The notes under the pieces were generated by a model. It made no database searches and was not told the origin of the DNA. It was given only the letters and a program-made list of their open reading frames with translations. This document shows positions 1-64,000 of a stretch of 64,000 bases of DNA, piece by piece. A program made the translations under genes and the position numbers. Within the stretch, counting starts at the first letter, position 1; each line of letters opens with the position of its first letter. The stretch comes from an uncultured Lachnospiraceae bacterium (GTDB taxonomy: Bacteria > Bacillota > Clostridia > Lachnospirales > Lachnospiraceae), in assembly GCA_900316625.1 (NCBI GenBank), contig ONDO01000001.1, positions 57,449 to 121,448 of the forward strand, read 5' to 3'.

Positions 1-463
1 CCTGAATCTCACGAAGAGAGAGTTCTCTTGCGGTAACGATTCTCTTGGCGCCCTGTTCGTACCAGAATCTGGCCGACATATAGTTGGTATTATTCGCCTG
101 GGTCGAAACATGAAGCTCGATATCGTGAAGTTCTTCCTTTGCAATTGCGAAGATTCCGGGATCTGCAATCAGAACTGCATCCGGACGAACTTCCCGGTCT
201 AATTCTCTAAAGTACTCTCTTACTCCATCGATATCACCATTATGGGCGAAGATATTGGCTGTGATGTAGATCTTCACACCGCGCTCATGAGCATAGCGAA
301 CAGCCTCGATCATCTCCTCCCTGGAGAAGTTATCTGCATTGGCACGAAGGCCATACGCCTCACCACCCAGATACACAGCATCTGCACCGTAGCGAATCGA
401 GGTCTTCAGAATCACCAGGTTTTTCGCAGGAGCCAGAAGCTCCGGTTTCTTACGTTCTGTCAT
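1..463 (-). CDS. Peptidase U32 family protein, TrhP-like (partial, runs off the window start)
   Basis: Translating from ATG at 463 gives 154 residues and then runs off the left edge. The N-terminus reads MTERKKPELLAPAKNLVILK, followed by GADAVYLGGEAYGLRA and later STQANNTNY. These are the conserved opening blocks of the U32 family (YrrN/YrrO, RlhA, TrhP). U32 proteins of this branch are known to take part in hydroxylating tRNA uridine-34 or 23S rRNA. The gene lies 43 nt downstream of trmR on the same strand, as yrrM-yrrN-yrrO do in Bacillus subtilis, so I infer a role in tRNA U34 hydroxylation. The C-terminal part with the metal-site cysteines is outside the window, so the subfamily is not certain. 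Confidence 0.85.
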   Translation of the reverse strand, partial: MTERKKPELLAPAKNLVILKTSIRYGADAVYLGGEAYGLRANADNFSREEMIEAVRYAHERGVKIYITANIFAHNGDIDGVREYFRELDREVRPDAVLIADPGIFAIAKEELHDIELHVSTQANNTNYMSARFWYEQGAKRIVTARELSLREIQ

Positions 464-506
464 TATATAACCTGTCTTTCAACTGCCTTCTTGGGCATAA
501 GATCAT

Positions 507-1208
507 TCACTTTCCATCGGCCTGTCTTGTTTTCACTGACAATGCCATGCCATCTCCCAGATCCAGGATCTCCGTCGAGATTCCAGGAGTATGGGTTAGC
601 TTATAGAGGTATTCCCTCATTCTCTTATGGATCGTACGGTCACGTCTCGGCACGATATAATGCGATTCCAAGAGGGAACCCTCCTGAAGGACATTGTCCG
701 TCACGATCATTCCATCCTCGCTTAAGAGTCCAAGCAAACGGTCTGACATCACAGGGTACTGTCCCTTGGCAGCATCGAGGAAGATGAAGTCGAACTTCCC
801 ATCCAATTCATCGATCAGTTCTCCAGAATCTCCGGGGAGAAATGTAATACGACTTCCATCTCTGTACTGCGAGAAATGTTCGCGGCACTTCTCGATCCTC
901 GGCGGATAGGATTCAATCGTCGTAATCAGAGCCTCTGGCGCAAAATGTGCCATGAGAAGCGCACTGAATCCAACACCGGAACCGATCTCCAGGATCCTTT
1001 TGGGCTGCTTCATTCGCATAAGGAAGCGTAAGAATCTCTGGGTCGGACGTCTGATGATTGGGACATTCAGCTCTAGAGACCTTGCTTCTAATTCTCTTAA
1101 TTCCTCCGGAAAGCCTTCATCGATGGATTCGATATAGGACTCCAGTCGAACGGGGTCGAGGGACAGGGTTTCCGTTCGAATCGATTCAATTCTAAATTCT
1201 TCTTCCAC
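507..1208 (-). CDS. trmR: tRNA 5-hydroxyuridine methyltransferase, TrmR type
   Basis: This 233-residue class I SAM-dependent O-methyltransferase belongs to the YrrM/TrmR group. The SAM-binding loop LEIGSGVGFSALLMA is at about residues 73-87. FLDAAKGQY at about 143-151 carries the metal-binding Asp typical of the O-methyltransferase 3 family. TrmR methylates 5-hydroxyuridine at tRNA position 34 to 5-methoxyuridine. The start is GTG at 1208, preceded by GAGG five bases upstream. The gene lies between rnjA and a U32-family gene; that pairing with the hydroxylation enzyme supports the tRNA assignment over small-molecule O-methylation. Family membership is clear; the exact substrate is inferred from context. 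Confidence 0.85.
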   Translation of the reverse strand: MEEEFRIESIRTETLSLDPVRLESYIESIDEGFPEELRELEARSLELNVPIIRRPTQRFLRFLMRMKQPKRILEIGSGVGFSALLMAHFAPEALITTIESYPPRIEKCREHFSQYRDGSRITFLPGDSGELIDELDGKFDFIFLDAAKGQYPVMSDRLLGLLSEDGMIVTDNVLQEGSLLESHYIVPRRDRTIHKRMREYLYKLTHTPGISTEILDLGDGMALSVKTRQADGK

Positions 1209-1250
1209 GCTTTCCTCGTTCCAAACCGGGCCATAGGCTCTATCGTTCCA

Positions 1251-2918
1251 TCAGACTTCCTGAATGATCGGAAGGATCATGGGACTTCTCTGGGTTTCTT
1301 TCCATACGAAGTCAGACAGAGTCGTCTTCACTTCGTTCTTGATCTTAGACCAATCAGATACACCATGATCCTCGAGTTCCATCAGACGGTCATAGAGGGT
1401 GTTGTGTGCTTCTTCCATCAGGTCTTCTGCATCCTTCACGTAGACAAAACCACGGGATACGATATCAGGACCTGCCAGAAGTCTGCCACTGCCCTGTTCT
1501 AAGGTCATAACAACAACGATGATTCCATCTTCTGCAAGATGCTGTCTGTCGCGAAGTACGACATTACCGACATCGCCAACACCAAGACCATCTACCATAA
1601 TTGCACCGGTCTTCACCTTGCCGTTAATCTTGGCATTCTGATCTGCGTCGAATTCCAGAACATCGCCGGAAGAGAGAATGATTCTGTGCTTGGAATCATA
1701 GCCAAGGCTCTCAGCGATTCTCTCCTGTGCCTTCAGGTGCTGGTATTCACCATGAACAGGAATGGCATACTTAGGCTTAACCAGAGAATAGATCAGCTTA
1801 ATATCTTCCTGGCAGGCATGTCCGGAAACATGGACATCCTGGAAGATAACATCAAGCCCCTTGCGATAGAGGTCATTTACCACCTTACCAACAGACTTCT
1901 CATTGCCAGGAATTGCATGGCTGGAGAAGATGATGGTATCGGTCGGTTTGATCTGTACCTTGCGATGCGTTCCATTGGCCATACGGGACAGGGCTGCCAT
2001 AGACTCACCCTGAGAACCGGTAGTGATCAGAACGGTTTTCTCATCCGGATAATTACGGATCTCATCAATGGAGATCAGGGTGTTATCCGGTATATTAATA
2101 TAGCCGAGTTCGATTGCAGTAGAGATGATATTGACCATACTGCGGCCTTCTACAACAACCTTACGTCCGAACTTATGAGCGCTGTTGATGATCTGCTGAA
2201 CACGGTCTACATTTGAAGCAAAGGTAGCTATGATAATACGACTGTTCGCGTGTTCCGCGAAGATATTGTCCAGATTCTTGCCTACGGTCTTCTCGGAAGG
2301 GGTAAAACCAGGACGGCCTGCATTCGTGGAATCGCACATCAGGGCAAGGACACCCTTCTTGCCGATCTCAGCGAAGCGCTGCAGATCAATAGCATCACCG
2401 AATACAGGGGTGTAATCCACCTTGAAGTCTCCGGTGTGAACGATGGTTCCAACAGGACTATAGATTGCCAGAGCGGCTGCATCCTGAATGGAGTGGTTGG
2501 TACGAATGAATTCCACGCGGAAATCACCTGCATTTACATTTGTGCCATAGGTTACAACCTTACGGCGAACGGAATTCAGCATGTTATGCTCTTCGAGCTT
2601 GTGGTCAATGATACCCATGGTGAGCTTGGTAGCATAAATCGGCGCATTGATCTTGCGAAGAACATAAGGGATTGCACCGATATGATCTTCGTGACCATGT
2701 GTGATAAAGAAGCCCTTGATCTTCTTCTGGTTCTCTTCCAGATAAGAGATATCCGGAATCACCAGATCTACACCGAACATATCATCCTCGGGGAATGCCA
2801 TACCGCAATCAACGACGATAATACTGTCTCCGTACTCAAAAGCGGTCATGTTCATACCAATCTGTTCCAGACCACCGAGTGCAATGACTCTGAGCTTTCC
2901 ATTTTCAGTTTTCTTCAA
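1251..2918 (-). CDS. rnjA: Ribonuclease J
   Basis: Metallo-beta-lactamase/beta-CASP ribonuclease J, an endo- and 5'-3' exonuclease central to mRNA decay and rRNA maturation in Firmicutes. The zinc motif HGHEDH is at residues 74-79, and the later blocks VHTGDFK, GSQGE, HVSGH and PVHGE are all present. I start it at TTG 2918 (MKKTENGKLRVIALGG). GGAGG lies ten bases upstream, and the resulting 555 residues match the usual family length. The in-frame extension to 3005 would add 29 non-conserved residues. A 146-nt non-coding leader separates it from the DUF1292 gene, so it may have its own promoter. The paralogues J1 and J2 cannot be told apart here, and the symbol follows the commoner naming. Confidence 0.93.
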   Translation of the reverse strand: MKKTENGKLRVIALGGLEQIGMNMTAFEYGDSIIVVDCGMAFPEDDMFGVDLVIPDISYLEENQKKIKGFFITHGHEDHIGAIPYVLRKINAPIYATKLTMGIIDHKLEEHNMLNSVRRKVVTYGTNVNAGDFRVEFIRTNHSIQDAAALAIYSPVGTIVHTGDFKVDYTPVFGDAIDLQRFAEIGKKGVLALMCDSTNAGRPGFTPSEKTVGKNLDNIFAEHANSRIIIATFASNVDRVQQIINSAHKFGRKVVVEGRSMVNIISTAIELGYINIPDNTLISIDEIRNYPDEKTVLITTGSQGESMAALSRMANGTHRKVQIKPTDTIIFSSHAIPGNEKSVGKVVNDLYRKGLDVIFQDVHVSGHACQEDIKLIYSLVKPKYAIPVHGEYQHLKAQERIAESLGYDSKHRIILSSGDVLEFDADQNAKINGKVKTGAIMVDGLGVGDVGNVVLRDRQHLAEDGIIVVVMTLEQGSGRLLAGPDIVSRGFVYVKDAEDLMEEAHNTLYDRLMELEDHGVSDWSKIKNEVKTTLSDFVWKETQRSPMILPIIQEV

Positions 2919-3064
2919 AATAAAAAATCCTCCATCTGCGCCCCTGCTTCGACGCACCTCATATGCGTAAACAGGAACACGAAAAACTCCCCGATCAAAC
3001 TCCATACAGATAAAACCCTGTTGTGGAGATAGGATCGGTCACTAAAGCTATAATGTATCGGAAA

Positions 3065-3322
3065 TCAATCGAAATCCGTATCATCCATTAATTCTTCGAA
3101 GATCTTAAGTACAGCATCAAATTCCGTGTCATCTTCGACAGGAACATAGGTTGCCTCATCATCTTCTTCATCCGATGCTTCTTCACGGAAGATATAAGCA
3201 TCGCTGTCACCCTCTGCATCTTCTGCAAGAAGCAGGTAGTGCTTGCCGGCAATGTTCGTCTCTTCTAAGACAAAGAGCTCGATATCATTGCCCTCTTCGT
3301 CACGGAGGTTAATCTTCTCCAT
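3065..3322 (-). CDS. DUF1292 domain protein (YrzB family)
   Basis: A small acidic protein of 85 residues matching DUF1292. It opens with MEKINLRDEEGNDIELFVLEE, and the centre (YLLLAEDAEG) and acidic C-terminus are typical. The function is not established. Its position directly after ruvX and the IreB-like gene repeats the yrzL-yrrK-yrzB order of Bacillus subtilis, which is the strongest support for its identity. The start is ATG at 3322, with AGAGGA upstream. The spacing to ruvX is 18 nt, so the two are probably co-transcribed. Confidence 0.85.
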   Translation of the reverse strand: MEKINLRDEEGNDIELFVLEETNIAGKHYLLLAEDAEGDSDAYIFREEASDEEDDEATYVPVEDDTEFDAVLKIFEELMDDTDFD

Positions 3323-3340
3323 GTGTATTCCTCTTACTTT

Positions 3341-3790
3341 CTATTCCCGCGTCTCCGCGGAACCATCCATGTATCTCTGTAAGATGAGCATGGCGGCAAT
3401 CTCATCCACATACAGATGCATATCTTCTCTCTTAACGCCGGTTTCTTCCATGATTTCATAGGCTTCTACCGTCGTAAGTCTTTCATCGGTAAGGATAACG
3501 GGCAGACCGAACTTACTTACCAGCTCGTCTCGAAAGGCATAGGTATCTTCCACACGCCAACCCTCACTGTTATCCATATTCAGAGGAAGGCCCAGAACAA
3601 TCTTCTCCGGATCGTATTCCTCAATCAGCTCACCGATTCTTCGGTAGGTCGCACGAAGCTTGGTCTTCTTCTCTCTTCGAATGATTTCGACTCCGTGAGC
3701 ACTCATGCCCAGCTGGTCTGACACTGCAACACCGCAGGTCTTATTGCCGAAATCCAGTCCCAGAATTCTTCTCTTCAGGGTATGATCCAA
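3341..3790 (-). CDS. ruvX: Putative pre-16S rRNA nuclease / Holliday junction resolvase RuvX (YqgF)
   Basis: RNase H-like fold protein of the YqgF/RuvX family, implicated in maturing the 5' end of 16S rRNA and, from its fold, proposed as a Holliday junction resolvase. The first catalytic strand LGLDFGNKTCGVAVSD is near residues 9-24. KIVLGLPLNMDNSEG, LTDERLTT and the terminal VDEIAAMLIL carry the other conserved acidic positions. TTG at 3790 has AAGAGGT at good distance; the in-frame TTG at 3796 sits only two bases from that motif, so I prefer 3790 (149 residues). It lies six to twelve bases downstream of the IreB-like gene, an arrangement conserved in Firmicutes. Confidence 0.9.
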   Translation of the reverse strand: MDHTLKRRILGLDFGNKTCGVAVSDQLGMSAHGVEIIRREKKTKLRATYRRIGELIEEYDPEKIVLGLPLNMDNSEGWRVEDTYAFRDELVSKFGLPVILTDERLTTVEAYEIMEETGVKREDMHLYVDEIAAMLILQRYMDGSAETRE

Positions 3791-3802
3791 TTCCAATACC
3801 TC

Positions 3803-4078
3803 TTAGTGCTTTGTCTTCCAGGATTCGTTCTTAATATATTCTCTTAAAAGCTCTTCCACCAGCTCGTCACGCTCCACCTGGATGATCAGGCTTCTGGCAT
3901 TCTTATGGCTGGTGATGAAAGTCGGATCGCCGGACATAATATATCCAACGATCTGGCTCACGGGATTGTAGCCTTTCTCGCTCAGTGCTTCATAGACCTG
4001 ACGGATGGTTTCCTTCACGCCTACCTTAGGCTCATCATGAACTTTGAAATACTGGGTATTGCTGAGATCCTGCTTCAT
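3803..4078 (-). CDS. IreB family regulatory phosphoprotein (DUF965, YrzL)
   Basis: A 91-residue protein with the IreB/DUF965 blocks TQYFKV, RQVYEALSEKGYNPVSQIVG and SGDPTFITSH. IreB of Enterococcus faecalis is a substrate of the PASTA kinase IreK and modulates cephalosporin resistance; other homologues are uncharacterised. An N-terminal Thr in the TQYFKV region corresponds to the phosphorylated stretch. I start it at ATG 4078, with GGAAAG ten bases upstream. A TTG at 4096 is in frame but has no clear Shine-Dalgarno. In many Firmicutes this gene follows alaS; here it follows mtaB and precedes ruvX. Confidence 0.87.
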   Translation of the reverse strand: MKQDLSNTQYFKVHDEPKVGVKETIRQVYEALSEKGYNPVSQIVGYIMSGDPTFITSHKNARSLIIQVERDELVEELLREYIKNESWKTKH

Positions 4079-4169
4079 GCTCGTAACACTTTCCAAATCA
4101 CTATAGATGTTGTCTTCTTTGACACTTCATTGTACGCTACAAATGGCGCTTTCGTCAAGAAATGCCCTC

Positions 4170-5528
4170 TCAGACGCGTAGCAGCATCACTTCTTCATTC
4201 AGCATGCCACTAACTTCTCCGGTAACCAGCTGATTCTTAAGATCAAGGTCAGAATCGACAGCCATACGGACATACTCCCTGGTGAATCCCACCCAGACTT
4301 CTCTTCCGTTAATCACTTCTCTCTCTTCCACTAAGATCGTATCCGTCTTACCCCTTCTTCTCAGGCGAAATTCCTCAGACTGTCTCTTCGACATCTCCAG
4401 AAGAACATGGGAACGCGCTGTCTTTGTCTTGTCTGTATGCTGCTGGGGCATACGATCTGCCGGTGTTCCCTTACGGCGGGAATACTTGAAGACATGCATC
4501 TCGTAGAAGCCAATCTCTTCGAGAAATGTAGAGCATTCCTCGAAGTCTTCCTCGGTCTCTCCAGGAAAGCCCACGATAACATCTGTGGTAATGGCAGGAT
4601 CATCAAAAGCCTCTCTTAAGAGTCTTACGCCCTCTCTGTATTCTGCCGCTGTGTATTTTCGGTTCATTCTCTTCAGGGTACGATCACATCCACTCTGCAG
4701 GGAGAGGTGGAAATGAGGACAGATCTGGGGAATCTTCACCAGACGGTCTACAAATTCCTTCGTGATAATACGAGGCTCAACAGAGCCAAAACGGATTCTC
4801 TCCACCCCTTGAATGCTGGATATTTTCTCAACGAGATCAATCAGACCATATTCTGTTCCCTGACCATAGGAATCCAGATGGATTCCGGTAATAACGAATT
4901 CCTTATAGCCTGCAGTCACAAGATCCTTTACTTCTGCTGCAACTTCTTCCATGCTCTTAGAACGTACACGTCCTCTGGCATAAGGAATAATGCAATAAGA
5001 ACAGAACTGGTTACAGCCATCCTGCACCTTCAAAAAAGCACGGCTCTTCTCACCGGTCTTCTTTCGCTTCAGATTCTCAAACCCGAGTTCCACACGATTT
5101 ACGTCCACGATATCCGAAAGCTGCTCTAAGGCAAAATCATCCGCTTCACTTCCGCTCTGCTTCAGATTTTTTTGTTCCTCACGTGCTTCTATCAGTTTAT
5201 GCACTTCCGGAATCAGGTCGTTCTTCTTATTGTTACCGATAATGATATCTACCGTGCGATCCTTCATCAGTTCATCCGCGCCCGTCTGAACATAACAGCC
5301 GGCAGCCACAACGATAGCGTCCGGATTCAGGCTGCGGGCACGATGAATCATCTGTCGGGACTTGCGGTCTGCAATATTCGTTACAGAACAGGTATTGATG
5401 AGATAGAGATCTGCTTCTTCTCCGAAGGGAACGATCGTATATCCGTCCTCTTCCAGGAGTTCCTGCATGGCCTCTGTCTCGTATTCATTTACTTTACAGC
5501 CCAGATTATGGAGTGCTGCTCTTTTCAT
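4170..5528 (-). CDS. mtaB: tRNA t6A37 methylthiotransferase MtaB
   Basis: Radical SAM methylthiotransferase that converts t6A37 to ms2t6A37 in tRNA. The N-terminal UPF0004 domain supplies three cluster cysteines, Cys11 (NLGCKVNEYE), Cys47 (NTCSVTN) and Cys78 (AAGCYVQ). The radical SAM motif CNQFCSYC occupies residues 172-179. The C-terminal TRAM domain spans roughly the last 60 residues. The NLGCKVNEYE signature separates MtaB from MiaB and RimO. ATG at 5528 is preceded by GAGG with seven bases' spacing and yields 452 residues, the family length; a longer in-frame start at 5570 is less likely. It heads the minus-strand run through ireB-like, ruvX and DUF1292. Confidence 0.93.
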   Translation of the reverse strand: MKRAALHNLGCKVNEYETEAMQELLEEDGYTIVPFGEEADLYLINTCSVTNIADRKSRQMIHRARSLNPDAIVVAAGCYVQTGADELMKDRTVDIIIGNNKKNDLIPEVHKLIEAREEQKNLKQSGSEADDFALEQLSDIVDVNRVELGFENLKRKKTGEKSRAFLKVQDGCNQFCSYCIIPYARGRVRSKSMEEVAAEVKDLVTAGYKEFVITGIHLDSYGQGTEYGLIDLVEKISSIQGVERIRFGSVEPRIITKEFVDRLVKIPQICPHFHLSLQSGCDRTLKRMNRKYTAAEYREGVRLLREAFDDPAITTDVIVGFPGETEEDFEECSTFLEEIGFYEMHVFKYSRRKGTPADRMPQQHTDKTKTARSHVLLEMSKRQSEEFRLRRRGKTDTILVEEREVINGREVWVGFTREYVRMAVDSDLDLKNQLVTGEVSGMLNEEVMLLRV

Positions 5529-5612
5529 CTGTTTACCTCGTTTCGCATTTTCGAAACTTAAGAAATTCATTCTGATTCGTGATAATTCCTTACATTTTCA
5601 CTTCTCTAAAAA

Positions 5613-5641
5613 TTGACTTTTGTGTATGCAAGGGGTACGAT
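5613..5641 (+). promoter_or_regulatory. Sigma-A promoter of the HPr-like gene
   Basis: TTGACT (5613-5618), 17-nt spacer, TACGAT (5636-5641). It lies 42 nt before the start codon, and GGAGGAG at 5671-5677 is the ribosome-binding site. Confidence 0.7.
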
Positions 5642-5683
5642 TGTTTTACATAAAAAATCCCATTTGATACGGAGGAGACGAAT

Positions 5684-5917
5684 ATGAAAACCGTACAGAT
5701 TTCTCTGAACTCTATCGATAAGGTCAAGTCTTTCGTTAATACCATCAACATGATGGATTGTGACTTCGATCTGATTTCTGGAAGATATGTCATCGATGCA
5801 AAGTCCATCATGGGTATCTTCTCTCTCGACCTGTCCAAGCCCATCGATCTTGCAATTCATACCGATGACGGACTTGAGAAGATTCTCGAGACCTTAGATC
5901 CATATCTTGTAAAATAA
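5684..5917 (+). CDS. HPr-fold protein lacking the phosphorylatable His15
   Basis: A 77-residue protein resembling the PTS phosphocarrier HPr. AKSIMGIFSLDL at residues 39-50 matches the regulatory Ser46 loop of HPr (Ser41 here), followed by the usual LDLSKPIDLAIH strand and a C-terminal helix. The His15 loop (GLHARPA in true HPr) is replaced by NSIDKVKSFV with no histidine, so it cannot carry phosphate from Enzyme I in the normal way. The gene is monocistronic, with a strong promoter, a GGAGGAG ribosome-binding site and its own terminator. A Crh-like regulatory role or an unrelated role of the fold is possible; no function is assigned. Confidence 0.85.
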   Translation: MKTVQISLNSIDKVKSFVNTINMMDCDFDLISGRYVIDAKSIMGIFSLDLSKPIDLAIHTDDGLEKILETLDPYLVK

Positions 5918-5934
5918 GTTCAGACTCATTATTG

Positions 5935-5964
5935 AAGTCCTCGCAAAATGCGAGGACTTTTTTT
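5935..5964 (+). terminator. Rho-independent terminator after the HPr-like gene
   Basis: Ten-base arms AAGTCCTCGC (5935-5944) and GCGAGGACTT (5950-5959), loop AAAAT, then a run of T to 5964. It starts 18 nt after the stop codon. The minus-strand side lacks a good T tract, so it is mainly a plus-strand terminator. Confidence 0.85.
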
Positions 5965-6016
5965 CTTGGTATCAAACACCGGCAGATAGGAATATGCGAG
6001 ATTCGATCTATCTTCT

Positions 6017-7204
6017 TTAGTCTTCTGCCTTCACCCAGATGGTCTCGGTAGAGTCGATCGCAGCCTTCATGAGATCCGGAAGAACCTCGTCAAGCTTGGA
6101 CTCAGAACGCTTGATGGCATCGAGTCTGGGCTTGGTTACAGGGTGCTTTGCAACGAAGATGGTACAGCAATCTTCATAAGGAAGAATGGAAGTATCATAA
6201 GTACCGATCTTAATAGATCTCTCGATGATCTCCTGCTTATCGAAGCCAACCAGAGGGCGATATACAGGCATGGTTGCCGCATCATTGGTAACAAACATGG
6301 AAGACATGGTCTGGGAAGCAACCTGACCGATGGACTCACCGGTAACAAGGCCGAGATCTCCGTCTTCCTTCGCGAAGTGCTCTGCCAGATACATCATGAT
6401 ACGTCTCATGATGATGGTCAGTTCGTCATGAGGGCACTTCTCATAGATTGCCAGCTGAATGTCTGTAAAGTTAATGATATGAAGACGGATGGGGCCACTG
6501 TAACGAGCCACGATCTTCGCAAGGTCAACGACCTTCTGCTTTGCACGCTCAGAAGTATAAGGGGGTGCATGGAAGTAAGTTGCATCAATTGCAACACCAC
6601 GCTTTGCGATCATATGACCTGCAACCGGGCTGTCGATACCACCGGACAGAAGGAGCATTGCTCTTCCATTGGTTCCTACAGGCATACCACCGGCACCAGG
6701 GAAGGACTCAGAATAGAAACTAATGCGCTCTCTGATCTCGATGTGGATACTTACCTGGGGTTCATGTACATCAACCTGCAGACTGGGGAACTTCTCGAGG
6801 ATACGTCCTCCCATCTCGCGCGCAATGGTCATGGAATCTAAAGGATAATTCTTTCTGGCACGCTTTGCGAATACCTTGAAGGTGAAATTCTTCTCTGCAT
6901 AAGTCTCATCGATGTATTCCATGATCTCGTCTGCAAGAACATCGAATCCCTTGTCTTCGGTAAGAACTGCAGGGCAGATCTCAACGATACCAAAGACTCT
7001 TTCTAGCGCCGTCAGAGCCTCTTCATAATCGAACTCGCCCTGTGCTTCTACATAGACACGGCCCTGTTCCTTCTCAACAAGGAACTTACCCTCTACGTTC
7101 TTCAAGCTAACTACGATATTGTGGATCAGTGCATCTTCGAAGATCGCACGGTTCTTACCCTTAATACCGATTTCGCCGTATTTTACAACAAATGCCTGGT
7201 ACAT
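6017..7204 (-). CDS. thiI: tRNA 4-thiouridine synthase ThiI
   Basis: Sulfurtransferase that makes 4-thiouridine at position 8 of tRNA, and in some bacteria donates sulfur for thiamine thiazole. The order is a ferredoxin-like N-terminal domain (VVKYGEIGIKGKNR), THUMP, then an ATP pyrophosphatase domain with LLLSGGIDSPVAGHM at about residues 185-199. EDCCTIF near residue 345 holds the catalytic cysteine candidates. There is no C-terminal rhodanese domain, as usual in Firmicutes. ATG at 7204 has GAGG upstream and gives 395 residues. It follows a cysteine desulfurase by 75 nt, the expected sulfur donor, and is the last gene of the prmA operon. Confidence 0.93.
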   Translation of the reverse strand: MYQAFVVKYGEIGIKGKNRAIFEDALIHNIVVSLKNVEGKFLVEKEQGRVYVEAQGEFDYEEALTALERVFGIVEICPAVLTEDKGFDVLADEIMEYIDETYAEKNFTFKVFAKRARKNYPLDSMTIAREMGGRILEKFPSLQVDVHEPQVSIHIEIRERISFYSESFPGAGGMPVGTNGRAMLLLSGGIDSPVAGHMIAKRGVAIDATYFHAPPYTSERAKQKVVDLAKIVARYSGPIRLHIINFTDIQLAIYEKCPHDELTIIMRRIMMYLAEHFAKEDGDLGLVTGESIGQVASQTMSSMFVTNDAATMPVYRPLVGFDKQEIIERSIKIGTYDTSILPYEDCCTIFVAKHPVTKPRLDAIKRSESKLDEVLPDLMKAAIDSTETIWVKAED

Positions 7205-7279
7205 ATTACCTCTTTTCTCACATGTCTCATGTGGTACATACAACCAATGGAATGGGTTGCTCTACATTTCTATCAAACC

Positions 7280-8434
7280 TTAATGTCTGGTGAAGCGACG
7301 CAGCACCGGAAGGAGTTCCTTCAGCACGCTCATCGTATAATCGATCTCTTCAATCGTGGAATAGATGCTAAATGAAAAACGAACAGTAGCATCCAGATAC
7401 TTATGATCTACTCCGATAGCCAGAAGTGTACGACTGGTTGCCGGATGGTTGGAGGAGCAGGCAGATCCACTGCTGACAAATACGCCCTTGTCTTCTAAAG
7501 CATGGAGCAGGACCTCTGCTCTTACATCGTCAAAGGACACAGAGACGATCTGAGGTGCAGAAGTCTCATCCACGATGCCGTTGGTGTGGCAGCCTTCGAT
7601 CTTAGCAATCTCTTCCACAAAGTGTCTCTTCAGTTCCAGCAGATGCTCTCTGTGCGTGTCAAAATCATCATAGATTTCAGACACAGCGACACCGAGTCCG
7701 GCAATCGCGGGAACATTCTCGGTTCCGCTTCGCATACCATTCTCCTGCCCGCCGCCTAGGATCTCAGGGTGAAGGAGAAGGCCATCACGTATAAAGAGAA
7801 AGCCGGATCCCTTAGGACCATGAATCTTATGTCCACTGACAGACATCAGATCTACACCGATACGGTCCGGGAAGATGCGGAACTTGCCGTAGGACTGGAT
7901 GGCATCCACATGGAAGTAAGCATTCTTATTCTTCTCATGCAGGATCTTCGCCATCTCCTCGATAGGCTCCACAGCTCCGATTTCGTTATTTACATGCATA
8001 ACAGAAACCAGAATCGTATCTTCACGAATGGCATCACGATAGAAATCCAGGTCTACAAGACCATTCTTGTCCACCTTGAGATAAGTAACTTCATATCCCT
8101 CTTCTTCAAGGAACTTCATGGGATTGGCTACCGATGCATGTTCGATGGGTGTGGTGATTATATGCTTGCCATAACGTTTTCTCTGCATCGCAGTTCCGAC
8201 AATAGCCAGATTGTTGGATTCCGTACCACCAGATGTAAAGGTAATCTCAGATTCCTTGACCTTCATGGACTTTGCAATGATCTTGCGGGATTCACGGATG
8301 TATCGCTCTGCTTCCAAACCCTTCATATGAAGGGAAGAAGGGTTACCGAAATCGCTCGTCAGTACTGTCATCATCTTCTCTGCTGCCGCCTTACTACAGC
8401 GGGTTGTTGCAGAGTTATCAAGGTATGCTTCCAT
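7280..8434 (-). CDS. Cysteine desulfurase (NifS/IscS family), ThiI partner
   Basis: A 384-residue PLP enzyme that mobilises sulfur from cysteine as a persulfide. The N-terminus MEAYLDNSATTR, the phosphate-binding block TSGGTESNNLA, the PLP Lys203 in SVSGHKIHGPKG and the catalytic Cys326 in SSGSACSS are all intact. No scaffold gene iscU or sufU is adjacent; instead thiI follows directly. This is the nifZ-thiI pairing of Bacillus subtilis, so I infer it feeds tRNA thiolation rather than general Fe-S assembly. ATG at 8434 has GGAG six bases upstream. An IscS serving several acceptors is also possible. Confidence 0.92.
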   Translation of the reverse strand: MEAYLDNSATTRCSKAAAEKMMTVLTSDFGNPSSLHMKGLEAERYIRESRKIIAKSMKVKESEITFTSGGTESNNLAIVGTAMQRKRYGKHIITTPIEHASVANPMKFLEEEGYEVTYLKVDKNGLVDLDFYRDAIREDTILVSVMHVNNEIGAVEPIEEMAKILHEKNKNAYFHVDAIQSYGKFRIFPDRIGVDLMSVSGHKIHGPKGSGFLFIRDGLLLHPEILGGGQENGMRSGTENVPAIAGLGVAVSEIYDDFDTHREHLLELKRHFVEEIAKIEGCHTNGIVDETSAPQIVSVSFDDVRAEVLLHALEDKGVFVSSGSACSSNHPATSRTLLAIGVDHKYLDATVRFSFSIYSTIEEIDYTMSVLKELLPVLRRFTRH

Positions 8435-8508
8435 TTTTAGCTCCTATATATATCAGGCTCCTCCTTGTTCCAGAGAGGGAACCACTTCATATTCTTAAAA
8501 TCGGTCTA

Positions 8509-9249
8509 TCAGTCTTCTGCGTATTCAGACTGCATCATTACAAGTCCAGCCATCATAATAGCCGCAGTATCGGTCCTTAAGATGCGCTTTCCAAGAGAGA
8601 TGATCTTGCCCTTGTCTCCTGCTGCTTCGATCTCTTCCGGCGCAAAACCGCCTTCCGGACCGACCAGCATAGCAACTGACATACCGGGTTCTATGCTTTC
8701 TAAAACTTCCTTGGTATATCTCATGCCAAGGGCATTCTCATAGGGAACAAGATTCAGATCCTGCCCTTCCATATCCAGAAGGACTTCCCGGAAGGTCATC
8801 ACAGGGCCAACTTCCGGAACCTTGGAACGCTTGGACTGACGGGCTGCCGTCTCAGCAATCTTCTGCCATCTCTGCAGACGGTTCGCCTTCTTCCTGTCAT
8901 CGAGCTTTACGACACAGAACTTCATCTCCACCGGGATGATGCGACTGATTCCAAGTTCTACTGCCTTCTCGATGACAGTCTCCATACGGTCTCCCTTGGG
9001 GATGGCCTGATAGAGAGTCATGGAAACGGAAGGCTCTGTATTATCTGCTTCTTCCAGAATGGTAAGTTCTACCGCATCCGCCTTAAAGCCGCTGACCTCG
9101 CAGAGATAATTCTTCTCTGTGTCGGTAGAGACACGAAGCTTCTCCCCTGCCTTCATGCGAAGAACCTTGCCGAGGTGATTGGCATCCTCGCCGATCACTC
9201 TTATTCTATTGTCTATGATATCTTCCTGACGGATGAAGATCTGCTGCAT
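8509..9249 (-). CDS. rsmE: 16S rRNA m3U1498 methyltransferase RsmE
   Basis: SPOUT-class methyltransferase of 246 residues. The N-terminal PUA-like domain (ANHLGKVLRMKAGEKLRV) is followed by the trefoil-knot domain with LVGPEGGFAPEEIE and SLGKRILRTDTA, the SAM-binding signatures of RsmE. The family methylates U1498 in helix 44 of 16S rRNA. It lies 59 nt downstream of prmA, a pairing widely conserved in Firmicutes, and upstream of the cysteine desulfurase; one promoter ahead of prmA probably serves all four genes. The ribosome-binding site is weak. Confidence 0.93.
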   Translation of the reverse strand: MQQIFIRQEDIIDNRIRVIGEDANHLGKVLRMKAGEKLRVSTDTEKNYLCEVSGFKADAVELTILEEADNTEPSVSMTLYQAIPKGDRMETVIEKAVELGISRIIPVEMKFCVVKLDDRKKANRLQRWQKIAETAARQSKRSKVPEVGPVMTFREVLLDMEGQDLNLVPYENALGMRYTKEVLESIEPGMSVAMLVGPEGGFAPEEIEAAGDKGKIISLGKRILRTDTAAIMMAGLVMMQSEYAED

Positions 9250-9308
9250 ACTAAACCATCTTTCGATCTGCTCTGCATTTACGAAGCTTACCCGGTGCCA
9301 GTCTTAGC

Positions 9309-10277
9309 TTATGCTTCCGGGCGACGAACGGTCAGGTTCGCCCAGTCTCCCAGATGACATTCTTCTACGAATTCAAATCCGGCTGCCAGAAGGGCTACCT
9401 TCACATCTTCCGTTCTCTCATTGATGATTCCGGACGTTACAAAGTAAGCGCCCTTCTTCAGCATGGGAAGGATGTAGGCTGCCATGGGAATCAGAATATC
9501 TGCCAGGAGATTACCTGCGCAGAAATCATATCTCTCCTCACCAATCTCTTCTCGAAGAGAGGGATCCGAAGAGATATCACCGATATACGTCCTGAGGAGA
9601 TCAGGATCCAGATCATTGGCCTTAAAATTCTCTTCGGCGGTATCAACGCACTTAGGATCTATGTCCGTTCCAACGCAGTCTTTTGCACCATACTTGAGAG
9701 CAACCATGGACAATATTCCGCTTCCGAAACCTACATCTAAAACGTGGTCCCCTTCCTTCAGATAGTTCTGAATACCGAGGATACAGAGTTTGGTTGTCTC
9801 ATGTGATCCTGTTCCAAAGGCAAGTCCGGGATCGATGCGAAGCAGTCTGTCTGCTTCGGGCATGGCAGGGACTTCTTCCCAGGAGGGAACAATATGAAGG
9901 CTTCCGACCATAAAGGAATGGAAGAACTTCTTCCAGTTGTTCTCCCAGTCCTCTTCATCTGTGGATCCCACCTCAATGGTAAGGGGGCCAAAATCATACT
10001 CACTATTCTCTGCACGGAGCTCATTCAGCCAAAAGTGAAGATTCTCAACCATTCCGGAATAATCAAGACCGTCTTCTGCATAAAACCAGATTTCAGCGAC
10101 ATCCTCAGGCATCAGCTCGTCAGGAATCAGTTCCGGGAAATCGCCCTGAAGTTCGATTCCAAGTGGAACAACTCCATCACGCACCTCGATATTCATAATG
10201 TCATGGGCATAGAGCATGGAGGAAATCAGGTCCTCTGCTTCCGGAGTTGTATTAATCTTAAAGGAAGTCCACTTCAT
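9309..10277 (-). CDS. prmA: Ribosomal protein L11 methyltransferase PrmA
   Basis: SAM-dependent methyltransferase that trimethylates ribosomal protein L11. The N-terminal substrate domain opens MKWTSFKINTTPEAEDL. The catalytic domain has PGLAFGTGSHETTKLC, VLDVGFGSGILSMVALKYGA and the NLLADIL block used for the target amine. ATG at 10277 has GGAG six bases upstream and yields 322 residues, close to the family length; the in-frame extension upstream would overlap the promoter. It is the first gene of the prmA-rsmE-desulfurase-thiI operon. Confidence 0.93.
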   Translation of the reverse strand: MKWTSFKINTTPEAEDLISSMLYAHDIMNIEVRDGVVPLGIELQGDFPELIPDELMPEDVAEIWFYAEDGLDYSGMVENLHFWLNELRAENSEYDFGPLTIEVGSTDEEDWENNWKKFFHSFMVGSLHIVPSWEEVPAMPEADRLLRIDPGLAFGTGSHETTKLCILGIQNYLKEGDHVLDVGFGSGILSMVALKYGAKDCVGTDIDPKCVDTAEENFKANDLDPDLLRTYIGDISSDPSLREEIGEERYDFCAGNLLADILIPMAAYILPMLKKGAYFVTSGIINERTEDVKVALLAAGFEFVEECHLGDWANLTVRRPEA

Positions 10278-10323
10278 CTTATTCTCCAAAATATATCGTA
10301 TCCAATATAAATCAAACCGTAAT

Positions 10324-10352
10324 ATTATAATATGCGTGTTAGATTCTTGCAA
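10324..10352 (-). promoter_or_regulatory. Sigma-A promoter of the prmA-rsmE-desulfurase-thiI operon
   Basis: On the minus strand TTGCAA (10352-10347), 17-nt spacer, perfect TATAAT (10329-10324). It lies between the lipoprotein stop codon and the prmA start. Confidence 0.75.
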
Positions 10353-10378
10353 GCAATCCGCTCTGTCCTTAAGACGGT

Positions 10379-11458
10379 TTAGCCCTGACTGGGATTCGCG
10401 ATTTCTTCCCATTCCACATCGGGAGCATCGAGCATCTGATCTGTACAGCCGATAGCCTTCTTGTGCTCTTCATAAGCTTTCTCTGCTTCCCCGGGGGTAA
10501 GCCAGGTAAGATCATAGGCACTCATAAAGGCTTTGTAAGGAGAGCCATCCTCATACATCGTAAGGTCTTCTACCTCATTCATGTTCTCATCGATTCTCAT
10601 GAGGAAGTAGACAGAATTCTTATAGTAGTCATCTGCATAGCTTTCTTTCCCGTTCGGATTATCCTCATAGAGTTCGAAGGAATAGCGATGAATTCCAAGA
10701 TCCGGAAGATCCGTGCCAAAGTCCATTCCGATCTCTTGATCCCTATGCAGGGAATCCGGCACATAGAAGGAAGCGGCATCATAATCTACTTCTTCGTCAT
10801 AGACTCTGTAGATCTTGCCATCATCTGCAATCATATTGGCAGAATCTACATGGACTGCCGCACCACCGGAACCGCCATAGAAGACAATTCCTGCCTGATT
10901 GATGCTGGCAAAAGAACGGTATCCATAATCCCTGGAGAGGACCAGCTCCATTCTTCCATCCAGAACCTGAAAGACAAAAATCCAGTTGGGCAGGTAGGAA
11001 GCTTCTGAAATATCCTGAAAGCAAAGAGCAAGTTCCTTCTTCCCATCCTGTCCGGCATCCAGATACCCTTTGGAGATCTTATAATTCTCTTCCGGATTCT
11101 CTACATCCTGATCCTTCATACGAGAAAAGACAGCTTCCTTAAATTCCGTAAAGGTGTAACTCTTCTTGGCATCGAAGATGTATCCATCCTCTGTACTGTA
11201 CCAATAAGTCGGCGCTTTCCCGCAGTATGCTGCCAGCTCATCCTTAAGGAAGTTCTCGTAGTCTTCTAGATAATCATCGCTATCCTCTGCGTCCACAGGC
11301 TCCTCCCTGGACGTCTCCCTGCTGTCCGGGGTCGGATCAGACACTTCCCTGCTATTCTCTTTTTGATTCCCATCGTTTTGGCTTACATTCTTCCCGGCAC
11401 ATCCAACGACAAAAAGACTGAGAACGAAAATCAGGAAAGTTAAAAAACACTTTTTCAT
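10379..11458 (-). CDS. Lipoprotein of unknown function
   Basis: A 359-residue exported protein. The N-terminus (MKKCFLTFLIF, hydrophobic stretch, lipobox VVGC) is a type II signal peptide, with Cys about 20 as the lipidated residue. An acidic Ser/Glu/Asp-rich linker follows, then a soluble domain with many aromatic and acidic residues that I do not recognise. ATG at 11458 has GGGGAG seven bases upstream. It is a single gene between the prmA operon and the divergent Na/Pi transporter. No catalytic motif is visible; a surface or stress-related role would be a guess. Confidence 0.75.
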   Translation of the reverse strand: MKKCFLTFLIFVLSLFVVGCAGKNVSQNDGNQKENSREVSDPTPDSRETSREEPVDAEDSDDYLEDYENFLKDELAAYCGKAPTYWYSTEDGYIFDAKKSYTFTEFKEAVFSRMKDQDVENPEENYKISKGYLDAGQDGKKELALCFQDISEASYLPNWIFVFQVLDGRMELVLSRDYGYRSFASINQAGIVFYGGSGGAAVHVDSANMIADDGKIYRVYDEEVDYDAASFYVPDSLHRDQEIGMDFGTDLPDLGIHRYSFELYEDNPNGKESYADDYYKNSVYFLMRIDENMNEVEDLTMYEDGSPYKAFMSAYDLTWLTPGEAEKAYEEHKKAIGCTDQMLDAPDVEWEEIANPSQG

Positions 11459-11526
11459 AGGCAATCTCCCCTCTATATATGTACTCAGATGATAATTCTG
11501 TCTCCTCTCAGTTGATTTCTCTCTAT

Positions 11527-11555
11527 ATTTTACATGGGAATTCAATATATATGAA
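11527..11555 (-). promoter_or_regulatory. Possible promoter of the lipoprotein gene
   Basis: Minus strand TTCATA (11555-11550), 17-nt spacer, TAAAAT (11532-11527), followed by a leader of about 65 nt. The match is moderate (4/6 and 5/6) in AT-rich sequence. Confidence 0.35.
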
Positions 11556-11593
11556 TAAGAATTGGAAACTATTCATAAAAATGAAAAGGGAAG

Positions 11594-11622
11594 TCTACAA
11601 ACAGAACCTTCTATGCTAGAAT
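11594..11622 (+). promoter_or_regulatory. Possible promoter of the Na/Pi transporter gene
   Basis: TCTACA (11594-11599), 17-nt spacer, TAGAAT (11617-11622). It lies 70 nt before the chosen GTG start. No certain PHO box is visible. Confidence 0.4.
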
Positions 11623-11692
11623 AGTAGCCAAAGTAACAAAATAGGTTAAGTATGTAAATTGCTCTGCCATATCTATGGCAAAGGAGAAAACA

Positions 11693-13447
11693 GTGACTAT
11701 TTTCAATTTCGTGAAACTCCTCGGTGGTTTAGCTTTCTTCCTTTTTGGAATGAGCCTCCTGTCTGGGTCCCTTGAAAAAATGGCTGGTGGAAAACTCGAG
11801 AAACTTCTCAAGAAAGTTACCGACAATCCTCTAAAAGGATTTCTGGTCGGTTCCATCATCACCATTGCAATTCAGTCCTCTTCTGCAACTACCGTCATGC
11901 TGGTTGGATTCGTTAATTCCGGAATCATGGAATTATCCCAGACCGTTGGCGTTATCTTCGGTGCTGACGTCGGCACCACTCTTACCGCATGGATCCTCTC
12001 CCTGGCCGGAATTGATGACAATGGGAATATCTTCCTTGGAATGCTTCAGCCCAAGAACTTCTCCATGGTCTTCGCATTCATTGGAGTTCTTCTTCTCATG
12101 ATGGCCAAGAAGCAGAAAAACAAGGACCTCGGAACCATGTTCCTTGGCTTTGCCGTTCTCATGACCGGTATGACCATGATGTCCGATTCCATGTCTCCTC
12201 TTAGTGATCTTCCCCAGTTCGCAGAGATGATGCAGAGCTTCAATAACCCTCTGGTCGGTGTCCTCGTTGGTACCCTGATCACCGGTGTCATCCAGTCTTC
12301 TGCTGCATCCATTGGTATTCTGCAGGGCTTGTCCATGACCGGACAGATTACCCTGGGTATGGCAATTCCCATCGTTATGGGTGCCAACATTGGTACCTGT
12401 ATGACCGCAATCCTCTCCTGTATCGGCGTTAACCGTAAGGCAAAGCGAGTTGCCGGAATTCATGTATCGATCAAGGTCATCGGAACCATCCTTTGGCTGG
12501 TCATCTTCTATGGACTGAATTCGATCTTCCATTTTGCCTTCTTAAGCAACAGAGCAACAACCATTAGCATCGCTATCTATCACACCATCTTCAATGTTGT
12601 GAACACTCTGGTTCTCTTCTGGTTCTCCAATCTCATCGTGAAACTGGTTTACCGCATCTTCCCTGATGGTGAAGACGAAGAAGAGCTCTTCCTCGATGAG
12701 CGTCTGATGGTCACTCCTGCTATCGCTCTTGCAGAGGTTGAGAACTCCATGGCCAAGATGGTGAAGAAGTCCAGAAAAGGTCTGGATCGTTCTACCAAGA
12801 TGCTCTTAGAGGGCTTCAACCAGGATTCTTACGATAAGATTCAGAAAAATGAAAAGAAGATCGATGGTTACGAAGACCACATCGGTGCTTACCTGATGAA
12901 ACTGACAACCACCCAGCATCTGTCTGAGAATGATAAGAAGAAGGCTTCAAAAATCCTTCAGGGTATCGGAGAATTCGAGCGTCTCTCTGACCATGCTTCC
13001 TATCTCTCCAAGTCTTCTGCTGAGATGTCTGAGAAGAAACTGAAATTCTCCAAGACTGCCTTCGAAGAAGAAAAAAAGCTGGTTACCGCCTGCCAGGAGA
13101 TCTACAACATGGCCGTAGAAGCCTATATGACCGGCGACATTTCGACTGCCCGTCATATCGAGCCTCTTCAGAATGTCATCTCCGTAATGTGTGATACTTA
13201 TCGTCAGAACCACGTAGAACGTCTTGCCGCTGGCAAGTGTTCTGCAGAGCAGGGATTCATCTTCAATGATATCCTCTACAGCTGCGAACGTATCGCATCC
13301 CATTCCCAGAATATCGCTGCTATCGTGCTTCGTGTATCTGACATCAACTTAGATAACAAGAAGTACATGCATGATATCAAGTTAAGAAAAACTCCTGAGA
13401 ATGAACGTCTCTACGAAGAGTACTATCAGAAATATATCAATTCCTGA
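11693..13447 (+). CDS. Na+/phosphate cotransporter family protein with C-terminal PhoU domain
   Basis: NptA/PNaS-family sodium-phosphate cotransporter of 584 residues. Two inverted transport repeats carry the hallmark motifs QSSSATT (Q61) and QSSAAS (Q201), each in a hydrophobic bundle. The last 240 residues are hydrophilic and helical, with a PhoU-like domain (VENSMAKMVKKSRKGLDRS onward). GTG at 11693 fits best: AAGGAG lies six bases upstream, and the protein then begins TIFNFVKLLGG as in relatives. The ATG at 11675 has no ribosome-binding site. The gene is alone on the plus strand and ends at a bidirectional terminator. Phosphate is the likely substrate. Confidence 0.9.
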   Translation: MTIFNFVKLLGGLAFFLFGMSLLSGSLEKMAGGKLEKLLKKVTDNPLKGFLVGSIITIAIQSSSATTVMLVGFVNSGIMELSQTVGVIFGADVGTTLTAWILSLAGIDDNGNIFLGMLQPKNFSMVFAFIGVLLLMMAKKQKNKDLGTMFLGFAVLMTGMTMMSDSMSPLSDLPQFAEMMQSFNNPLVGVLVGTLITGVIQSSAASIGILQGLSMTGQITLGMAIPIVMGANIGTCMTAILSCIGVNRKAKRVAGIHVSIKVIGTILWLVIFYGLNSIFHFAFLSNRATTISIAIYHTIFNVVNTLVLFWFSNLIVKLVYRIFPDGEDEEELFLDERLMVTPAIALAEVENSMAKMVKKSRKGLDRSTKMLLEGFNQDSYDKIQKNEKKIDGYEDHIGAYLMKLTTTQHLSENDKKKASKILQGIGEFERLSDHASYLSKSSAEMSEKKLKFSKTAFEEEKKLVTACQEIYNMAVEAYMTGDISTARHIEPLQNVISVMCDTYRQNHVERLAAGKCSAEQGFIFNDILYSCERIASHSQNIAAIVLRVSDINLDNKKYMHDIKLRKTPENERLYEEYYQKYINS

Positions 13448-13493
13448 TTCTAAACTCTTAAACGAAAGCCAAGCGTCATTAGATACAGAAGGA

Positions 13494-13531
13494 AATAAGC
13501 CGCCTTGAGGAAGTCCTCAAGGCGGCTTATT
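13494..13531. terminator. Bidirectional terminator between convergent genes
   Basis: Seventeen-base arms at 13494-13510 and 13515-13531 (core CCGCCTTGAGG / CCTCAAGGCGG) with a 4-nt loop AAGT. The minus-strand side is followed by TTATTTCCTT. It separates the Na/Pi transporter from the kinase-like gene. Confidence 0.8.
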
Positions 13532-13548
13532 AAAACTCCATCGCTTTA

Positions 13549-14145
13549 TTATCGTACTGCATTACAGATAATCTCTACGCACTTGTCCACGCCAAGAGTA
13601 CCGACATCAAGGACCAGGTCATAGTTATGGAAATCACCGAATTCCTGTCCGGTATAATTCTTGAAGAAGTGTGCTCTTCTTCTATCCCACTTCTCAATCT
13701 CATGCCTTGCATCCTTGCCCGCGTTCTCCGGAAGCTCTGCCGCATGTCGGATTCGATCCTCAACCGATGCATGCAGGAAGATGTTCATGGAATGAATCCC
13801 TGCTGCACGAAGAATGACCTCGGAACAACGGCCTACAATAATGCAGGGCTTCTGTGCAAGTTCTAACACAACCTCTGCTTCTGCCTTGAAAATCTCATCA
13901 TGAGAACTGGTATAGGTCATAGCATTATTCAGGATGTGGTTCAGGATTCTGCTGCCCTGGCTAATGGTCTCACCTTCCTCCTGGACTTCCTCTACTGTAT
14001 AACCGCTCTTCTCGGCTGTTGCCTTCACGAAGTCCCTGTCATAAAAGGGGATTCCAAGTTCCTCTGACACTCTCTTTGCGATGGTACGGCCATAGGCTGC
14101 GTACTCTCTGGAGATGGAAATTACGGGATATGCTAATTCACTCAT
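13549..14145 (-). CDS. Cytidylate kinase-like family protein with altered P-loop
   Basis: A 198-residue protein of the cytidylate-kinase-like (AAA_26) family. It has the usual ISREY start, the GIPFYDRDFV block and CIIVGRCSEVIL. In relatives the nucleotide-binding loop after SREY reads GSGGR; here it is AAYGR (residues 16-20), so two loop glycines and the serine are lost and no lysine is seen. Phosphate binding is therefore doubtful, although the rest of the fold looks intact. It lies 60 nt downstream of the TRAP transporter permease on the same strand. The family function is unknown, so no substrate is assigned. Confidence 0.8.
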   Translation of the reverse strand: MSELAYPVISISREYAAYGRTIAKRVSEELGIPFYDRDFVKATAEKSGYTVEEVQEEGETISQGSRILNHILNNAMTYTSSHDEIFKAEAEVVLELAQKPCIIVGRCSEVILRAAGIHSMNIFLHASVEDRIRHAAELPENAGKDARHEIEKWDRRRAHFFKNYTGQEFGDFHNYDLVLDVGTLGVDKCVEIICNAVR

Positions 14146-14205
14146 GGATTTCTCTTTCTTAAATAGAATATCAATCTAGGGTTCTGCTCTATATTTCCGA
14201 AGGAA

Positions 14206-16143
14206 TCAAGCTAGAATTTCCTTCTTCGCACCAAGCTTCAGGATCAGAAGGCAGGCAACTTCAAGGCCAACACCGACCAGATCTGTCATAAGGCCGGGAT
14301 GAATCAGCATGAGTCCTGCAAGACCGATCAGAATACGAATGACCGGATTCATCTTACTGAAACAGTATCCTTCCAGCGCTGCGGCAAGGCCGAAGATACC
14401 CAGGATGGACGTGATTGCAATCTGCACCACCTGAAAAGGACTTGCATCGATCATCAGCATGGCCGGATTGTAACAGAACATGTAAGGAACGATAAATACA
14501 GCAACCGCCAGCTTCGAGGCATTGAAGGCCGTCTTCATGGGGTTGGACTTGGCGATTGCAGAACCTGCGTATGCCGCAAGAGCAACCGGCGGAGTAATAT
14601 CCGCTACGATACCGAAGTAGAACACGAAGAAATGTGCTGCCAGAGCCGGAACGCCCATACGAATCAGGATCGGTGCCGTGGTTGCTGCCATGATGCAGTA
14701 GTTTGCTGTGGTAGGAACGCCCATACCAAGAACGATACAGCAAAGCATGGTCAGAAGAAGGGCGATAATCAGATGGCTGCCTGCCACACCAACGATTGCA
14801 TTGATCAGTTCGTTCGCGAGACCGGTCATGGTAATACATCCGGAGATGATACCTGCAACACCGCAGGCTGCGCCAACGGTAATGGTTGACTTACCTCCTG
14901 CCACGAGAGCCTCGAAGATCTTCTTGGGGGTAATGCGATTATCCTTATCGAAAAGGGATACCAGGATGGACAGAAGGATGGCGAAGCTTGCCGCTCTCTG
15001 CATGGTCATCATGTTGGTAGAAACCCAGATAACGAGCATGACCAGAGGAAGAAGAAGGTATACCTTCTTTACGAGTTTTCGAAAATGAAGAAGCTCTTCC
15101 TTGGGAATTCCTGTCAGTTTCAGTTTCTTCGCTTCGAGATGTACCGAGATGAAGATGCCGAAGAAGTAGAGAACTGCAGGAAGAACAGTTCTTCCGATAA
15201 TCCCGAAATATGGAACTCCGACAAAATCAGCCATTAAAAAGGCCGCAGCACCCATGATGGGAGGCATGATCTGGCCTCCGGTGGAGGATGCCGCTTCTAC
15301 TGCTCCCGCGAATTCCGGCTTGTAGCCGGTCTTCTTCATCATAGGAATGGTGACCGAACCGGTCGTAACCGTGTTACCAACAGAGGAACCAGATACCATA
15401 CCACAGAGAGCGGATGAGATAACGGCTACCTTGGCAGGGCCACCGGCATATCTTCCAGCCACACAGTTTGCCAGCTGGATGAAGAAAGATGAGATTCCGG
15501 TTCTCTCCAGAAAAGCTCCGAAGATAATAAATACAACGATGAATTTCGAACATACACTAACGGGTGTAGAGAAGATTCCCTCCTTGGTGTAGAAGAGGTT
15601 ACGCACCAGGTACTTCACTCTTCCAAAGAAGTCCGGATTCGTCAGTCCATAGTTTAAAGCATAGATCAGGAAGAAGCCGGCCACGATCAGAATCGGCAGA
15701 CCTACACAGCGTCTGGTAACCTCAATCAGAGCCAGAACACCGATGATGCCAATCACAATCTGATAGCACTCAAAACGGGTTCCCTGATCGATAATCTGCT
15801 GGGCATTGAAAACAAAATAAAAATAAGAAAACAGTCCGCCTGCCATGAAGAGGATGTCATACCAAGGGATATAATTCTCACGAATATTGCCCTTCTTGGC
15901 AGGATAGATCAGAAATCCCATAAGGATAATCAGTCCTAAGAAGGAAGACAGACGAATCTCCTCTAAGAAGGTTGCAAAAAGTGTTACATAGATGCACCAG
16001 AGGGAGAAAGCAGCCAGGATAATATCAATCACAAGCTTGGGTTTTCCCGTCCAGACTCTGGTATTCGATTCACGATCGAACTTCTTCATTACCGCATCTA
16101 CTGTGGAGGGATCCACAGCCTGCGTCTTATTCATATCGGCCAT
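14206..16143 (-). CDS. TRAP transporter permease, fused 4TM/12TM subunits
   Basis: A 645-residue membrane protein of the TRAP-TAXI class in which the small (DctQ-like) and large (DctM-like) subunits are fused. About 16 hydrophobic segments are visible. The large domain has SGSSVGNTVTTGSVTIPMM and the STGGQIMPPIMGAAAFLMA signature typical of TAXI permeases. It takes up organic solutes using a Na+ or H+ gradient and needs the adjacent receptor. The start ATG abuts the receptor stop codon (TAAATG), with GGAGGA upstream, so the two are translationally coupled. The substrate cannot be told from sequence; glutamate and other dicarboxylates are known for some relatives. Confidence 0.92.
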   Translation of the reverse strand: MADMNKTQAVDPSTVDAVMKKFDRESNTRVWTGKPKLVIDIILAAFSLWCIYVTLFATFLEEIRLSSFLGLIILMGFLIYPAKKGNIRENYIPWYDILFMAGGLFSYFYFVFNAQQIIDQGTRFECYQIVIGIIGVLALIEVTRRCVGLPILIVAGFFLIYALNYGLTNPDFFGRVKYLVRNLFYTKEGIFSTPVSVCSKFIVVFIIFGAFLERTGISSFFIQLANCVAGRYAGGPAKVAVISSALCGMVSGSSVGNTVTTGSVTIPMMKKTGYKPEFAGAVEAASSTGGQIMPPIMGAAAFLMADFVGVPYFGIIGRTVLPAVLYFFGIFISVHLEAKKLKLTGIPKEELLHFRKLVKKVYLLLPLVMLVIWVSTNMMTMQRAASFAILLSILVSLFDKDNRITPKKIFEALVAGGKSTITVGAACGVAGIISGCITMTGLANELINAIVGVAGSHLIIALLLTMLCCIVLGMGVPTTANYCIMAATTAPILIRMGVPALAAHFFVFYFGIVADITPPVALAAYAGSAIAKSNPMKTAFNASKLAVAVFIVPYMFCYNPAMLMIDASPFQVVQIAITSILGIFGLAAALEGYCFSKMNPVIRILIGLAGLMLIHPGLMTDLVGVGLEVACLLILKLGAKKEILA

Positions 16144-17129
16144 TTAGTCCTCCTCCAGATCAAAGTCACGGTCCGTTACTACATCAATGCCATGCTCCTT
16201 ATAATATCTTGCAGCACCTGCATGGTAGGGTACTGTCTGTATGGATGTTGCTGTCTTAAGGTTAAGTTTATTCCCCTGGGCATTCTCCGCTGCAATATCT
16301 TCCTTATGATCGAAGATTGCCGCCGTCAGCTTGTAGACATCCTCGTCGGACAGAGTCTTAGCGACAACAATAGTCGCCTTCACAGCAACGGTTCTTACTT
16401 CTTCTGTCTGTCCCGGATAGGTATTTTCGGGAATCACCTGAACGGAATAATAAGGACACTTCTCAATCAGGGTGTCACAGAGTTTTCCATCAATATTGAT
16501 GAGGTGCATACCATTGGTGGTCGCAAGTTCTGTGATTGCTGTGGTCGGAGCTGCAGCTACAATGAATGCAGCATCAATCTTACCATCCTTCAGCACTTCC
16601 TTGGAATCCTCGAAGGACTGATACTGGGGCTTAATATCATCCATGCTGATACCGGCAGCATCAAGGACATCACTTGCATTGAAGAATACGCCCGAACCGC
16701 CAGCTCCGATGGATACTCTCTTACCACGAAGATCATCCACCGACCGGATAGAGTCATCCATGGTCATGAGCTGAACCGTCTCCGGATAGAGGGATCCTAA
16801 TACTCTGAAATCTCTGGTACCACCGTCTGCTTCAAAGGATCTGCTGCCCTCCCAGGCATAGGTCATAACGTCTGACTGGGTAAAGCCAAGCTGGAAATCA
16901 CCATCCTGGATACTCTGCAGGTTCACTTTCGACGCGCCGGTAGATACCGCGGTCACCTTGATTCCTGCATAATTCTTCATATACTGGGATAGAACTCCAC
17001 CATAGTAGTAATACGTTCCGGCAGTTCCTCCGGTCCCAAACATAAAGCGTTCTTTTGTTGGCCACACGATGTTGTTAAGAGCATCCCCATCACGAGGACA
17101 GCTGCCATCACTTTTCTAAACTTCTTCAT
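16144..17129 (-). CDS. TAXI-family TRAP transporter solute-binding lipoprotein, frameshifted near the N-terminus
   Basis: Periplasmic-type TAXI receptor partner of the permease that follows. From about 17067 down, one frame encodes FMFGTGGTAGTYYYYGG, then VSTGASKVNLQ and GAGGSGVFFNASDVL, the classic TAXI sequence. The lipoprotein signal peptide MKKFRKVMAAVLVMGMLLTTSC starts at 17129, but in the other frame. The switch is at an A4 run (minus strand, 17056-17053): one extra A would join SCGQQ to KERFMFGTGG in frame. As written, the signal peptide runs into a stop and the receptor body has no signal. This may be an assembly error in a homopolymer, a recent mutation or phase variation. Confidence 0.8.
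17053..17056 (-). other. Site of the single-base frameshift in the TAXI receptor
   Basis: The minus-strand sequence CAACAAAAGAACGC has four A where five would keep the signal peptide and mature receptor in one frame. Seen directly from the two reading frames that overlap here. Confidence 0.75.
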
Positions 17130-17172
17130 AGATTGATACATCCTTATATTTTTCGATACAAAGCCAGCTGAT

Positions 17173-17201
17173 ATTGTAGCTTGCCATGCCGCAAATGGAA
17201 A
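17173..17201 (-). promoter_or_regulatory. Probable promoter of the TAXI-TRAP operon
   Basis: Minus strand TTTCCA (17201-17196), 17-nt spacer, TACAAT (17178-17173). It lies between the dnaJ terminator and the signal-peptide start codon at 17129. Confidence 0.5.
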
Positions 17202-17213
17202 TATATAAATGGC

Positions 17214-17255
17214 AAAAAAAATACTGTGAGACATGATATAAATCTCACAGTATTT
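17214..17255 (-). terminator. Rho-independent terminator of the hrcA-grpE-dnaK-dnaJ operon
   Basis: On the minus strand AAATACTGTGAG (17255-17244) pairs with CTCACAGTATTT (17230-17219), followed by a run of T to 17214. It lies 38 nt after the dnaJ stop codon. Confidence 0.88.
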
Positions 17256-17293
17256 CCTATAGATATCCCTTTTCCAAAAGAAAAGTATCTGTC

Positions 17294-18475
17294 TTATTTC
17301 TTCTTACGCCCGAAACCACGCTTTGCCTTCGACTGATTGCCATCGACACCGGACAAATCCGGAGCTCTTAAGGAGTCTCCTGTTGCCAGGTCGTACTCCT
17401 TCAGGAGGTCCTTTGCTTGGGAAGACAGGTTTGTGGGAACCGTAACATTAAAGGTTACATAGAGATCACCTCTGGTATTACGAGTTCTAAGATTGGTTAC
17501 ACCCTTGCCTCTGAAACGGACCGTCTTACCATTCTGTGTACCAGGCTCTACCTTGTAGACAACCTTGCCATCGATGGTTTCAACCAAGATCTCAGCACCG
17601 AGTACAGCCTGCGGATAAGTGATATCCACCGTAGAGAAGAGATCATAGTCTCTTCTCTCAAACTTGTTCGAAGAAGATACGCGAACGGTTACAAGGAGAT
17701 CTCCTCTGGGGCCGCCATTCTTACCAGGTTCACCCTGTTCACGGATACGAACGGTCTGTCCGTCATCGATACCGCCGGGAATGGTAACGGAAATCTTCTT
17801 GCGCTTTGTAATATATCCGCTTCCGTGACAACCAGAACACTTCTCCTGAATCACCTGACCACTACCGCCACATTCCGGGCATGTTGTTACGTTCTGCATG
17901 GTTCCGAAGAAGGACTGCTGGGTTACCACAATACGTCCCTTACCACCACACTTCGTACATGTCGTCTTCCGGGTTCCGGGCTTTGAGCCGGAACCATTAC
18001 AGGTCGGACAGAGTTCCTTCAGATCCAGTGTCAGTTCTTTCTCTACACCGAAAGCTGCTTCTTCAAATGTAATACGGACACCGGCGCGAACATCAGCACC
18101 CTTTCTGGGGGCATTGGGATCTGCGCGTCTGCCGCCACCAAAGATGTCTCCGAATCCACCGAATCCGCCGCCACCAAAGATGTCACTGAAGATATCACCG
18201 AAATCCATGTTGGAGAAATCGAATCCACCTCCACCTGCGCCACCTTCGAAAGCTGCATGACCGAACTGATCATACTTCTTGCGCTTCTCGGAATCCGAAA
18301 GTACTGCATATGCTTCGGATGCTTCCTTGAACTTCGCCTCTGCTTCGGCATCACCCGGATTTGCATCCGGATGATACTTCTTTGCAAGCTTACGATATGC
18401 GCTCTTGATTTCCGCGTCTGTCGCGCCTTTTTGAATGCCTAAGACTTCGTAATAGTCTCTCTTCTGTTCTGCCAT
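17294..18475 (-). CDS. dnaJ: Chaperone protein DnaJ
   Basis: Type I Hsp40 co-chaperone of 393 residues that stimulates DnaK ATPase and delivers substrates. The J domain is at the N-terminus with HPD at residues 35-37. A Gly/Phe-rich linker ([14 protein letters not shown]) follows, then four zinc-binding repeats [24 protein letters not shown] and CSGCHGSG, and the C-terminal substrate-binding domains. It lies 16 nt downstream of dnaK and is the last gene of the CIRCE-controlled operon, ending at a strong terminator. The C-terminal tail is short and basic (GFGRKKK). Confidence 0.96.
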
Positions 18476-18491
18476 TATCTCTTACCTTGAA

Positions 18492-20411
<1,920 letters not shown>

Positions 20412-20429
20412 CTATATTCTGTATGTGAA

Positions 20430-21086
20430 CTAGTTTGCTACTTTTACCATGCTGTGACGAAGTACGGTATCTCCGTAGGTATATCCCTTCTGGAGTTCTT
20501 CTACAACTTCGTTCTCACCATAGTTTTCATCATCGATGTGCATAACTGCATTGTGAAGGCTGGGATCGAACTCCTTGCCAACTGCTTCAATTGCCTTGAT
20601 ACCAAGGCCTTCAAGCACTGTGTTGAACTGCTTGTAGATCATCTCAACACCATCTGCATATGCTGCATCTGTATCTTCCTTACGAGAAGCAATTGCTCTC
20701 TCGAAGTTATCAATAATAGGAAGCAGTTTCTCTACAACGGAAGCTGCACCATTGGAGAAACTCTGTTCCTTCTCCTTCTCCGTTCGCTTACGGAAGTTAT
20801 CGAACTCAGCCATCTGACGAAGGACCTGATCCTGAAGAGCTGCAATCTTCTCTGCCGCCTTTGTATCTTCCTTCTCTGCCGCCTTCGTATCTTCCTTCTC
20901 TGTCGCCTTCGTATCTTCCTGCTCAGTAGCTTCAGTATCCTTTGCATCAGCAGTTTCTGCAGCTTCTGCTTTTGCCTCTGCCTTCGCCTCGGCCTCCTGA
21001 TTCTTCAGTTCTTCTTCTCTTACATCCTGCTTGGTCTGCTTCTTCTCTTCGGAAGTTGCCTTACCGTGAGCCTTATGATCTGCCAC
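20430..21086 (-). CDS. grpE: Nucleotide exchange factor GrpE with a repetitive charged N-terminus
   Basis: Nucleotide exchange factor for DnaK, 218 residues. The conserved C-terminal part has AEFDNFRKRTEKEKE, LLPIIDNFERAI, the DPSLHNAVMHIDDE block and a terminal QKGYTYGDTVLRHSMVKVAN. The first 85 residues are a highly charged Lys/Glu/Ala extension longer than usual, including three near-identical copies of an eight-residue unit (EKEDTKAA). The long helical dimer stalk follows. It is the second gene of the operon, 17 nt after hrcA. The repeat tract probably varies in length between strains. Confidence 0.95.
   Translation of the reverse strand: MADHKAHGKATSEEKKQTKQDVREEELKNQEAEAKAEAKAEAAETADAKDTEATEQEDTKATEKEDTKAAEKEDTKAAEKIAALQDQVLRQMAEFDNFRKRTEKEKEQSFSNGAASVVEKLLPIIDNFERAIASRKEDTDAAYADGVEMIYKQFNTVLEGLGIKAIEAVGKEFDPSLHNAVMHIDDENYGENEVVEELQKGYTYGDTVLRHSMVKVAN
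20851..20922 (-). repeat. Tandem 24-bp repeat inside grpE
   Basis: Three copies of a 24-bp unit (20851-20874, 20875-20898, 20899-20922) with one or two differences each, coding for the EKEDTKAA-type peptide in the GrpE N-terminal tail. A fourth degenerate copy follows to about 20946. The unit length is a multiple of three, so copy-number change keeps the frame. Confidence 0.85.
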
Positions 21087-21103
21087 GATATACCGCCTTT
21101 CTT

Positions 21104-22201
21104 CTATTCTTCTGTGCTCGAAGGTCCAATTGCTTTCTTGGTACCATTCTCAAGCGCCGGTCTCTGTGTCAATGTATGTTCTAACTGGTCCTTGAGATTA
21201 CTTAAGCTGTCCATAACTTTTCCATAATCCATTCTCTTAGGACCAATGATACCGATGGTACCCTTAACTCCGTTCCCCAGGTCGTAGGTTGCGGTAACCA
21301 CGCTGCAATCCTTGATATCCCGGATGGGAGAGTCCTCACCAATATACACCTGCAAGCCGCTACCTTTTTTCTCAGCATCCTGCTGCACATCATTGATGAG
21401 CTCTGCCATATTCTCTTCATTTTCAAACTTCTGGAGGAAGGCAGATGCAACACTCGAATCGGATAATTCCGGATATTTGAAGATGTTGGTTGCACCGGAA
21501 GTGTAGATCTCGAGGTCATCCTCACTGATGGTATCTGCAAGATTCTGCAATACGTTCTCGACGATTTCTGCTCTGTCACCAGCAGATTCCTTCATCTTCT
21601 GAATCAGCCCCAGGTTAATATCCTGTAAGGTAAGCCCGTTCAAAGTTGTATTCAGAAGCATATTCAGTTTCAGAAGTTCTTCATTATTCAGGTCAGCATC
21701 AAGTTCAATCACGCGGTTACGGACCACATTCCCTTCCATGACAACCACGGAGAGGATCTGGTGTTCTGCAAGAGCTGAGAGCTGAACGAACTTTACACGG
21801 TTCTTAGTAATCGAAGGTGCTGCGATCACAGTCGGAAGACCGGTATTCTGCGCCAGATACTGTACAACCTGCTTGAGGTTACGCTCCAGCTTCTCCGTCT
21901 TCGAAACCATAAGTTCCTTGATCTCGGAAACCTCTCTGTCCTGCCTCTCTATCAGCTGATCGACATAGAACCGATATCCCTTATCGGAAGGAATACGGCC
22001 AGCTGAGGTATGAGGACTAAGAAGATATCCTAATTCCTCCAGGTCTGACATCTCATTTCGAATCGTTGCAGAACTAAGATTCAGTTCCGAATCCTTAGAG
22101 ATGGTTCTCGACCCAACCGGTTCACCGGTCTTCAGGTAGGTCTCAATGAGCATATTCAGTATTTTCTTTTTTCTGTCATCAAGTTCTTCATCCATATTCA
22201 C
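21104..22201 (-). CDS. hrcA: Heat-inducible transcription repressor HrcA
   Basis: Repressor of class I heat-shock genes that binds CIRCE. The N-terminal winged helix has ILNMLIETYLKTGEPVGSRT, SSATIRNEMSDLEELGYL and PHTSAGRIPSDKGYRFYVD, all HrcA signatures. The remaining 270 residues form the GAF-like and dimerisation parts, ending with GTIGIIGPKRMDYGKVM. GTG at 22201 is the start, with AGGAG seven bases upstream. A perfect CIRCE lies 48 nt ahead, so the gene is autoregulated with grpE, dnaK and dnaJ. Confidence 0.96.
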   Translation of the reverse strand: MNMDEELDDRKKKILNMLIETYLKTGEPVGSRTISKDSELNLSSATIRNEMSDLEELGYLLSPHTSAGRIPSDKGYRFYVDQLIERQDREVSEIKELMVSKTEKLERNLKQVVQYLAQNTGLPTVIAAPSITKNRVKFVQLSALAEHQILSVVVMEGNVVRNRVIELDADLNNEELLKLNMLLNTTLNGLTLQDINLGLIQKMKESAGDRAEIVENVLQNLADTISEDDLEIYTSGATNIFKYPELSDSSVASAFLQKFENEENMAELINDVQQDAEKKGSGLQVYIGEDSPIRDIKDCSVVTATYDLGNGVKGTIGIIGPKRMDYGKVMDSLSNLKDQLEHTLTQRPALENGTKKAIGPSSTEE

Positions 22202-22248
22202 GTGGAATCTCCTGATTCGTACAGATCAAACCTTCTTACCGAAATCTG

Positions 22249-22275
22249 TTAGCACTCATTTATTTGGAGTGCTAA
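22249..22275 (-). promoter_or_regulatory. CIRCE operator
   Basis: Perfect inverted repeat TTAGCACTC (22249-22257), 9-nt spacer, GAGTGCTAA (22267-22275). It lies in the 5' leader of hrcA just downstream of the promoter, where HrcA binding blocks transcription of the whole chaperone operon. Confidence 0.98.
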
Positions 22276-22291
22276 TATCTTATCTGACGTT

Positions 22292-22320
22292 AATTTATCA
22301 CCACCATAGGTCAATGTCAA
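22292..22320 (-). promoter_or_regulatory. Sigma-A promoter of the hrcA operon
   Basis: Minus strand TTGACA (22320-22315), 17-nt spacer, TAAATT (22297-22292). The expected start point is about ten bases ahead of CIRCE. Confidence 0.65.
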
Positions 22321-22394
22321 CAGATTGAAAGCAAAAGATTTGTGAATTTTTTCTGATTTTACGCGAACTGCTCCGGAAGTTTGTCTGCTACACC

Positions 22395-22429
22395 AAAAGA
22401 CCACCTGACAGATTCCTCTGCAGATGGTC
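22395..22429 (-). terminator. Probable terminator after hemW
   Basis: On the minus strand GACCATCTG (22429-22421) pairs with CAGGTGGTC (22407-22399) around a 13-nt loop, then TTTT. It begins nine bases after the hemW stop. The T run is short. Confidence 0.6.
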
Positions 22430-22437
22430 CTTTCATT

Positions 22438-23631
22438 CTAATTTCTATCTATCAGAAACCCTTCAAATACAAGGTTTCCAACCTGTCTTCCTCTCGGTGT
22501 AAGGAAGAGCCTTCCACGACTCATCTCAATGAGTTCCTGATTCCTATAATCTCTTATGGTCTTACCATAGATCCCTGTGCAGGGAGCACCAAACTTATGC
22601 TCAAATTCTTCCAGCGAGATTCCCTCGTTCATGCGAAGACCGAGGAACATGAACTCTTCCATCTGTTCATAGCGGCTCAGCTTGGAAACACCCTGCATGA
22701 GAGACTCTGATGCCGGTAGATCCGGAAGCTTCTCGCACGCTTCCATATAACGATAGAGGTCACTCTCATTAGACCAGCGTGTCTCATGCAGAAGCGATGC
22801 AGAACCTGCTCCCAGTCCCAGATATGGAACCCGTGTCCAGTAACCTACATTGTGCCTGCACTCTCTCCCATCCCTGGCAAAATTCGAGATCTCGTACTGA
22901 TGATATCCCTTCTTCTCCAGGAAGTCCTCCACCATAAGGGTCATGGCAAGTTCCGTATCTTCATCCGGCAGAACCTCCGTCGGCTGTCCTGCCTGCCTTT
23001 TCACCACATCGAAGATATACATGTCATGAAAAGGCGTATTATCTTCTACGATCAGGTCGTAGACCGACAGATGTTCCGGCCTAAGCCCGGTCACGATCTT
23101 CAGGGTCTTCTTCAGGCTGTCCAGAGTCTGATGCGGAATGCCCGTCATGAGATCGATATTAATGTTAGAAAAACCAGCTCTTCTGGCCAGTTCATATGTT
23201 TTATAGAAGCGATTCACATCATGGATGCGTCCCAGCAGCCGAAGTTCCTCATCATCACAGGACTGCAGACCGATAGAGAGACGATTCACACCAGCTCTGA
23301 GGTAAACCCCCAGAGAATCCTCCGTCACCGTCCCCGGATTACACTCCATGGTAACTTCACAATCTTCTTCCAGGTCAAATGTAGAACGTATCGCACATAG
23401 GATCTCTTCCATCCATTCCGGCTCCAGCCAGGTTGGCGTTCCACCTCCCACGAAGAGGCTTCTGACCCGGGGATGATTCAGCACATCTCCGTAATACCGA
23501 ATCTCCTGAAGCAGAGCCTTGGTATAGCGTTCCCTGTCCACCCTGTCATAGGGACCGGACAGGAAGTCACAGTAGAGGCACTTTCTCATGCAGAAAGGGA
23601 TATGTACATATAATTCAATTGCTTCTGACAT
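22438..23631 (-). CDS. hemW: Radical SAM heme chaperone HemW
   Basis: HemW (formerly annotated as oxygen-independent coproporphyrinogen oxidase), 397 residues. The radical SAM motif is C14-x3-C18-x2-C21 in IPFCMRKCLYCDF, without the fourth cysteine found in HemN, which separates the two. FVGGGTPTWL, ECNPGTVTED, RLSIGLQS and HQYEISNFA are conserved HemW blocks, and the C-terminal HemN_C domain is present. It delivers heme to target proteins in characterised members. It lies 11 nt downstream of lepA, a very common neighbour. Confidence 0.93.
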   Translation of the reverse strand: MSEAIELYVHIPFCMRKCLYCDFLSGPYDRVDRERYTKALLQEIRYYGDVLNHPRVRSLFVGGGTPTWLEPEWMEEILCAIRSTFDLEEDCEVTMECNPGTVTEDSLGVYLRAGVNRLSIGLQSCDDEELRLLGRIHDVNRFYKTYELARRAGFSNINIDLMTGIPHQTLDSLKKTLKIVTGLRPEHLSVYDLIVEDNTPFHDMYIFDVVKRQAGQPTEVLPDEDTELAMTLMVEDFLEKKGYHQYEISNFARDGRECRHNVGYWTRVPYLGLGAGSASLLHETRWSNESDLYRYMEACEKLPDLPASESLMQGVSKLSRYEQMEEFMFLGLRMNEGISLEEFEHKFGAPCTGIYGKTIRDYRNQELIEMSRGRLFLTPRGRQVGNLVFEGFLIDRN

Positions 23632-23642
23632 ACATGTAAACC

Positions 23643-25457
23643 TTATTCGTCGGTATCGAGTTTCAGAACAGACATGAATGCTTCCTGTGGAATCTCAACA
23701 TTTCCTACCTGGCGCATTCTCTTCTTACCTTCCTTCTGCTTCTCTAAGAGCTTCTTCTTACGAGAGATATCACCGCCATAGCACTTGGCAAGAACGTCCT
23801 TACGATATGCTCTGACGGTCTCCCTGGCTATGACCTTGGAACCAATCGCAGCCTGAATGGGAACTTCAAACATATGTCTGGGGATGTTCTCCTTCAGCTT
23901 CTCGCACATCTTTCTTCCTCTTTCATAAGCAGTTCCTTCGAAGACGATGAAGGACAGGGCATCGACCTGCTCTTTATTTACGAGGATATCAAGTTTCACG
24001 AGTTTTGATCTCTGATAGCCCTTGAATTCATAATCAAAAGATGCATAGCCTCTGGAACGGGACTTCAGTACATCGAAGAAATCATAGATGATCTCATTCA
24101 GAGGGAGGTCATACTTAAGGAGTGCTCGATTGGCTTCTACGTATTCCATGGAGATATACTCACCTCGTCGTTCCTGACAGAGATCCATGATGGGTCCGAT
24201 ATAATCCTTGGTCACCATAATCTCTGCTGAGACAATGGGTTCTTCCATGTAATCAATCTCGGAAGGGTCCGGAAGGTTAGAAGGATTGGTAAGTTCAATC
24301 ATGGTTCCATCTGTCTTATAGACATGGTATACAACGCCGGGAGCGGTTGTTACGAGATCGAGATCATACTCTCTCTCGAGTCTCTCCTGAATGACCTCCA
24401 GGTGTAAGAGGCCAAGGAAGCCACAGCGGAAACCAAAACCGAGAGCCTGAGAGGTCTCAGGTTCAAACTGCAGGGATGCGTCATTTAACTGCAGTTTCAA
24501 AAGAGCGTCCCTGAGGTCTGGATAACGGGCTGAATCTGCGGGATAGACACCACAGTAAACCATAGGCTGCACCTTCTTATATCCAGGCAGGGGCTCATCA
24601 GCCGGGTTATCACGAAGGGTGACTGTATCACCTACGCGGGCATCCTGAATATTCTTGATGCTGGCTGTAAAGTAGCCAACCATTCCGGCAGAGAGTTCAT
24701 CACAGGGAATAAACTGGCCTGCACCGAAGTATCCAACTTCGACAACGCCAACCTCAGCACCGCTGTCCATAAAGCGGACAATATCCCCAGCCTTAATGCT
24801 ACCTTCCTTCACTCGCATGAAGACGATAACACCGCGGTAAGAATCATAGACAGAATCGAAGATCAGTGCCTGAAGTGGTGCCTTAGCATCTCCTTCCGGC
24901 GCGGGAAGACGATGCACGATCTCTTCAAGTACCTGATCAACATTTTGTCCGGTCTTGGCAGAGATGCGGGGAGCGTCCATAGCTTCAATGCCGATCACAT
25001 CTTCGATCTCCTGTGCTACTCGCTCGGGATCTGCACTCGGGAGGTCGATCTTATTAATTACAGGAAGGACCTCAAGGTCATGGTCAATGGCAAGATAGAC
25101 ATTGGCCAGAGTCTGTGCTTCTACCCCCTGGGCTGCATCCACAACGAGAACTGCGCCATCACAGGCAGCAAGGCTTCGGGAAACTTCATAGTTAAAGTCC
25201 ACATGGCCCGGAGTATCAATCAGGTTAAAGATATACTCTTCTCCGTTCTTTGCATGATAGATCAGACGAACAGCCTGAGACTTAATGGTAATACCTCTCT
25301 CTCGCTCAACATCCATGTTATCAAGGACCTGGGCCTGCATCTCACGGCTGGTAAGCGTTCCGGTAAGTTCGATCATACGGTCTGCCAGAGTGGACTTGCC
25401 GTGATCAATATGCGCGATAATACAAAAATTACGAATATGGGACTGATCGATTGCCAA
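23643..25457 (-). CDS. lepA: Elongation factor 4 (LepA)
   Basis: Translational GTPase of 604 residues that acts on the ribosome during initiation or stress. The G motifs are [13 protein letters not shown] (G1), RGITIKSQ (G2), DTPGHVDF (G3) and [10 protein letters not shown] (G4). The LepA-specific C-terminal domain ([20 protein letters not shown], then [18 protein letters not shown]) is intact. The start is TTG at 25457, with AAAGGA seven bases upstream. It is co-directional with hemW and divergent from rpsT; lepA, hemW and rpsT cluster in many Firmicutes. Confidence 0.96.
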
Positions 25458-25562
25458 GAGTCGATTCCTTTCTTTACAATAAATAATTTCACCTGATACA
25501 CAGGCTTTAATATTATATAAGAAAATTCACTTTTTTCCTATAAGAAAGAATCATAAATTTCC

Positions 25563-25591
25563 TTGACAGCCGATTCCAGCCTAGGTATTAT
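25563..25591 (+). promoter_or_regulatory. Sigma-A promoter of rpsT
   Basis: TTGACA (25563-25568), 17-nt spacer, TATTAT (25586-25591). The leader to the TTG start is about 80 nt and could host regulation, but I recognise no known leader class. Confidence 0.85.
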
Positions 25592-25677
25592 ATTATCTGT
25601 GTGTGCCATCAAACTGTCCGTGTCCGGCTTAGATGGCGGACCGATTTCATAAAAAACAAATTCCGGAGGTGAATACA

Positions 25678-25944
25678 TTGGCTAATATCAAATCTGCAAA
25701 GAAGAGAATCCTTACCAGCCAGGTTCGCGCAGAGCGCAACAAGGCTGCCCGTTCTGAGGTTAAGACCTACATGAAGAACGTATTTGCTGCTGTTGAAGCA
25801 GGCGATAAGGAAGCAGCTACCAAGGCTCTTACCGTTGCTACCGCTGCTATCGAGAAGGCTGCTAACAAGGGCATCTTCCACAAGAACAATGCAGCTCACA
25901 AGGTATCTCGTCTTACCAAGGCTGTCAACACCCTGAACAAATAA
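25678..25944 (+). CDS. rpsT: 30S ribosomal protein S20
   Basis: Small primary-binding ribosomal protein of 88 residues. LANIKSAKKRILTSQVRAE is the typical S20 N-terminus, and AAHKVSRLTKAVN the C-terminus. TTG at 25678 is chosen because GGAGGT lies seven bases upstream and the protein then aligns with S20 from its first residue; the in-frame ATG at 25633 would add 15 unrelated residues. The gene is alone on the plus strand with its own promoter and terminator, divergent from lepA and convergent with holA. Confidence 0.96.
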   Translation: MANIKSAKKRILTSQVRAERNKAARSEVKTYMKNVFAAVEAGDKEAATKALTVATAAIEKAANKGIFHKNNAAHKVSRLTKAVNTLNK

Positions 25945-25968
25945 TTGGGGCGTAAGCTTATAAAAATT

Positions 25969-26000
25969 ATCCCGTGCCACCGTCAGGCACGGGATTTTTT
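25969..26000. terminator. Bidirectional terminator between rpsT and holA
   Basis: Arms CCCGTGCC (25971-25978) and GGCACGGG (25986-25993), extended by two A/T pairs, then T6 on the plus strand. The minus-strand side is followed by ATAATTTTTAT. A second hairpin of ten-base arms (26010-26019 / 26026-26035) lies beside it without a T tract and may add 3' stability for holA mRNA. Confidence 0.85.
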
Positions 26001-26045
26001 ATGTATTTCATGCCGCCTGTGGATGCAGGCGGCATTCCATTATGT

Positions 26046-27035
26046 CTAGGAACAATACTTGATAAAAACAGATTCTAATGCTGTTCTTGCATCCATCCTC
26101 CCGGTCTTTGCCGCTGTATCCATGCGGGCCACATAAGACAGAAAGCCCTTCATCTCATCTATCGTAAAGGCTTTTGCGATGGAAAGACTCTTTCTGACAG
26201 CGAAATCCTTCTTGCCAAAAGTCTTTGCAATATTAGTCACATCAAAATGGTCATCTGCCATCTCTCTCATATAGAGGGTCTGGCGGAAGATTGTCTGCAT
26301 GGTACCGATGATATAGATCGGATCCACCTTCGCTTCGATCATGGGACGATAATACTTCATGACCTCATTCAGGTTCTTCATGGCGATACCGTCTAAGAGC
26401 TTGAAGATCTGCTCCACCGAAACACCGCTGGTCACTTCAAGTACATCCTGCAGTGTCACCCCTTCTCTCCCATAACAGTAGGAAATCAGCTTATCCGATT
26501 CGTGATCCATAAGTTCCATGGATGCACCGGTTCTTCCGACAAATTCCGTCCAGGCATCCCGGGTCATCTTGAGACCTGCCGTCTTTAGTTTTCCCAGAAT
26601 CCACTGCTCTAATACAGATTCCGATGGTGTAGAACATTCAATAAAGGCTCCCTCATTTAGCACTTCCCTGGTCGGCCCAACCGAACGATTGGCTTCACTC
26701 TCATTAAAGATGAGTATGGTGGAATCGGATACTTCCTTCAGATAATTGGCTAACTTATCATCCTTCTTCGTAAAGAAGCCCGTATCTTCACAGAGAATAA
26801 CACGGTGTAAAGCCATGAAGGGAAGGGTTTCTGCAAGATCAATCAGTTTGGCAACATCCGTATCTCTTCCCTGCATGCGACTGAAATTCAGGGTATCTCC
26901 CGGGGCCACAAGTGCCTTCAGTAAGCGATCCCTGTAGGTTCTGCGTAGGAAGGATTCCTCACCGCACAGGAGGTAAATCTTATGAAATTCATTGGACTTG
27001 ATGTCCATCATGACCTGATTGGTATTGACTGCCAT
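26046..27035 (-). CDS. holA: DNA polymerase III subunit delta
   Basis: Clamp-loader delta subunit of 329 residues that opens the sliding clamp. The AAA-like N-terminus has KIYLLCGEESFLRRTYRDRL, and the centre LINFNESE-like block is ILIFNESEANR. The C-terminal collar domain contains GVSVEQIFKLLDGIAMKN and RMDTAAKTGRMDARTALE, both typical. Delta lacks a functional P-loop, as here. It lies opposite rpsT as in Bacillus subtilis and may be the last gene of the run that includes the TPM protein and the M3 peptidase. Confidence 0.92.
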   Translation of the reverse strand: MAVNTNQVMMDIKSNEFHKIYLLCGEESFLRRTYRDRLLKALVAPGDTLNFSRMQGRDTDVAKLIDLAETLPFMALHRVILCEDTGFFTKKDDKLANYLKEVSDSTILIFNESEANRSVGPTREVLNEGAFIECSTPSESVLEQWILGKLKTAGLKMTRDAWTEFVGRTGASMELMDHESDKLISYCYGREGVTLQDVLEVTSGVSVEQIFKLLDGIAMKNLNEVMKYYRPMIEAKVDPIYIIGTMQTIFRQTLYMREMADDHFDVTNIAKTFGKKDFAVRKSLSIAKAFTIDEMKGFLSYVARMDTAAKTGRMDARTALESVFIKYCS

Positions 27036-27079
27036 ATCTATTTCCTTATGTAGTAAAAATCAAATCGAAAGCAAAAGCA

Positions 27080-29584
27080 TCAGAAGCCGTGGCCGCCTGA
27101 CGATCCACCGCCGCCACCGCCGCCTCCTCCGCCTCCTCCACCACCGGAAGAGCTGCTGTTAGACGGAGGACTGTAGACTCTGGTCTGATGCGTAAAGGTG
27201 CATCTGGGATTCAAAACTTCTCTCTTGACCGTCATCGCACCAAGAACTGCATACCTGCCAGCCTTTCTCTTTTGCGACAAAATGCAGACAAAGAGATAAG
27301 TCATAAGACAGGATATAAGCATTGCAAAGAAGAGATTCGAGATCAGCTTCATCGGACGACTGATATTACCGCCAGACAAGAGAATGTTAGCCTCACGGAA
27401 GACTTCCTTGGCACATTCTGCATATTCTGCATCACTGGCATAACGATAGGTATTATCCGTAATATAATCTGCCTCATCCGAAGTAATCGTATTAGAGATA
27501 GCGCCATGACAGCGGATCCAGATGTTCCTGCGATCCATATCGATGAGGAAGAGCATACCGGATGTGGAACCGAAGTAATCATTGTAGAGATTCTTCGCAA
27601 GATTCTCGGTATTGTAATAATCGTTGGAATCTACACTGGCAAAGAGAACAGAGCCATACTTCGAAACCCCTTCCATGGCATCGAGAAGTTCTGCCTTCTC
27701 GCTCTCTTCGATCAAGCCTGCCGCATCATCCATATAAACTCCGTAACCAGATTCCTGATTCATATAACAGAGCTTATCATTCATCTCCTCCGGCACGGTT
27801 CTTGTAATGGCGGATTTTGAAGAGTCTAGCTGGTTTACCGGTTCCGTCGTGAACTGAAGCAGAACAGGAAGACCTAAGACCAGAAGAGCAAGAAGAATAG
27901 CAAATGTAGTTTGGAAGCGATGTTTTCTCCTAACCGACTTCGGTTCTTCATAAGCTGCATTCTCTTCTATTCTCTCCTTCTGCCTCTCCTCAAGGCTCGC
28001 GAAGACCGGCAGAGGGTGCGTCACAAGAACATTATACTTACGGATAATTCCACTAATCTGCATAAGAACAAAAATCATACAGAGGCATGAAAAGCCGTAA
28101 TACCAGAGATCGCTGACCGGATGTGCGAGATAGACAAGGCCCGAGAGTACCGCAAGAATCGTCTGGATAAGGATTCCAACAGCCTCTATCCTATTCTTCT
28201 TATCATAACGACACTTAAACTCACACAGACAGACGACCACCGAGGCTGCGATAAAGACCAGACACATCAGTCCACCGGAAACAATTGCCTCCAGCAGGCT
28301 GCAGAGTAAGGGGCCCAAAGCAAGAAGCACCATCACAAGGACGAGCCATCCATTTCCAGAACCTGCCTTATCGACATTGATGTGAAACTCATTTTTCTTC
28401 TTACGACCTGTCTTCTCTGCTCTTTCCCTATTCCTTTTATAGAGAAAACCCTTATCATCAAGATGCTTTTCCTTTCGTCCAATCCTATAGTCCTCATAGG
28501 CTGTGATAATACCGGACACAAGCAAAAGAATCATACTGGCGAGAATCAGCGTCGCTGCCTTCATCGCAAAGAACAACTGGAAAAGAGCAAAAAGAGGCAG
28601 GGTAAAAAGAAGAGATCCAATGAAGTACTTTGCAAGATCCACTGGAAGATCCGCTGCCGCCTTCCCGGTCACGCCATTCACTACCGCATAGGCAACACGG
28701 TCCTTCTTACGATAGGTCAGAAACCATACAGGGAACATTGCCTGGTCTTTTCTCGACACACGGGTAATGTTCTCTCTGTGCAGGCTCTCTGCCATAAAAT
28801 GAGTTTTTTTACCGATGAAGGCTGACTGTCGTCTGAATTCCGACGCAGTCTCTTCATCTGCAATCTCCATAGCTTCCTCTTCATAGAGTTCCGGCGGAAC
28901 ATCTGCCAGATCTGCATAGAAACCACAGAAATAAGCGGGATGAAAACGCAATAGCATCTTCGAGTCAAAAGGTGCGATTGCCCCACTCATATCGTCATCA
29001 AAAGAGGAGGACGCATCATAAGACATTCCGCGGTAATCCGCCTTAATGTCCGCAGACAGGCGGAAATGATCCGTCACGATATAATTTCCTTCTCTATGGG
29101 AGGTCGTTCCAGATGCTGTAACATTTGCCGGACTTCCATCCGGTCTTCCTTGTTCCACGCAGTAGACCCAGTAAGGCATATAGATACCACGGAAACGTTC
29201 GAGATACCTTGTATCCGAAAGTTCCTCCGGTGCAAAGAGAGACTTTCTGAGAAGTTTCTTATACTCTGCCACCGTATCTGTCTTGGACTTTTTGAATGGA
29301 ATAATGAAAGACGGTCTGGTCTTCTTCTCTATCCTGCTTTCTAATATGACCGAGGATCCACAGAAAGTACAGAACCCCGCTGCCGTCTCATCATTCGAGA
29401 TGATCTCTCCACCGCAATGAGGGCAGCGGAAGACGGTAACAGCATAGGAATCCCTCCCTTCCTCGGCATCCTGCTCTATGTCAAAATCCGTAGGAAGAAA
29501 GCTGCTGTCACAGTTATCACATAACAGCATCTGACGCGTGGTGTCAAAGCGTAGCGCTCCACCACAATTCTTACAAGCATACAT
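27080..29584 (-). CDS. Zinc-ribbon / TPM-domain membrane protein with poly-glycine tail
   Basis: An 834-residue protein of unknown function. The N-terminus carries two four-cysteine zinc ribbons (C4-C7-C22-C25 and C54-C57-C72-C75). A soluble region containing FRGIYMPYWVYC follows, then about six or seven membrane segments in two clusters (residues ~320-370 and 410-520), one more near 575, and a TPM-like domain of the YgcG type (DDAAGLIEESEKAELLDAM ... GMLFLIDMDRRNIWIRCHG). After a last membrane segment there is a tail of 14 consecutive glycines ending SSGGHGF, a common end for TPM proteins. It lies 26 nt after the M3 peptidase and 44 nt before holA. Confidence 0.82.
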   Translation of the reverse strand: MYACKNCGGALRFDTTRQMLLCDNCDSSFLPTDFDIEQDAEEGRDSYAVTVFRCPHCGGEIISNDETAAGFCTFCGSSVILESRIEKKTRPSFIIPFKKSKTDTVAEYKKLLRKSLFAPEELSDTRYLERFRGIYMPYWVYCVEQGRPDGSPANVTASGTTSHREGNYIVTDHFRLSADIKADYRGMSYDASSSFDDDMSGAIAPFDSKMLLRFHPAYFCGFYADLADVPPELYEEEAMEIADEETASEFRRQSAFIGKKTHFMAESLHRENITRVSRKDQAMFPVWFLTYRKKDRVAYAVVNGVTGKAAADLPVDLAKYFIGSLLFTLPLFALFQLFFAMKAATLILASMILLLVSGIITAYEDYRIGRKEKHLDDKGFLYKRNRERAEKTGRKKKNEFHINVDKAGSGNGWLVLVMVLLALGPLLCSLLEAIVSGGLMCLVFIAASVVVCLCEFKCRYDKKNRIEAVGILIQTILAVLSGLVYLAHPVSDLWYYGFSCLCMIFVLMQISGIIRKYNVLVTHPLPVFASLEERQKERIEENAAYEEPKSVRRKHRFQTTFAILLALLVLGLPVLLQFTTEPVNQLDSSKSAITRTVPEEMNDKLCYMNQESGYGVYMDDAAGLIEESEKAELLDAMEGVSKYGSVLFASVDSNDYYNTENLAKNLYNDYFGSTSGMLFLIDMDRRNIWIRCHGAISNTITSDEADYITDNTYRYASDAEYAECAKEVFREANILLSGGNISRPMKLISNLFFAMLISCLMTYLFVCILSQKRKAGRYAVLGAMTVKREVLNPRCTFTHQTRVYSPPSNSSSSGGGGGGGGGGGGGGSSGGHGF
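27104..27145 (-). repeat. Low-complexity GGN run coding for 14 glycines
   Basis: Fourteen successive glycine codons (GGA, GGC and GGT mixed) near the C-terminus of the zinc-ribbon/TPM protein. Trinucleotide composition favours slippage without loss of frame. Confidence 0.9.
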
Positions 29585-29610
29585 AATCTCTCCCCATCTT
29601 AATCAAGGAT

Positions 29611-31281
29611 CTACAGCTTGGCCGACAGTTCCCTTACAATATATGCAAGGCATCCATCCTCAAAAGGATTTCTAAGACCGGCAGCACTCATCAGTCCCGG
29701 GAAGAAGTCGGATGCGCTTAGCTTACAGAGGGTAAGATACGAATTCCAGGCTGCCTTATAATCCTGGTCCATCCATACCTTATATTGCAGGGCATTCGTT
29801 CCTGCAATACAGTAATCAATGTAATAGAAAGGCAGATCATAGATATGATGCTGCTTCTGCCAAAAGCCACCGGCATTGAGATAAGCATTGTCGCCGTAAT
29901 CCAGGTGCGGCTTATACTGCTTCTCGAGATCGCGCCAGACGGTTTTCCTGCTCTTCGGATCCAGAGAAGGATCCTCATAGATAATATTCTGGAACTCATC
30001 CACCATGGTTCCGTAAGGAATGAACATCATGGCATCTTCAAAATGCATCTCGACATAACGGGACGCGTCACTTCCGAAGAGGCGGTCAATCCAGGGTTCC
30101 GTAAAGAATTCCATAGACATGGAATGGGTCTCTGCCGTCTCCATGGTGATATCCGCATGTTCACGAATCGGATCATTTCTGGTGAGGTATCCCTGGAAGG
30201 CATGGCCACACTCATGGGTGATCACATCTGCATCATCAGAAGTTCCATTGAAGTTGGCGAAAATGAAGGGCGATCTGTAGTCAGGGATATAAGTCATATA
30301 TCCGCCGGTTGTCTTATCCTTCCTGCCCTCTACATCGAAGAGTTCATTCTCACACATGAAATCCATGAATTCACGGGTCTCAGGCGACAACTGTCCATAG
30401 AGTTCCCTGCCGGATGCGAGTATCTGCTGGTCGTCACCGATTGGCACGGGATTCCCCTCATTGAAGTAAACTCCTTCATCAAAATACATCAGATGGTCTA
30501 TGCCCAGGCGCTTTCTTCTTCTCTCATGCAGTTCTTCCACAAAGGGAACAAAATCCTTCTTCACCTGCCTGCGGAAGGAAGCAATCTCCTCTGCTCCATA
30601 GGAATTACGCATCATTCTGGCATAACCTAAAGGGCTGAAGTTCTGATGGCCCATCTTCCGGCCCTGCTCGGTACGATTCTTCACCAGACGATCATAGATC
30701 CAATCGAGTTCTTCTTCGTGCTCCATAAAGAAAGAGGTATATGCTTCCCATGCTTCCTTACGTACCTGGCGGTCTCTGTGATGAAGATAGGGTGACAGGA
30801 GAGAGAGGTTGCACTCTTCTCCATGAAAAGGTATCTTACAGGAAGCCAGCAGGTTGTTATAACGTGTGGTAAGTTCATTCTCCTCCTGCATAAGAGGGAG
30901 AATCTTCTCATCCACAGACTTCATGGCAAGTTCGATATTCTTAAATGCAACCGGACCAATCTTCTCTACCAGTTCCTTCCGATAAGGACTCTCATAGAGT
31001 GCTTTCTGATACTCCACAGAGAGATTCGAGATCAGGGGCATATTCTTATCAAACCAGTCCCTCTCCTCCTTATAGACTGCATCCACTGTATTCATATCAT
31101 GGCGGATCATGGCAAGTTCCGATGCCGTCTGTATCTGCCCGGTGAGCGCATAGAATTTCTCATGCACACGAAAAGCTGCTTCTCCGGAAGTGGCTTCTCT
31201 CATCTCTTGGGTCAGTTCTTTAAACTCATTTTCTACCTTCAAAAGATCAGGGCGAAGGTAGTTCATCTCGCTAAATTTCAT
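29611..31281 (-). CDS. M3 family oligoendopeptidase (PepF-related)
   Basis: Zinc metallopeptidase of 556 residues. The catalytic motif HECGH is at residues 356-360 in DVITHECGHAFQGYL, with the downstream Glu in MSMEFFTEPW. FANFNGTSDD precedes the motif as in oligoendopeptidases. There is no signal peptide, so it acts in the cytoplasm on short peptides. It lies 73 nt downstream of comEC and 26 nt upstream of the zinc-ribbon/TPM gene. Its length and motifs fit the PepF-like M3 branch rather than the thimet branch. Confidence 0.92.
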   Translation of the reverse strand: MKFSEMNYLRPDLLKVENEFKELTQEMREATSGEAAFRVHEKFYALTGQIQTASELAMIRHDMNTVDAVYKEERDWFDKNMPLISNLSVEYQKALYESPYRKELVEKIGPVAFKNIELAMKSVDEKILPLMQEENELTTRYNNLLASCKIPFHGEECNLSLLSPYLHHRDRQVRKEAWEAYTSFFMEHEEELDWIYDRLVKNRTEQGRKMGHQNFSPLGYARMMRNSYGAEEIASFRRQVKKDFVPFVEELHERRRKRLGIDHLMYFDEGVYFNEGNPVPIGDDQQILASGRELYGQLSPETREFMDFMCENELFDVEGRKDKTTGGYMTYIPDYRSPFIFANFNGTSDDADVITHECGHAFQGYLTRNDPIREHADITMETAETHSMSMEFFTEPWIDRLFGSDASRYVEMHFEDAMMFIPYGTMVDEFQNIIYEDPSLDPKSRKTVWRDLEKQYKPHLDYGDNAYLNAGGFWQKQHHIYDLPFYYIDYCIAGTNALQYKVWMDQDYKAAWNSYLTLCKLSASDFFPGLMSAAGLRNPFEDGCLAYIVRELSAKL

Positions 31282-31354
31282 CTTTCTTCCTGCTTCTATA
31301 GATCTGTACTCGTCCTCATTTTACAGCATTTTTATTATACAATAGGCGGACTGA

Positions 31355-33766
31355 TCATTGCGAAGGATTTCGATACTTTTTATAGCTTTCGACCCTTATT
31401 TTCCGACCATCCATGTGCACGCGAATTCTCCCCTCCCAGATGGTGCAGTCCCAATCCGCCCCGACATGTTCGATTCTGGCCCGGGCCTCCTTGCCTGGAT
31501 GACCATACTTATTGTTTTTCCCAGCCGAGATCAGTACCTCCCTTGGCTTTACCAGCTCCAGGAGCTTCTTTGAATTCGATCCATCTGCACCATGATGCGC
31601 GGCCTGCAGGACCTCCACATCACTTAGATCAATTCCCAAGGCCTTCGCCTCTACCATTGCCGCCCTCTCTCCCTTCTCCTCTAAGTCCCCTAAGAAGAGC
31701 ATCCTGCTCCCCTCCTCTGTCTCATAGAGAAATGTAAGGCAGGCGTTATTTCGGTCCACAAGAGTTTCTTCTCCCTTCCCATCCGGCGGATAGAAAAAGC
31801 GAATCCTGTCATGCCCCATATGAATCTGATCCCCTGCCTCCACATAGAGAATCTGACTTCCTCTTAAGCGGATCTCTTCCTCAAGGCTCTGCCACTTCTC
31901 ATCTCCTCTTACGATCGGAGATACACAGACATAAGAAATAGGATAATCGGAAGAAAGCACTTCCATAAATCCATTCACATGATCATCATCCAGATGCGTC
32001 AGGATCCAATAATCCACCCTTCGAATCCCTGAATATCTGAGATAGGGAAGAAGCCGGTACTGCCCTACGTTTTGGACATCAGAACTACCTCCGTCTACGA
32101 AGACTGTCCCTGCCCGGTTCTTCACTACAACTGCGAGTCCCTGCCCGCAATCCAGCATGTCCACCCGTTTCGCAGGACTCAAAGGAAGCAGGAAGATCAG
32201 TGCAATCAAAAAAGCACACAACAGCTTATGCGGCTGGAATTTCTTCTGAAGAGACCCTGATAGCAGGAAAAAAGCAAAGTAAGCAATCAGGATCCGAGAC
32301 AGGCCCGGGTAACCCACAATGATCCGCGCAAAGGGAAAACGAAGGCTTATGGATGCAGTTGCCTCCATGAAGTAGAGCATGATATGACATGGCAAAAGGA
32401 TCCATGGAATGGGCAGAAAAAGATTGATCAGGCCACCTATAAGTGCGATGAAGAGCATGACCGGAAACAGAGGCAGCAGGATCAGATTCAAAAGGAATAC
32501 ATAGACAGGTACTTCGTAAAAAAGCGCCGCCACCAGAGGCAGGGTCACAAACTGGATGGCCAGGGCCAGCAAGGCCTTGCTAAAGAGATATTCTTTCAGA
32601 TTTGGGCGATAGCGATGCCCGCCATAACTTCGATGCCACTTCTCCCACCGCTCTCTGCACATCTTTTGATATGACTTCTGTATGGGGAGTGCCATGCTTA
32701 AGAGAAAGAAAACTGCGCCATAAGAAAAAAGAAATGCCGTGTCCTGGATTGCCATGGGATTATCTATAAGTTGCAGCATCGCCATAAAAGACAGGGCAGA
32801 TCTGCCATCGTAGGCCCTTCCCAGGGTCTGGGACAAAGCCATGACAAGAAACGATCCAACCGCACGAATGGTGGGGATGGAATTTCCGCACATTGTTCCA
32901 TAGAATAAGGCCAGAAGCCCGGCAAGCAATCCGCTGACGCCAAAGGAGAGTCTGCGTTTTCTTAAGAAGCGGTAGAAAAACATGGAAACCAGACCGATAT
33001 GGGTACCGGATACAGACATAAGATGTATAATCCCTGCCATTCGGAAGAGTTCCTGGCTGTCCTCTGACATATCCGAACGGTCGCCTAAGGCCATGGCAGA
33101 CAAGAGCCCTGGTTCCTCTCCCGGCAGACTCTGGTTATAGATCAGAACCAGGCGTTGCCGTAAGGAATGAAGAAAACGAGGGATAAGATAGACTCCACCA
33201 TGAAGTCTATCCTCTTCCACCATTCTTGGATTTCGCATCTGTGCGACTTCCTTACGGCAGGCATGGAAGGTCCTGCTATCAAACTGTCCCTCATTGGTCG
33301 CCTCCGAAAAGAGCCGTATCTTGCCCTTCCATCTGGCTTCCTGTCCGATGAAAAGGCCCGGGTCCTGATCCGCATCAAAATAAAGAAGAATCTTACCAAG
33401 ACTCTCCTGCTCTTCGTTTCTTGCATTACTAAGGGTATAAATCAACTGGTCATTCTTCTCTTCGATTCCCGAAACCGTACCCGTAACTTCTCCAGACGCT
33501 TCTGCAATCTGCATACGATAGAGAAGGTCCTGTCCATAGAGACTGCTTCTTATGCTCATCAGACAGAATACGGCGGGAAGACAGCAGAAAAGAATCCTTG
33601 ATTCTCTTCTGCTCACTCTCCGACCGGTTTTCTTCCCCACAAGCGCTATGGTCATACCCTCTCCAAGGAGAGAAAGGATAACCACAAGGGGCACAGGCAG
33701 GTCCAGCCTGCCTGTAAGTAGTCCAAGAATCAGAACGACCGCCATGACTTCCATGGGGCGTTTCAA
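31355..33766 (-). CDS. comEC: DNA internalization competence protein ComEC/Rec2
   Basis: Membrane channel and nuclease-like protein for DNA uptake, 803 residues. The N-terminal DUF4131 part is followed by the polytopic competence domain (GLLSAMALGDRSDMSED, HLMSVSGTHIGLVSMFFYRF, GNSIPTIRAVGSFLVMALSQ). The C-terminal metallo-beta-lactamase-like domain has VDMLDCGQGLAVVV, DGGSS, THLDDDHVNG and LQAAHHGADGS. The start is TTG at 33766 with GAGG seven bases upstream; ATG at 33754 is an alternative. It follows the GerMN lipoprotein, and comEA is 5 kb away on the same strand. Confidence 0.93.
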   Translation of the reverse strand: MKRPMEVMAVVLILGLLTGRLDLPVPLVVILSLLGEGMTIALVGKKTGRRVSRRESRILFCCLPAVFCLMSIRSSLYGQDLLYRMQIAEASGEVTGTVSGIEEKNDQLIYTLSNARNEEQESLGKILLYFDADQDPGLFIGQEARWKGKIRLFSEATNEGQFDSRTFHACRKEVAQMRNPRMVEEDRLHGGVYLIPRFLHSLRQRLVLIYNQSLPGEEPGLLSAMALGDRSDMSEDSQELFRMAGIIHLMSVSGTHIGLVSMFFYRFLRKRRLSFGVSGLLAGLLALFYGTMCGNSIPTIRAVGSFLVMALSQTLGRAYDGRSALSFMAMLQLIDNPMAIQDTAFLFSYGAVFFLLSMALPIQKSYQKMCRERWEKWHRSYGGHRYRPNLKEYLFSKALLALAIQFVTLPLVAALFYEVPVYVFLLNLILLPLFPVMLFIALIGGLINLFLPIPWILLPCHIMLYFMEATASISLRFPFARIIVGYPGLSRILIAYFAFFLLSGSLQKKFQPHKLLCAFLIALIFLLPLSPAKRVDMLDCGQGLAVVVKNRAGTVFVDGGSSDVQNVGQYRLLPYLRYSGIRRVDYWILTHLDDDHVNGFMEVLSSDYPISYVCVSPIVRGDEKWQSLEEEIRLRGSQILYVEAGDQIHMGHDRIRFFYPPDGKGEETLVDRNNACLTFLYETEEGSRMLFLGDLEEKGERAAMVEAKALGIDLSDVEVLQAAHHGADGSNSKKLLELVKPREVLISAGKNNKYGHPGKEARARIEHVGADWDCTIWEGRIRVHMDGRKIRVESYKKYRNPSQ

Positions 33767-33781
33767 GTTCTTACCTCTTTC

Positions 33782-34771
33782 TTAATTCACGGATTCCTCT
33801 GTTTTATCTGCATCAGCTTCATCAGAATCCGGTACAACAATTGCTTCATTTCTGACATAGAGAATACTATCTCCCTGATTATTCAGGTTGATGATCTTCC
33901 CATCCATGGACAGAAGGACCTTGTTCACCCCCGGCACTTCTGTCAGGGAGTTCACGATCGCATAGACAGCCGCTTCCCTGGTAACATCCGTATTGGCACT
34001 CAGGAAGTTCGAAGACAGATTCACATAACAGATACCATCTGCAATGGACAGACTAAGAAGGGATGTATCCTTGCTATATGCCGGTTTTGCACCTCCGGTT
34101 GTAGGCGTCTTCTGCAGGTATTCCATCACAACTCTGCCAATGGGCACATTGCTGTCATAGCTTACCTTCTTCTCCTCCTTCACCAGTTTCTCGCCCGACG
34201 CATCCGGATAATAGAGAGTGAGAGTAGCAAGCTGGGTCGAAGTCTCATCTCCAATCATTCCTAAGACAAAGGAATCCTCTGTCATGGGACCGATCGTGCT
34301 TCCTCCTGGCGTTACAAGTGCTGTATGGTCTACCAGAAACTCTACGCTCTCGACTTCTTCTATCTGGAGTAAAGTCTTAACGATAGCTGCACGCACCAGG
34401 GTTTCCTGGGTTCCGGACAGATTCAGATAAGAACGGTTAAAGGAGACCGTCAGTCTACCGGTTCCTGCATTAAATACATAGTCCTGTACCGTAATTCCAT
34501 CTGGTATGGGACGGATCATATCGCTCTCATCTGTGCTCTTCTGCATCTCAATCAGAAGATTGGAGATCTTCTCATTCGTATCAATTCCCGAAGGCGTATA
34601 AGCTTCTTCTGCAAGAGCTGTCTTATCTCCGTTCAGATCATAGATCACAAAGCCTGCATCCTCTTTCATCGAGTCATCTGAAAAGCTGCTAAGCTTACCG
34701 CATCCCGAGAAGATGCCAAGGAGAAGAAAGATGGCAAGAAGTGCGCCTGCTCTATATTTATTCCGAATCAT
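33782..34771 (-). CDS. GerMN domain lipoprotein
   Basis: A 329-residue lipoprotein with signal peptide and lipobox FSGC. It contains two GerMN-type repeats, roughly residues 60-165 and 200-310, each with the pattern ...YFN/LSSNF... and an end in EVE/VLLSMDG. Bacillus GerM is needed for engulfment and germination, but GerMN lipoproteins also occur next to two-component kinases in non-spore contexts such as the actinobacterial LpqB. Here the ATG overlaps the stop of the sensor kinase by four bases (ATGA), so kinase and lipoprotein are translationally coupled. I infer it modulates that kinase at the membrane. Confidence 0.85.
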   Translation of the reverse strand: MIRNKYRAGALLAIFLLLGIFSGCGKLSSFSDDSMKEDAGFVIYDLNGDKTALAEEAYTPSGIDTNEKISNLLIEMQKSTDESDMIRPIPDGITVQDYVFNAGTGRLTVSFNRSYLNLSGTQETLVRAAIVKTLLQIEEVESVEFLVDHTALVTPGGSTIGPMTEDSFVLGMIGDETSTQLATLTLYYPDASGEKLVKEEKKVSYDSNVPIGRVVMEYLQKTPTTGGAKPAYSKDTSLLSLSIADGICYVNLSSNFLSANTDVTREAAVYAIVNSLTEVPGVNKVLLSMDGKIINLNNQGDSILYVRNEAIVVPDSDEADADKTEESVN

Positions 34772-36288
34772 GCCAGGTCCTCCTTCTCTATATAACGAAG
34801 GGGAAGACGGACATCGAAGGTCGTTCCATGATCCACCTCAGAAGATACGCGAATCTCGCCATGGTGCAGCTTGATCACATTGGATGTAATCGCAAGACCC
34901 AGACCTGTACCACCGATCTCTCTGGAATGGGACTTATCGACACGGAAGAAACGCTCGAAGATGCGGTCGATGGAATCCGCGGGAATACCCATACCGGAAT
35001 CTTCAACGCGGATATAGCAATACTGATGATCTGAGTTCAGAGAGACATGTACATAACCGCCATCATGGTTGTACTTAATACCGTTCTCTACCAGGTTCAT
35101 AAGGGCAAGCGTGAGTTTTGTTTCATCTACTTCGGCTATTACCGGACGAAAAGACTCCAGCACCAGTTCCACCTGGGAATTCTCCGCCAGAGGACGAAGT
35201 CGTTTCAGGAGAGACTCCATCATGTCATTCATAACAACAGAGCTGATATTCATATTCACTCCGGACCTGTCTAACTTTACCAGAGACAGAAGGTCATTAA
35301 TGACATTATTCTCACGGTCGATCTCACTGGTGATATCTCCCATGAATTCCCGATACATCTCAATCGGTGCTGCATCGCCCATGGAATTGATCGAATCCGC
35401 AAGTACCTTTATGGATGCCAGCGGGGTCTTCAGTTCATGAGAGACATTGGATACGAATTCGTTACGGGATTCATCCATATCCTGCATCTTCGTGTGATAT
35501 GCGTTAAAAGCTTCGCTGATATCCACGGCCTCTGTATAGCCCACAAGCGGAAGACTGGTCTGAGCCTCTTCCTGGGCCTGGCGAATTCCAGCCGCAATCT
35601 TCTTCAGACGCATGGTCATATGACTCGAGCACAGAAGGGCGAAGGCCAGGGAGACAATAATGGAGATCAGGATCACTTCCCAGGAGACATCTGTCATGAA
35701 GGCTATATTCTGTGAGATATAGGATGCTGACTTCACCACAAGAAGCACGCCTAAGACACTGCTCTCTTCGTCGCTGACATCAACCGGCTCTGTATCATTA
35801 CCCAGGCTTCCCTTACTGATTGTCGTCTTCTTCTGCGTATCCGCCAGGCTGGCAAGAGCCGGAATCGGCACTGCCACGATCAGATTATTACCGGATCTGT
35901 CATAGTAGGAATTACCGCTGCCATTAGCAGCCTGCACTACATTTCTCCAGAGCATTGTCTTGCCCTGGTCCACTCCGTAGGTATCGGAGACAACCACCAG
36001 GGAGGAATCCATGACCATGATTCTTCCGGAATAGGCATTCGCCAGTGCTGTAAACTCTGCATTCAGGAAGTCCAGGCTCGGATCCTGCAGGTATCCTGTT
36101 GTTGCAATCTGTGTATTCAGAGACATGGCGATGGAATTCACAGAAGAGATATCCGACTGAATCTGACGACTCTCATACAACTTCAAAAAGCCGGCTGTAA
36201 TGGCAATCGTCGGCACTAGAAATGACATAATAATCACTAGAAAAATTCGTAGATGAAGACTCTTAAGAGTCCGAAGCAGGGTTTGCAT
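34768..36288 (-). CDS. Membrane sensor histidine kinase with HAMP domain
   Basis: A 506-residue sensor kinase. Two membrane segments (about residues 13-33 and 200-222) flank an extracellular domain of roughly 165 residues; a HAMP linker, DHp domain (SNVSHELKTPLASIK) and ATPase domain follow. N box NLVENGIKYNH, G1 DSGMGIP, F box FERFFRVDKS and G2 GGTGLGLAI are intact, so it should autophosphorylate. The best partner is the OmpR-type regulator at 38274-38963, separated from it by the GH5 and AraC genes. Its own promoter lies at 36336-36365. The stimulus is unknown; WalK-, ResE- and PhoR-like roles are possible. Confidence 0.9.
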   Translation of the reverse strand: MQTLLRTLKSLHLRIFLVIIMSFLVPTIAITAGFLKLYESRQIQSDISSVNSIAMSLNTQIATTGYLQDPSLDFLNAEFTALANAYSGRIMVMDSSLVVVSDTYGVDQGKTMLWRNVVQAANGSGNSYYDRSGNNLIVAVPIPALASLADTQKKTTISKGSLGNDTEPVDVSDEESSVLGVLLVVKSASYISQNIAFMTDVSWEVILISIIVSLAFALLCSSHMTMRLKKIAAGIRQAQEEAQTSLPLVGYTEAVDISEAFNAYHTKMQDMDESRNEFVSNVSHELKTPLASIKVLADSINSMGDAAPIEMYREFMGDITSEIDRENNVINDLLSLVKLDRSGVNMNISSVVMNDMMESLLKRLRPLAENSQVELVLESFRPVIAEVDETKLTLALMNLVENGIKYNHDGGYVHVSLNSDHQYCYIRVEDSGMGIPADSIDRIFERFFRVDKSHSREIGGTGLGLAITSNVIKLHHGEIRVSSEVDHGTTFDVRLPLRYIEKEDLA

Positions 36289-36335
36289 AGAACCTCCGTA
36301 GATTAGGGAATTCGCTTATTCCAGCGTGTCTTTTT

Positions 36336-36365
36336 ATTATAGCCCCAATCTGACGGAGGATTCAA
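36336..36365 (-). promoter_or_regulatory. Promoter of the sensor kinase-GerMN-comEC run
   Basis: Minus strand TTGAAT (36365-36360), 18-nt spacer, perfect TATAAT (36341-36336). It sits immediately after the GH5 stop codon, giving the kinase its own transcription start. Confidence 0.6.
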
Positions 36366-36373
36366 TCTGAAAA

Positions 36374-37393
36374 CTAGCGGGTAATCTCCCTGATGATCTC
36401 ATCACGGAGGTCATCATAGTGGGGTTCGGTAAGACCGAAGTCCATCTCTTTCCAGGACCAGACAGCGGAGCCAATCTTATACTTACGGAAGAGGCTTGTG
36501 GTATCACGGAACCAGTTCAGGGTATCTTCTAACGGTGCGCGGTCAATGACACCATACTCACCGCAGTAGAGCTGAACGCCATAGCGATCTGCAGTTGTAA
36601 TTGCATCCGACATAACCTCTTCCAGCCAGTCGATATCTACTTTTTCTCTGGGATTCTGGACAAGAGGAATACCCTGATCCCCCAGAGCGATACACTGTTC
36701 GATATAATCTGCCTTCTTGGCAGGATAATGAACATCAGCTTCCGGATCCATATTCTTCACCCAGTAAGCCTTCTGATGGGTGAAAATCAGAGGCTCATAG
36801 AAGTGGAAGGTATAGATGATATTCTCATCAATGGGAGCACCTAAGTACTGCATGGTTCTTGCGCTGTTCCACTGAACGCCACCATAGATGATCGGGGTAA
36901 GCGGGGCAATCTTACGAATCTCGCCAACGGTACGATGAATCAGAGCATTCCACTCATCGATACAATCCTCTTCTACAACCTCATTCAGAAGTTCAAAAGC
37001 GATATTATTGTAGCCGAAGAAGTGCTTTGCAATCTCGATCCAGAGATTTACAAAACGGTCCTTGGCATCCTGATTATTGAAGAGAGAGTTCTTCTCCTTA
37101 TCTCCTGCATCATTGAAGTCATATCCATACGTACGGTGCAGGTCTAAGATGATATTCAGTTTATATTCCATGCACCAGTCGATCACCTTATAGAGGCGGT
37201 CAAAACCACTCTTGCGGTAAGTACCATCCTCTTCTTCGAGTACCGGATAGTCCACCGGCAGTCTTACATGGTCGAAGCCGCTTTTTGCAATCTGAGCAAT
37301 ATCCTGCTTCGAGATAAAAGTATCATAATGATCCTCTTCATAGACACACTGGGACATCCATCCGCCTAAGTTCACACCATGCATCAGTTCCAT
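36374..37393 (-). CDS. Cytoplasmic glycoside hydrolase family 5 (cellulase-like)
   Basis: A 339-residue TIM-barrel hydrolase of GH5. HGVNLGGWMSQ at the N-terminus, FDHVRLPVDYP, the acid/base Glu138 in ELLNE and the nucleophile Glu279 in LYCGEYGV are all present. There is no signal peptide, so it acts on imported oligosaccharides such as cello- or manno-oligomers. ATG at 37393 has GGAGG seven bases upstream. It is divergent from an AraC-type regulator, with a 15-bp palindrome in between; I infer local control. It interrupts a two-component operon. Confidence 0.88.
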   Translation of the reverse strand: MELMHGVNLGGWMSQCVYEEDHYDTFISKQDIAQIAKSGFDHVRLPVDYPVLEEEDGTYRKSGFDRLYKVIDWCMEYKLNIILDLHRTYGYDFNDAGDKEKNSLFNNQDAKDRFVNLWIEIAKHFFGYNNIAFELLNEVVEEDCIDEWNALIHRTVGEIRKIAPLTPIIYGGVQWNSARTMQYLGAPIDENIIYTFHFYEPLIFTHQKAYWVKNMDPEADVHYPAKKADYIEQCIALGDQGIPLVQNPREKVDIDWLEEVMSDAITTADRYGVQLYCGEYGVIDRAPLEDTLNWFRDTTSLFRKYKIGSAVWSWKEMDFGLTEPHYDDLRDEIIREITR

Positions 37394-37451
37394 ATCTATT
37401 CCTCCTATACCACAGCAGGGATTCTCTCCCCTTACTTCTTTCATTTGATAG

Positions 37452-37466
37452 TGTGAGTTTCTCACA
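37452..37466. promoter_or_regulatory. Palindromic candidate operator between GH5 and AraC genes
   Basis: Perfect inverted repeat TGTGAG (37452-37457), TTT, CTCACA (37461-37466) in the 153-nt divergent region. The position suits control of GH5 and possibly of the regulator. AraC proteins usually bind direct repeats, so the binder may be another protein. Confidence 0.45.
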
Positions 37467-37479
37467 GAAAGCATCGCAA

Positions 37480-37508
37480 TTCTGTCAGATTTATGATATT
37501 TTTATAAT
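37480..37508 (+). promoter_or_regulatory. Probable promoter of the AraC-type regulator
   Basis: Perfect TATAAT at 37503-37508 with a weak -35 (TTCTGT, 37480-37485) and a 17-nt spacer. A weak -35 is consistent with an activator-dependent promoter. Confidence 0.45.
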
Positions 37509-37546
37509 AAATATGATGCAAATTTTAAGAAAGCGAAAGGCCAAAT

Positions 37547-38272
37547 ATGGACGATATCAAAAACACCCTGATCGACCTATATGCAGAGAACACAAAGGCT
37601 GATTATCTCCCAGAGCTTGCCTTCTACAACCTGATTGCAGATACGGACCTCAAAATCGTTCGCGATTATCTTAAACAGCCTTTTAGCAAAACCATCGGTC
37701 TCGGTGCCCTCTCCAGGGACCCGCTGCAGAACCTAAAATACCATTTCGTCGTCACCGCAGCTCTGCTCTCTCGTGTCTGTATCGCCCGTGGCATGAGTGT
37801 TGCTACTTCCTACCGTCTGAGCGATTTCTACATACAAAAAGCAGACCTGGCGAAAAAGAACGCAGATCTGGATAGATTACATGATGAAATGTGTTTGGAT
37901 TATGCAAAACAGATGCGGGAAGTGAGACGAGAGCCGGTGCATTCTGCCATTGTTGCCAGATGCATTGATTATATTCATGCCCATATCACTGAGAAAATCG
38001 TAATTCATGAACTCGCAGCGAAGCAGAATCTGAGTCCGGAACATCTGTCACGGACCTTCTCCTCGGAGATGCATCAGTCTCTGAGCCATTACATCCGGCA
38101 GCAGAAACTACATGCAGCAAAAACTCTGCTCTCTTACTCAGAGTACAGTATTGCAGAGATTTCCGAAGGACTCTCCTTCTCCAGTCAGAGTCAGTTTACA
38201 GCCCTCTTCCGCCAGGAAGAAAATATTACCCCTTCCCAGTATCGGAAGTATTCCCGCAGGAATTTCTTATAA
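37547..38272 (+). CDS. AraC family transcriptional regulator
   Basis: A 241-residue regulator. The C-terminal 100 residues hold two helix-turn-helix motifs: VIHELAAKQNLSPEHLSRTFSSEM and the recognition helix of the second, SIAEISEGLSFSSQSQFTALFRQ, then the ITPSQYR end typical of AraC. The N-terminal 130 residues (GLGALSRDPLQNLKYHFVV) form no recognised sugar-binding cupin but resemble those of other clostridial AraC proteins. It is divergent from the GH5 gene, which I infer as its target. Its stop is one base from the convergent response regulator stop, with no room for a terminator. Confidence 0.9.
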   Translation: MDDIKNTLIDLYAENTKADYLPELAFYNLIADTDLKIVRDYLKQPFSKTIGLGALSRDPLQNLKYHFVVTAALLSRVCIARGMSVATSYRLSDFYIQKADLAKKNADLDRLHDEMCLDYAKQMREVRREPVHSAIVARCIDYIHAHITEKIVIHELAAKQNLSPEHLSRTFSSEMHQSLSHYIRQQKLHAAKTLLSYSEYSIAEISEGLSFSSQSQFTALFRQEENITPSQYRKYSRRNFL

Positions 38273-38273
38273 A

Positions 38274-38963
38274 CTATTGGCGATAATAATATCCAATGCC
38301 CCACTTGGTACGAACATAACGGGGTTCACTGGGATTGGGTTCTAACTTCTCACGAAGTCTACGGATATGCACATCAACCGTTCTTGCATCTCCAGGATAA
38401 TCATCACCCCAGATCTCGCTCAAAAGAGCTTCTCTGCTATACGCCTTATCCGGATTCTTTACCAGGAGGTAAAGCATGTCGAATTCCTTACCGGTCAGGT
38501 TGATCTCACGGTCCTTTACCAGCACACGTCTGGATTCCGTATCCATCGTAATATCGCCACTGACAAGATTATTCTCATCTGCACTTCCAGCCTTCTCGGG
38601 ACTGGTACGACGCATGATTGCCTTAATTCTTGCCTTCACTTCAAGGATATTAAATGGCTTGGTAATATAGTCGTCTGCACCATAGTCCAGACCCAGGATC
38701 TTATCCATATCATCTGACTTAGCGGTCAGCATAACGATGGGAACATTCGAAAATTCACGAATGTGCTGGCAGACTTCAAATCCATCCATCTTGGGCAGCA
38801 TGACGTCGAGAAGAATCATGTCGTAGTGATTCTTCGTCGCAAGATCGAGTGCTTCTTCACCATCATAAGCAGGATCCACTTCCATGCCATCCTGCTCCAG
38901 GCTAAAACGGATTCCTTTTACAATCAGCTTTTCATCGTCGACAACTAATACTTTCTTAGCCAT
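38274..38963 (-). CDS. OmpR-family response regulator
   Basis: A 229-residue regulator. The receiver domain has the acidic pair Asp9/Asp10, the phospho-acceptor Asp53 (LLDVMLPKMDG), Thr in VMLTAKS and Lys in YITKPF. The C-terminal winged helix ends RTKWGIGYYY with the OmpR signature EIWGDDYPGDARTVDVHIRRLREKLE. It resembles the WalR/RegX3 branch. The nearest kinase is at 34768-36288 on the same strand, but two genes lie between. comEA is 59 nt upstream, so comEA, this regulator, the kinase, GerMN and comEC may once have formed a continuous run. Confidence 0.92.
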   Translation of the reverse strand: MAKKVLVVDDEKLIVKGIRFSLEQDGMEVDPAYDGEEALDLATKNHYDMILLDVMLPKMDGFEVCQHIREFSNVPIVMLTAKSDDMDKILGLDYGADDYITKPFNILEVKARIKAIMRRTSPEKAGSADENNLVSGDITMDTESRRVLVKDREINLTGKEFDMLYLLVKNPDKAYSREALLSEIWGDDYPGDARTVDVHIRRLREKLEPNPSEPRYVRTKWGIGYYYRQ

Positions 38964-39022
38964 AAAACTTCTTGTCTTTCCATTTCATCCACAGATTCAT
39001 CTATCTTCATTCAAGATTCCAC

Positions 39023-39760
39023 TTAACGGACCTTGATCTGATCCTTTATCTTGTTATAAGCACCCTGCTTAATTCCTGGAATCTGCATAATATCCTCCGG
39101 ATGCTCAAATGGTCCATTTTCTTCTCTATAGGAGATAATCGAAGATGCTTTGGACGAACCGATACCAGACAGAGTCATGAGTTCTTCCGGACCTGCCGTA
39201 TTGATATTCACAAGACCATCCGAGGACTTACCACTGACGCCCTCTGTCCCCCTACCACTGATATCCCCTGCCGCAAGAACTGCAAGATCCTCTGGTTTCT
39301 GTCCCCTCGAGATAAGTTCATCGACTTCTTCCCGGGTCAGAACATAGACTCTCTGTCCATCGCTTAAACGTTCTGCCTGGTTCAGATTCCTGTCATATGC
39401 ATTGGGAAGAAGGCCTCCCGCAAGCTGTATCGCTTCGTAGAGACGACTACCTTCCTTCATCTGATAGACTCCGGGTTCTTTCACAGCACCGGAAACCTGT
39501 ACGATCCAGTCCTTTGTTACAGACTCAGACGAAGACTTTTCTTCCTTCTGTTCTCTGCTTTGCTCTGTACTCTGTTCTGTACTTTGCTCTGCACGCTGTT
39601 CTGTACTTTGCTCTGCACTCGGCTCGTCATGACTGCAGTCGATTTCTTTTGCCTTCTCTGTTTTCTCCAGATAAGAGGTCTTGCCGCAAGCCATAAGAAT
39701 AAGCCCGGAAAGCACAATGCATCCAAGCATAAATACAAATAAATGAATTTTTTTCTTCAT
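39023..39760 (-). CDS. comEA: Competence protein ComEA-like lipoprotein
   Basis: DNA-binding component of the competence machinery, 245 residues. A signal peptide ends in a lipobox-like LMAC, then a Glu/Gln/Ser-rich repetitive linker (EQST, EQRA, EQSR units), an SLBB domain (VQVSGAVKEPGVYQMKEGSRLYEAI) and a C-terminal pair of helix-hairpin-helix motifs (VNINTAGPEELMTLSGIGSS, IMQIPGIKQGAYNKI). ComEA binds double-stranded DNA outside the membrane and hands it to ComEC. It has its own promoter. Most ComEA proteins have an N-terminal anchor, so a lipid anchor is a small departure. Confidence 0.9.
   Translation of the reverse strand: MKKKIHLFVFMLGCIVLSGLILMACGKTSYLEKTEKAKEIDCSHDEPSAEQSTEQRAEQSTEQSTEQSREQKEEKSSSESVTKDWIVQVSGAVKEPGVYQMKEGSRLYEAIQLAGGLLPNAYDRNLNQAERLSDGQRVYVLTREEVDELISRGQKPEDLAVLAAGDISGRGTEGVSGKSSDGLVNINTAGPEELMTLSGIGSSKASSIISYREENGPFEHPEDIMQIPGIKQGAYNKIKDQIKVR
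39545..39616 (-). repeat. Tandem 12-bp repeat inside comEA
   Basis: Six copies of a 12-bp unit coding for EQ-x-x tetrapeptides (EQST, EQRA, EQST, EQST, EQSR, EQKE) in the linker between membrane anchor and SLBB domain. Frame-neutral length variation is likely. Confidence 0.75.
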
Positions 39761-39798
39761 AAACCCACCCTTCTCGGGAAGGTCCGCTGCTAGAAATC

Positions 39799-39827
39799 AT
39801 TCTAACTTGCAGGATGAAATATTACAA
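39799..39827 (-). promoter_or_regulatory. Promoter of comEA
   Basis: Minus strand TTGTAA (39827-39822), 17-nt spacer, TAGAAT (39804-39799), 39 nt before the comEA start codon. Confidence 0.6.
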
Positions 39828-39859
39828 GTATGTTAAGAAAAGAAATCATCAATTGCATC

Positions 39860-39885
39860 AAAAAAGGATTCCCTGGCAGGAATCC
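39860..39885 (-). terminator. Rho-independent terminator of the NifX-FKBP fusion gene
   Basis: On the minus strand GGATTCC (39885-39879) pairs with GGAATCC (39872-39866), loop of 6, then T6. Confidence 0.85.
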
Positions 39886-39907
39886 CCTTTCTTATCCTCT
39901 CGTGGGC

Positions 39908-40813
39908 TTATTCTGTAACCTCAACAAGCTCGATCTCGAAGTTCAGTGCCTTACCGGCAAGTTCATGGTTTGCATCCATGGTGATATTGGTTTCGTCTTT
40001 TGCCGTAACAAGAACCGGAACCGGCTGTCCATATGCATTTGACAGATATACATGCTCGCCTACGCTCAGTTCTTCAGAACCGGGAAGATCTTCGATCGCG
40101 ATGGTAATAATGTTCTCTGGATTCACTTCGCCATAAGCTTCAGAGGGCTCGAGATGAACCGTAATCTTCTCACCGACTGTCATCGTCGAAACAGCCTTGT
40201 CAAAACCATGGATCATCATGCCTGCTCCGCAGATGAAGTCAAGGGTCTGGCCACGATCATAGGAAGAATCGAACTGGGTGCCATCATCCAAGGTTCCTCT
40301 GTAGTTGACCTTAACCGGTTTACCGACATTGGGGCCTTCGAAATCAGGAACATACTCATGTCCACCGCAACCACCGCAGCCACCGCCGCAGCCACCGCAG
40401 GAATCATCGTCACCGCAGCCACAGGAATCATCCTCAGAACCACAGCAACCACCACAGCCTTCCTCATCATGGGCACCACAGCCGCCTTCGGAGTCGCTTA
40501 AGTTTGCGGGAATCAGTTTGCCCTGAAGGAAAGCGTTAACCGCTTCGTCTGCTGTTCCACTTGCACCTACGAAGGCGCCAATGCCGGCATTACCAAGTGC
40601 TTCCCATGCGTGAGGTCCCATATTCCCACTGACTACTGCACTGACTTCATTACGAACCATAAGAGACGTCATTGCAGAATGACCTTCTCCCTCTGCATCG
40701 ATAATGAAGGAATCGAGAACCTTACCATCTTCTACTTCATAGATCTTAAACTGCTCTGCCTTGCCGAAATGATCGTTTACATTTCCCTTATTGTAAGCTA
40801 CTGCTACTCTCAT
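39908..40813 (-). CDS. NifX/NifB-like domain fused through a Cys-rich linker to an FKBP (SlyD-like) isomerase
   Basis: A 301-residue fusion. Residues 1-100 match the dinitrogenase iron-molybdenum cofactor-binding family (RVAVAYNKGNVNDHFGKAEQF, GNMGPHAWEALGNAGI). Residues 112-149 hold ten cysteines in a Gly/Asp-rich stretch with a nearby histidine, a likely metal site. Residues 160-301 are an FKBP peptidyl-prolyl isomerase of the SlyD kind (VNYRGTLDDGTQFDSS, SEAYGEVNPENI, then the flap insert and EIELVEV end). ATG at 40813 has AAGGAG six bases upstream. It is monocistronic with its own promoter and terminator. A role in metal delivery or folding of metalloproteins is inferred; no nif genes are nearby. 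Confidence 0.85.
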   Translation of the reverse strand: MRVAVAYNKGNVNDHFGKAEQFKIYEVEDGKVLDSFIIDAEGEGHSAMTSLMVRNEVSAVVSGNMGPHAWEALGNAGIGAFVGASGTADEAVNAFLQGKLIPANLSDSEGGCGAHDEEGCGGCCGSEDDSCGCGDDDSCGGCGGGCGGCGGHEYVPDFEGPNVGKPVKVNYRGTLDDGTQFDSSYDRGQTLDFICGAGMMIHGFDKAVSTMTVGEKITVHLEPSEAYGEVNPENIITIAIEDLPGSEELSVGEHVYLSNAYGQPVPVLVTAKDETNITMDANHELAGKALNFEIELVEVTE

Positions 40814-40877
40814 TCTTAACTCCTTAACCAGAACCACCCTGAGGATGATTTATATTTTACAAAACATAACTTTTATC

Positions 40878-40906
40878 ATTATGACAGATGGCATAGAAAA
40901 AGGCAA
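40878..40906 (-). promoter_or_regulatory. Promoter of the NifX-FKBP fusion gene
   Basis: Minus strand TTGCCT (40906-40901), 17-nt spacer, CATAAT (40883-40878), 64 nt ahead of the start codon. Confidence 0.55.
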
Positions 40907-40956
40907 GGTCGCAATCAAACGCGTACGCTCTCGCCCGTTTCATTCGATATTCAGCC

Positions 40957-41005
40957 AAAAAGAACCTGCAGGATTCCGGCAGATTGCGGATCTCCTACAG
41001 GTTCT
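40957..41005 (-). terminator. Rho-independent terminator of gpmI
   Basis: On the minus strand AGAACCTGTAGGA (41005-40993) pairs with TCCTGCAGGTTCT (40973-40961), then a T tract. It begins 32 nt after the gpmI stop codon. Confidence 0.85.
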
Positions 41006-41037
41006 AAAGTTTTCGTATATGAAGTATATGAGACGGA

Positions 41038-42630
41038 TTACTTCTTGATCAGAAGAGATTCACCGGTCATCTCAGCAGGCTTCTCCATACCCATAACCTC
41101 GATCAGGGTAGGTGCGATGTCGCAGAGACGTCCGCCTTCCTTCAGGGTGTAGCTCTCATCATAGTTGCAGAGGATGAAAGGTACAGGGTTGGTGGTGTGA
41201 GCTGTATGAGGAGCGTTGGTCTCCTTATTCCACATCTGCTCTGCATTACCGTGGTCAGCACAGATGAAGAGAACGCCGTCCATCTTCATGACTGCATCGT
41301 ATGCTGCGCCAACACATGCATCGACACGCTCTACAGCCTTAATTGCAGCGTCAAGAATACCGGTATGTCCTACCATGTCAGGGTTGGCGAAGTTGATAAT
41401 GATAACATCATATTCTCCGGAAGTGATGGCTGCATCAAGCTTCTCGGATACTTCAGGAGCGCTCATCTCAGGCTGAAGGTCATAGGTTGCAACCTTAGGG
41501 GAATTCACCAGAATACGGTCCTCACCCTTGTTTGCTTCTTCGATGCCACCATTGAAGAAGAAGGTTACATGAGCATACTTCTCCGTCTCAGCGATACGAA
41601 GCTGATGAAGTCCCTTGTTTGCAAGGAACTCACCGAAGGTGTTCTTGATCTCAGGCTTCTTGAAAGCTACGAACTTATGACCAACGGTCTCATCGTAGTC
41701 CTTGAAGCATACATAATGTACATCAAGGAAGCCTTTTTTTCTCTTTAAGTACTTCATGCACTTGGTATCAGCTGCATCACCGTCCAGTGCTTCTACTTCT
41801 TCGTCAGTCAGGCAGAATGCCTTGGTAATCTCTCTTGCACGGTCAGGACGGAAGTTGAAGAAGATCACAGAGTCGCCGTTCTTAACGGTTGTAAGAGGTG
41901 CACCGGCTTCATCAGTGATGACGGTAGGAATGACGAACTCATCGGTAATGCCTTCATCGTAAGATGCCTGCATTGCTGCGATAGGATCCGTAGCCTTATT
42001 GCCTTCCCCAAGTACAAGTGCATCATAGGACTTCTGGATACGATCCCAGTTGTTATCTCTGTCCATTGCATAGTAACGTCCGTGAAGGGAAGCTACCTTA
42101 CCTACGCCAATCTCAGCGATCTTGTCTAAGAGAGCCTGCAGGAAGTCCTTACCGGATGCAGGAGGGGTATCACGTCCATCGAAGAAGGGATGAACATATA
42201 CATTCTCGAAGTTATTCTTCTTGCAGAGCTCGAGCAGAGCATAGAGATGTTCATTATGAGAGTGAACACCACCATCAGAGAGAAGACCCCAGAGATGGAG
42301 ATCGGAACCATTCTTCTTGCAGTTCTCGATTGCTCCGAGAAGCTCTTCATTTTCGAAGAAGGCACCGTCTTCGATGTTCTTGGTGATCAGGGTCAGATCC
42401 TGGTAGATGATACGGCCGGAACCGATATTCATATGACCTACCTCGGAGTTACCCATCTGTCCGTCGGGAAGACCTACAGCGAGGCCGGATGCATAACCCT
42501 TCTGGAAGGGATATTCTGCCATCAGCTTATCCATGACAGGAGTCTTTGCCATGTAGATTGCGTTGTACTCGTGCTCATCAGAGAGGCCATAGCCGTCGAG
42601 TACCATTAATACAACAGGTTTCTGTCTCAT
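41038..42630 (-). CDS. gpmI: 2,3-bisphosphoglycerate-independent phosphoglycerate mutase
   Basis: Glycolytic enzyme that interconverts 3- and 2-phosphoglycerate with two Mn ions, 530 residues. The alkaline-phosphatase fold starts KPVVLMVLDGYGLSDE. The catalytic serine is in GQMGNSEVGHMNIGSGR. HPFFDGRDTPPAS, NFRPDRAREI and the metal-binding ends NFANPDMVGHTG and CADHGNAEQMW are all present. It is monocistronic: the upstream gene ends at a terminator whose arm contains this gene's -35 box, and it has its own terminator. AAGGAG lies six bases before the ATG. Confidence 0.97.
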   Translation of the reverse strand: MRQKPVVLMVLDGYGLSDEHEYNAIYMAKTPVMDKLMAEYPFQKGYASGLAVGLPDGQMGNSEVGHMNIGSGRIIYQDLTLITKNIEDGAFFENEELLGAIENCKKNGSDLHLWGLLSDGGVHSHNEHLYALLELCKKNNFENVYVHPFFDGRDTPPASGKDFLQALLDKIAEIGVGKVASLHGRYYAMDRDNNWDRIQKSYDALVLGEGNKATDPIAAMQASYDEGITDEFVIPTVITDEAGAPLTTVKNGDSVIFFNFRPDRAREITKAFCLTDEEVEALDGDAADTKCMKYLKRKKGFLDVHYVCFKDYDETVGHKFVAFKKPEIKNTFGEFLANKGLHQLRIAETEKYAHVTFFFNGGIEEANKGEDRILVNSPKVATYDLQPEMSAPEVSEKLDAAITSGEYDVIIINFANPDMVGHTGILDAAIKAVERVDACVGAAYDAVMKMDGVLFICADHGNAEQMWNKETNAPHTAHTTNPVPFILCNYDESYTLKEGGRLCDIAPTLIEVMGMEKPAEMTGESLLIKK

Positions 42631-42718
42631 AATAATCTCCTTAAATTAATCACTCACTGTGTTATATCTAACTCGATGATCATAGAGGAAGACGCTTCTT
42701 CTATGATTACCGCCGCTT

Positions 42719-42747
42719 ATTATAGCGAATACATGAAAAACTGTCCA
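42719..42747 (-). promoter_or_regulatory. Promoter of gpmI, overlapping the upstream terminator
   Basis: Minus strand TGGACA (42747-42742), 17-nt spacer, perfect TATAAT (42724-42719). The -35 lies inside the 3' arm of the DUF4250 terminator hairpin. Confidence 0.75.
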
Positions 42748-42778
42748 CCGAACTTTCTCTAAAGTCCGTGGACAGTTT
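42736..42778 (-). terminator. Rho-independent terminator of the DUF4250 gene
   Basis: On the minus strand AAACTGTCCACGG pairs with CGGTGGACAGTTT through an imperfect junction and an inner ACTTT/AAAGT stem, followed by T5. It begins 47 nt after the stop codon. Confidence 0.8.
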
Positions 42779-42825
42779 CACATACTCAGTTTCACGAAAA
42801 GTCCAGGCCAGGGACCGGTCTCGTC

Positions 42826-42996
42826 CTAGACGAAGCGATTCTTCTTGGCATCATACCTGTAATCCACCTGCGACAGCTTCTCTTCGAGTTCAGCGCGGTC
42901 CACGCCTTCCGAAGCACACAGGTCATCCAGAGAAGAATAATGGTCTCTCAGCTGGGTATTCACATAAGACAAAAGCATAATGGGATCCTTGGGCAT
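42826..42996 (-). CDS. DUF4250 domain protein
   Basis: A 56-residue protein (MPKDPIMLLSYVNTQLRDHY, later YRYDAKKNRFV) that matches DUF4250, a small family common in clostridia. The function is unknown. ATG at 42996 has AAAGGA six bases upstream; an in-frame start at 43026 would add ten basic residues not seen in the family. It lies 57 nt after the membrane GAF gene and ends at its own terminator. Confidence 0.85.
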   Translation of the reverse strand: MPKDPIMLLSYVNTQLRDHYSSLDDLCASEGVDRAELEEKLSQVDYRYDAKKNRFV

Positions 42997-43053
42997 CTTC
43001 TTTCCTTTCTTAGTCAACGATGTCATTTCATAGTGTTTTATAAGTTTCTGGTG

Positions 43054-44814
43054 CTATTCCTCTAACTTCCGCTCATAGGCCCTCTCCTTACGGATCTGGG
43101 CATCCCTGACACCGAAGCCGACGATCAGCATACCATCGATATTCCGTACCGCCTTCATCTCAGTGAACTGACCCTTATTATTGCGATACACCCTGGAGAA
43201 ACTGTGCAGTCCATCCAGGGACTCAAGCAGAGTATCCAGATTCGAGAACTGAAGCATTTCCTCCTGGTCATCCTTCAGGACACCTTCGGAAATGTAGAGC
43301 TTCATGGCAGACTCGTAATTCCTGCGCTCCAGCTTATCCCCGAACATGTCCGTGATAGGCCCGGTCTGTTTGATTACCGTAAGAGACTGATCTTTCGGAT
43401 TCACTTCACAGATAGTCGAATAATCATCTGCCAGAACCGAACTCAGGGCCTTTAGCTTATTCATCTCCCCTTGTCTTCGGTTCTTCTCTTCGAGAATGCC
43501 CTCTTCCCTGTACTTCTGCGCATTACGGATATTAAGCATCTCACTCTGCATGAGAGCACGCATCATATTGAGGGTATTGTAATTCTCGAAGAATCTCTTA
43601 CGGTTCTCAACTGCAACCATACCTTCGAGCTCACTTAAGATCATGATCGGGAAGCACATGAAACTATAGACACCAAGTTTTTTCAGCATCTCATAGAGAG
43701 ATTTCTCTGATTCCCGGATATCCTCAATATTCCTTGCATCCAGGATTCCATTTCTTCCAAAAGTATTTCTCCAGTACTTCAGTAAGTCGATCGGCATCTC
43801 CTGGAGTTCATCCATCTTAGGACTCACACCGTTCGCCGTCCACTCGTAACGATTGCGGATACAATTTGCATCATGGTCCACGACAAAGACGCTGACACGA
43901 TCCGCTTCGTAGAAATGTCCCATAACGGAAATCATATGACGGATGGCCTGTTCCGGCTCATCAATGGTAGAGAGAATATTGAAAAATGCGTCCTGGGATT
44001 CAAAACGGAGTTTTCTATTCTCTTCACTTACAGCCTCTTCGAGGTCATTCTTGGCCTGATCGAGCTCCTCCTGGGTCTTAAACTGCATCTCATTTAAGAG
44101 ACTTATCTCCCGCCGATTGGCTTCCGCAACCTTGGCATCCATCTCATGGAGTTCAATCAGGAACATAAGAAGAACCGGAAGTACCATAGAGATACTGGTT
44201 AAGGAAAGTCCATAGAGGAAGAACTGCAGTACTACTGCAATCAGAGGAATAAAGATAAAGAAATAGAGTGTAAACTTGATTCCCTTACTCAGCTTCTTAC
44301 CATAGCGTGAAAGAGTATAGAAAAGGGTCGGGAAGATGATTGCCGACGGAATGTAACTCAGAATATAGAGCGGTGCTCTGACATAGAGATTGGTCGCCGG
44401 ATCAATCGAGTAATAGAGACCGGTAAACTGGGAGATGAGGACGAAGAAGACTGCAATCATAGAGACAGCTTCTACCAGTCCAATCGAAGACGGAACAAAA
44501 TCAATGCCGCCTTCATCCTTCAACATATCTGCCAGGAAAAGGGCAAAGAGGAAAGTCAGCATGTATGGCAGGCAGAAGACCATGAAATTACTAAGCCGGA
44601 CCATGACAAAGCCAAGATTGCTCACATCACCCCTGTACTGATAAGAGAAACGTTCAAAAATCAGCAGGAACATCTCCGTGCTGGTCATGAAAATAAGAAG
44701 TTTTCTCCGATAGATCGGAATTGATCTTGAAATAGCTGTAAAGATGCAGGTGATAAAGCAGATTCCACTCTGCACCATCATTAAATCCGTCTGTATCAGA
44801 ACAATGCCAGTCAT
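43054..44814 (-). CDS. Membrane protein with cytoplasmic coiled coil and GAF-like domain, unknown function
   Basis: A 586-residue protein. The first 240 residues contain about six or seven hydrophobic segments (IVLIQTDLMMVQSGICFITC onward), resembling 7TM sensory regions. A charged coiled coil (residues ~235-280: NRREISLLNEMQFKTQEELD) leads to a GAF-like domain (~290-440, with RVSVFVVDHDANCIRNRYEW and SFMCFPIMI). The last 140 residues include LADDYSTICEVNPKDQ, a PAS-like stretch seen before GGDEF domains, but no GGDEF, EAL, kinase or HD output is present. GAGGGGG lies six bases before the ATG, buried in a hairpin. It lies 115 nt downstream of argD. Confidence 0.8.
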   Translation of the reverse strand: MTGIVLIQTDLMMVQSGICFITCIFTAISRSIPIYRRKLLIFMTSTEMFLLIFERFSYQYRGDVSNLGFVMVRLSNFMVFCLPYMLTFLFALFLADMLKDEGGIDFVPSSIGLVEAVSMIAVFFVLISQFTGLYYSIDPATNLYVRAPLYILSYIPSAIIFPTLFYTLSRYGKKLSKGIKFTLYFFIFIPLIAVVLQFFLYGLSLTSISMVLPVLLMFLIELHEMDAKVAEANRREISLLNEMQFKTQEELDQAKNDLEEAVSEENRKLRFESQDAFFNILSTIDEPEQAIRHMISVMGHFYEADRVSVFVVDHDANCIRNRYEWTANGVSPKMDELQEMPIDLLKYWRNTFGRNGILDARNIEDIRESEKSLYEMLKKLGVYSFMCFPIMILSELEGMVAVENRKRFFENYNTLNMMRALMQSEMLNIRNAQKYREEGILEEKNRRQGEMNKLKALSSVLADDYSTICEVNPKDQSLTVIKQTGPITDMFGDKLERRNYESAMKLYISEGVLKDDQEEMLQFSNLDTLLESLDGLHSFSRVYRNNKGQFTEMKAVRNIDGMLIVGFGVRDAQIRKERAYERKLEE

Positions 44815-44820
44815 TCAAAG

Positions 44821-44877
44821 CCCCCTCGCTCGAATATACAAGATGTCAGCTTTTATTTTATACCCAGAGCGAGGGGG
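44821..44877 (-). promoter_or_regulatory. Inverted repeat that covers the ribosome-binding site of the membrane GAF gene
   Basis: On the minus strand CCCCCTCGCTC (44877-44867) is perfectly complementary to GAGCGAGGGGG (44831-44821), 35-nt loop. The 3' arm contains the only Shine-Dalgarno (GAGGGGG) for the ATG at 44814. There is no T tract, so it is not a terminator. Confidence 0.6.
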
Positions 44878-44929
44878 AAATTATTAAATTTCTATAAACT
44901 AAATATAGATTTCATTCGAAAATAGCAAA

Positions 44930-46135
44930 TCAAACTTCGATTGCATCAAAAATCTCTTCCAGTGTCGTCTTCATAAGATCAATCTCTTCCTCTCCGACCA
45001 CCAGAGGAGGCAGAAGACGAAGAACATTACCACCTGCCGACAGGACCACGAGACCATGTTCGAGTCCCTTCGATACTACCTGTCCTACCGGAAGCTTTGT
45101 ATCCAGGAGCAGGCCCTGCATAAAGCCCATGCCGCGATGTCCCAGAACAAAATCATAACGTTCCGTAAGTTCATCCAGGCTCTTCTCCAGATAAGCGGTC
45201 GTTTTTTCCACATGCTCAGGAAGTTTCATCTCTTCCATGAGATCACAGACCTTAGACACTGCTGCGCATACCAGTGGATTGCCACCATAGGTCGTCCCAT
45301 GATCTCCCGGCTCCAAAGAATTCTCTGCTACACGATTTGTCACCAGAAAAGCTCCCACAGGGACACCACATCCCAGTGCCTTGGCCGAGGTCAGGATATC
45401 CGGTTTTACTCCATACTTCTGATAGGCAAAGAGACGACCCGACCGTCCCATGCCACACTGGATCTCGTCGAAGATCAGAAGGATGTCATGCTGATCACAG
45501 AGCTTACGAACGCCTTCGATGAAGGAAGCATCTGCCGGATAGATACCTCCCTCTCCCTGAATGGGTTCCATCAGAATCGCACAGGTCTTCTCATCCATCG
45601 CATCTTCCACGCTCTTCAGGTCGTTAAAGTTTGCAAACTTCACACCGCCCATGAGGGGATAGAAAGGCTCTCTGTAATGGTCTGTACCTGTTGCAGACAG
45701 GGCTCCCACGGTTCTTCCATGGAAACTGTGCTGCATGGCTATTATCTCATGGCCTGCATGCCCATCTCTTTTGAAAGCATACTTCTTGGCAACCTTAATC
45801 GCACCCTCGATGGCTTCTGCACCGGAATTAGTGAAGAAGATCTTATCCATACCAGATAACTTCGTCATCTTCTCCGCCGCCTCGATCATGGGTAGATGAT
45901 AATAGAGATTGGAAGTATGAGTCAGCTTGTCTACCTGTTCCTTCAGTGCATCCTGATAAGCCTTGTTGCCATAGCCGAGCGCCATAACACCAATTCCAGA
46001 ACCAAAGTCCAGATACTTCTTCCCATCTGTATCATAGAGATATACGCCTTCTCCATGGTCGAAGACCACGGGAAATCTGTTATAAACGTGGAACATACAC
46101 TCTTCTGCACGTGTAATATACTTTTCTTTTTCCAT
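44930..46135 (-). CDS. argD: Acetylornithine aminotransferase
   Basis: PLP-dependent class III aminotransferase of 401 residues that converts N-acetylglutamate semialdehyde to N-acetylornithine. Motifs are FTNSGAEAIEGAIKVAKKYA, SFHGRTVGALSATG, LIFDEIQCGMGRSG and the PLP lysine in LTSAKALGCGVPVGA. ATG at 46135 has AGGAG six bases upstream; the longer in-frame start overlaps the end of argB. It follows argB by 28 nt in the arginine operon. A related class III aminotransferase is possible by sequence, but the argJ-argB context settles it. Confidence 0.94.
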   Translation of the reverse strand: MEKEKYITRAEECMFHVYNRFPVVFDHGEGVYLYDTDGKKYLDFGSGIGVMALGYGNKAYQDALKEQVDKLTHTSNLYYHLPMIEAAEKMTKLSGMDKIFFTNSGAEAIEGAIKVAKKYAFKRDGHAGHEIIAMQHSFHGRTVGALSATGTDHYREPFYPLMGGVKFANFNDLKSVEDAMDEKTCAILMEPIQGEGGIYPADASFIEGVRKLCDQHDILLIFDEIQCGMGRSGRLFAYQKYGVKPDILTSAKALGCGVPVGAFLVTNRVAENSLEPGDHGTTYGGNPLVCAAVSKVCDLMEEMKLPEHVEKTTAYLEKSLDELTERYDFVLGHRGMGFMQGLLLDTKLPVGQVVSKGLEHGLVVLSAGGNVLRLLPPLVVGEEEIDLMKTTLEEIFDAIEV

Positions 46136-46163
46136 TGCTTTCTCCTGTCCCGCTGCCGAAATT

Positions 46164-47063
46164 CTAGTTCTCAGAATAACGTTCATCCTCATCTCGAATC
46201 AGAGCCGTTCCAATACCTCTGTTGGTGAAGAATTCCAAGAGCAGGCAATGAGCAACACGGCCATCTAAGATATGTACGCGGTTAACACCACTCTCCACTG
46301 CATCGATGCAGTTCTTCAGTTTCGGAAGCATACCACCACCAATAAAACCATCTTCGATCAGCTTCTTCGCCTCACTGATCGACATCTCTGAGATCAGAGT
46401 TGTCTTATCCGAAGGATCCTTGCAGACGCCTTCGATATCGGTAAGGAAGGCCAGTTTCTCTGCTGCAATGGCCTGTGCGATCGCACAGGCGGCATCATCT
46501 GCATTGATGTTATAGGTATTGAAATCATCATCTACACCGATAGGACAGATAATGGGGAGGAAATCCTTCTCTAAGAGGTCATATAAGATCTCAGGATTTA
46601 CCTTTTTCACTTCTCCAACGAAACCGATGTCCTGTCCATTCGACAACTTCTTATCGACTTCTAATAATTTTCCATCCTTACCGGAGATACCGATGGCATG
46701 AACACCTAAGGACTCCACCATCTGTACCAGGGACTTGTTGACGCGGTTCAGAACCATCTCTGCGATTTCCATGGTTGCTTCATCCGTAACACGAAGTCCA
46801 TTGATGAATTCCGGTGTCATGCCCGCCTTCTCTACCCAACGAGAGATTTCCTTACCGCCACCATGAACGATCACTGGCTTAAATCCTACTAATTTCAGCA
46901 GTGTACAGTCCTGGATCACCTGCTTCTTCAGATTCTCATCTACCATGGCAGATCCACCATACTTTACAACGATGATCTTGCGATTGAATCTCTGAATATA
47001 AGGAAGCGCCTCGATCAGGACACTGGCTTTCTCCATTACCTTTTCCATGCTATCTGTTTCCAT
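46164..47063 (-). CDS. argB: Acetylglutamate kinase
   Basis: Amino-acid kinase of 299 residues that phosphorylates N-acetylglutamate. [46 protein letters not shown] and [27 protein letters not shown] are conserved. The N-terminal helix ([21 protein letters not shown] region) is of the kind found in arginine-sensitive hexameric enzymes, so feedback inhibition by arginine is plausible. ATG at 47063 has GAGAGG upstream. It lies 122 nt downstream of argJ, the largest gap in the operon. Confidence 0.95.
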
Positions 47064-47185
47064 GAGTAACCTCTCTTCTTTTCTCCTGGATCACTATGAA
47101 TCTTATCTTTTCCCTTAACCCTTATATCTTATCCCGGGCCTGTATATCCCCGGTCCGCAGGATCTTCTGCCCCCATAGATCTGTC

Positions 47186-48412
47186 TTAAGAACGATAATC
47201 GGCATTGATCTTGACATAGTCATACGTCAGATCACATCCCCATGCAGTTGCGTCTGCTGAGCCATCCTTCATATCGCAGGTGCAGATAACTTCTTCCGCC
47301 GACAGGATCTGTGTCGCCTTTTCTTCGCTGTAATCGGTTGCTACACCATTCTCAATGATTTTCAGCTTGCCATTTACACTCTCGAAGTAGAGATCCACCC
47401 GTTCCGGATCGAAATTCACTCCACTGTAGCCCAGTGCACACAGGATTCTTCCCCAGTTCGCATCACGGCCGTAGATTGCAGCCTTGGTAAGATTTGAAGT
47501 AATAACAGACTTTGCAAGGATACGTGCATTCTCATCGCTGCTGGCATTCTTCACATGAACTTCCAGGAGGTGGGATGCTCCCTCACCATCTGCTGCCATC
47601 TGTCTTGCCAGGCTCTTGGTAAGGTACTGCAGAGCTTCCAGGAAGATGCCATATTCCTCTGAATCCTTCGTTACGATCTTGTTCTTCGCCTGTCCATTGG
47701 ACAGAATGATACAGGTATCGTTAGTGGAGGTATCTCCATCCACAGAGATCATATTGAAGGAATCCTTCACCGAAGTCTTCAGGGCTTCCAAGAGGGCCCA
47801 TTTTTCGATCTCACAGTCGGTCGTAATAAAGCAAAGCATGGTTCCCATGTTGGGATGAATCATGCCTGCACCCTTTGTCATTCCACCGATGGTACAGGTC
47901 TTTCCATCAATTTCGAAGGTCACCGCACATTCCTTTGGCCTGGTGTCCGTGGTCATGATTGCCTTTGCCGCAGCATGTCCTGCTTCTCTATCTGAAGAAA
48001 GCTTGGGCACCATGGCATCAATACCGGCCTCTAACTTCTCCATGGGAAGCTGCATTCCGATGACGCCGGTGGAGGCAACCAGAATGGAATCTGTCCGGAC
48101 ATCCAGAAGCTCTGCTGCCTTGTCTGCCGTCAGACGACAGCACTTTAAGCCTTCCATACCGGTACAGGCATTGGCGATTCCTGCATTTACGACAATTGCA
48201 TGGATATCCGCTGTATTGTCCGTACGCATACGGTCAAACTGTACCGGGGCAGCCTTCACCACGTTTTTGGTATAGGTTCCGGCAGATCTGCAAGGGCTGT
48301 CCGATACGATCATTGCCATATCATCCCTGCCCGTATACTTAATGCCTGCCGCTGTATTCGCTGCTTTAAACCCCTTTGCCGAGGTGACACCTCCATCGAT
48401 TACCTGAAACAT
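47186..48412 (-). CDS. argJ: Glutamate N-acetyltransferase / ornithine acetyltransferase
   Basis: ArgJ, 408 residues, recycles the acetyl group from N-acetylornithine to glutamate. It self-cleaves before the nucleophile Thr191 in KGAGMIHPNMGTMLCF; the motif normally reads PNMATML, so only one small residue differs. STNDTCIILSNG and YGRDANWGRILCALGYSG are also conserved. Whether it is bifunctional (also using acetyl-CoA) cannot be told from sequence. It lies 11 nt after a GNAT gene and ahead of argB. No argC is in the cluster. Confidence 0.94.
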   Translation of the reverse strand: MFQVIDGGVTSAKGFKAANTAAGIKYTGRDDMAMIVSDSPCRSAGTYTKNVVKAAPVQFDRMRTDNTADIHAIVVNAGIANACTGMEGLKCCRLTADKAAELLDVRTDSILVASTGVIGMQLPMEKLEAGIDAMVPKLSSDREAGHAAAKAIMTTDTRPKECAVTFEIDGKTCTIGGMTKGAGMIHPNMGTMLCFITTDCEIEKWALLEALKTSVKDSFNMISVDGDTSTNDTCIILSNGQAKNKIVTKDSEEYGIFLEALQYLTKSLARQMAADGEGASHLLEVHVKNASSDENARILAKSVITSNLTKAAIYGRDANWGRILCALGYSGVNFDPERVDLYFESVNGKLKIIENGVATDYSEEKATQILSAEEVICTCDMKDGSADATAWGCDLTYDYVKINADYRS

Positions 48413-48423
48413 ATATGCCTCCT

Positions 48424-48906
48424 TTAAGCATTGAATCTCGTAATATTATCTTCATTCAGAATGAATTCATACTGGTTTAAGTCCTGACGTCTTGTCCAGC
48501 CTTCTGCATTCCAGAACTGATTGCCAACTTCATTATTCATAAATGCGACCAGAGAAATCTTCGAAACCTGTTCTCTCTGCAGGGCCCGCATACAGAAGGT
48601 TACCATCTCCTTACCGATGCCATGTTTTCTGCAATCCTCTCTGACACAGACATGATAGAAGCAGGCCGTCCTTCCATCATGTCCACAGAGAATCGAGCCA
48701 ACGACCTCTCCTGCTTTCTCTGCAACCACGCTACATCCAGGATTTCTCTTCAGGAAACGTAGAACGCCCTCGTAAGAATCGTCTACGCTTCGAATTGCAA
48801 AGCCATGAATGCTCATCCAGAGTTCATGAACCGCTTCGAAATCTTCCGGACGCATCTCTCTTAAACTGATTCCATTGATTCCGTAGAATGTATCTCTTTT
48901 ATCCAT
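48424..48906 (-). CDS. GNAT family N-acetyltransferase, first gene of the arg operon
   Basis: A 160-residue acetyltransferase. LREMRPEDFEAVHELW is the N-terminal GNAT strand-helix, and VCVREDCRKHGIGKEMVTF holds the acetyl-CoA pyrophosphate loop (R-K-H-G-I-G). It lies 11 nt upstream of argJ and appears to head the argJBD operon. Its substrate is unknown. A role as a separate N-acetylglutamate synthase is attractive given the position, but the sequence resembles generic GNATs rather than ArgA, so this is only inference. The ribosome-binding site (AAGAGA) is weak. Confidence 0.85.
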   Translation of the reverse strand: MDKRDTFYGINGISLREMRPEDFEAVHELWMSIHGFAIRSVDDSYEGVLRFLKRNPGCSVVAEKAGEVVGSILCGHDGRTACFYHVCVREDCRKHGIGKEMVTFCMRALQREQVSKISLVAFMNNEVGNQFWNAEGWTRRQDLNQYEFILNEDNITRFNA

Positions 48907-49163
48907 ATGTATCTCTTTTTTCTTTTCCGGTGAAATTGCATCTTCGATCCGTATAGAAAACGGGAATAGACGCTCTATTCAAAGTATATTCCTTCATTCA
49001 GCAGAAATCTAACAAAAGGAAGGCCTTCTGTCACATTTGTTTTGCAATAAAAGAAAGTATTTCTCTTATGTTTTGCATTATTATACATATCATCATGCAT
49101 AGATTCAATGTTATTCTGCACAATAATTTATATTTATGCATTAATAATTGTATAAATTTGCAC

Positions 49164-49192
49164 TTGTTTCAAAAGTAGGCATGTAGTATATT
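49164..49192 (+). promoter_or_regulatory. Promoter of argG
   Basis: TTGTTT (49164-49169), 17-nt spacer, TATATT (49187-49192). Candidate ARG boxes lie just upstream. The leader is about 80 nt. Confidence 0.55.
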
Positions 49193-49202
49193 CTGTCTAT
49201 AG

Positions 49203-49245
49203 CTTCTGTTTTGCTCTACATTTACGAAGGAAAACAGAAGTAGAG
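49203..49245 (+). promoter_or_regulatory. Leader hairpin of argG
   Basis: CTTCTGTTTT (49203-49212) pairs perfectly with AAAACAGAAG (49231-49240). CTCTAC in its loop (49214-49219) is complementary to GTAGAG just outside (49240-49245), so a pseudoknot or an alternative fold is possible. Confidence 0.45.
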
Positions 49246-49279
49246 AAAACAGGAATGTAATAAGGAAAAGAGGATTCAC

Positions 49280-50512
49280 ATGGCAAAGGATAAAGTTGTA
49301 CTCGCTTACTCCGGTGGACTTGATACGACGGCGATCATCCCCTGGCTGAAGGAAAATTATAATTATGACGTTGTCTGCTGTTGCGTCGACTGCGGACAGG
49401 GTGAAGAGCTCGATGGACTCGAAGAGCGTGCCAAGATGAGTGGTGCAAGCAAGCTCTACATCGAGGATATTACCGATGAATTCGCAGAGGACTACATTGT
49501 TCCCTGCGTTATGGCGGATGCTGTTTACGAGAACAAGTACCTTCTGGGAACTTCCATGGCTCGTCCTGGTATTGCCAAGAAGTTAGTTGAGATTGCCCGC
49601 AAGGAGAATGCGGTTGCCATCTGCCACGGCGCTACCGGTAAGGGTAACGACCAGATTCGTTTTGAGCTGGGCATCAAGGCTCTGGCTCCTGATATCAAGA
49701 TCATTGCTCCCTGGAGGGATGATAAGTGGAACATGCAGTCTCGTCAGGATGAGATCGACTATGCCAAAGCACATGGCATTCACCTGCCCTTCTCTGTCGA
49801 CCAGTCTTACAGCCGTGACCGTAACCTCTGGCACATCTCCCATGAGGGTCTCGAACTCGAAGATCCTTCCTGCGAGCCTGACTATAAGCATCTGTTAGTT
49901 CTTACCACTCCTCCGGAAGAAGCTCCGAATGAACCTGAGTATGTCACCATGACCTTCGAAGCTGGTGTACCTACTTCTGTGAATGGCAATAAGATGAAGC
50001 CGGCAGATATCATTCGCGAACTGAACCGCCTCGGTGGTAAGCATGGTATCGGTATCATTGATATCGTTGAGAACCGCGTTGTTGGTATGAAGTCCCGTGG
50101 TGTCTATGAGACTCCTGGCGGAACCATCCTCATGGAAGCACATCGTCAGCTCGAGGAACTCTGCCTGGATCGTGATACGCTTGCTGTCAAGAAGGACCTC
50201 GGCAATCGTTTGGCTCAGGTCGTATACGAAGGCAAGTGGTTCACTCCTCTCTGCGATGCTCTGCAGGCTTTCGTGAAATCCACCCAGAAGTATGTTACCG
50301 GAGAAGTGAAGTTCAAGCTCTACAAGGGTAACATCATCAGGGCTGGTGAGACCTCTCCTTACTCTCTCTACAATGAATCTCTTGCATCCTTCACTACCGG
50401 TGATCTCTATGACCATCACGATGCAGAAGGCTTCATCACCCTCTTCGGTCTGCCCCTCAAGGTGCGTGCCATGAAGATGATGGAAGTGGAAGAGAAAAAG
50501 AACGCAAAATAA
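49280..50512 (+). CDS. argG: Argininosuccinate synthase
   Basis: Joins citrulline and aspartate using ATP, 410 residues. The PP-loop VVLAYSGGLDTTAIIPWL is at residues 5-22, followed by VCCCVDCGQGEELDGL, ICHGATGKGNDQIRFE, the citrulline-binding KGVYETPGG-like block (SRGVYETPGGTILMEAHRQ) and LYNESLASF. AGAGGA precedes the ATG. It is divergent from the argJBD operon; argH is not in the window. A bidirectional terminator follows. Confidence 0.97.
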   Translation: MAKDKVVLAYSGGLDTTAIIPWLKENYNYDVVCCCVDCGQGEELDGLEERAKMSGASKLYIEDITDEFAEDYIVPCVMADAVYENKYLLGTSMARPGIAKKLVEIARKENAVAICHGATGKGNDQIRFELGIKALAPDIKIIAPWRDDKWNMQSRQDEIDYAKAHGIHLPFSVDQSYSRDRNLWHISHEGLELEDPSCEPDYKHLLVLTTPPEEAPNEPEYVTMTFEAGVPTSVNGNKMKPADIIRELNRLGGKHGIGIIDIVENRVVGMKSRGVYETPGGTILMEAHRQLEELCLDRDTLAVKKDLGNRLAQVVYEGKWFTPLCDALQAFVKSTQKYVTGEVKFKLYKGNIIRAGETSPYSLYNESLASFTTGDLYDHHDAEGFITLFGLPLKVRAMKMMEVEEKKNAK

Positions 50513-50532
50513 ATTCGAATCATTATATCAGA

Positions 50533-50556
50533 TGTCGCATGCAGGAGCGTGCGACA
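50533..50556 (+). terminator. Hairpin downstream of argG
   Basis: TGTCGCATGC (50533-50542) pairs with GCGTGCGACA (50547-50556), one wobble, 4-nt loop. There is no long T tract, so it may be an RNA-stability hairpin ahead of the stronger terminator at 50563. Confidence 0.5.
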
Positions 50557-50562
50557 TTCGAT

Positions 50563-50599
50563 AAAAAGAGTGCCGATCCAGATGGACCGGCACTCTTTT
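50563..50599. terminator. Bidirectional terminator between argG and the double-receiver gene
   Basis: AAAAGAGTGCCG (50564-50575) pairs with CGGCACTCTTTT (50588-50599) around a 12-nt loop. The minus strand reads into T5. It ends both argG and the metA-signalling run. Confidence 0.85.
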
Positions 50600-50612
50600 C
50601 ATATGGTAAGGA

Positions 50613-51371
50613 TCACTGTCCTCTCTTTTCAAAAAACTCAGCGATGGCATTTAAGATCTTAAAACCACTCATGCTTTTCAGGAGATATCCATCCGGCTTC
50701 AGGTCTAGAAGCTTCATGACCGTTTTCTTATCAGACTTACCGGTGAGGAAGAACACTGGAATGTCTTCGGTATAAGCTTCAGAGCGAATCATCTCCAGGA
50801 CGGTAGAGCCATCGACAACCGGCATCTCATAATCCAGGAGGATCAGGTCCACATCATGCTTGGACAAGAAGGAGAGCGCAGCTGCACCGGAATTCACCGG
50901 CGTCACATTATATTTCTCTGACAGCCAGTTCTGAACAGTTCTTAAATACATGCCATCATCATCGACGACAAGAATTCTCTTTCGCTCATCTTCTACCTTC
51001 TGCTCATCCTCAAGAAGCTTCACCGAATGCAGGAGCTCCCGGAGATTCAACGGACGCAGCAAAGTCTTTCGAACCATGGGTTCGGGTACAATATGATAAA
51101 ACTCATTACGCTCTTCCAAAGAACCGATGAATAAAAGAACATCTCCATCCTCAATAACCTGGTCTTTCAGATACAATAGGGCTTTCTTCTCACGAAGAAG
51201 TTCCTCACTTCCATAAACGATTACAAGGCTGGGGAGGTTACTGAATCGTTTGATCTCATCGATATCCGGAAAAATAGCCTCTACGTTGTAATGTGCTTCC
51301 GTAAGGTGATCTTCAAGTGTGCTGACAAGGAATGTTTCTCTGGATCTTACAATAACAACAGAGCGAAACAT
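50613..51371 (-). CDS. Double-receiver protein (degenerate REC + intact REC), no output domain
   Basis: A 252-residue protein. Residues 1-120 look like a receiver that has lost its chemistry: the phospho-Asp position is within LVIVYGSEEL, with no acidic pocket. Residues 131-250 are a complete receiver with acidic residues Asp137-139, phospho-acceptor Asp180 (LLDYEMPVVDG), Thr210 and Lys232. There is no DNA-binding or enzymatic output. It begins two bases after the stop of the FIST hybrid, so it is the natural acceptor of phosphate from that protein. The terminator at 50563 follows. Confidence 0.85.
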   Translation of the reverse strand: MFRSVVIVRSRETFLVSTLEDHLTEAHYNVEAIFPDIDEIKRFSNLPSLVIVYGSEELLREKKALLYLKDQVIEDGDVLLFIGSLEERNEFYHIVPEPMVRKTLLRPLNLRELLHSVKLLEDEQKVEDERKRILVVDDDGMYLRTVQNWLSEKYNVTPVNSGAAALSFLSKHDVDLILLDYEMPVVDGSTVLEMIRSEAYTEDIPVFFLTGKSDKKTVMKLLDLKPDGYLLKSMSGFKILNAIAEFFEKRGQ

Positions 51372-51372
51372 C

Positions 51373-54117
51373 TTACCCCTCCTTTCCTTTCTCTAATATC
51401 TCTAACACGCCATCATGATCCATGTGGTTGAGACGTTTCTTTAGCTCCTCATACATTGCTTTCCCGCTCTCGGGGATTTCATATTCCTCAAGGGTTTTCA
51501 TCACATCATCAGCGCTTATAGTGTCAAAAGCTGAGACAAATTCATAGATGGCATCGTAAGCTTCTTTAAGATACTCTAAATCGATTGCTTTCTTCTGTTT
51601 TACATCTTCCCTGGGAAGTAGTTTCTTCAGAAGAAGCACCCGGTCCTCCACCTCCTGCTTTAGAGCCGGCAGCCTTCTGGCAATGGCTTTTGCATCTTCC
51701 GCATCTCCGAGGTGCTCTAACTCCTGAGAATACTTAGACAGATCCATGGCTCCGGCGATTCTTGACTCTGTCTTAAAAGCATGAATTTTGATGGTGAAAT
51801 TCTTCAGATCATTCTTACGGAAGAACTGAACAATCTCATTGATATGCTCTACCGCCTCTGCCACATAGGTCTTGAGGAGTCCCAGATACTGCTCTGCATC
51901 TCCACAATACCCAATTGCAGCCGCAAGGTCCATACCCTCGATCTTCGAAATCTCACGGAAGATCTCAGCCTCTCCATCTGACATATTCCGGATCAATTCT
52001 TCCAGAGAGGCATGTTCTTCCTCGATACCATCTACGCCACTCAGTTTTCTCGACACCTCTTTTGGCTGCAGAAGAACCACCTTCTCCGAAGGCAGGTGTT
52101 CTCTTACTGTATCCTCGAGAGTCTTGATGGTAACCGGTTTGGCAAGATAGTCATCAAAACCAGCTTCCAGGAACTTCTCACGCATTCCAACAATAGCATC
52201 CGCTGTCAGAGCGATAATGGGAAGGCTCGGACGGGACTTCATCTTCGAAGGATCCATCTGGCGGACAAATTGCAGGGTCTCCGTTCCGGTCATCTCCGGC
52301 ATGCAGTAATCCATCAGTACAAGATCATATTCCTTATCCGTTAAAGCATCGATGGCTTCTCTTCCAGACCTGACCAAATCCACATGAATATCACACTGCT
52401 GCAGCATAGCTTTAATCACAGTCAGATTGATCTCGGTGTCATCTACCACCAGAACTCTGGCATTAGGTGCACGGAAAGGATAGCGCACCTCCTTCACGCG
52501 TTTAGAACGTGCCTGGGCAGCTTCTTCCTTGAAGAGTTGAACCAGTTCAGCATCTGACAGGTTTCCTTCCCTTTCCTTTTCCATTCCCCGCCTTGCATTC
52601 TCTTCAATCTTCTTTTCATCCAGAAGGCCATTTACAATTCCAAGAAGGATATTCGCTGCATCCCGGATATGCTCTGCATTGGATAGGGTCTGCTTCTCCT
52701 TGGTATCTCTTAAAGTCACTTCATTCATTCCCAGAATCGCTGTAATCGGTGTACGAATCTCATGAGACAGATCGACAAGGAAGCGGGACTTGGCTTCATT
52801 CTCCGCTTTTTCTGCTTCGAGCTTCTGCTCGAGCATGCTTTCCTTCTGTCGTTCATTTACCGCTACAAGTTCTGCAGTGGAAGTCTGCATGAAGTGAGCC
52901 ATACGGTCGTAGAGAGGTGTCCTGCCAGAAGCATCTAACATATTTTCATTCTTCTCCAGCACTTCCTTCCGGGTCGCCTGGGTCATATGCTCCTTCATGG
53001 CAAGAGAAACCATGGCACAGTTCAGGATCATGAGTCTGCCACAATGCATATAGAGTTCACCGAAGCCAGAGCATCCGGTCACTTCCGGAAGAACCGCACG
53101 ATAGAAGTCCAGTTCCTTCTTCTGATCATCTGCCAGATACATCTGACGATTGACACAGATGGACAAGAGAAGAGCTTCCGGAGCAAATTCATTGATGACA
53201 AGTGCATTTCTTCTGGAGCCGTTGATCAACTCCCCTACGCTTCCCATAGACAAGCGCATCTTCTCTCCTTCTTTCAGATCGGAAGGAAAGAGAACCGAAC
53301 CATCCGGTGTATTCAAAAGTGCTGCTCTTGCTACATCGAGCCCCTCTCTTCTTACGATCAGAGGAAACTCCATCAGGTTAAGAGCAAGATTATCATTTAC
53401 AGGCACACCTAAGTAATGTGAGAGAACCTCTGCAGCGGGTCGATGATCAATCTCAGCAAGGAAGCCACCCGGCTTCATCTTCGTAATGGTATGTTCTACT
53501 CCCACGGGCTTCCAGCCGGTGGTAACACGACACTGTGCTCTCAGATACTTCCCATGGAAGATAACAGCAACAACGCCTTCCATCATCACATGATCGCCAA
53601 TGACAAAATAATTCTGATTTGATCTATCCGAGATCGATGAAGAGGAGAAATATCCACTCACGCAGATGTTCTCATTTTTAAAATGGACATTTTCTGCAAA
53701 TCGTCCCGGATCAGACATGACTATTCCGTCTGCAATAATACGGATTGCTTTTACATCATCCATTGCATCTACAAACTGCGACAGTGAAGCCGCGATTTCT
53801 TCTTCGCTGGCTCCCTTTTCAGATTTGAAAATATTACACCTCGCGGTGTCCAAGAAGAGAAAAGACAAAAGAATGGAGTGGAAAGCCTGTACGCCTCCTC
53901 CTACCTCCATAGTGGTGGTAGAACCGGCAACCATCACTCCGGGAATCGTCGTCCGGATTCTCTGAACGATGCGCTCTATCTCCTCCGGATGCCGGGTCAG
54001 ACCTGTCATAATCTCGCAGTAGATGTCACCACGAACTCCGGCAGACTCTAACACAACCTGACGCAGGATATCATCAAGTTCTGTCTCACTCTGAATCATA
54101 TAGGAAAGTTGTCGCAC
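51373..54117 (-). CDS. FIST-HisKA-REC-HPt hybrid signalling protein without an ATPase domain
   Basis: A 914-residue soluble protein. Residues ~1-390 are a FIST sensory domain (GVMVAGSTTTMEVGGGVQAF, RVTTGWKPVG, DHRPAAEVLSHYLG, NDNLALNLMEFPLIVRR). A coiled coil leads to the DHp helix with His452 in LVDLSHEIRTPITAILGMNE. Only about 50 residues separate the end of DHp (~503) from the receiver (553-672, Asp603, Lys660), so the HATPase domain with N, G1, F and G2 boxes is absent. An HPt domain follows, with His779 in IHAFKTESRIAGA. The start is GTG at 54117 with GGAG six bases upstream. It lies 15 nt after the cNMP-domain gene. Confidence 0.88.
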   Translation of the reverse strand: MRQLSYMIQSETELDDILRQVVLESAGVRGDIYCEIMTGLTRHPEEIERIVQRIRTTIPGVMVAGSTTTMEVGGGVQAFHSILLSFLFLDTARCNIFKSEKGASEEEIAASLSQFVDAMDDVKAIRIIADGIVMSDPGRFAENVHFKNENICVSGYFSSSSISDRSNQNYFVIGDHVMMEGVVAVIFHGKYLRAQCRVTTGWKPVGVEHTITKMKPGGFLAEIDHRPAAEVLSHYLGVPVNDNLALNLMEFPLIVRREGLDVARAALLNTPDGSVLFPSDLKEGEKMRLSMGSVGELINGSRRNALVINEFAPEALLLSICVNRQMYLADDQKKELDFYRAVLPEVTGCSGFGELYMHCGRLMILNCAMVSLAMKEHMTQATRKEVLEKNENMLDASGRTPLYDRMAHFMQTSTAELVAVNERQKESMLEQKLEAEKAENEAKSRFLVDLSHEIRTPITAILGMNEVTLRDTKEKQTLSNAEHIRDAANILLGIVNGLLDEKKIEENARRGMEKEREGNLSDAELVQLFKEEAAQARSKRVKEVRYPFRAPNARVLVVDDTEINLTVIKAMLQQCDIHVDLVRSGREAIDALTDKEYDLVLMDYCMPEMTGTETLQFVRQMDPSKMKSRPSLPIIALTADAIVGMREKFLEAGFDDYLAKPVTIKTLEDTVREHLPSEKVVLLQPKEVSRKLSGVDGIEEEHASLEELIRNMSDGEAEIFREISKIEGMDLAAAIGYCGDAEQYLGLLKTYVAEAVEHINEIVQFFRKNDLKNFTIKIHAFKTESRIAGAMDLSKYSQELEHLGDAEDAKAIARRLPALKQEVEDRVLLLKKLLPREDVKQKKAIDLEYLKEAYDAIYEFVSAFDTISADDVMKTLEEYEIPESGKAMYEELKKRLNHMDHDGVLEILEKGKEG

Positions 54118-54132
54118 CTTGTTCTCCTAACT

Positions 54133-56247
54133 CTATCGTTTCAGATGATCTATTTCTTCCATCAGCTCCTGTGGAACCTGATCCCCCTGTTTCTCCACTC
54201 TGCGGATAATATTCATCAGTGGACGAAGCTTCTGTTCCTGATGGGTATGATAACGATTTAATAATTCCGTATACTGAGGATTCATCTTGAGTTTATTGCG
54301 AATCTCCTCCGTGAAAGGACAGTAATTGAAGAGGATACTTCTCGTAACCTTATTCATCAGAGGAGATCCATTGCTCTCCGAGATCATGTAGACGTAATAA
54401 TCCGTTACAAAGGTCTTCCGAAGATTATTACCACTCTTCTGAAGAATCTTCTTTACCTTCTCCTTCTGCTCCAGGGACAGATCATGATTCTTACGGTAAT
54501 ACTGGATGTAATCCGAGTATTCCGAAGTAAGGGAAGGATCTGAAAGATCGTTCCAGTGAACGCCCTGCTCTGTCTTGGTCATCTCCCAGCGGAAATCACC
54601 GCAGACACCAATCATCGTCTTAAGGAGATCTTCTGACAGGAAGATGGGAAACATAAATCGAGCGGGAGTATCGCGCTTCTTCCCTTCAATCTCCTGCCAT
54701 AAGGCTCCCTTGGAACCTACATTGGGCATAAGAATGATATTGGGCAGAACCTCTTTCGTTACCGGGCAATGGCTAATTCCAAGAGCCTCATTGTTATAAT
54801 CTCTGTCTCTTAAGAAGATGCTGCCATCAATAGAACGAATCTTATCCATCGCTTCGTGCAGTTTCTCATTGGAGAGGTAAGCTCGAGACAGATCGGTAAG
54901 AACATTCTGCGCATCAAAAACAGGCTGGAAGACCGACATGCGTCCAAAGGTCATACGGTTACCCAGTTTGAAGAGGTTACCTAGTTCGAAGCGAACCTTC
55001 TCCTCTGCATCCCGAAGGAGAACCTTCTCCCTGGCCTCCGTAATCTCACCATTCACACGAAGATCTCTTAAGTATGCCGGATAGTCCAGATCGAATTCAT
55101 TCTTACTAGGCGGAACCTGACCGTTATAGATCTTGATCAGCCACTGGAAGATGGTATGTACATTGCCTTCCGGATCCGGGCGATACTCCTCTAAGAGTCT
55201 TTTGAGAATTGCTGTATAGTTTTCTCCTGCAAGTTCCTCATCCAGGAAGCCAAATACCAGGAACATTCTAACTTCCAGAGGAATGTTCATAGGATCATCC
55301 ATGGCTTTTAAAAAGGCAGCCATATAGATGTCATAGAACATATCGGTAACCAGGCGTCTCAGTTTTCTGCAGACATCACTGGTATCCGTACGGTCCGGAA
55401 GCGCCTTGAAATCCATCATTAGCTTATGATAGGTCATGATCTTGTCTGCAGGTACCTGCGCCCAGCTGGTAATTTTATCGAAAGCTCCGACAATAGGTGT
55501 ATCGTCACTATCCCCAGATTCCGAAGCCTGGGTCATGGCTTTTTCTTTGGTACGAATGACACTCATCTCCATGCAAAAGCTCTCAGAGATCTCCTTCATC
55601 TTCTCCATTCCAAGAAGCATGCGAATCACACCCTGAAAGGCTTCATCCTGTAGCCTCTTTATCATAAGGATGGTTCCGATGGTCAGATCCACCGACAGAG
55701 AATAGAAACCATTTCGAACTCCAGGGGCATTTTCTTCCATAGCGGTCAGATAATCACATTCCCAACCTTCCTGAAAAACCACGTCCTCCGGCTCCTGAAT
55801 CTTCTCTAATTCCGAATACACCTGTAAGGTACGGTGGGTCGCCGCTGCCAGCATGGGATATTCACCCCTGTCATTCTGAATCGCCTGGTATTCTGCCATG
55901 AATTCACTAAAGAGCTGTTGGTATGCACTATAGAGAGACACTGTAGATCGAACCGCTTCGGTCGCGATGGCCGGTGCGAGTTTCGCATTCTGATGAATCA
56001 GATTGACCAGATCACTCTCCCCATAATAATCGTAGGTATATAGCTGGGCATCCGCCTCTGCCTCATAGCTAAGCGCATATTCTGCTCCCGCTTCCTCCGT
56101 GATACCGATCAGAGCACCCGGACCATATGTCACCCTCTGGGAACCAGCCTGTGCACTGATGGATCCTGACAATAGAAGATCCAGGGTCTTCACTCCGTCC
56201 CCCTGGCGGTGAAGCACCTCACCCTGACTTAATTTCAGAAGTCCCAT
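54133..56247 (-). CDS. Cyclic-nucleotide-domain protein with large unrecognised C-terminal region
   Basis: A 704-residue soluble protein. Residues 1-100 form a CRP-type beta barrel (LSQGEVLHRQGDGVKTLDLL, SGSISA, YGPGALIGI), but the phosphate-binding cassette lacks the conserved arginine, so cyclic nucleotide binding is uncertain. The remaining 600 residues are mainly helical and match no family I know; GSIFLRDRDYNNEALGISHC and NIILMPNVGSKGALWQEIEGK look like conserved cores. There is no helix-turn-helix or membrane segment. It starts four bases after metA, its GAGG ribosome-binding site lying inside the last metA codons, and precedes the FIST hybrid by 15 nt. Confidence 0.8.
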   Translation of the reverse strand: MGLLKLSQGEVLHRQGDGVKTLDLLLSGSISAQAGSQRVTYGPGALIGITEEAGAEYALSYEAEADAQLYTYDYYGESDLVNLIHQNAKLAPAIATEAVRSTVSLYSAYQQLFSEFMAEYQAIQNDRGEYPMLAAATHRTLQVYSELEKIQEPEDVVFQEGWECDYLTAMEENAPGVRNGFYSLSVDLTIGTILMIKRLQDEAFQGVIRMLLGMEKMKEISESFCMEMSVIRTKEKAMTQASESGDSDDTPIVGAFDKITSWAQVPADKIMTYHKLMMDFKALPDRTDTSDVCRKLRRLVTDMFYDIYMAAFLKAMDDPMNIPLEVRMFLVFGFLDEELAGENYTAILKRLLEEYRPDPEGNVHTIFQWLIKIYNGQVPPSKNEFDLDYPAYLRDLRVNGEITEAREKVLLRDAEEKVRFELGNLFKLGNRMTFGRMSVFQPVFDAQNVLTDLSRAYLSNEKLHEAMDKIRSIDGSIFLRDRDYNNEALGISHCPVTKEVLPNIILMPNVGSKGALWQEIEGKKRDTPARFMFPIFLSEDLLKTMIGVCGDFRWEMTKTEQGVHWNDLSDPSLTSEYSDYIQYYRKNHDLSLEQKEKVKKILQKSGNNLRKTFVTDYYVYMISESNGSPLMNKVTRSILFNYCPFTEEIRNKLKMNPQYTELLNRYHTHQEQKLRPLMNIIRRVEKQGDQVPQELMEEIDHLKR

Positions 56248-56251
56248 TTAA

Positions 56252-57193
56252 CTACCTCATCTCCTGCTTTTCACTCTCAGGCTTTCCCAGGAAGATATAG
56301 GGCGTTGCCTGATATACATAATAATTTAACCAGTTGGTATAAAGGGTATTGGCATGCCCTCTCCACTGCATGATCGGACGTTTGGACGGATCATTCTCCG
56401 GATAGTAATTCACAGGCATGGCGATGTCCATTCCCTTTTCCAGATCTCTCTTATATTCCTTATCCAGCGTCATGCGGTCATATTCCGGATGGCCCATCAC
56501 GAAGATCTGAGAACCATCCTCATTCATGCAGAGGAAGGTTCCAACCTCATTCGACTCCGCAAGTGTGATCAGATCCGGATGTCTGCGAATGTCATCCGAA
56601 TTCACTTCCGTATGTCGGGAATGCGGCGCCATGAAGTAGTCATCGAAGCCTCTGACCAGAGGCACTCTGCGGTGCATCACCTTGTGGGAGAAGACACCGA
56701 AGACCTTCGCCGGAAGCATATGTTTATTGATCCCGTAATGGTAGTAGAGAGCCGCCTGGGCTCCCCAGCACAGATGAAGCGTACTGGTCACATGGCTCTT
56801 TGACCATTCCATAACATGGCAGATCTCCTGCCAGTAATCCACTTCTTCGTATTCAAGTTTCTCAACCGGAGCCCCCGTAATAATCATTCCATCGAAGAAC
56901 TCGTTCTCTACTTCATCAATGGTCTGATAGAACTTATTCAGATGACTCTTCGAGGTATTGGCAGGAGTGTGGGTCTTCATCGCAATGAAGGAGACATCGA
57001 CCTGCAGCGGAGTATTCGAAAGCATGCGAAGAATATGAAGCTCTGTATCCTCTTTTAGGGGCATAAGATTCACGATCAGAATGGACAGAGGACGAATATC
57101 CTGATGCATCGCCCTGTTCTCATCCATAACGAAAATATTCTCTTTTTCAAGAATTGCCTTTGCAGGCAGATCACTCATTGTACGAATGGGCAT
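56252..57193 (-). CDS. metA: Homoserine O-acetyltransferase, MetA type
   Basis: Acylates homoserine in methionine synthesis, 313 residues. The glutamine-amidotransferase-like catalytic set is Cys142 (HLCWGAQA), His235 and Glu237 (GHPEYD). Position 111 in TGAPVEKLE is Glu; characterised MetA enzymes with Glu111 use acetyl-CoA whereas those with Gly111 use succinyl-CoA, so I call it an acetyltransferase. GGGGGGA lies upstream of the ATG. No methionine riboswitch fits into the 90 nt between it and ligA. The signalling gene that follows begins four bases after its stop. Confidence 0.93.
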   Translation of the reverse strand: MPIRTMSDLPAKAILEKENIFVMDENRAMHQDIRPLSILIVNLMPLKEDTELHILRMLSNTPLQVDVSFIAMKTHTPANTSKSHLNKFYQTIDEVENEFFDGMIITGAPVEKLEYEEVDYWQEICHVMEWSKSHVTSTLHLCWGAQAALYYHYGINKHMLPAKVFGVFSHKVMHRRVPLVRGFDDYFMAPHSRHTEVNSDDIRRHPDLITLAESNEVGTFLCMNEDGSQIFVMGHPEYDRMTLDKEYKRDLEKGMDIAMPVNYYPENDPSKRPIMQWRGHANTLYTNWLNYYVYQATPYIFLGKPESEKQEMR

Positions 57194-57282
57194 CTTACTT
57201 TTTTCCCCCCATAACTCATCAAATATCGTTTTTTTCTTTTTTCTTCTTTTCCTGTGGAACCTTAAGCAGATTCTGGAAATCC

Positions 57283-60440
<3,158 letters not shown>

Positions 60441-60464
60441 AACTTTCCCCTAACCTTTCGTGGG

Positions 60465-60480
60465 TGTGACTCACGTCACA
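60465..60480. promoter_or_regulatory. CRP-consensus palindrome upstream of the rluF-like gene
   Basis: TGTGA (60465-60469), six bases, TCACA (60476-60480): an exact TGTGA-N6-TCACA, and the inner C/G also pairs. It lies just downstream of the putative promoter, where binding would repress. Confidence 0.45.
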
Positions 60481-60487
60481 TGATCAA

Positions 60488-60517
60488 TAAATACCATCTG
60501 GTAAAAACAGTCTGCAA
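60488..60517 (-). promoter_or_regulatory. Possible promoter of the rluF-ligA pair
   Basis: Minus strand TTGCAG (60517-60512), 18-nt spacer, TATTTA (60493-60488). Confidence 0.4.
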
Positions 60518-60559
60518 TTATGAAAAACAATGCATTTCCGTCGATCTTGTTCCCAAAAA

Positions 60560-60589
60560 GCAAAGATGGAGACACTATGTGTCTCCATC
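60560..60589 (-). terminator. Rho-independent terminator after the SH3-domain gene
   Basis: On the minus strand GATGGAGACAC (60589-60579) pairs with GTGTCTCCATC (60575-60565), 3-nt loop, then a T-rich stretch (TTTGCTTTTTGG). Confidence 0.82.
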
Positions 60590-60644
60590 CCTTTCTTCGT
60601 CTGTCATCTCAAGCGATGGAGCGAAAACCGATCCGTCTTTCTCC

Positions 60645-61946
60645 TTACTGAAGATACTCTGTCTTAACAAAACCTTCCTTGCCACGAACATTCTTAATCT
60701 TCGTCCATCCGTTGGAATAGTTTGCAATGATGGTAACTGTCTCAGATACATAAGCGGTATCTACCTGCTCGGAATCCGTAGATGCATCTGCACGCATCTT
60801 CAGTGTATCACCCATGGTGATGGTGCTGCCTTCCTCCAAACCACTTACGGTTGTTGTTCCATCATCAGCAGGTGCTTCTGCAGGAGTTGCTTCCTCTGTA
60901 GTCTCCGTGCTTTCTTCCGCTGCCGGTGCAGGAGCAGGTGCTTCTGCTGCAAGATACTGAGATTCTACATAAGCATTCGCACCATTATAGTCGATACGGC
61001 TGAATGCACCTTCATCTGCATATTTTGTTACTGCAGTTCCTGCAGTGATCGTACCAAGATCTGCACCTTCCTGTGCAGGAGAATCCTTCACAGGAATATC
61101 CTGAATTGCATACATGGTAGTCGCATTCTGAAGATCTGCCTGTCTCTGTGCCTCCGCTGCCTGATATGCACTCGACCACTTGGTCGTCTCATCCGGAAGT
61201 GTTGTATTCAGGAAGTTTGATAAGCCTTCATCGTTCATGAGAGCTGCACTGAACTTCTCCTTCACATCTGTCTGAAGCGCAACAAGGTCTTTCTGCTGCT
61301 CAAAAGTAGCAATCAGAGCTGTTACATCCGGGTCCATATCATTCTCACCGTTCGATATATTGAAGGTGCTATAGAGGTTATCGATATAGTAGCTTCCATC
61401 CTTTCTGGTTCGAACATAGAAGAAATCAAGACCAGGTGCTGCAGTATTTATATCCTTGAACTTGATCTCCATCTCAACCGATACGAGATAGGAAGTATCA
61501 TCCAGACCACGCTTGGTATAAACGGTAATGTTCTGATACTCTTCTACATACTGGCTGAAGAACTGAATATAAGATGCTTCACGATCCGAGATCGGTTCCG
61601 CAATCTTCTTCAGATTTTCAAGATCTGCATCTGCATAGTACTTGTAATACTTCTGAATCAGTTCTGTAATGGTAGTAGCAGAGCTCTCTTCTGTTCCATC
61701 TGCCTTCTTGGTATCAGCATCCGCTTTCTTCTTAGAATTCTTCCCGTTCTTCTCTGTATCATTCGTGAAACTCTGATAAGCTCCTGCCATCGGATCCTTT
61801 CCGACCGATGCACTTCCTGTACACTTAACGAGCACGAGCATCATGGCAAAGAAGACAACTGCCGCAAGATAGTAACGATAATAAGCCGGATTCTTAACCT
61901 TGCTGAAGATGGCGCTAACCTTCTCCATGAATTTATTCTCTTTCAT
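60645..61946 (-). CDS. Membrane-anchored protein with two bacterial SH3 domains
   Basis: A 433-residue protein. One membrane segment (about residues 24-42, YYLAAVVFFAMMLVLV) follows a short basic cytoplasmic end, so most of the protein is outside. A charged linker, then an NTF2-like middle region (TITELIQKYYKYYADADLENL ... DGSYYIDNLYSTF), an SH3b domain (~residues 275-335), an Ala/Pro/Glu linker and a second SH3b (~370-433, ending GKEGFVKTEYL). SH3b domains often bind cell-wall peptides; I infer a wall-associated role. GGAGG lies 11 bases before the ATG. It is downstream of tRNA-Arg. Confidence 0.82.
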   Translation of the reverse strand: MKENKFMEKVSAIFSKVKNPAYYRYYLAAVVFFAMMLVLVKCTGSASVGKDPMAGAYQSFTNDTEKNGKNSKKKADADTKKADGTEESSATTITELIQKYYKYYADADLENLKKIAEPISDREASYIQFFSQYVEEYQNITVYTKRGLDDTSYLVSVEMEIKFKDINTAAPGLDFFYVRTRKDGSYYIDNLYSTFNISNGENDMDPDVTALIATFEQQKDLVALQTDVKEKFSAALMNDEGLSNFLNTTLPDETTKWSSAYQAAEAQRQADLQNATTMYAIQDIPVKDSPAQEGADLGTITAGTAVTKYADEGAFSRIDYNGANAYVESQYLAAEAPAPAPAAEESTETTEEATPAEAPADDGTTTVSGLEEGSTITMGDTLKMRADASTDSEQVDTAYVSETVTIIANYSNGWTKIKNVRGKEGFVKTEYLQ

Positions 61947-61981
61947 TCTCTATAAAGCCTCCGCAATAATATCTTAAGTAT

Positions 61982-62008
61982 TAAAAAAGGCATTCGTAAG
62001 AATGCCTT
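61982..62008 (-). terminator. Terminator of the tRNA-Arg gene
   Basis: On the minus strand AAGGCATTC (62008-62000) pairs with GAATGCCTT (61995-61987), 4-nt loop, then TTTTTTAA. It begins two bases after the tRNA. Confidence 0.85.
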
Positions 62009-62010
62009 AA

Positions 62011-62084
62011 TGTAGACGACTGGATTCGAACCAGCGTTCTTCGGAGTCGGAGTCCGACGCGATATCCAACTACGCCACGCCTAC
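62011..62084 (-). tRNA. tRNA-Arg (anticodon CCG)
   Basis: A 74-nt cloverleaf on the minus strand. Acceptor arms GTAGGCG / CGTCTAC (one G-U), D stem GCG/CGC with AGTTGGAT loop, anticodon stem TCGGA/TCCGA with loop CTCCGAC giving CCG, T arm GCTGG-TTCGAAT-CCAGT, discriminator A. The 3' CCA is not encoded. It has its own promoter and terminator. Confidence 0.95.
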
Positions 62085-62099
62085 GCAAATTACCAATTG

Positions 62100-62128
62100 A
62101 TTCTATCAGATAGTACCCAAAAATACAA
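62100..62128 (-). promoter_or_regulatory. Promoter of tRNA-Arg
   Basis: Minus strand TTGTAT (62128-62123), 17-nt spacer, TAGAAT (62105-62100) with an extended TG one base ahead. Its start point is about nine bases before the tRNA 5' end. Confidence 0.65.
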
Positions 62129-62132
62129 GTTC

Positions 62133-62675
62133 TTACGCCTTCGAACCAGTCTCTTTCCGTCGGGATTCCTCCAAATTTAATTGGTCAATTATCCTCTTGG
62201 CCGTTTCATTTGAAGTATAACTGTCTGTCAGAATGTTAAGACTTGCACATTCCCTGTAGAGTGGCATTCTCTTCTCCATCCTCGAACGAATCTCATCCAC
62301 CGAAACGGTATCACTCAGTAAGGGCCGGTTAGGGTCTCCACCTGCTCTCTTCGCAATCGTCTGCGGCATGGCTAAAAGCTGAACCGTATATGGATTCTCC
62401 TTCAGGATCCTGCGATTCTCCTCCCGAAGCACGATTCCCCCACCGCAGGACACGATAAGATCCTTATCCGAATCCGCTATTTCTCTTAGCAGTGCCTCTT
62501 CCATGTCCCGGAATGCATCTTCTCCATCCTGCGCGAATATCTCCGGGATAGGCCTGCCATCCCTGCGCACAATCTCATCGTCCATATCCAAAAGTGGAAT
62601 ATTTAGTTTTCGACTTAGTTTCAGTCCAACAACACTCTTTCCTGTCCCCATAAATCCGATGAGATAGACGACCAT
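62133..62675 (-). CDS. aroK: Shikimate kinase
   Basis: Phosphorylates shikimate at O3, 180 residues. The P-loop GFMGTGKS is at residues 7-14, followed by LLDMDDEI (shikimate-binding Asp), FRDMEE, IVSCGGGIVLREENR and the lid RAGGDPNRPLL. ATG at 62675 has GGAGG seven bases upstream; the in-frame GTG at 62693 would overlap the end of aroD. It follows aroD by 14 nt, so both are co-transcribed. It ends just before the promoter of tRNA-Arg. Confidence 0.94.
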   Translation of the reverse strand: MVVYLIGFMGTGKSVVGLKLSRKLNIPLLDMDDEIVRRDGRPIPEIFAQDGEDAFRDMEEALLREIADSDKDLIVSCGGGIVLREENRRILKENPYTVQLLAMPQTIAKRAGGDPNRPLLSDTVSVDEIRSRMEKRMPLYRECASLNILTDSYTSNETAKRIIDQLNLEESRRKETGSKA

Positions 62676-62689
62676 ACTTTTTCCTCCAC

Positions 62690-63460
62690 TCACTCGTTAT
62701 ACTTGTGTACCTGATCCAGGATCTCCTGTAATTTCACAGCATCAATCTGTCCAGGCGCGCTCTCTCTGCCAACCACACCAAAGGTCACTGCAGAGCCAAA
62801 GAGTTCTCCTGATACTCTGGTAAGTACCCCGGCTTTTCCCATCGACATGGTAATAACCGGTGTCTTGGGATAAGAATTATGGAATCTTGCCGTAACGCTA
62901 AGCAGATCCAGAATATCCTGTGCTTCCTCCGGAGTGGTTGCAAGTTTTACAATATCTGCACCACCGGCACGCATGGATGCCAAGGTATCCCACATTCTCT
63001 CGGGCTTGGGTGTTTTCATGAAGTCATGTTGGGAAGCGATTACTCTGACCCCTCTCTCCTGTAAAGACGCCATAAGAGATTCTGCACGCTCCAGATCAAA
63101 GTATTCCACATCACACAGATCGATCACACCTGTATCAGCAACCCTGCACAAGAGGTCTGAGAGGTCACTCTCTTCCATTCTTGCCTGACCGCCCTGTCCA
63201 ATGCTACGAATCGTAAATAAGAGTACGGTATCTTTTACAATGGGTGCTGCTTCCCGAAGCAGGGATACCACTGCTTCCTTATCCATAAGGTCAGTAAAGA
63301 AGTCTGCTCTCCATTCGATCATCCTGACGCCAAGTTCCACAATCTCTTCCATCTTCTGTAAGATCAGAGACTTTTCCTCTTCCACCACCGGGACACAGAC
63401 GACCGGACGCTTACCGCCGATCTCAACATTCTTGATTACAATTCCACTTGCCACAGTCAT
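62690..63460 (-). CDS. aroD: 3-dehydroquinate dehydratase, type I
   Basis: Class I dehydroquinase that forms a Schiff base on lysine, 256 residues from ATG 63460. VVCVPVVEEEKS, VRMIEWRADFF, IASQHDF (catalytic His) and GADIVKLATTPEEAQDIL (Schiff-base Lys) are conserved, as is SMGKAGVLTRVSGELFGS near the end. The ATG is the conserved start and gives the family length, although its only Shine-Dalgarno-like GGAG is too close; GTG at 63475 is the alternative. The gene is divergent from aroE. Confidence 0.93.
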   Translation of the reverse strand: MTVASGIVIKNVEIGGKRPVVCVPVVEEEKSLILQKMEEIVELGVRMIEWRADFFTDLMDKEAVVSLLREAAPIVKDTVLLFTIRSIGQGGQARMEESDLSDLLCRVADTGVIDLCDVEYFDLERAESLMASLQERGVRVIASQHDFMKTPKPERMWDTLASMRAGGADIVKLATTPEEAQDILDLLSVTARFHNSYPKTPVITMSMGKAGVLTRVSGELFGSAVTFGVVGRESAPGQIDAVKLQEILDQVHKYNE

Positions 63461-63488
63461 ACTCCATTCGTACACTTTAACTAACAAA

Positions 63489-63517
63489 AGTATAGTCAAT
63501 TGCCAATCAATCCGCAA
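63489..63517 (-). promoter_or_regulatory. Promoter of aroD-aroK
   Basis: Minus strand TTGCGG (63517-63512), 17-nt spacer, TATACT (63494-63489). The leader to ATG 63460 would be only about 20 nt. Confidence 0.5.
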
Positions 63518-63522
63518 GTTCA

Positions 63523-63551
63523 TTGACATTAAAAAGATGGATGCATAAGAT
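63523..63551 (+). promoter_or_regulatory. Promoter of aroE
   Basis: TTGACA (63523-63528), 17-nt spacer, TAAGAT (63546-63551). It stands back to back with the aroD promoter, five bases apart. Confidence 0.65.
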
Positions 63552-63571
63552 ATCTTCTAAGGAGAAAACCT

Positions 63572-64000
63572 ATGAGAAAGATTACTGGACATACCAAGTT
63601 ATATTGTCTCTTAGGGCATCCGGCAGCGCATTCGATTTCGCCGGCTATGCACAATGCTGCATTCGAAGCCCAGGGGCATGATGGTGTCTATCTCGCCTTT
63701 GATATAGAGCCTGATGAATTTCCCCAGGCAATCGAAGGCCTGAAGGCCATACATCTATCCGGCATGAATCTTACCATGCCCTATAAGCGTGATATCATTC
63801 CCTTCTTAGACGAGCTGCTTCCCACGGCCCGGCTCTGCCAGGCAGTCAATACTGTTATCGTACGAGATGGCCGCTGGATTGGAACCAGCACTGATGGACA
63901 AGGCTATCTCGACTCTCTCTCTGCCATGGGCATACAGCCCCAGGACCACAGCATAACCATTCTCGGTGCAGGTGGTGCCGCCAGTGCCATCATTGCCCAG
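63572..64000 (+). CDS. aroE: Shikimate dehydrogenase (partial, runs off the window end)
   Basis: The first 143 residues of shikimate dehydrogenase, which reduces 3-dehydroshikimate with NADPH. The substrate-binding domain has LLGHPAAHSISPAMHNAAF and LSGMNLTMPYKRDII with the catalytic lysine. QAVNTVI and TSTDGQGYLDSL follow, and the nucleotide-binding ILGAGGAASAI begins at the window edge. AAGGAG lies seven bases before the ATG. With aroD and aroK on the other strand it forms a shikimate-pathway cluster. Confidence 0.95.
   Translation, partial: MRKITGHTKLYCLLGHPAAHSISPAMHNAAFEAQGHDGVYLAFDIEPDEFPQAIEGLKAIHLSGMNLTMPYKRDIIPFLDELLPTARLCQAVNTVIVRDGRWIGTSTDGQGYLDSLSAMGIQPQDHSITILGAGGAASAIIAQ

Follow-up and report, generated by a model that had tools for sequence, protein, structure and literature searches.

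An AraC–GH5 module inserted between the response regulator and kinase genes of a comEA–comEC operon, and a predicted fold-back leader of the kinase gene

Introduction

The transposase gene of IS10 is guarded by a fold-back structure against transcription that enters from outside. The arrangement predicted herein resembles it in that one arm of a hairpin is encoded 5′ of the site where the gene's own transcripts begin, so that only outside RNA hides the ribosome-binding site. The IS10 gene belongs to a transposon, whereas our case concerns a chromosomal sensor kinase gene and is known from computed folding alone. A literature search on read-through-protected starts returned no usable paper.

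The operon that carries this kinase gene has its own set of described counterparts. LpqB, for example, has a GerMN domain, as does a lipoprotein-like product of our locus. In the accessible part of a report on the actinobacterial MtrAB-LpqB system, LpqB is said to modulate MtrB (PMC5487470). The same order of regulator, kinase, and accessory lipoprotein genes occurs in relatives of our locus and is interrupted in the locus itself. In contrast to that system, the operon described here ends in comEA on one side and comEC on the other, and its response regulator (RR) scores below the cut-off of the MtrA model (233.8 vs 300).

The WalRK system of Firmicutes shares other features with the locus, including a lipoprotein gene in the operon and a regulator that matches the YycF model better than any other gene does in each of nine genomes of the genus. 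The RR reaches 257 bits where the YycF model demands 340, and this cut-off is exceeded in none of the nine. The wal operon of Clostridium difficile is given in the accessible text as walA-walR-walK-truA2 (PMC9210968), with walA preceding walR, whereas the GerMN gene follows the histidine kinase gene (HK) at our locus. On these sequence comparisons, the RR-HK system is filed under neither WalRK nor MtrAB-LpqB. Among publications retrieved on comEA, response regulators, and Lachnospiraceae, none is about a link between comEA and an RR, as far as titles and the first lines of abstracts indicate.

Two further systems bear on the genes that interrupt the operon. The noncontiguous operon menE-menC-MW1733-ytkD-MW1731 of Staphylococcus aureus, as presented in the accessible part of PMC7154746, likewise has an opposite-strand gene between co-directional genes. 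Our locus differs in that a promoter-like site and a predicted hairpin over the Shine–Dalgarno (SD) sequence separate its second half. In the celC-glyR3-licA operon of Clostridium thermocellum, the accessible text places a LacI-type regulator, GlyR3, within the operon (PMC5483248), whereas the GH5 gene examined here has a divergent AraC-type gene.

Results and Discussion

Comparative evidence for an insertion between RR and HK

We analyzed a stretch of 64,000 nucleotides (hereafter "the window") from a single draft genome that is 84% complete and comprises 52 contigs; the locus lies inside a 121-kb contig. Open reading frames and Pfam matches give the minus-strand order comEA, RR, GH5, HK, GerMN, and comEC, with RR and GH5 flanking an AraC gene that is encoded on the plus strand (Table 1). 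This is the order given in a preliminary description of the DNA, and all seven genes are located where it had placed them. Outside this group, an open reading frame on the minus strand (39908–40837) encodes Nitro_FeMo-Co and FKBP-type isomerase domains fused through a Cys/Gly-rich linker.

Table 1. Features of the locus (window coordinates)
Feature	Coordinates	Strand	Basis or remark
comEA-like protein (SLBB + helix-hairpin-helix)	39023..39760	-	Pfam HHH_3 + SLBB
RR, OmpR-class response regulator, WalR/YycF-like	38274..38963	-	Pfam Response_reg + Trans_reg_C
AraC-type regulator	37547..38272	+	Pfam HTH_18/HTH_AraC; convergent with RR, divergent from GH5
AraC/GH5 divergent control region, 153 bp	37394..37546	.	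Intergenic position
GH5, CelC-like glucanase, 339 aa from the likelier start	36374..37393	-	Pfam Cellulase; PDB 1cec match
GH5–HK spacer, 85 nt: putative kinase promoter and fold-back leader	36289..36373	-	Sequence, folding
Promoter-like TTGAAT-18-TATAAT	36336..36365	-	-35/-10 consensus match
Left arm CCTCCGTCAGATTGGGG, 17 nt, between the -35 and -10 boxes	36343..36359	-	Predicted fold
Right arm CCCTAATCTACGGAGG, contains HK SD GGAGG (36293–36297)	36293..36308	-	Predicted fold
HK, membrane sensor histidine kinase, PnpS/WalK-like	34768..36288	-	Pfam HisKA + HATPase_c
Lipoprotein-like protein, two GerMN (Germane) domains	33782..34771	-	Pfam Germane; lipobox-like LGIFSGC by eye
comEC/Rec2 DNA-uptake channel	31355..33766	-	Pfam Competence + Lactamase_B; TIGR00361 above cut-off

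In the genus, the eight genomes besides that of the window all carry the order comEA-RR-HK-GerMN-comEC; HK directly follows RR in each, the module is absent, and a gap of 11 to 31 nt follows the RR stop codon. A tree of combined RR and HK sequences (121 rows) nests the window among these relatives as sister to L076 (support 99). Furthermore, the DNA of the 85-nt GH5–HK spacer finds no match elsewhere in its own genome or in the eight other genomes of the genus. Because the relatives are uninterrupted, the window is nested among them, and the spacer is unmatched in them, the module is derived in this lineage. It is shown by this comparison to be a derived insertion, at the level of sequence, exactly between RR and HK of an ancestral operon. 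The preliminary description had read the locus as a two-component operon entered by a two-gene module, and that reading holds; the possibility that the interrupted six-gene order is itself ancestral does not withstand the synteny comparison. The insertion as such is confirmed by the aligned gene orders and is ordinary in kind. We envisage that a cassette of AraC and GH5 entered the comEA-RR-HK-GerMN-comEC operon such that AraC came to end facing RR, with 1 nt between the two stop codons (38270–38272 and 38274–38276), and GH5 came to point toward HK.

An interruption seen in one metagenome-type draft might reflect a chimeric assembly, given the 52 contigs and that no second genome of the same species was seen. 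We regard this as extremely improbable, as both junctions fall at gene ends within the 121-kb contig and both halves of the operon, like the module, are close to the window in GC content and codon usage. The latter similarity also means that a foreign origin of the module, for which GC content and codon usage had been suggested as a check, finds no clear signature in composition. Codon usage z scores are 0.21 for GH5 and -1.68 for AraC (the latter rank 3 of 42, with comEC at rank 1), and GC fractions are 0.459 and 0.467, respectively, relative to a mean of 0.474.

AraC and GH5 form a recurring pair

For the GH5 gene, the ATG at 37393 is the likelier start compared to 37474, because GGAGG precedes it and because the alignments of most relatives begin only at about query residue 21–32; residue 28 of the window protein is that Met. 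The protein has no evident signal peptide. Its full-length match with CelC aligns both the NE and GE motifs, which we take to contain the catalytic-type glutamates of GH5 enzymes. CelC of C. thermocellum (PDB 1cec) is the closest solved GH5 structure over the whole length of the protein (E 3e-71, residues 5–334 of 339).

Relatives of this GH5 were found on 131 contig stretches outside the window. Among the best 80 of these, a divergent AraC gene (counted when above 100 bits) lies upstream of GH5 in 28, at a distance of no more than 600 bp in 20 and of 0.8–4.5 kb in eight; five of the 52 unlinked loci have less than 1.5 kb of upstream sequence. The two genes are thus, as judged from these loci, a recurring pair, and the view that they represent one unit is borne out by the same divergent arrangement at other loci in other genomes. 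The closest AraC relative among the matches listed (51%, L102) is itself beside a GH5 gene. However, related AraC proteins also serve other genes, because only six of the 29 top AraC loci (L169–L197) have a GH5 gene within about 1.5 kb, and 23 have none. Two records from Treponema, a member of another phylum, carry GH5 with a divergent AraC gene (L099 and L129), which hints that the pair may have moved between phyla.

In a GH5 tree whose rows were chosen by likeness to the window protein, with six rows added as AraC-linked and the genus-mate L084 dropped, the clade that contains the window has 57 rows (31 AraC-linked, 24 unlinked, and two in which linkage could not be assigned). The other clade comprises 32 rows, of which four are AraC-linked, and includes three of four genus-mate GH5 proteins; both clades are well supported. 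A search for a shared AraC operator in 22 other AraC-GH5 intergenic regions was unconvincing: the best 10-mer, which is AT-rich, is present in 13 of 22, and shuffled sequences reach 7 to 11.

The RR-HK joint is repeatedly broken in the family

The family was sampled as 120 genomes, one per genus, of which 115 yielded a GerMN match, and the locus was compared in 122 genomes (114 from the family besides the window and eight from the genus). Wherever the joint could be decided, comEA and RR are joined (117 of 117 relatives, with five at contig ends). RR and HK are joined in 100 of 118 decidable relatives and broken in 18, with four at contig ends. The idea that a regulator and its kinase would normally be adjacent therefore describes most relatives, but not these 18. 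The difference in breakage between the RR-HK and comEA-RR joints is significant when genomes are counted with kinship ignored (p 4e-6). When placed on the tree by parsimony, breakage at RR-HK corresponds to nine changes, including that in the window, and each is forced by well-supported branches. The remaining joints are mostly intact: HK and GerMN are joined in 120 of 122 genomes, with one of the two exceptions (L243) doubtful, and GerMN and comEC are joined in 112 of 118 decidable genomes and apparently broken in six, with four at contig ends.

The 18 cases comprise 15 in which the two halves reside in separate places, one inversion (L220), and two insertions. Both insertions occur in other genera; the inserted gene encodes a ClC channel in L021 and a DUF554 protein in L235. 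Like AraC, each lies antisense behind RR, and 37 nt (L021) or 6 nt (L235) separate its stop codon from that of RR. In L021, a terminator-like hairpin is visible by eye at the junction of the RR stop and the ClC gene. An apparent further insertion in L243 was rejected upon recognizing an in-frame N-terminal extension of HK; the genome was counted as adjacent, which reduced the changes on the tree from 10 to nine. This extension of about 150 residues is acidic and repeat-rich, and begins directly after the RR stop.

All 15 split genomes retain both RR (65–73% identical) and HK, and a DegV gene precedes HK in nine of them (confirmed by Pfam in one, L198). The best RR match was located in 20 genomes, among them the full set of 15 split ones, and comEA directly precedes it in every one. 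No close HK match exists within 2.5–3 kb behind RR in the 14 split genomes with enough sequence; in the other, L270, the sequence ends 0.5 kb behind RR. In L271, a weak kinase match (57 bits) is present 3.6 kb beyond RR. Judged by these gene orders, RR-HK is the weak joint of the operon, and the tightest neighbor of RR is comEA rather than HK. The retention of both partners when apart suggests that they still function together, and RR and HK probably still pair in trans. In the window, RR would likewise remain tied to comEA and act with HK in trans, as in relatives in which the halves are apart. That the RR of this family is linked most strongly to comEA bears on two questions: how two-component partners maintain specificity without a shared operon, and why competence genes surround a sensor system.

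A putative promoter for the stranded kinase gene

The GH5–HK spacer contains a promoter-like site, TTGAAT-18-TATAAT (36365–36336, minus strand), whose -35 box matches at only four of six positions. A site with at least 10 of 12 matches is unusual in a spacer of 85 nt, being present in 40 of 3000 shuffled sequences and in 22 of 3000 random 85-mers from the window. Over a 5.5-kb region, promoter-like sites are no more common than chance (10 found vs 8.6 expected). This lack of excess favors a neutral reading, wherein the module landed at a tolerated joint and the promoter and hairpin are chance features or leftovers of the insertion, such as a donor terminator region. The motif TAGTTT, which occurs at the stop codons of RR and GH5 alike, could represent a short target duplication, which would weakly favor the same reading. 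Nonetheless, the hairpin described below ranks first among 133 leaders, covers the SD exactly, and has its other arm between the promoter boxes, and we consider neutral hitch-hiking unlikely.

None of the eight genus relatives has a site with at least 10 of 12 matches in the 130 nt before HK. Among family members, with the window left out, such sites precede HK in four of nine separated loci lacking a DegV linkage vs six of 99 adjacent loci (Fisher p 0.004), a comparison for which the DegV-linked loci were set aside after their result (0 of 9) was seen; when pooled, the values are four of 18 separated loci vs six of 99 (p 0.046). A rank test of promoter scores, conducted before the correction of L243 and again without the window, does not make separated loci clearly better (p 0.09). 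Taken together, these data lean towards stranded kinases gaining promoters. The preliminary description had left it undecided whether HK "gained or kept" its own promoter. A promoter-like site is indeed predicted, and gain fits better than retention, because the genus relatives have neither such a site nor any match to the spacer DNA.

Between RR and HK, no minus-strand terminator-like site was found except for a weak one inside GH5, so read-through into HK is a real possibility. This absence of a strong terminator, together with the lack of a plus-strand one from AraC to position 39866, is compatible with a noncontiguous operon, and the gene order fits the published layout as far as the accessible part of PMC7154746 describes it. 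Such a transcript would begin with comEA-RR, cross AraC on its antisense strand, and continue into GH5 and HK, with AraC mRNA acting as an antisense RNA. However, the HK promoter and a hairpin that hides the SD would make this transcript a poor source of HK, and we judge the arrangement to be quite improbable.

A predicted fold-back leader that hides the kinase ribosome-binding site

Computed folds of the spacer pair the left arm, which is located between the promoter boxes, with the right arm, which includes the HK SD. Here, as in a fold-back-protected start, the arm that pairs with the SD is 5′ of the gene's own predicted transcription start near 36329. The leader of the read-through RNA folds with a z score of -4.45, which is equaled by none of 200 shuffled sequences; for the sequence 3′ of the -10 box, the z score is +0.49. 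By z score, the HK leader ranks first among 46 leaders in the window; the next two are at -4.39 and -3.56. The first of these values belongs to the leader at 3005 (minus strand), a strong predicted fold that leaves the SD uncovered.

Freeing the SD is predicted to cost 13.0–13.8 kcal/mol in read-through RNA (three lengths) and 3.7–3.9 kcal/mol in RNA initiated at the promoter (three assumed start sites). The weaker fold of the promoter RNA still pairs the SD in part, with values of 0.83–0.94 for four of the five SD bases. Among 133 leaders (35 from the window and 98 from 12 genus loci; median cost 2.2 kcal/mol), that of HK is the most occluded. Strong SD hairpins are not unique in this set, since four of the 133 leaders cost at least 10 kcal/mol. 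A hairpin of this kind is not a common trait of HK genes, as the leader in the window folds more strongly than all 119 other HK leaders examined (best z score -3.17). Likewise, the leader matches no repeated element or known RNA family, and tRNA is the sole Rfam match in the window. The leader occurs in one draft genome.

Since the left arm is present in read-through RNA, the HK ribosome-binding site would be hidden there, whether transcription arrives from GH5 or from comEA-RR. RNA begun at the HK promoter would lack the left arm and, given its computed fold, could be translated. This distinction weakens another explanation that the layout might otherwise invite. GH5 and HK are co-directional and their 85-nt spacer has no terminator-like site, and so GH5, HK, GerMN, and comEC might share a transcript from an AraC-controlled GH5 promoter, with sugar setting the level of HK. 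The cost of exposing the SD in that very RNA and the promoter-like site within the spacer both argue against such coupling, which we regard as distinctly unlikely.

We infer from the modeled folds that the kinase gene has acquired a promoter that itself incorporates a filter against read-through. The HK-GerMN-comEC half would be driven from the 85-nt spacer, and the outcome would be a steady HK level whatever sugar induces GH5, with neither GH5 induction nor read-through from comEA-RR altering the dose. Insertion of the module, a spacer promoter, a leader that hides HK in read-through RNA, and RR and HK acting in trans probably make up the best explanation of the locus as a whole. On this basis, the insertion may serve as a datable case of a regulatory gene surviving an upstream insertion by means of a cheap device, namely a promoter plus a fold-back leader. 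We also offer, more tentatively, the broader proposal that the operon breaks repeatedly at RR-HK while RR stays tied to comEA, and that an anti-SD arm embedded in a promoter constitutes a chromosomal insulator acting at translation. The weak RR-HK joint, the fixed comEA-RR pair, and a kinase leader predicted to be blind to read-through each seem worth following.

A second leader that hides an SD was noted at about 44815–44870, before a minus-strand gene start at 44814. It carries CCCCCTCGCTC, then TATAAAAT, and then GAGCGAGGGGG over the SD, with a freeing cost of 12.2 kcal/mol and a poor -35 box. The gene, which follows an argD-like gene, encodes a 586-aa protein that has no Pfam match. The modeled structure may represent the same kind of read-through filter.

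Small SD hairpins were also observed in the comEA leaders of two genus relatives, L076 (start at about 6665) and L079 (about 6493), where the window gene starts at 39760. Their freeing costs are 11.1 and 11.9 kcal/mol, respectively, and they are located wholly before the start codon. It is possible that these predicted hairpins control translation of comEA-RR.

Follow-up and report, generated by a model that had tools for sequence, protein, structure and literature searches.

FHK, a FIST-containing protein encoded in the 64,000-nt window (the whole stretch of Lachnospiraceae DNA that we analysed), most likely descends from a FIST hybrid kinase that was once intact and whose ATPase domain has gone; the phospho-acceptor residues that we checked are kept. 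By sequence comparison, this is a loss of the ATPase inside a family of hybrid kinases that is mostly intact, and it probably happened there more than once. For the locus as a whole, the explanation that we favour, and that we put forward tentatively, is that FHK, its partner REC2 and a third protein, CNP, come from two separate sources within a housekeeping row, and that FHK, gated by FIST, would be served in trans as a node for phosphotransfer (or for phosphatase activity). The row runs rluB-ligA-metA ... argG, with three further genes between metA and argG: CNP, a widespread gene that mostly occurs without the other two, and FHK-REC2, a member of a common pair family.

The four ORFs from metA to REC2 lie head to tail (Table 1), with gaps in the ORF list of 4 nt (metA-CNP), 15 nt (CNP-FHK) and 1 nt (FHK-REC2). 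They are followed by a strong terminator, a 19-bp hairpin with T-rich sequence after it (−30.6 kcal/mol, z −8.3; none of 200 shuffles was as good), which lies between the converging REC2 and argG and may serve both. The original prediction had described just such a row with a single terminator; the ORF coordinates and the hairpin agree with it, and the close packing is compatible with one transcript. Shine-Dalgarno-like stretches within the 3′ ends of metA and FHK, and also in the 15-nt gap, make translational coupling plausible at these sites. Rfam gave no riboswitch in the window at the gathering level; at the permissive level, the surroundings of metA yielded one match, no better than chance (E 0.44). 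A known RNA near metA was discarded as a candidate, as nothing credible was found at either level.

Table 1. Features of the locus, with positions in the window
Feature	Position	Strand	Description and basis
metA	56252..57193	-	Homoserine O-acyltransferase, acetyl type by NCBIfam, 313 aa; ORF list, Pfam, NCBIfam
CNP	54133..56247	-	704 aa; CRP-like barrel (about residues 1-110) and large C-terminal domain of no recognised family
CNP C-terminal domain	54133..55497	-	Residues 251-704; AlphaFold2 model, standalone forms
FHK	51373..54117	-	914 aa, GTG start; FIST-FIST_C-HisKA(DHp)-REC-HPt without HATPase_c; Pfam, alignments
FHK FIST + FIST_C sensory region	53050..53988	-	Residues 44-356; Pfam E 3.1e-18 and 1.5e-14
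FHK HisKA/DHp	52600..52794	-	Residues 442-506; Pfam E 1.2e-11; intact H-box SHEIRTP at 451, His452
FHK linker	52466..52599	-	Residues 507-550 (44); site of the ATPase domain in intact relatives; alignment
FHK REC	52105..52455	-	Residues 555-671; Pfam E 8.2e-24; D559/D560, phospho-Asp603, T638 and K660 kept
FHK HPt	51646..51879	-	Residues 747-824; Pfam 24.1 bits, cut-off 24.6; His779 kept
REC2	50613..51371	-	252 aa; pseudo-receiver (about 1-120) and receiver (133-243); Pfam, profile comparison, alignment
Intrinsic terminator hairpin	50561..50602	-	Between REC2 and convergent argG
argG	49280..50512	+	Convergent downstream neighbour; marks the block-free site in relatives; label by sequence recognition
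ligA, NAD-dependent DNA ligase	57283..59328	-	Upstream neighbour; label by sequence recognition; ligA-metA arrangement common in the genus

FHK and the hybrid kinase-REC2 pair family

In Pfam, the FHK matches to FIST, FIST_C, HisKA and Response_reg passed the curated thresholds and the one to Hpt narrowly missed, which bears out the FIST, DHp, REC and HPt content first read in the protein, the HPt domain marginally. The protein had also been described as having no ATPase, and this was confirmed: Pfam gave no HATPase match at E values up to 1, a CA profile run against FHK with all filters off returned just a 1.3-bit stretch over the HisKA region, and a genome-wide HATPase_c search had no match in the FHK frame. 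Pfam and the CA profile thus revealed no hidden CA domain; the CA profile was built, like the HisKA and REC-HPt profiles, from 4 to 6 sequences. Without a catalytic domain, FHK does not by itself qualify as a histidine kinase. In the alignment it is colinear with two intact relatives, L255 and L067, except for the missing ATPase; at the position of the FHK linker, intact relatives have a HATPase_c match of about 115 residues (559-673 in L255, E 5.9e-25). The residues H452, D559, D560, D603, T638, K660 and H779 are all kept.

The downstream protein, REC2, had been read as a double receiver. Its C-terminal half is a clear receiver; the N-terminal half had no Pfam Response_reg match, and a profile comparison aligned it with C-terminal receivers over the whole domain (73% probability, E 3e-5). 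We call this half a pseudo-receiver because it has lost the acidic and phospho-Asp positions. As REC2 lacks an output domain, it would have to act through the binding of a partner. Its relatives were found at E<=1e-40 in at most 92 of 299 genomes of the family, an upper bound since hemerythrin-REC proteins are included (as seen in L295); the best E value was 1e-60 or lower in 49 of the 299, counted by eye. A few of the genomes scanned also supplied sequences to the query alignment and match by construction.

We then took a census of 94 REC2 loci, made up of L067-L080, L021, the window and the 80 further REC2 hits at E<=3.8e-83, a tandem copy being counted together with its neighbour. Left out were L224 and L243, which failed the REC2 filter, and L079, which has no REC2; L072, with a short REC2 of 218 aa, entered the census and the tree by manual choice. 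Directly upstream of REC2 there was a HisKA+CA protein at 61 loci and a REC+HPt protein without CA at six, the remainder being a CA protein without HisKA (2), a partial protein (5, among them L265, a 373-aa REC and weak HPt protein without CA that stands outside the six), no such protein (18) or a contig end (2). FHK-REC2 has the layout of the pair, a REC-HPt protein followed, here after 1 nt, by a pseudo-receiver/receiver protein of ~250 aa; 67 of the 94 loci, that of the window among them, have such a protein upstream of REC2. Hybrid kinase and REC2 are a recurring pair, and FHK is one of its six ATPase-less members. Our literature searches, in an open-licence library, turned up no report of the pair family.

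The six members differ in what they keep. HisKA is present in the window, L075 and L249 and absent in L069, L072 and L237. All REC and HPt residues checked are kept in FHK, L075, L069 and L072; REC residues are lost in the aligned slice of L237 and L249, although L249 also has a further REC, matched by Pfam, and its H-box is intact. L075, from another genus, has the DHp-REC-HPt architecture without CA. Among the intact members, L255 is a FIST-HisKA-HATPase-REC-HPt protein followed by REC2, and L067, from the genus of the window, has the same architecture, again with REC2 directly downstream.

To place FHK in the family we used a quick maximum-likelihood tree, made without bootstraps, of 57 REC-HPt stretches, those of the 94 loci with a full REC-HPt. 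FHK grouped with L255 (SH-aLRT 89, not starred), so that its nearest relative among those examined is an intact FIST kinase. Parsimony needed four changes of the no-CA label, three of them forced by starred branches, and eight of 500 label shuffles were as low; the label is more clustered than in most of them, in part because L069 and L072 are near copies. As 22 of the 54 inner branches are weak, the label is clustered and the program warned that L237 and L249 may have been joined falsely by their long branches, the number of losses is rough. The pattern suggests repeated loss of the ATPase in the pair family. Long branches lead to FHK (1.27, the median end branch being 0.45), to the L069/L072 pair, to L237 and to L249, and they fit decay as well as new function.

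CNP and the surroundings of metA

A cNMP barrel had been predicted at the N-terminus of CNP. By Pfam it is weak in the protein of the window (18.6 bits, under the cut-off of 27.5), and a relative, L034, passes with 32.9 bits; the barrel is supported by a 62-sequence profile that matched CRP (E 1e-4) and by the structural model. The full model, with a mean pLDDT of 90.7, gave 63 fold matches at E<=0.001, and the 50 listed, which cover 93-215 alignment columns of the 704 residues, were all proteins with barrels of the cyclic-nucleotide-binding type, mostly CRP. The Arg-Ser of CRP that holds the phosphate of cAMP is not kept in the alignment of the CNP profile with CRP; ordinary cAMP binding by the CRP-like barrel is thus unlikely. 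Two further candidate roles were rejected. CNP as a transcription factor found no helix-turn-helix, either in Pfam for the protein of the window or among the fold matches, and CNP as a phage or defence protein had a best PHROGs E value of 0.049 and no PADLOC match.

The C-terminal domain is the least explained part of the locus. Its 454 residues alone were modelled confidently by AlphaFold2, with a pLDDT of 92.8 and a pTM of 0.90. Fold searches gave nothing at E<=0.001 in the PDB (best E 0.95, TM 0.16) or among the BFVD viral models (best E 0.064, TM 0.14), and a sequence search of the PDB had a best E value of 0.42. Pfam matched the domain in the protein of the window and in standalone forms no better than E 0.12, apart from a PBC match in the relative L021 (30 bits, cut-off 25, residues 296-423), in which no single stretch passed; as none of the further CNP proteins that we scanned showed PBC, we took it for a chance match to a helical region and rejected it as the family of the domain. 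A profile of the domain matched nine of 299 genomes of the phylum, and in five of the nine, which belong to two other families, it forms a standalone protein of about 470-480 aa without the barrel, two read as ORFs and the others by open-frame or ORF length. Across 57 sequences, 23 columns are invariant. What comes up here is a widespread protein with a large C-terminal domain for which Pfam, NCBIfam, PHROGs, PADLOC, PDB and BFVD gave nothing credible.

Relatives of CNP were found in at least 570 stretches of named genome contigs, and the gene is present in 15 of 61 relatives' genomes, five of them within the genus, the window's own included in both counts. We analysed the neighbours of the best 80 of these at least 570 loci, which belong mainly to Lachnospiraceae (Butyrivibrio and many rumen MAGs) together with Selenomonas, Anaerovibrio and other Selenomonadaceae. 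Genes were called with a simple longest-ORF caller, so spurious ORFs may separate true neighbours, and no gene was called upstream in one locus and downstream in six. Among these best 80 loci, all of them outside the window, metA adjoins CNP in two, both of the same genus, and REC2 adjoins it in one. The commonest labels within three genes, given by motifs, were tmcAL-like (22), purL-like (12) and alaS-like (10); the neighbours vary, and a function of CNP could not be read from them. CNP would be a separate soluble protein; its widespread gene mostly has neither FHK-REC2 nor metA beside it.

MetA itself matched Pfam HTS at E 2.4e-138, and its best fit is the homoserine O-acetyltransferase model, with 484.2 bits for NCBIfam MetA_acetyl (above the cut-off of 460.5) and 433.7 for MetA_succinyl (below 495). 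We compared its surroundings in nine genomes, that of the window and eight genus-mates in the collection. The neighbour of metA is ligA in seven of the nine, own genome included, and rluB in the other two; argG was located in five, and among these five the window alone has CNP-FHK-REC2 between metA and argG, the block being absent in all four readable genus-mates. In G001 and G005, whose MetA proteins are 83% and 79% identical to that of the window, ligA and metA are followed directly by convergent argG after 34 and 59 nt, respectively. By coordinates, the interval is about 173 nt in G002 and about 1,210 nt in G004, where it holds an unrelated 187-aa ORF; in the window, 5.7 kb separates the ends of metA and argG. 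CNP lies directly after ligA in L083, L085 and L086, in the order rluB-ligA-CNP-argG in the first two, without metA or FHK-REC2 in between, and rluB-ligA-CNP in the third. Of seven CNP genomes searched for metA all have it, adjoining CNP in two; a metA-CNP adjacency with a 15-nt gap occurs in G003 and G008. FHK-REC2 stands at the metA-argG site in the window only, among the genomes read. The neighbour counts and the genus comparison rule out metA-CNP-FHK-REC2 as a conserved unit, and metA as a constant partner of CNP.

These comparisons do not uphold the metA-coupled signalling unit that had been claimed, nor did the gene-neighbourhood check proposed along with it find the three signalling genes conserved as a unit. 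The link to metA is a local arrangement for which no specific tie to methionine is needed, metA being at most a co-transcribed neighbour, and the row does not look like a methionine control system. Close packing beside metA is, as a correction to that view, no evidence of methionine control.

Alternative readings and possible phosphoryl donors

Under the explanation that we favour, FHK would be unable to phosphorylate itself, and a kinase elsewhere in the cell would phosphorylate His452 in trans or load the REC domain of FHK. The phosphoryl group would then pass along DHp-REC-HPt to the C-terminal receiver of REC2, or drain back, and REC2 would act by binding a partner. A conserved metA-coupled operon, whose FIST and cNMP-barrel domains would sense the state of methionine or homoserine and pass it to a relay without a kinase, could draw on the short gaps, the Shine-Dalgarno-like sites inside upstream genes, the one terminator and the metA-CNP adjacency of G003 and G008. 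We consider it very improbable in view of the genus-mates that lack the block, the rarity of metA and REC2 beside CNP in the best 80 loci, the three genomes with ligA directly before CNP, and L067, where the FIST kinase-REC2 pair has neither metA nor CNP in its 12-kb stretch. Hardly credible, too, is an assembly artefact as the reason for the missing ATPase. The assembly is a draft in 52 contigs and 84% complete, which makes absences from it soft; against this, the contig is 121 kb long, the reading frame runs on through the junction, the linker is no truncated CA domain, and the same CA-less DHp-REC-HPt architecture occurs in another genus, in L075.

Two other readings, each of them rather unlikely in our judgement, concern what FHK does now. 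One is decay: the kinase gene lost its ATPase and the remainder drifts without function, the open frame being still translated. The long branches of FHK and most ATPase-less members, the degenerate REC slices of L237 and L249, and the 5 partial and 18 missing REC-HPt proteins directly upstream of REC2 among the 94 loci are what decay would leave behind; it would not be expected to leave 914 codons open, a tight FHK-REC2 junction and every phospho-acceptor and metal-site residue checked in place, nor the same REC and HPt residues in L075, L069 and L072, which belong to another genus or to other species. In the other, FHK would chiefly remove or absorb phosphate from REC2 or another system, as a phosphatase or sink under FIST control. 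The H-box of FHK, HEIRT, contains a Glu-x-x-Thr pattern, which is linked with phosphatase activity of DHp domains, and the kept REC and HPt residues suit this role; transfer from HPt to REC2 would, however, work forwards too. A phosphatase role is suggested for HisKA proteins without HATPase by Galperin et al. 2018 (PMC5847659).

As to donors for the trans phosphorylation that we favour, an intact pair is encoded in each of the six genomes that have an ATPase-less member, but also in 33 of the 41 other census genomes, so this permits service in trans and says little about it. The window's genome has 13 HisKA and 20 HATPase matches, and a comparison of frames leaves two of the 13 HisKA matches without an HATPase, those of FHK and of a HisKA-REC protein of 466 aa (C13:10629-12029). 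The gene of the latter overlaps by 25 nt that of a 604-aa protein, and the pair is outside the window on the same contig as FHK. In the 604-aa protein, HATPase_c is joined by an HPt-like end that scores below the Pfam cut-off, with Glu at the position of the H-box His and Tyr at that of the HPt His. The simplest reading would be that the two are acceptor-only and ATPase-only partners, with transfer in trans. Used as a query in the genus-mates, the 604-aa protein matched mainly the kinase part of their proteins, at best with 42% identity over residues 250-471. A scheme that joins all these parts, and that we regard as a distinctly long shot, would have the 604-aa ATPase-only protein phosphorylate both acceptor-only proteins, FHK and the 466-aa protein, in trans, FIST gate the flow to REC2, and CNP, through its 454-residue domain of a fold outside the solved structures, be the effector controlled by phosphorylated REC2.

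Comparison with known systems

CheA3 and CheA4 of Rhodobacter sphaeroides form a split kinase, with the acceptor on one protein and the ATPase on the other. The 466-aa and 604-aa proteins resemble them in this separation of acceptor and ATPase and differ in being of the HisKA rather than the CheA type. CNP shares with the CRP/FNR family the N-terminal cNMP-type barrel; unlike that family it has no C-terminal helix-turn-helix that we could find, and the Arg-Ser is not kept.

The original prediction, which knew of no described system of this composition, was too strong on this point. The FIST hybrid kinases L255 and L067 have the same FIST-FIST_C-HisKA-REC-HPt order and REC2 directly downstream, and differ from FHK in that FHK lacks HATPase_c. 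Moreover, archaeal HK-like proteins of the type 'HisKA, no HATPase' have been described as a class, with suggested roles in phosphotransfer or as phosphatases, and the available passages connect them with the P2CS label 'Possible incomplete histidine kinase' (PMC5847659). By its domains FHK fits this class, with a sensor domain, a HisKA domain with the conserved His and no ATPase; several of the archaeal proteins, of another group, also carry REC. The class differs in being archaeal and, in those passages, in having no HPt or paired double receiver (PMC5847659); FHK stands inside a mostly intact kinase family.

A FIST domain also serves as sensor in the histidine kinase pathway of NosP, which senses nitric oxide through haem; unlike FHK, NosP is a separate haem protein acting on an intact kinase (PMC12570481). 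For its mode of action, the closest analogy would be PhyT, a histidine kinase relative with a degenerated ATPase that is a phosphotransferase through its conserved His. PhyT/PhyP of Sphingomonas, Spo0B and ChpT are described as carrying out DHp-type His phosphotransfer without kinase activity of their own and as thought to descend from histidine kinases (PMC5898713). PhyT keeps its degenerated ATPase (PMC5898713); FHK has none, just the 44-residue linker, and adds its own REC and HPt. Loss of the ATPase with the phospho-acceptors kept, probably more than once, means that sensor kinases can become relay or phosphatase nodes, and among bacteria of gut and rumen fewer proteins may be kinases than tallies of 'histidine kinases' imply. 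To judge from the alignments and the census, the kinase-less FHK is a traceable domain loss with parallels in its own pair family.

Surroundings and separate occurrences of CNP

In three genus-mates (L021, L022 and L023), relatives of four window genes lie downstream of the gene for CNP, the 704-aa protein with an N-terminal CRP-like barrel; in the window itself these four genes are about 14-20 kb from it. A tmcAL-like gene, labelled by motif, is often close to CNP in Butyrivibrio records (part of L093-L126), and was found at most three genes away in 22 of the 80 loci, the best 80 of at least 570 matches. Other families of the phylum also have the C-terminal domain of CNP as a separate protein, 469-476 aa long, and in one such stretch (L277) its divergent neighbor is what we take to be a CheW-like gene.

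Unusual relatives of REC2

REC2 is the 252-aa pseudo-receiver and receiver protein. At L237, a REC-HPt-only protein with a degenerate REC is followed by two tandem REC2 genes. The 218-aa REC2 copy of L072 lacks the phospho-Asp stretch and adjoins an ATPase-less REC-HPt protein. At L295 (462 aa) and L044, a hemerythrin domain is joined to a C-terminal receiver resembling that of REC2; proteins of this kind are among the weaker REC2 matches.

A candidate split kinase in the same genome

Two genes overlap outside the window on the same contig, C13. One encodes a HisKA-REC protein of 466 aa that has no ATPase; the product of the other, 604 aa long, is of HATPase-HPt type but keeps neither acceptor histidine, having Glu at the H-box position and Tyr at the HPt position. 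The pair is a candidate split kinase.

Coordinates of the features
Feature	Location	Strand	Remark
Standalone CNP C-terminal-domain protein	L275:1495-2904		
Standalone CNP C-terminal-domain protein	L277:1426-2856		
Window genes with relatives downstream of CNP	39023-39760, 38274-38963, 34768-36288, 33782-34771		
REC-HPt-only protein, tandem REC2 genes	L237:821-3375		
Short REC2 copy	L072:9713-10369		
Hemerythrin-receiver protein	L295:1176-2564		
Overlapping gene pair	L288:840-4030 (G000:C13, about 8.8-12.0 kb)	minus	outside window
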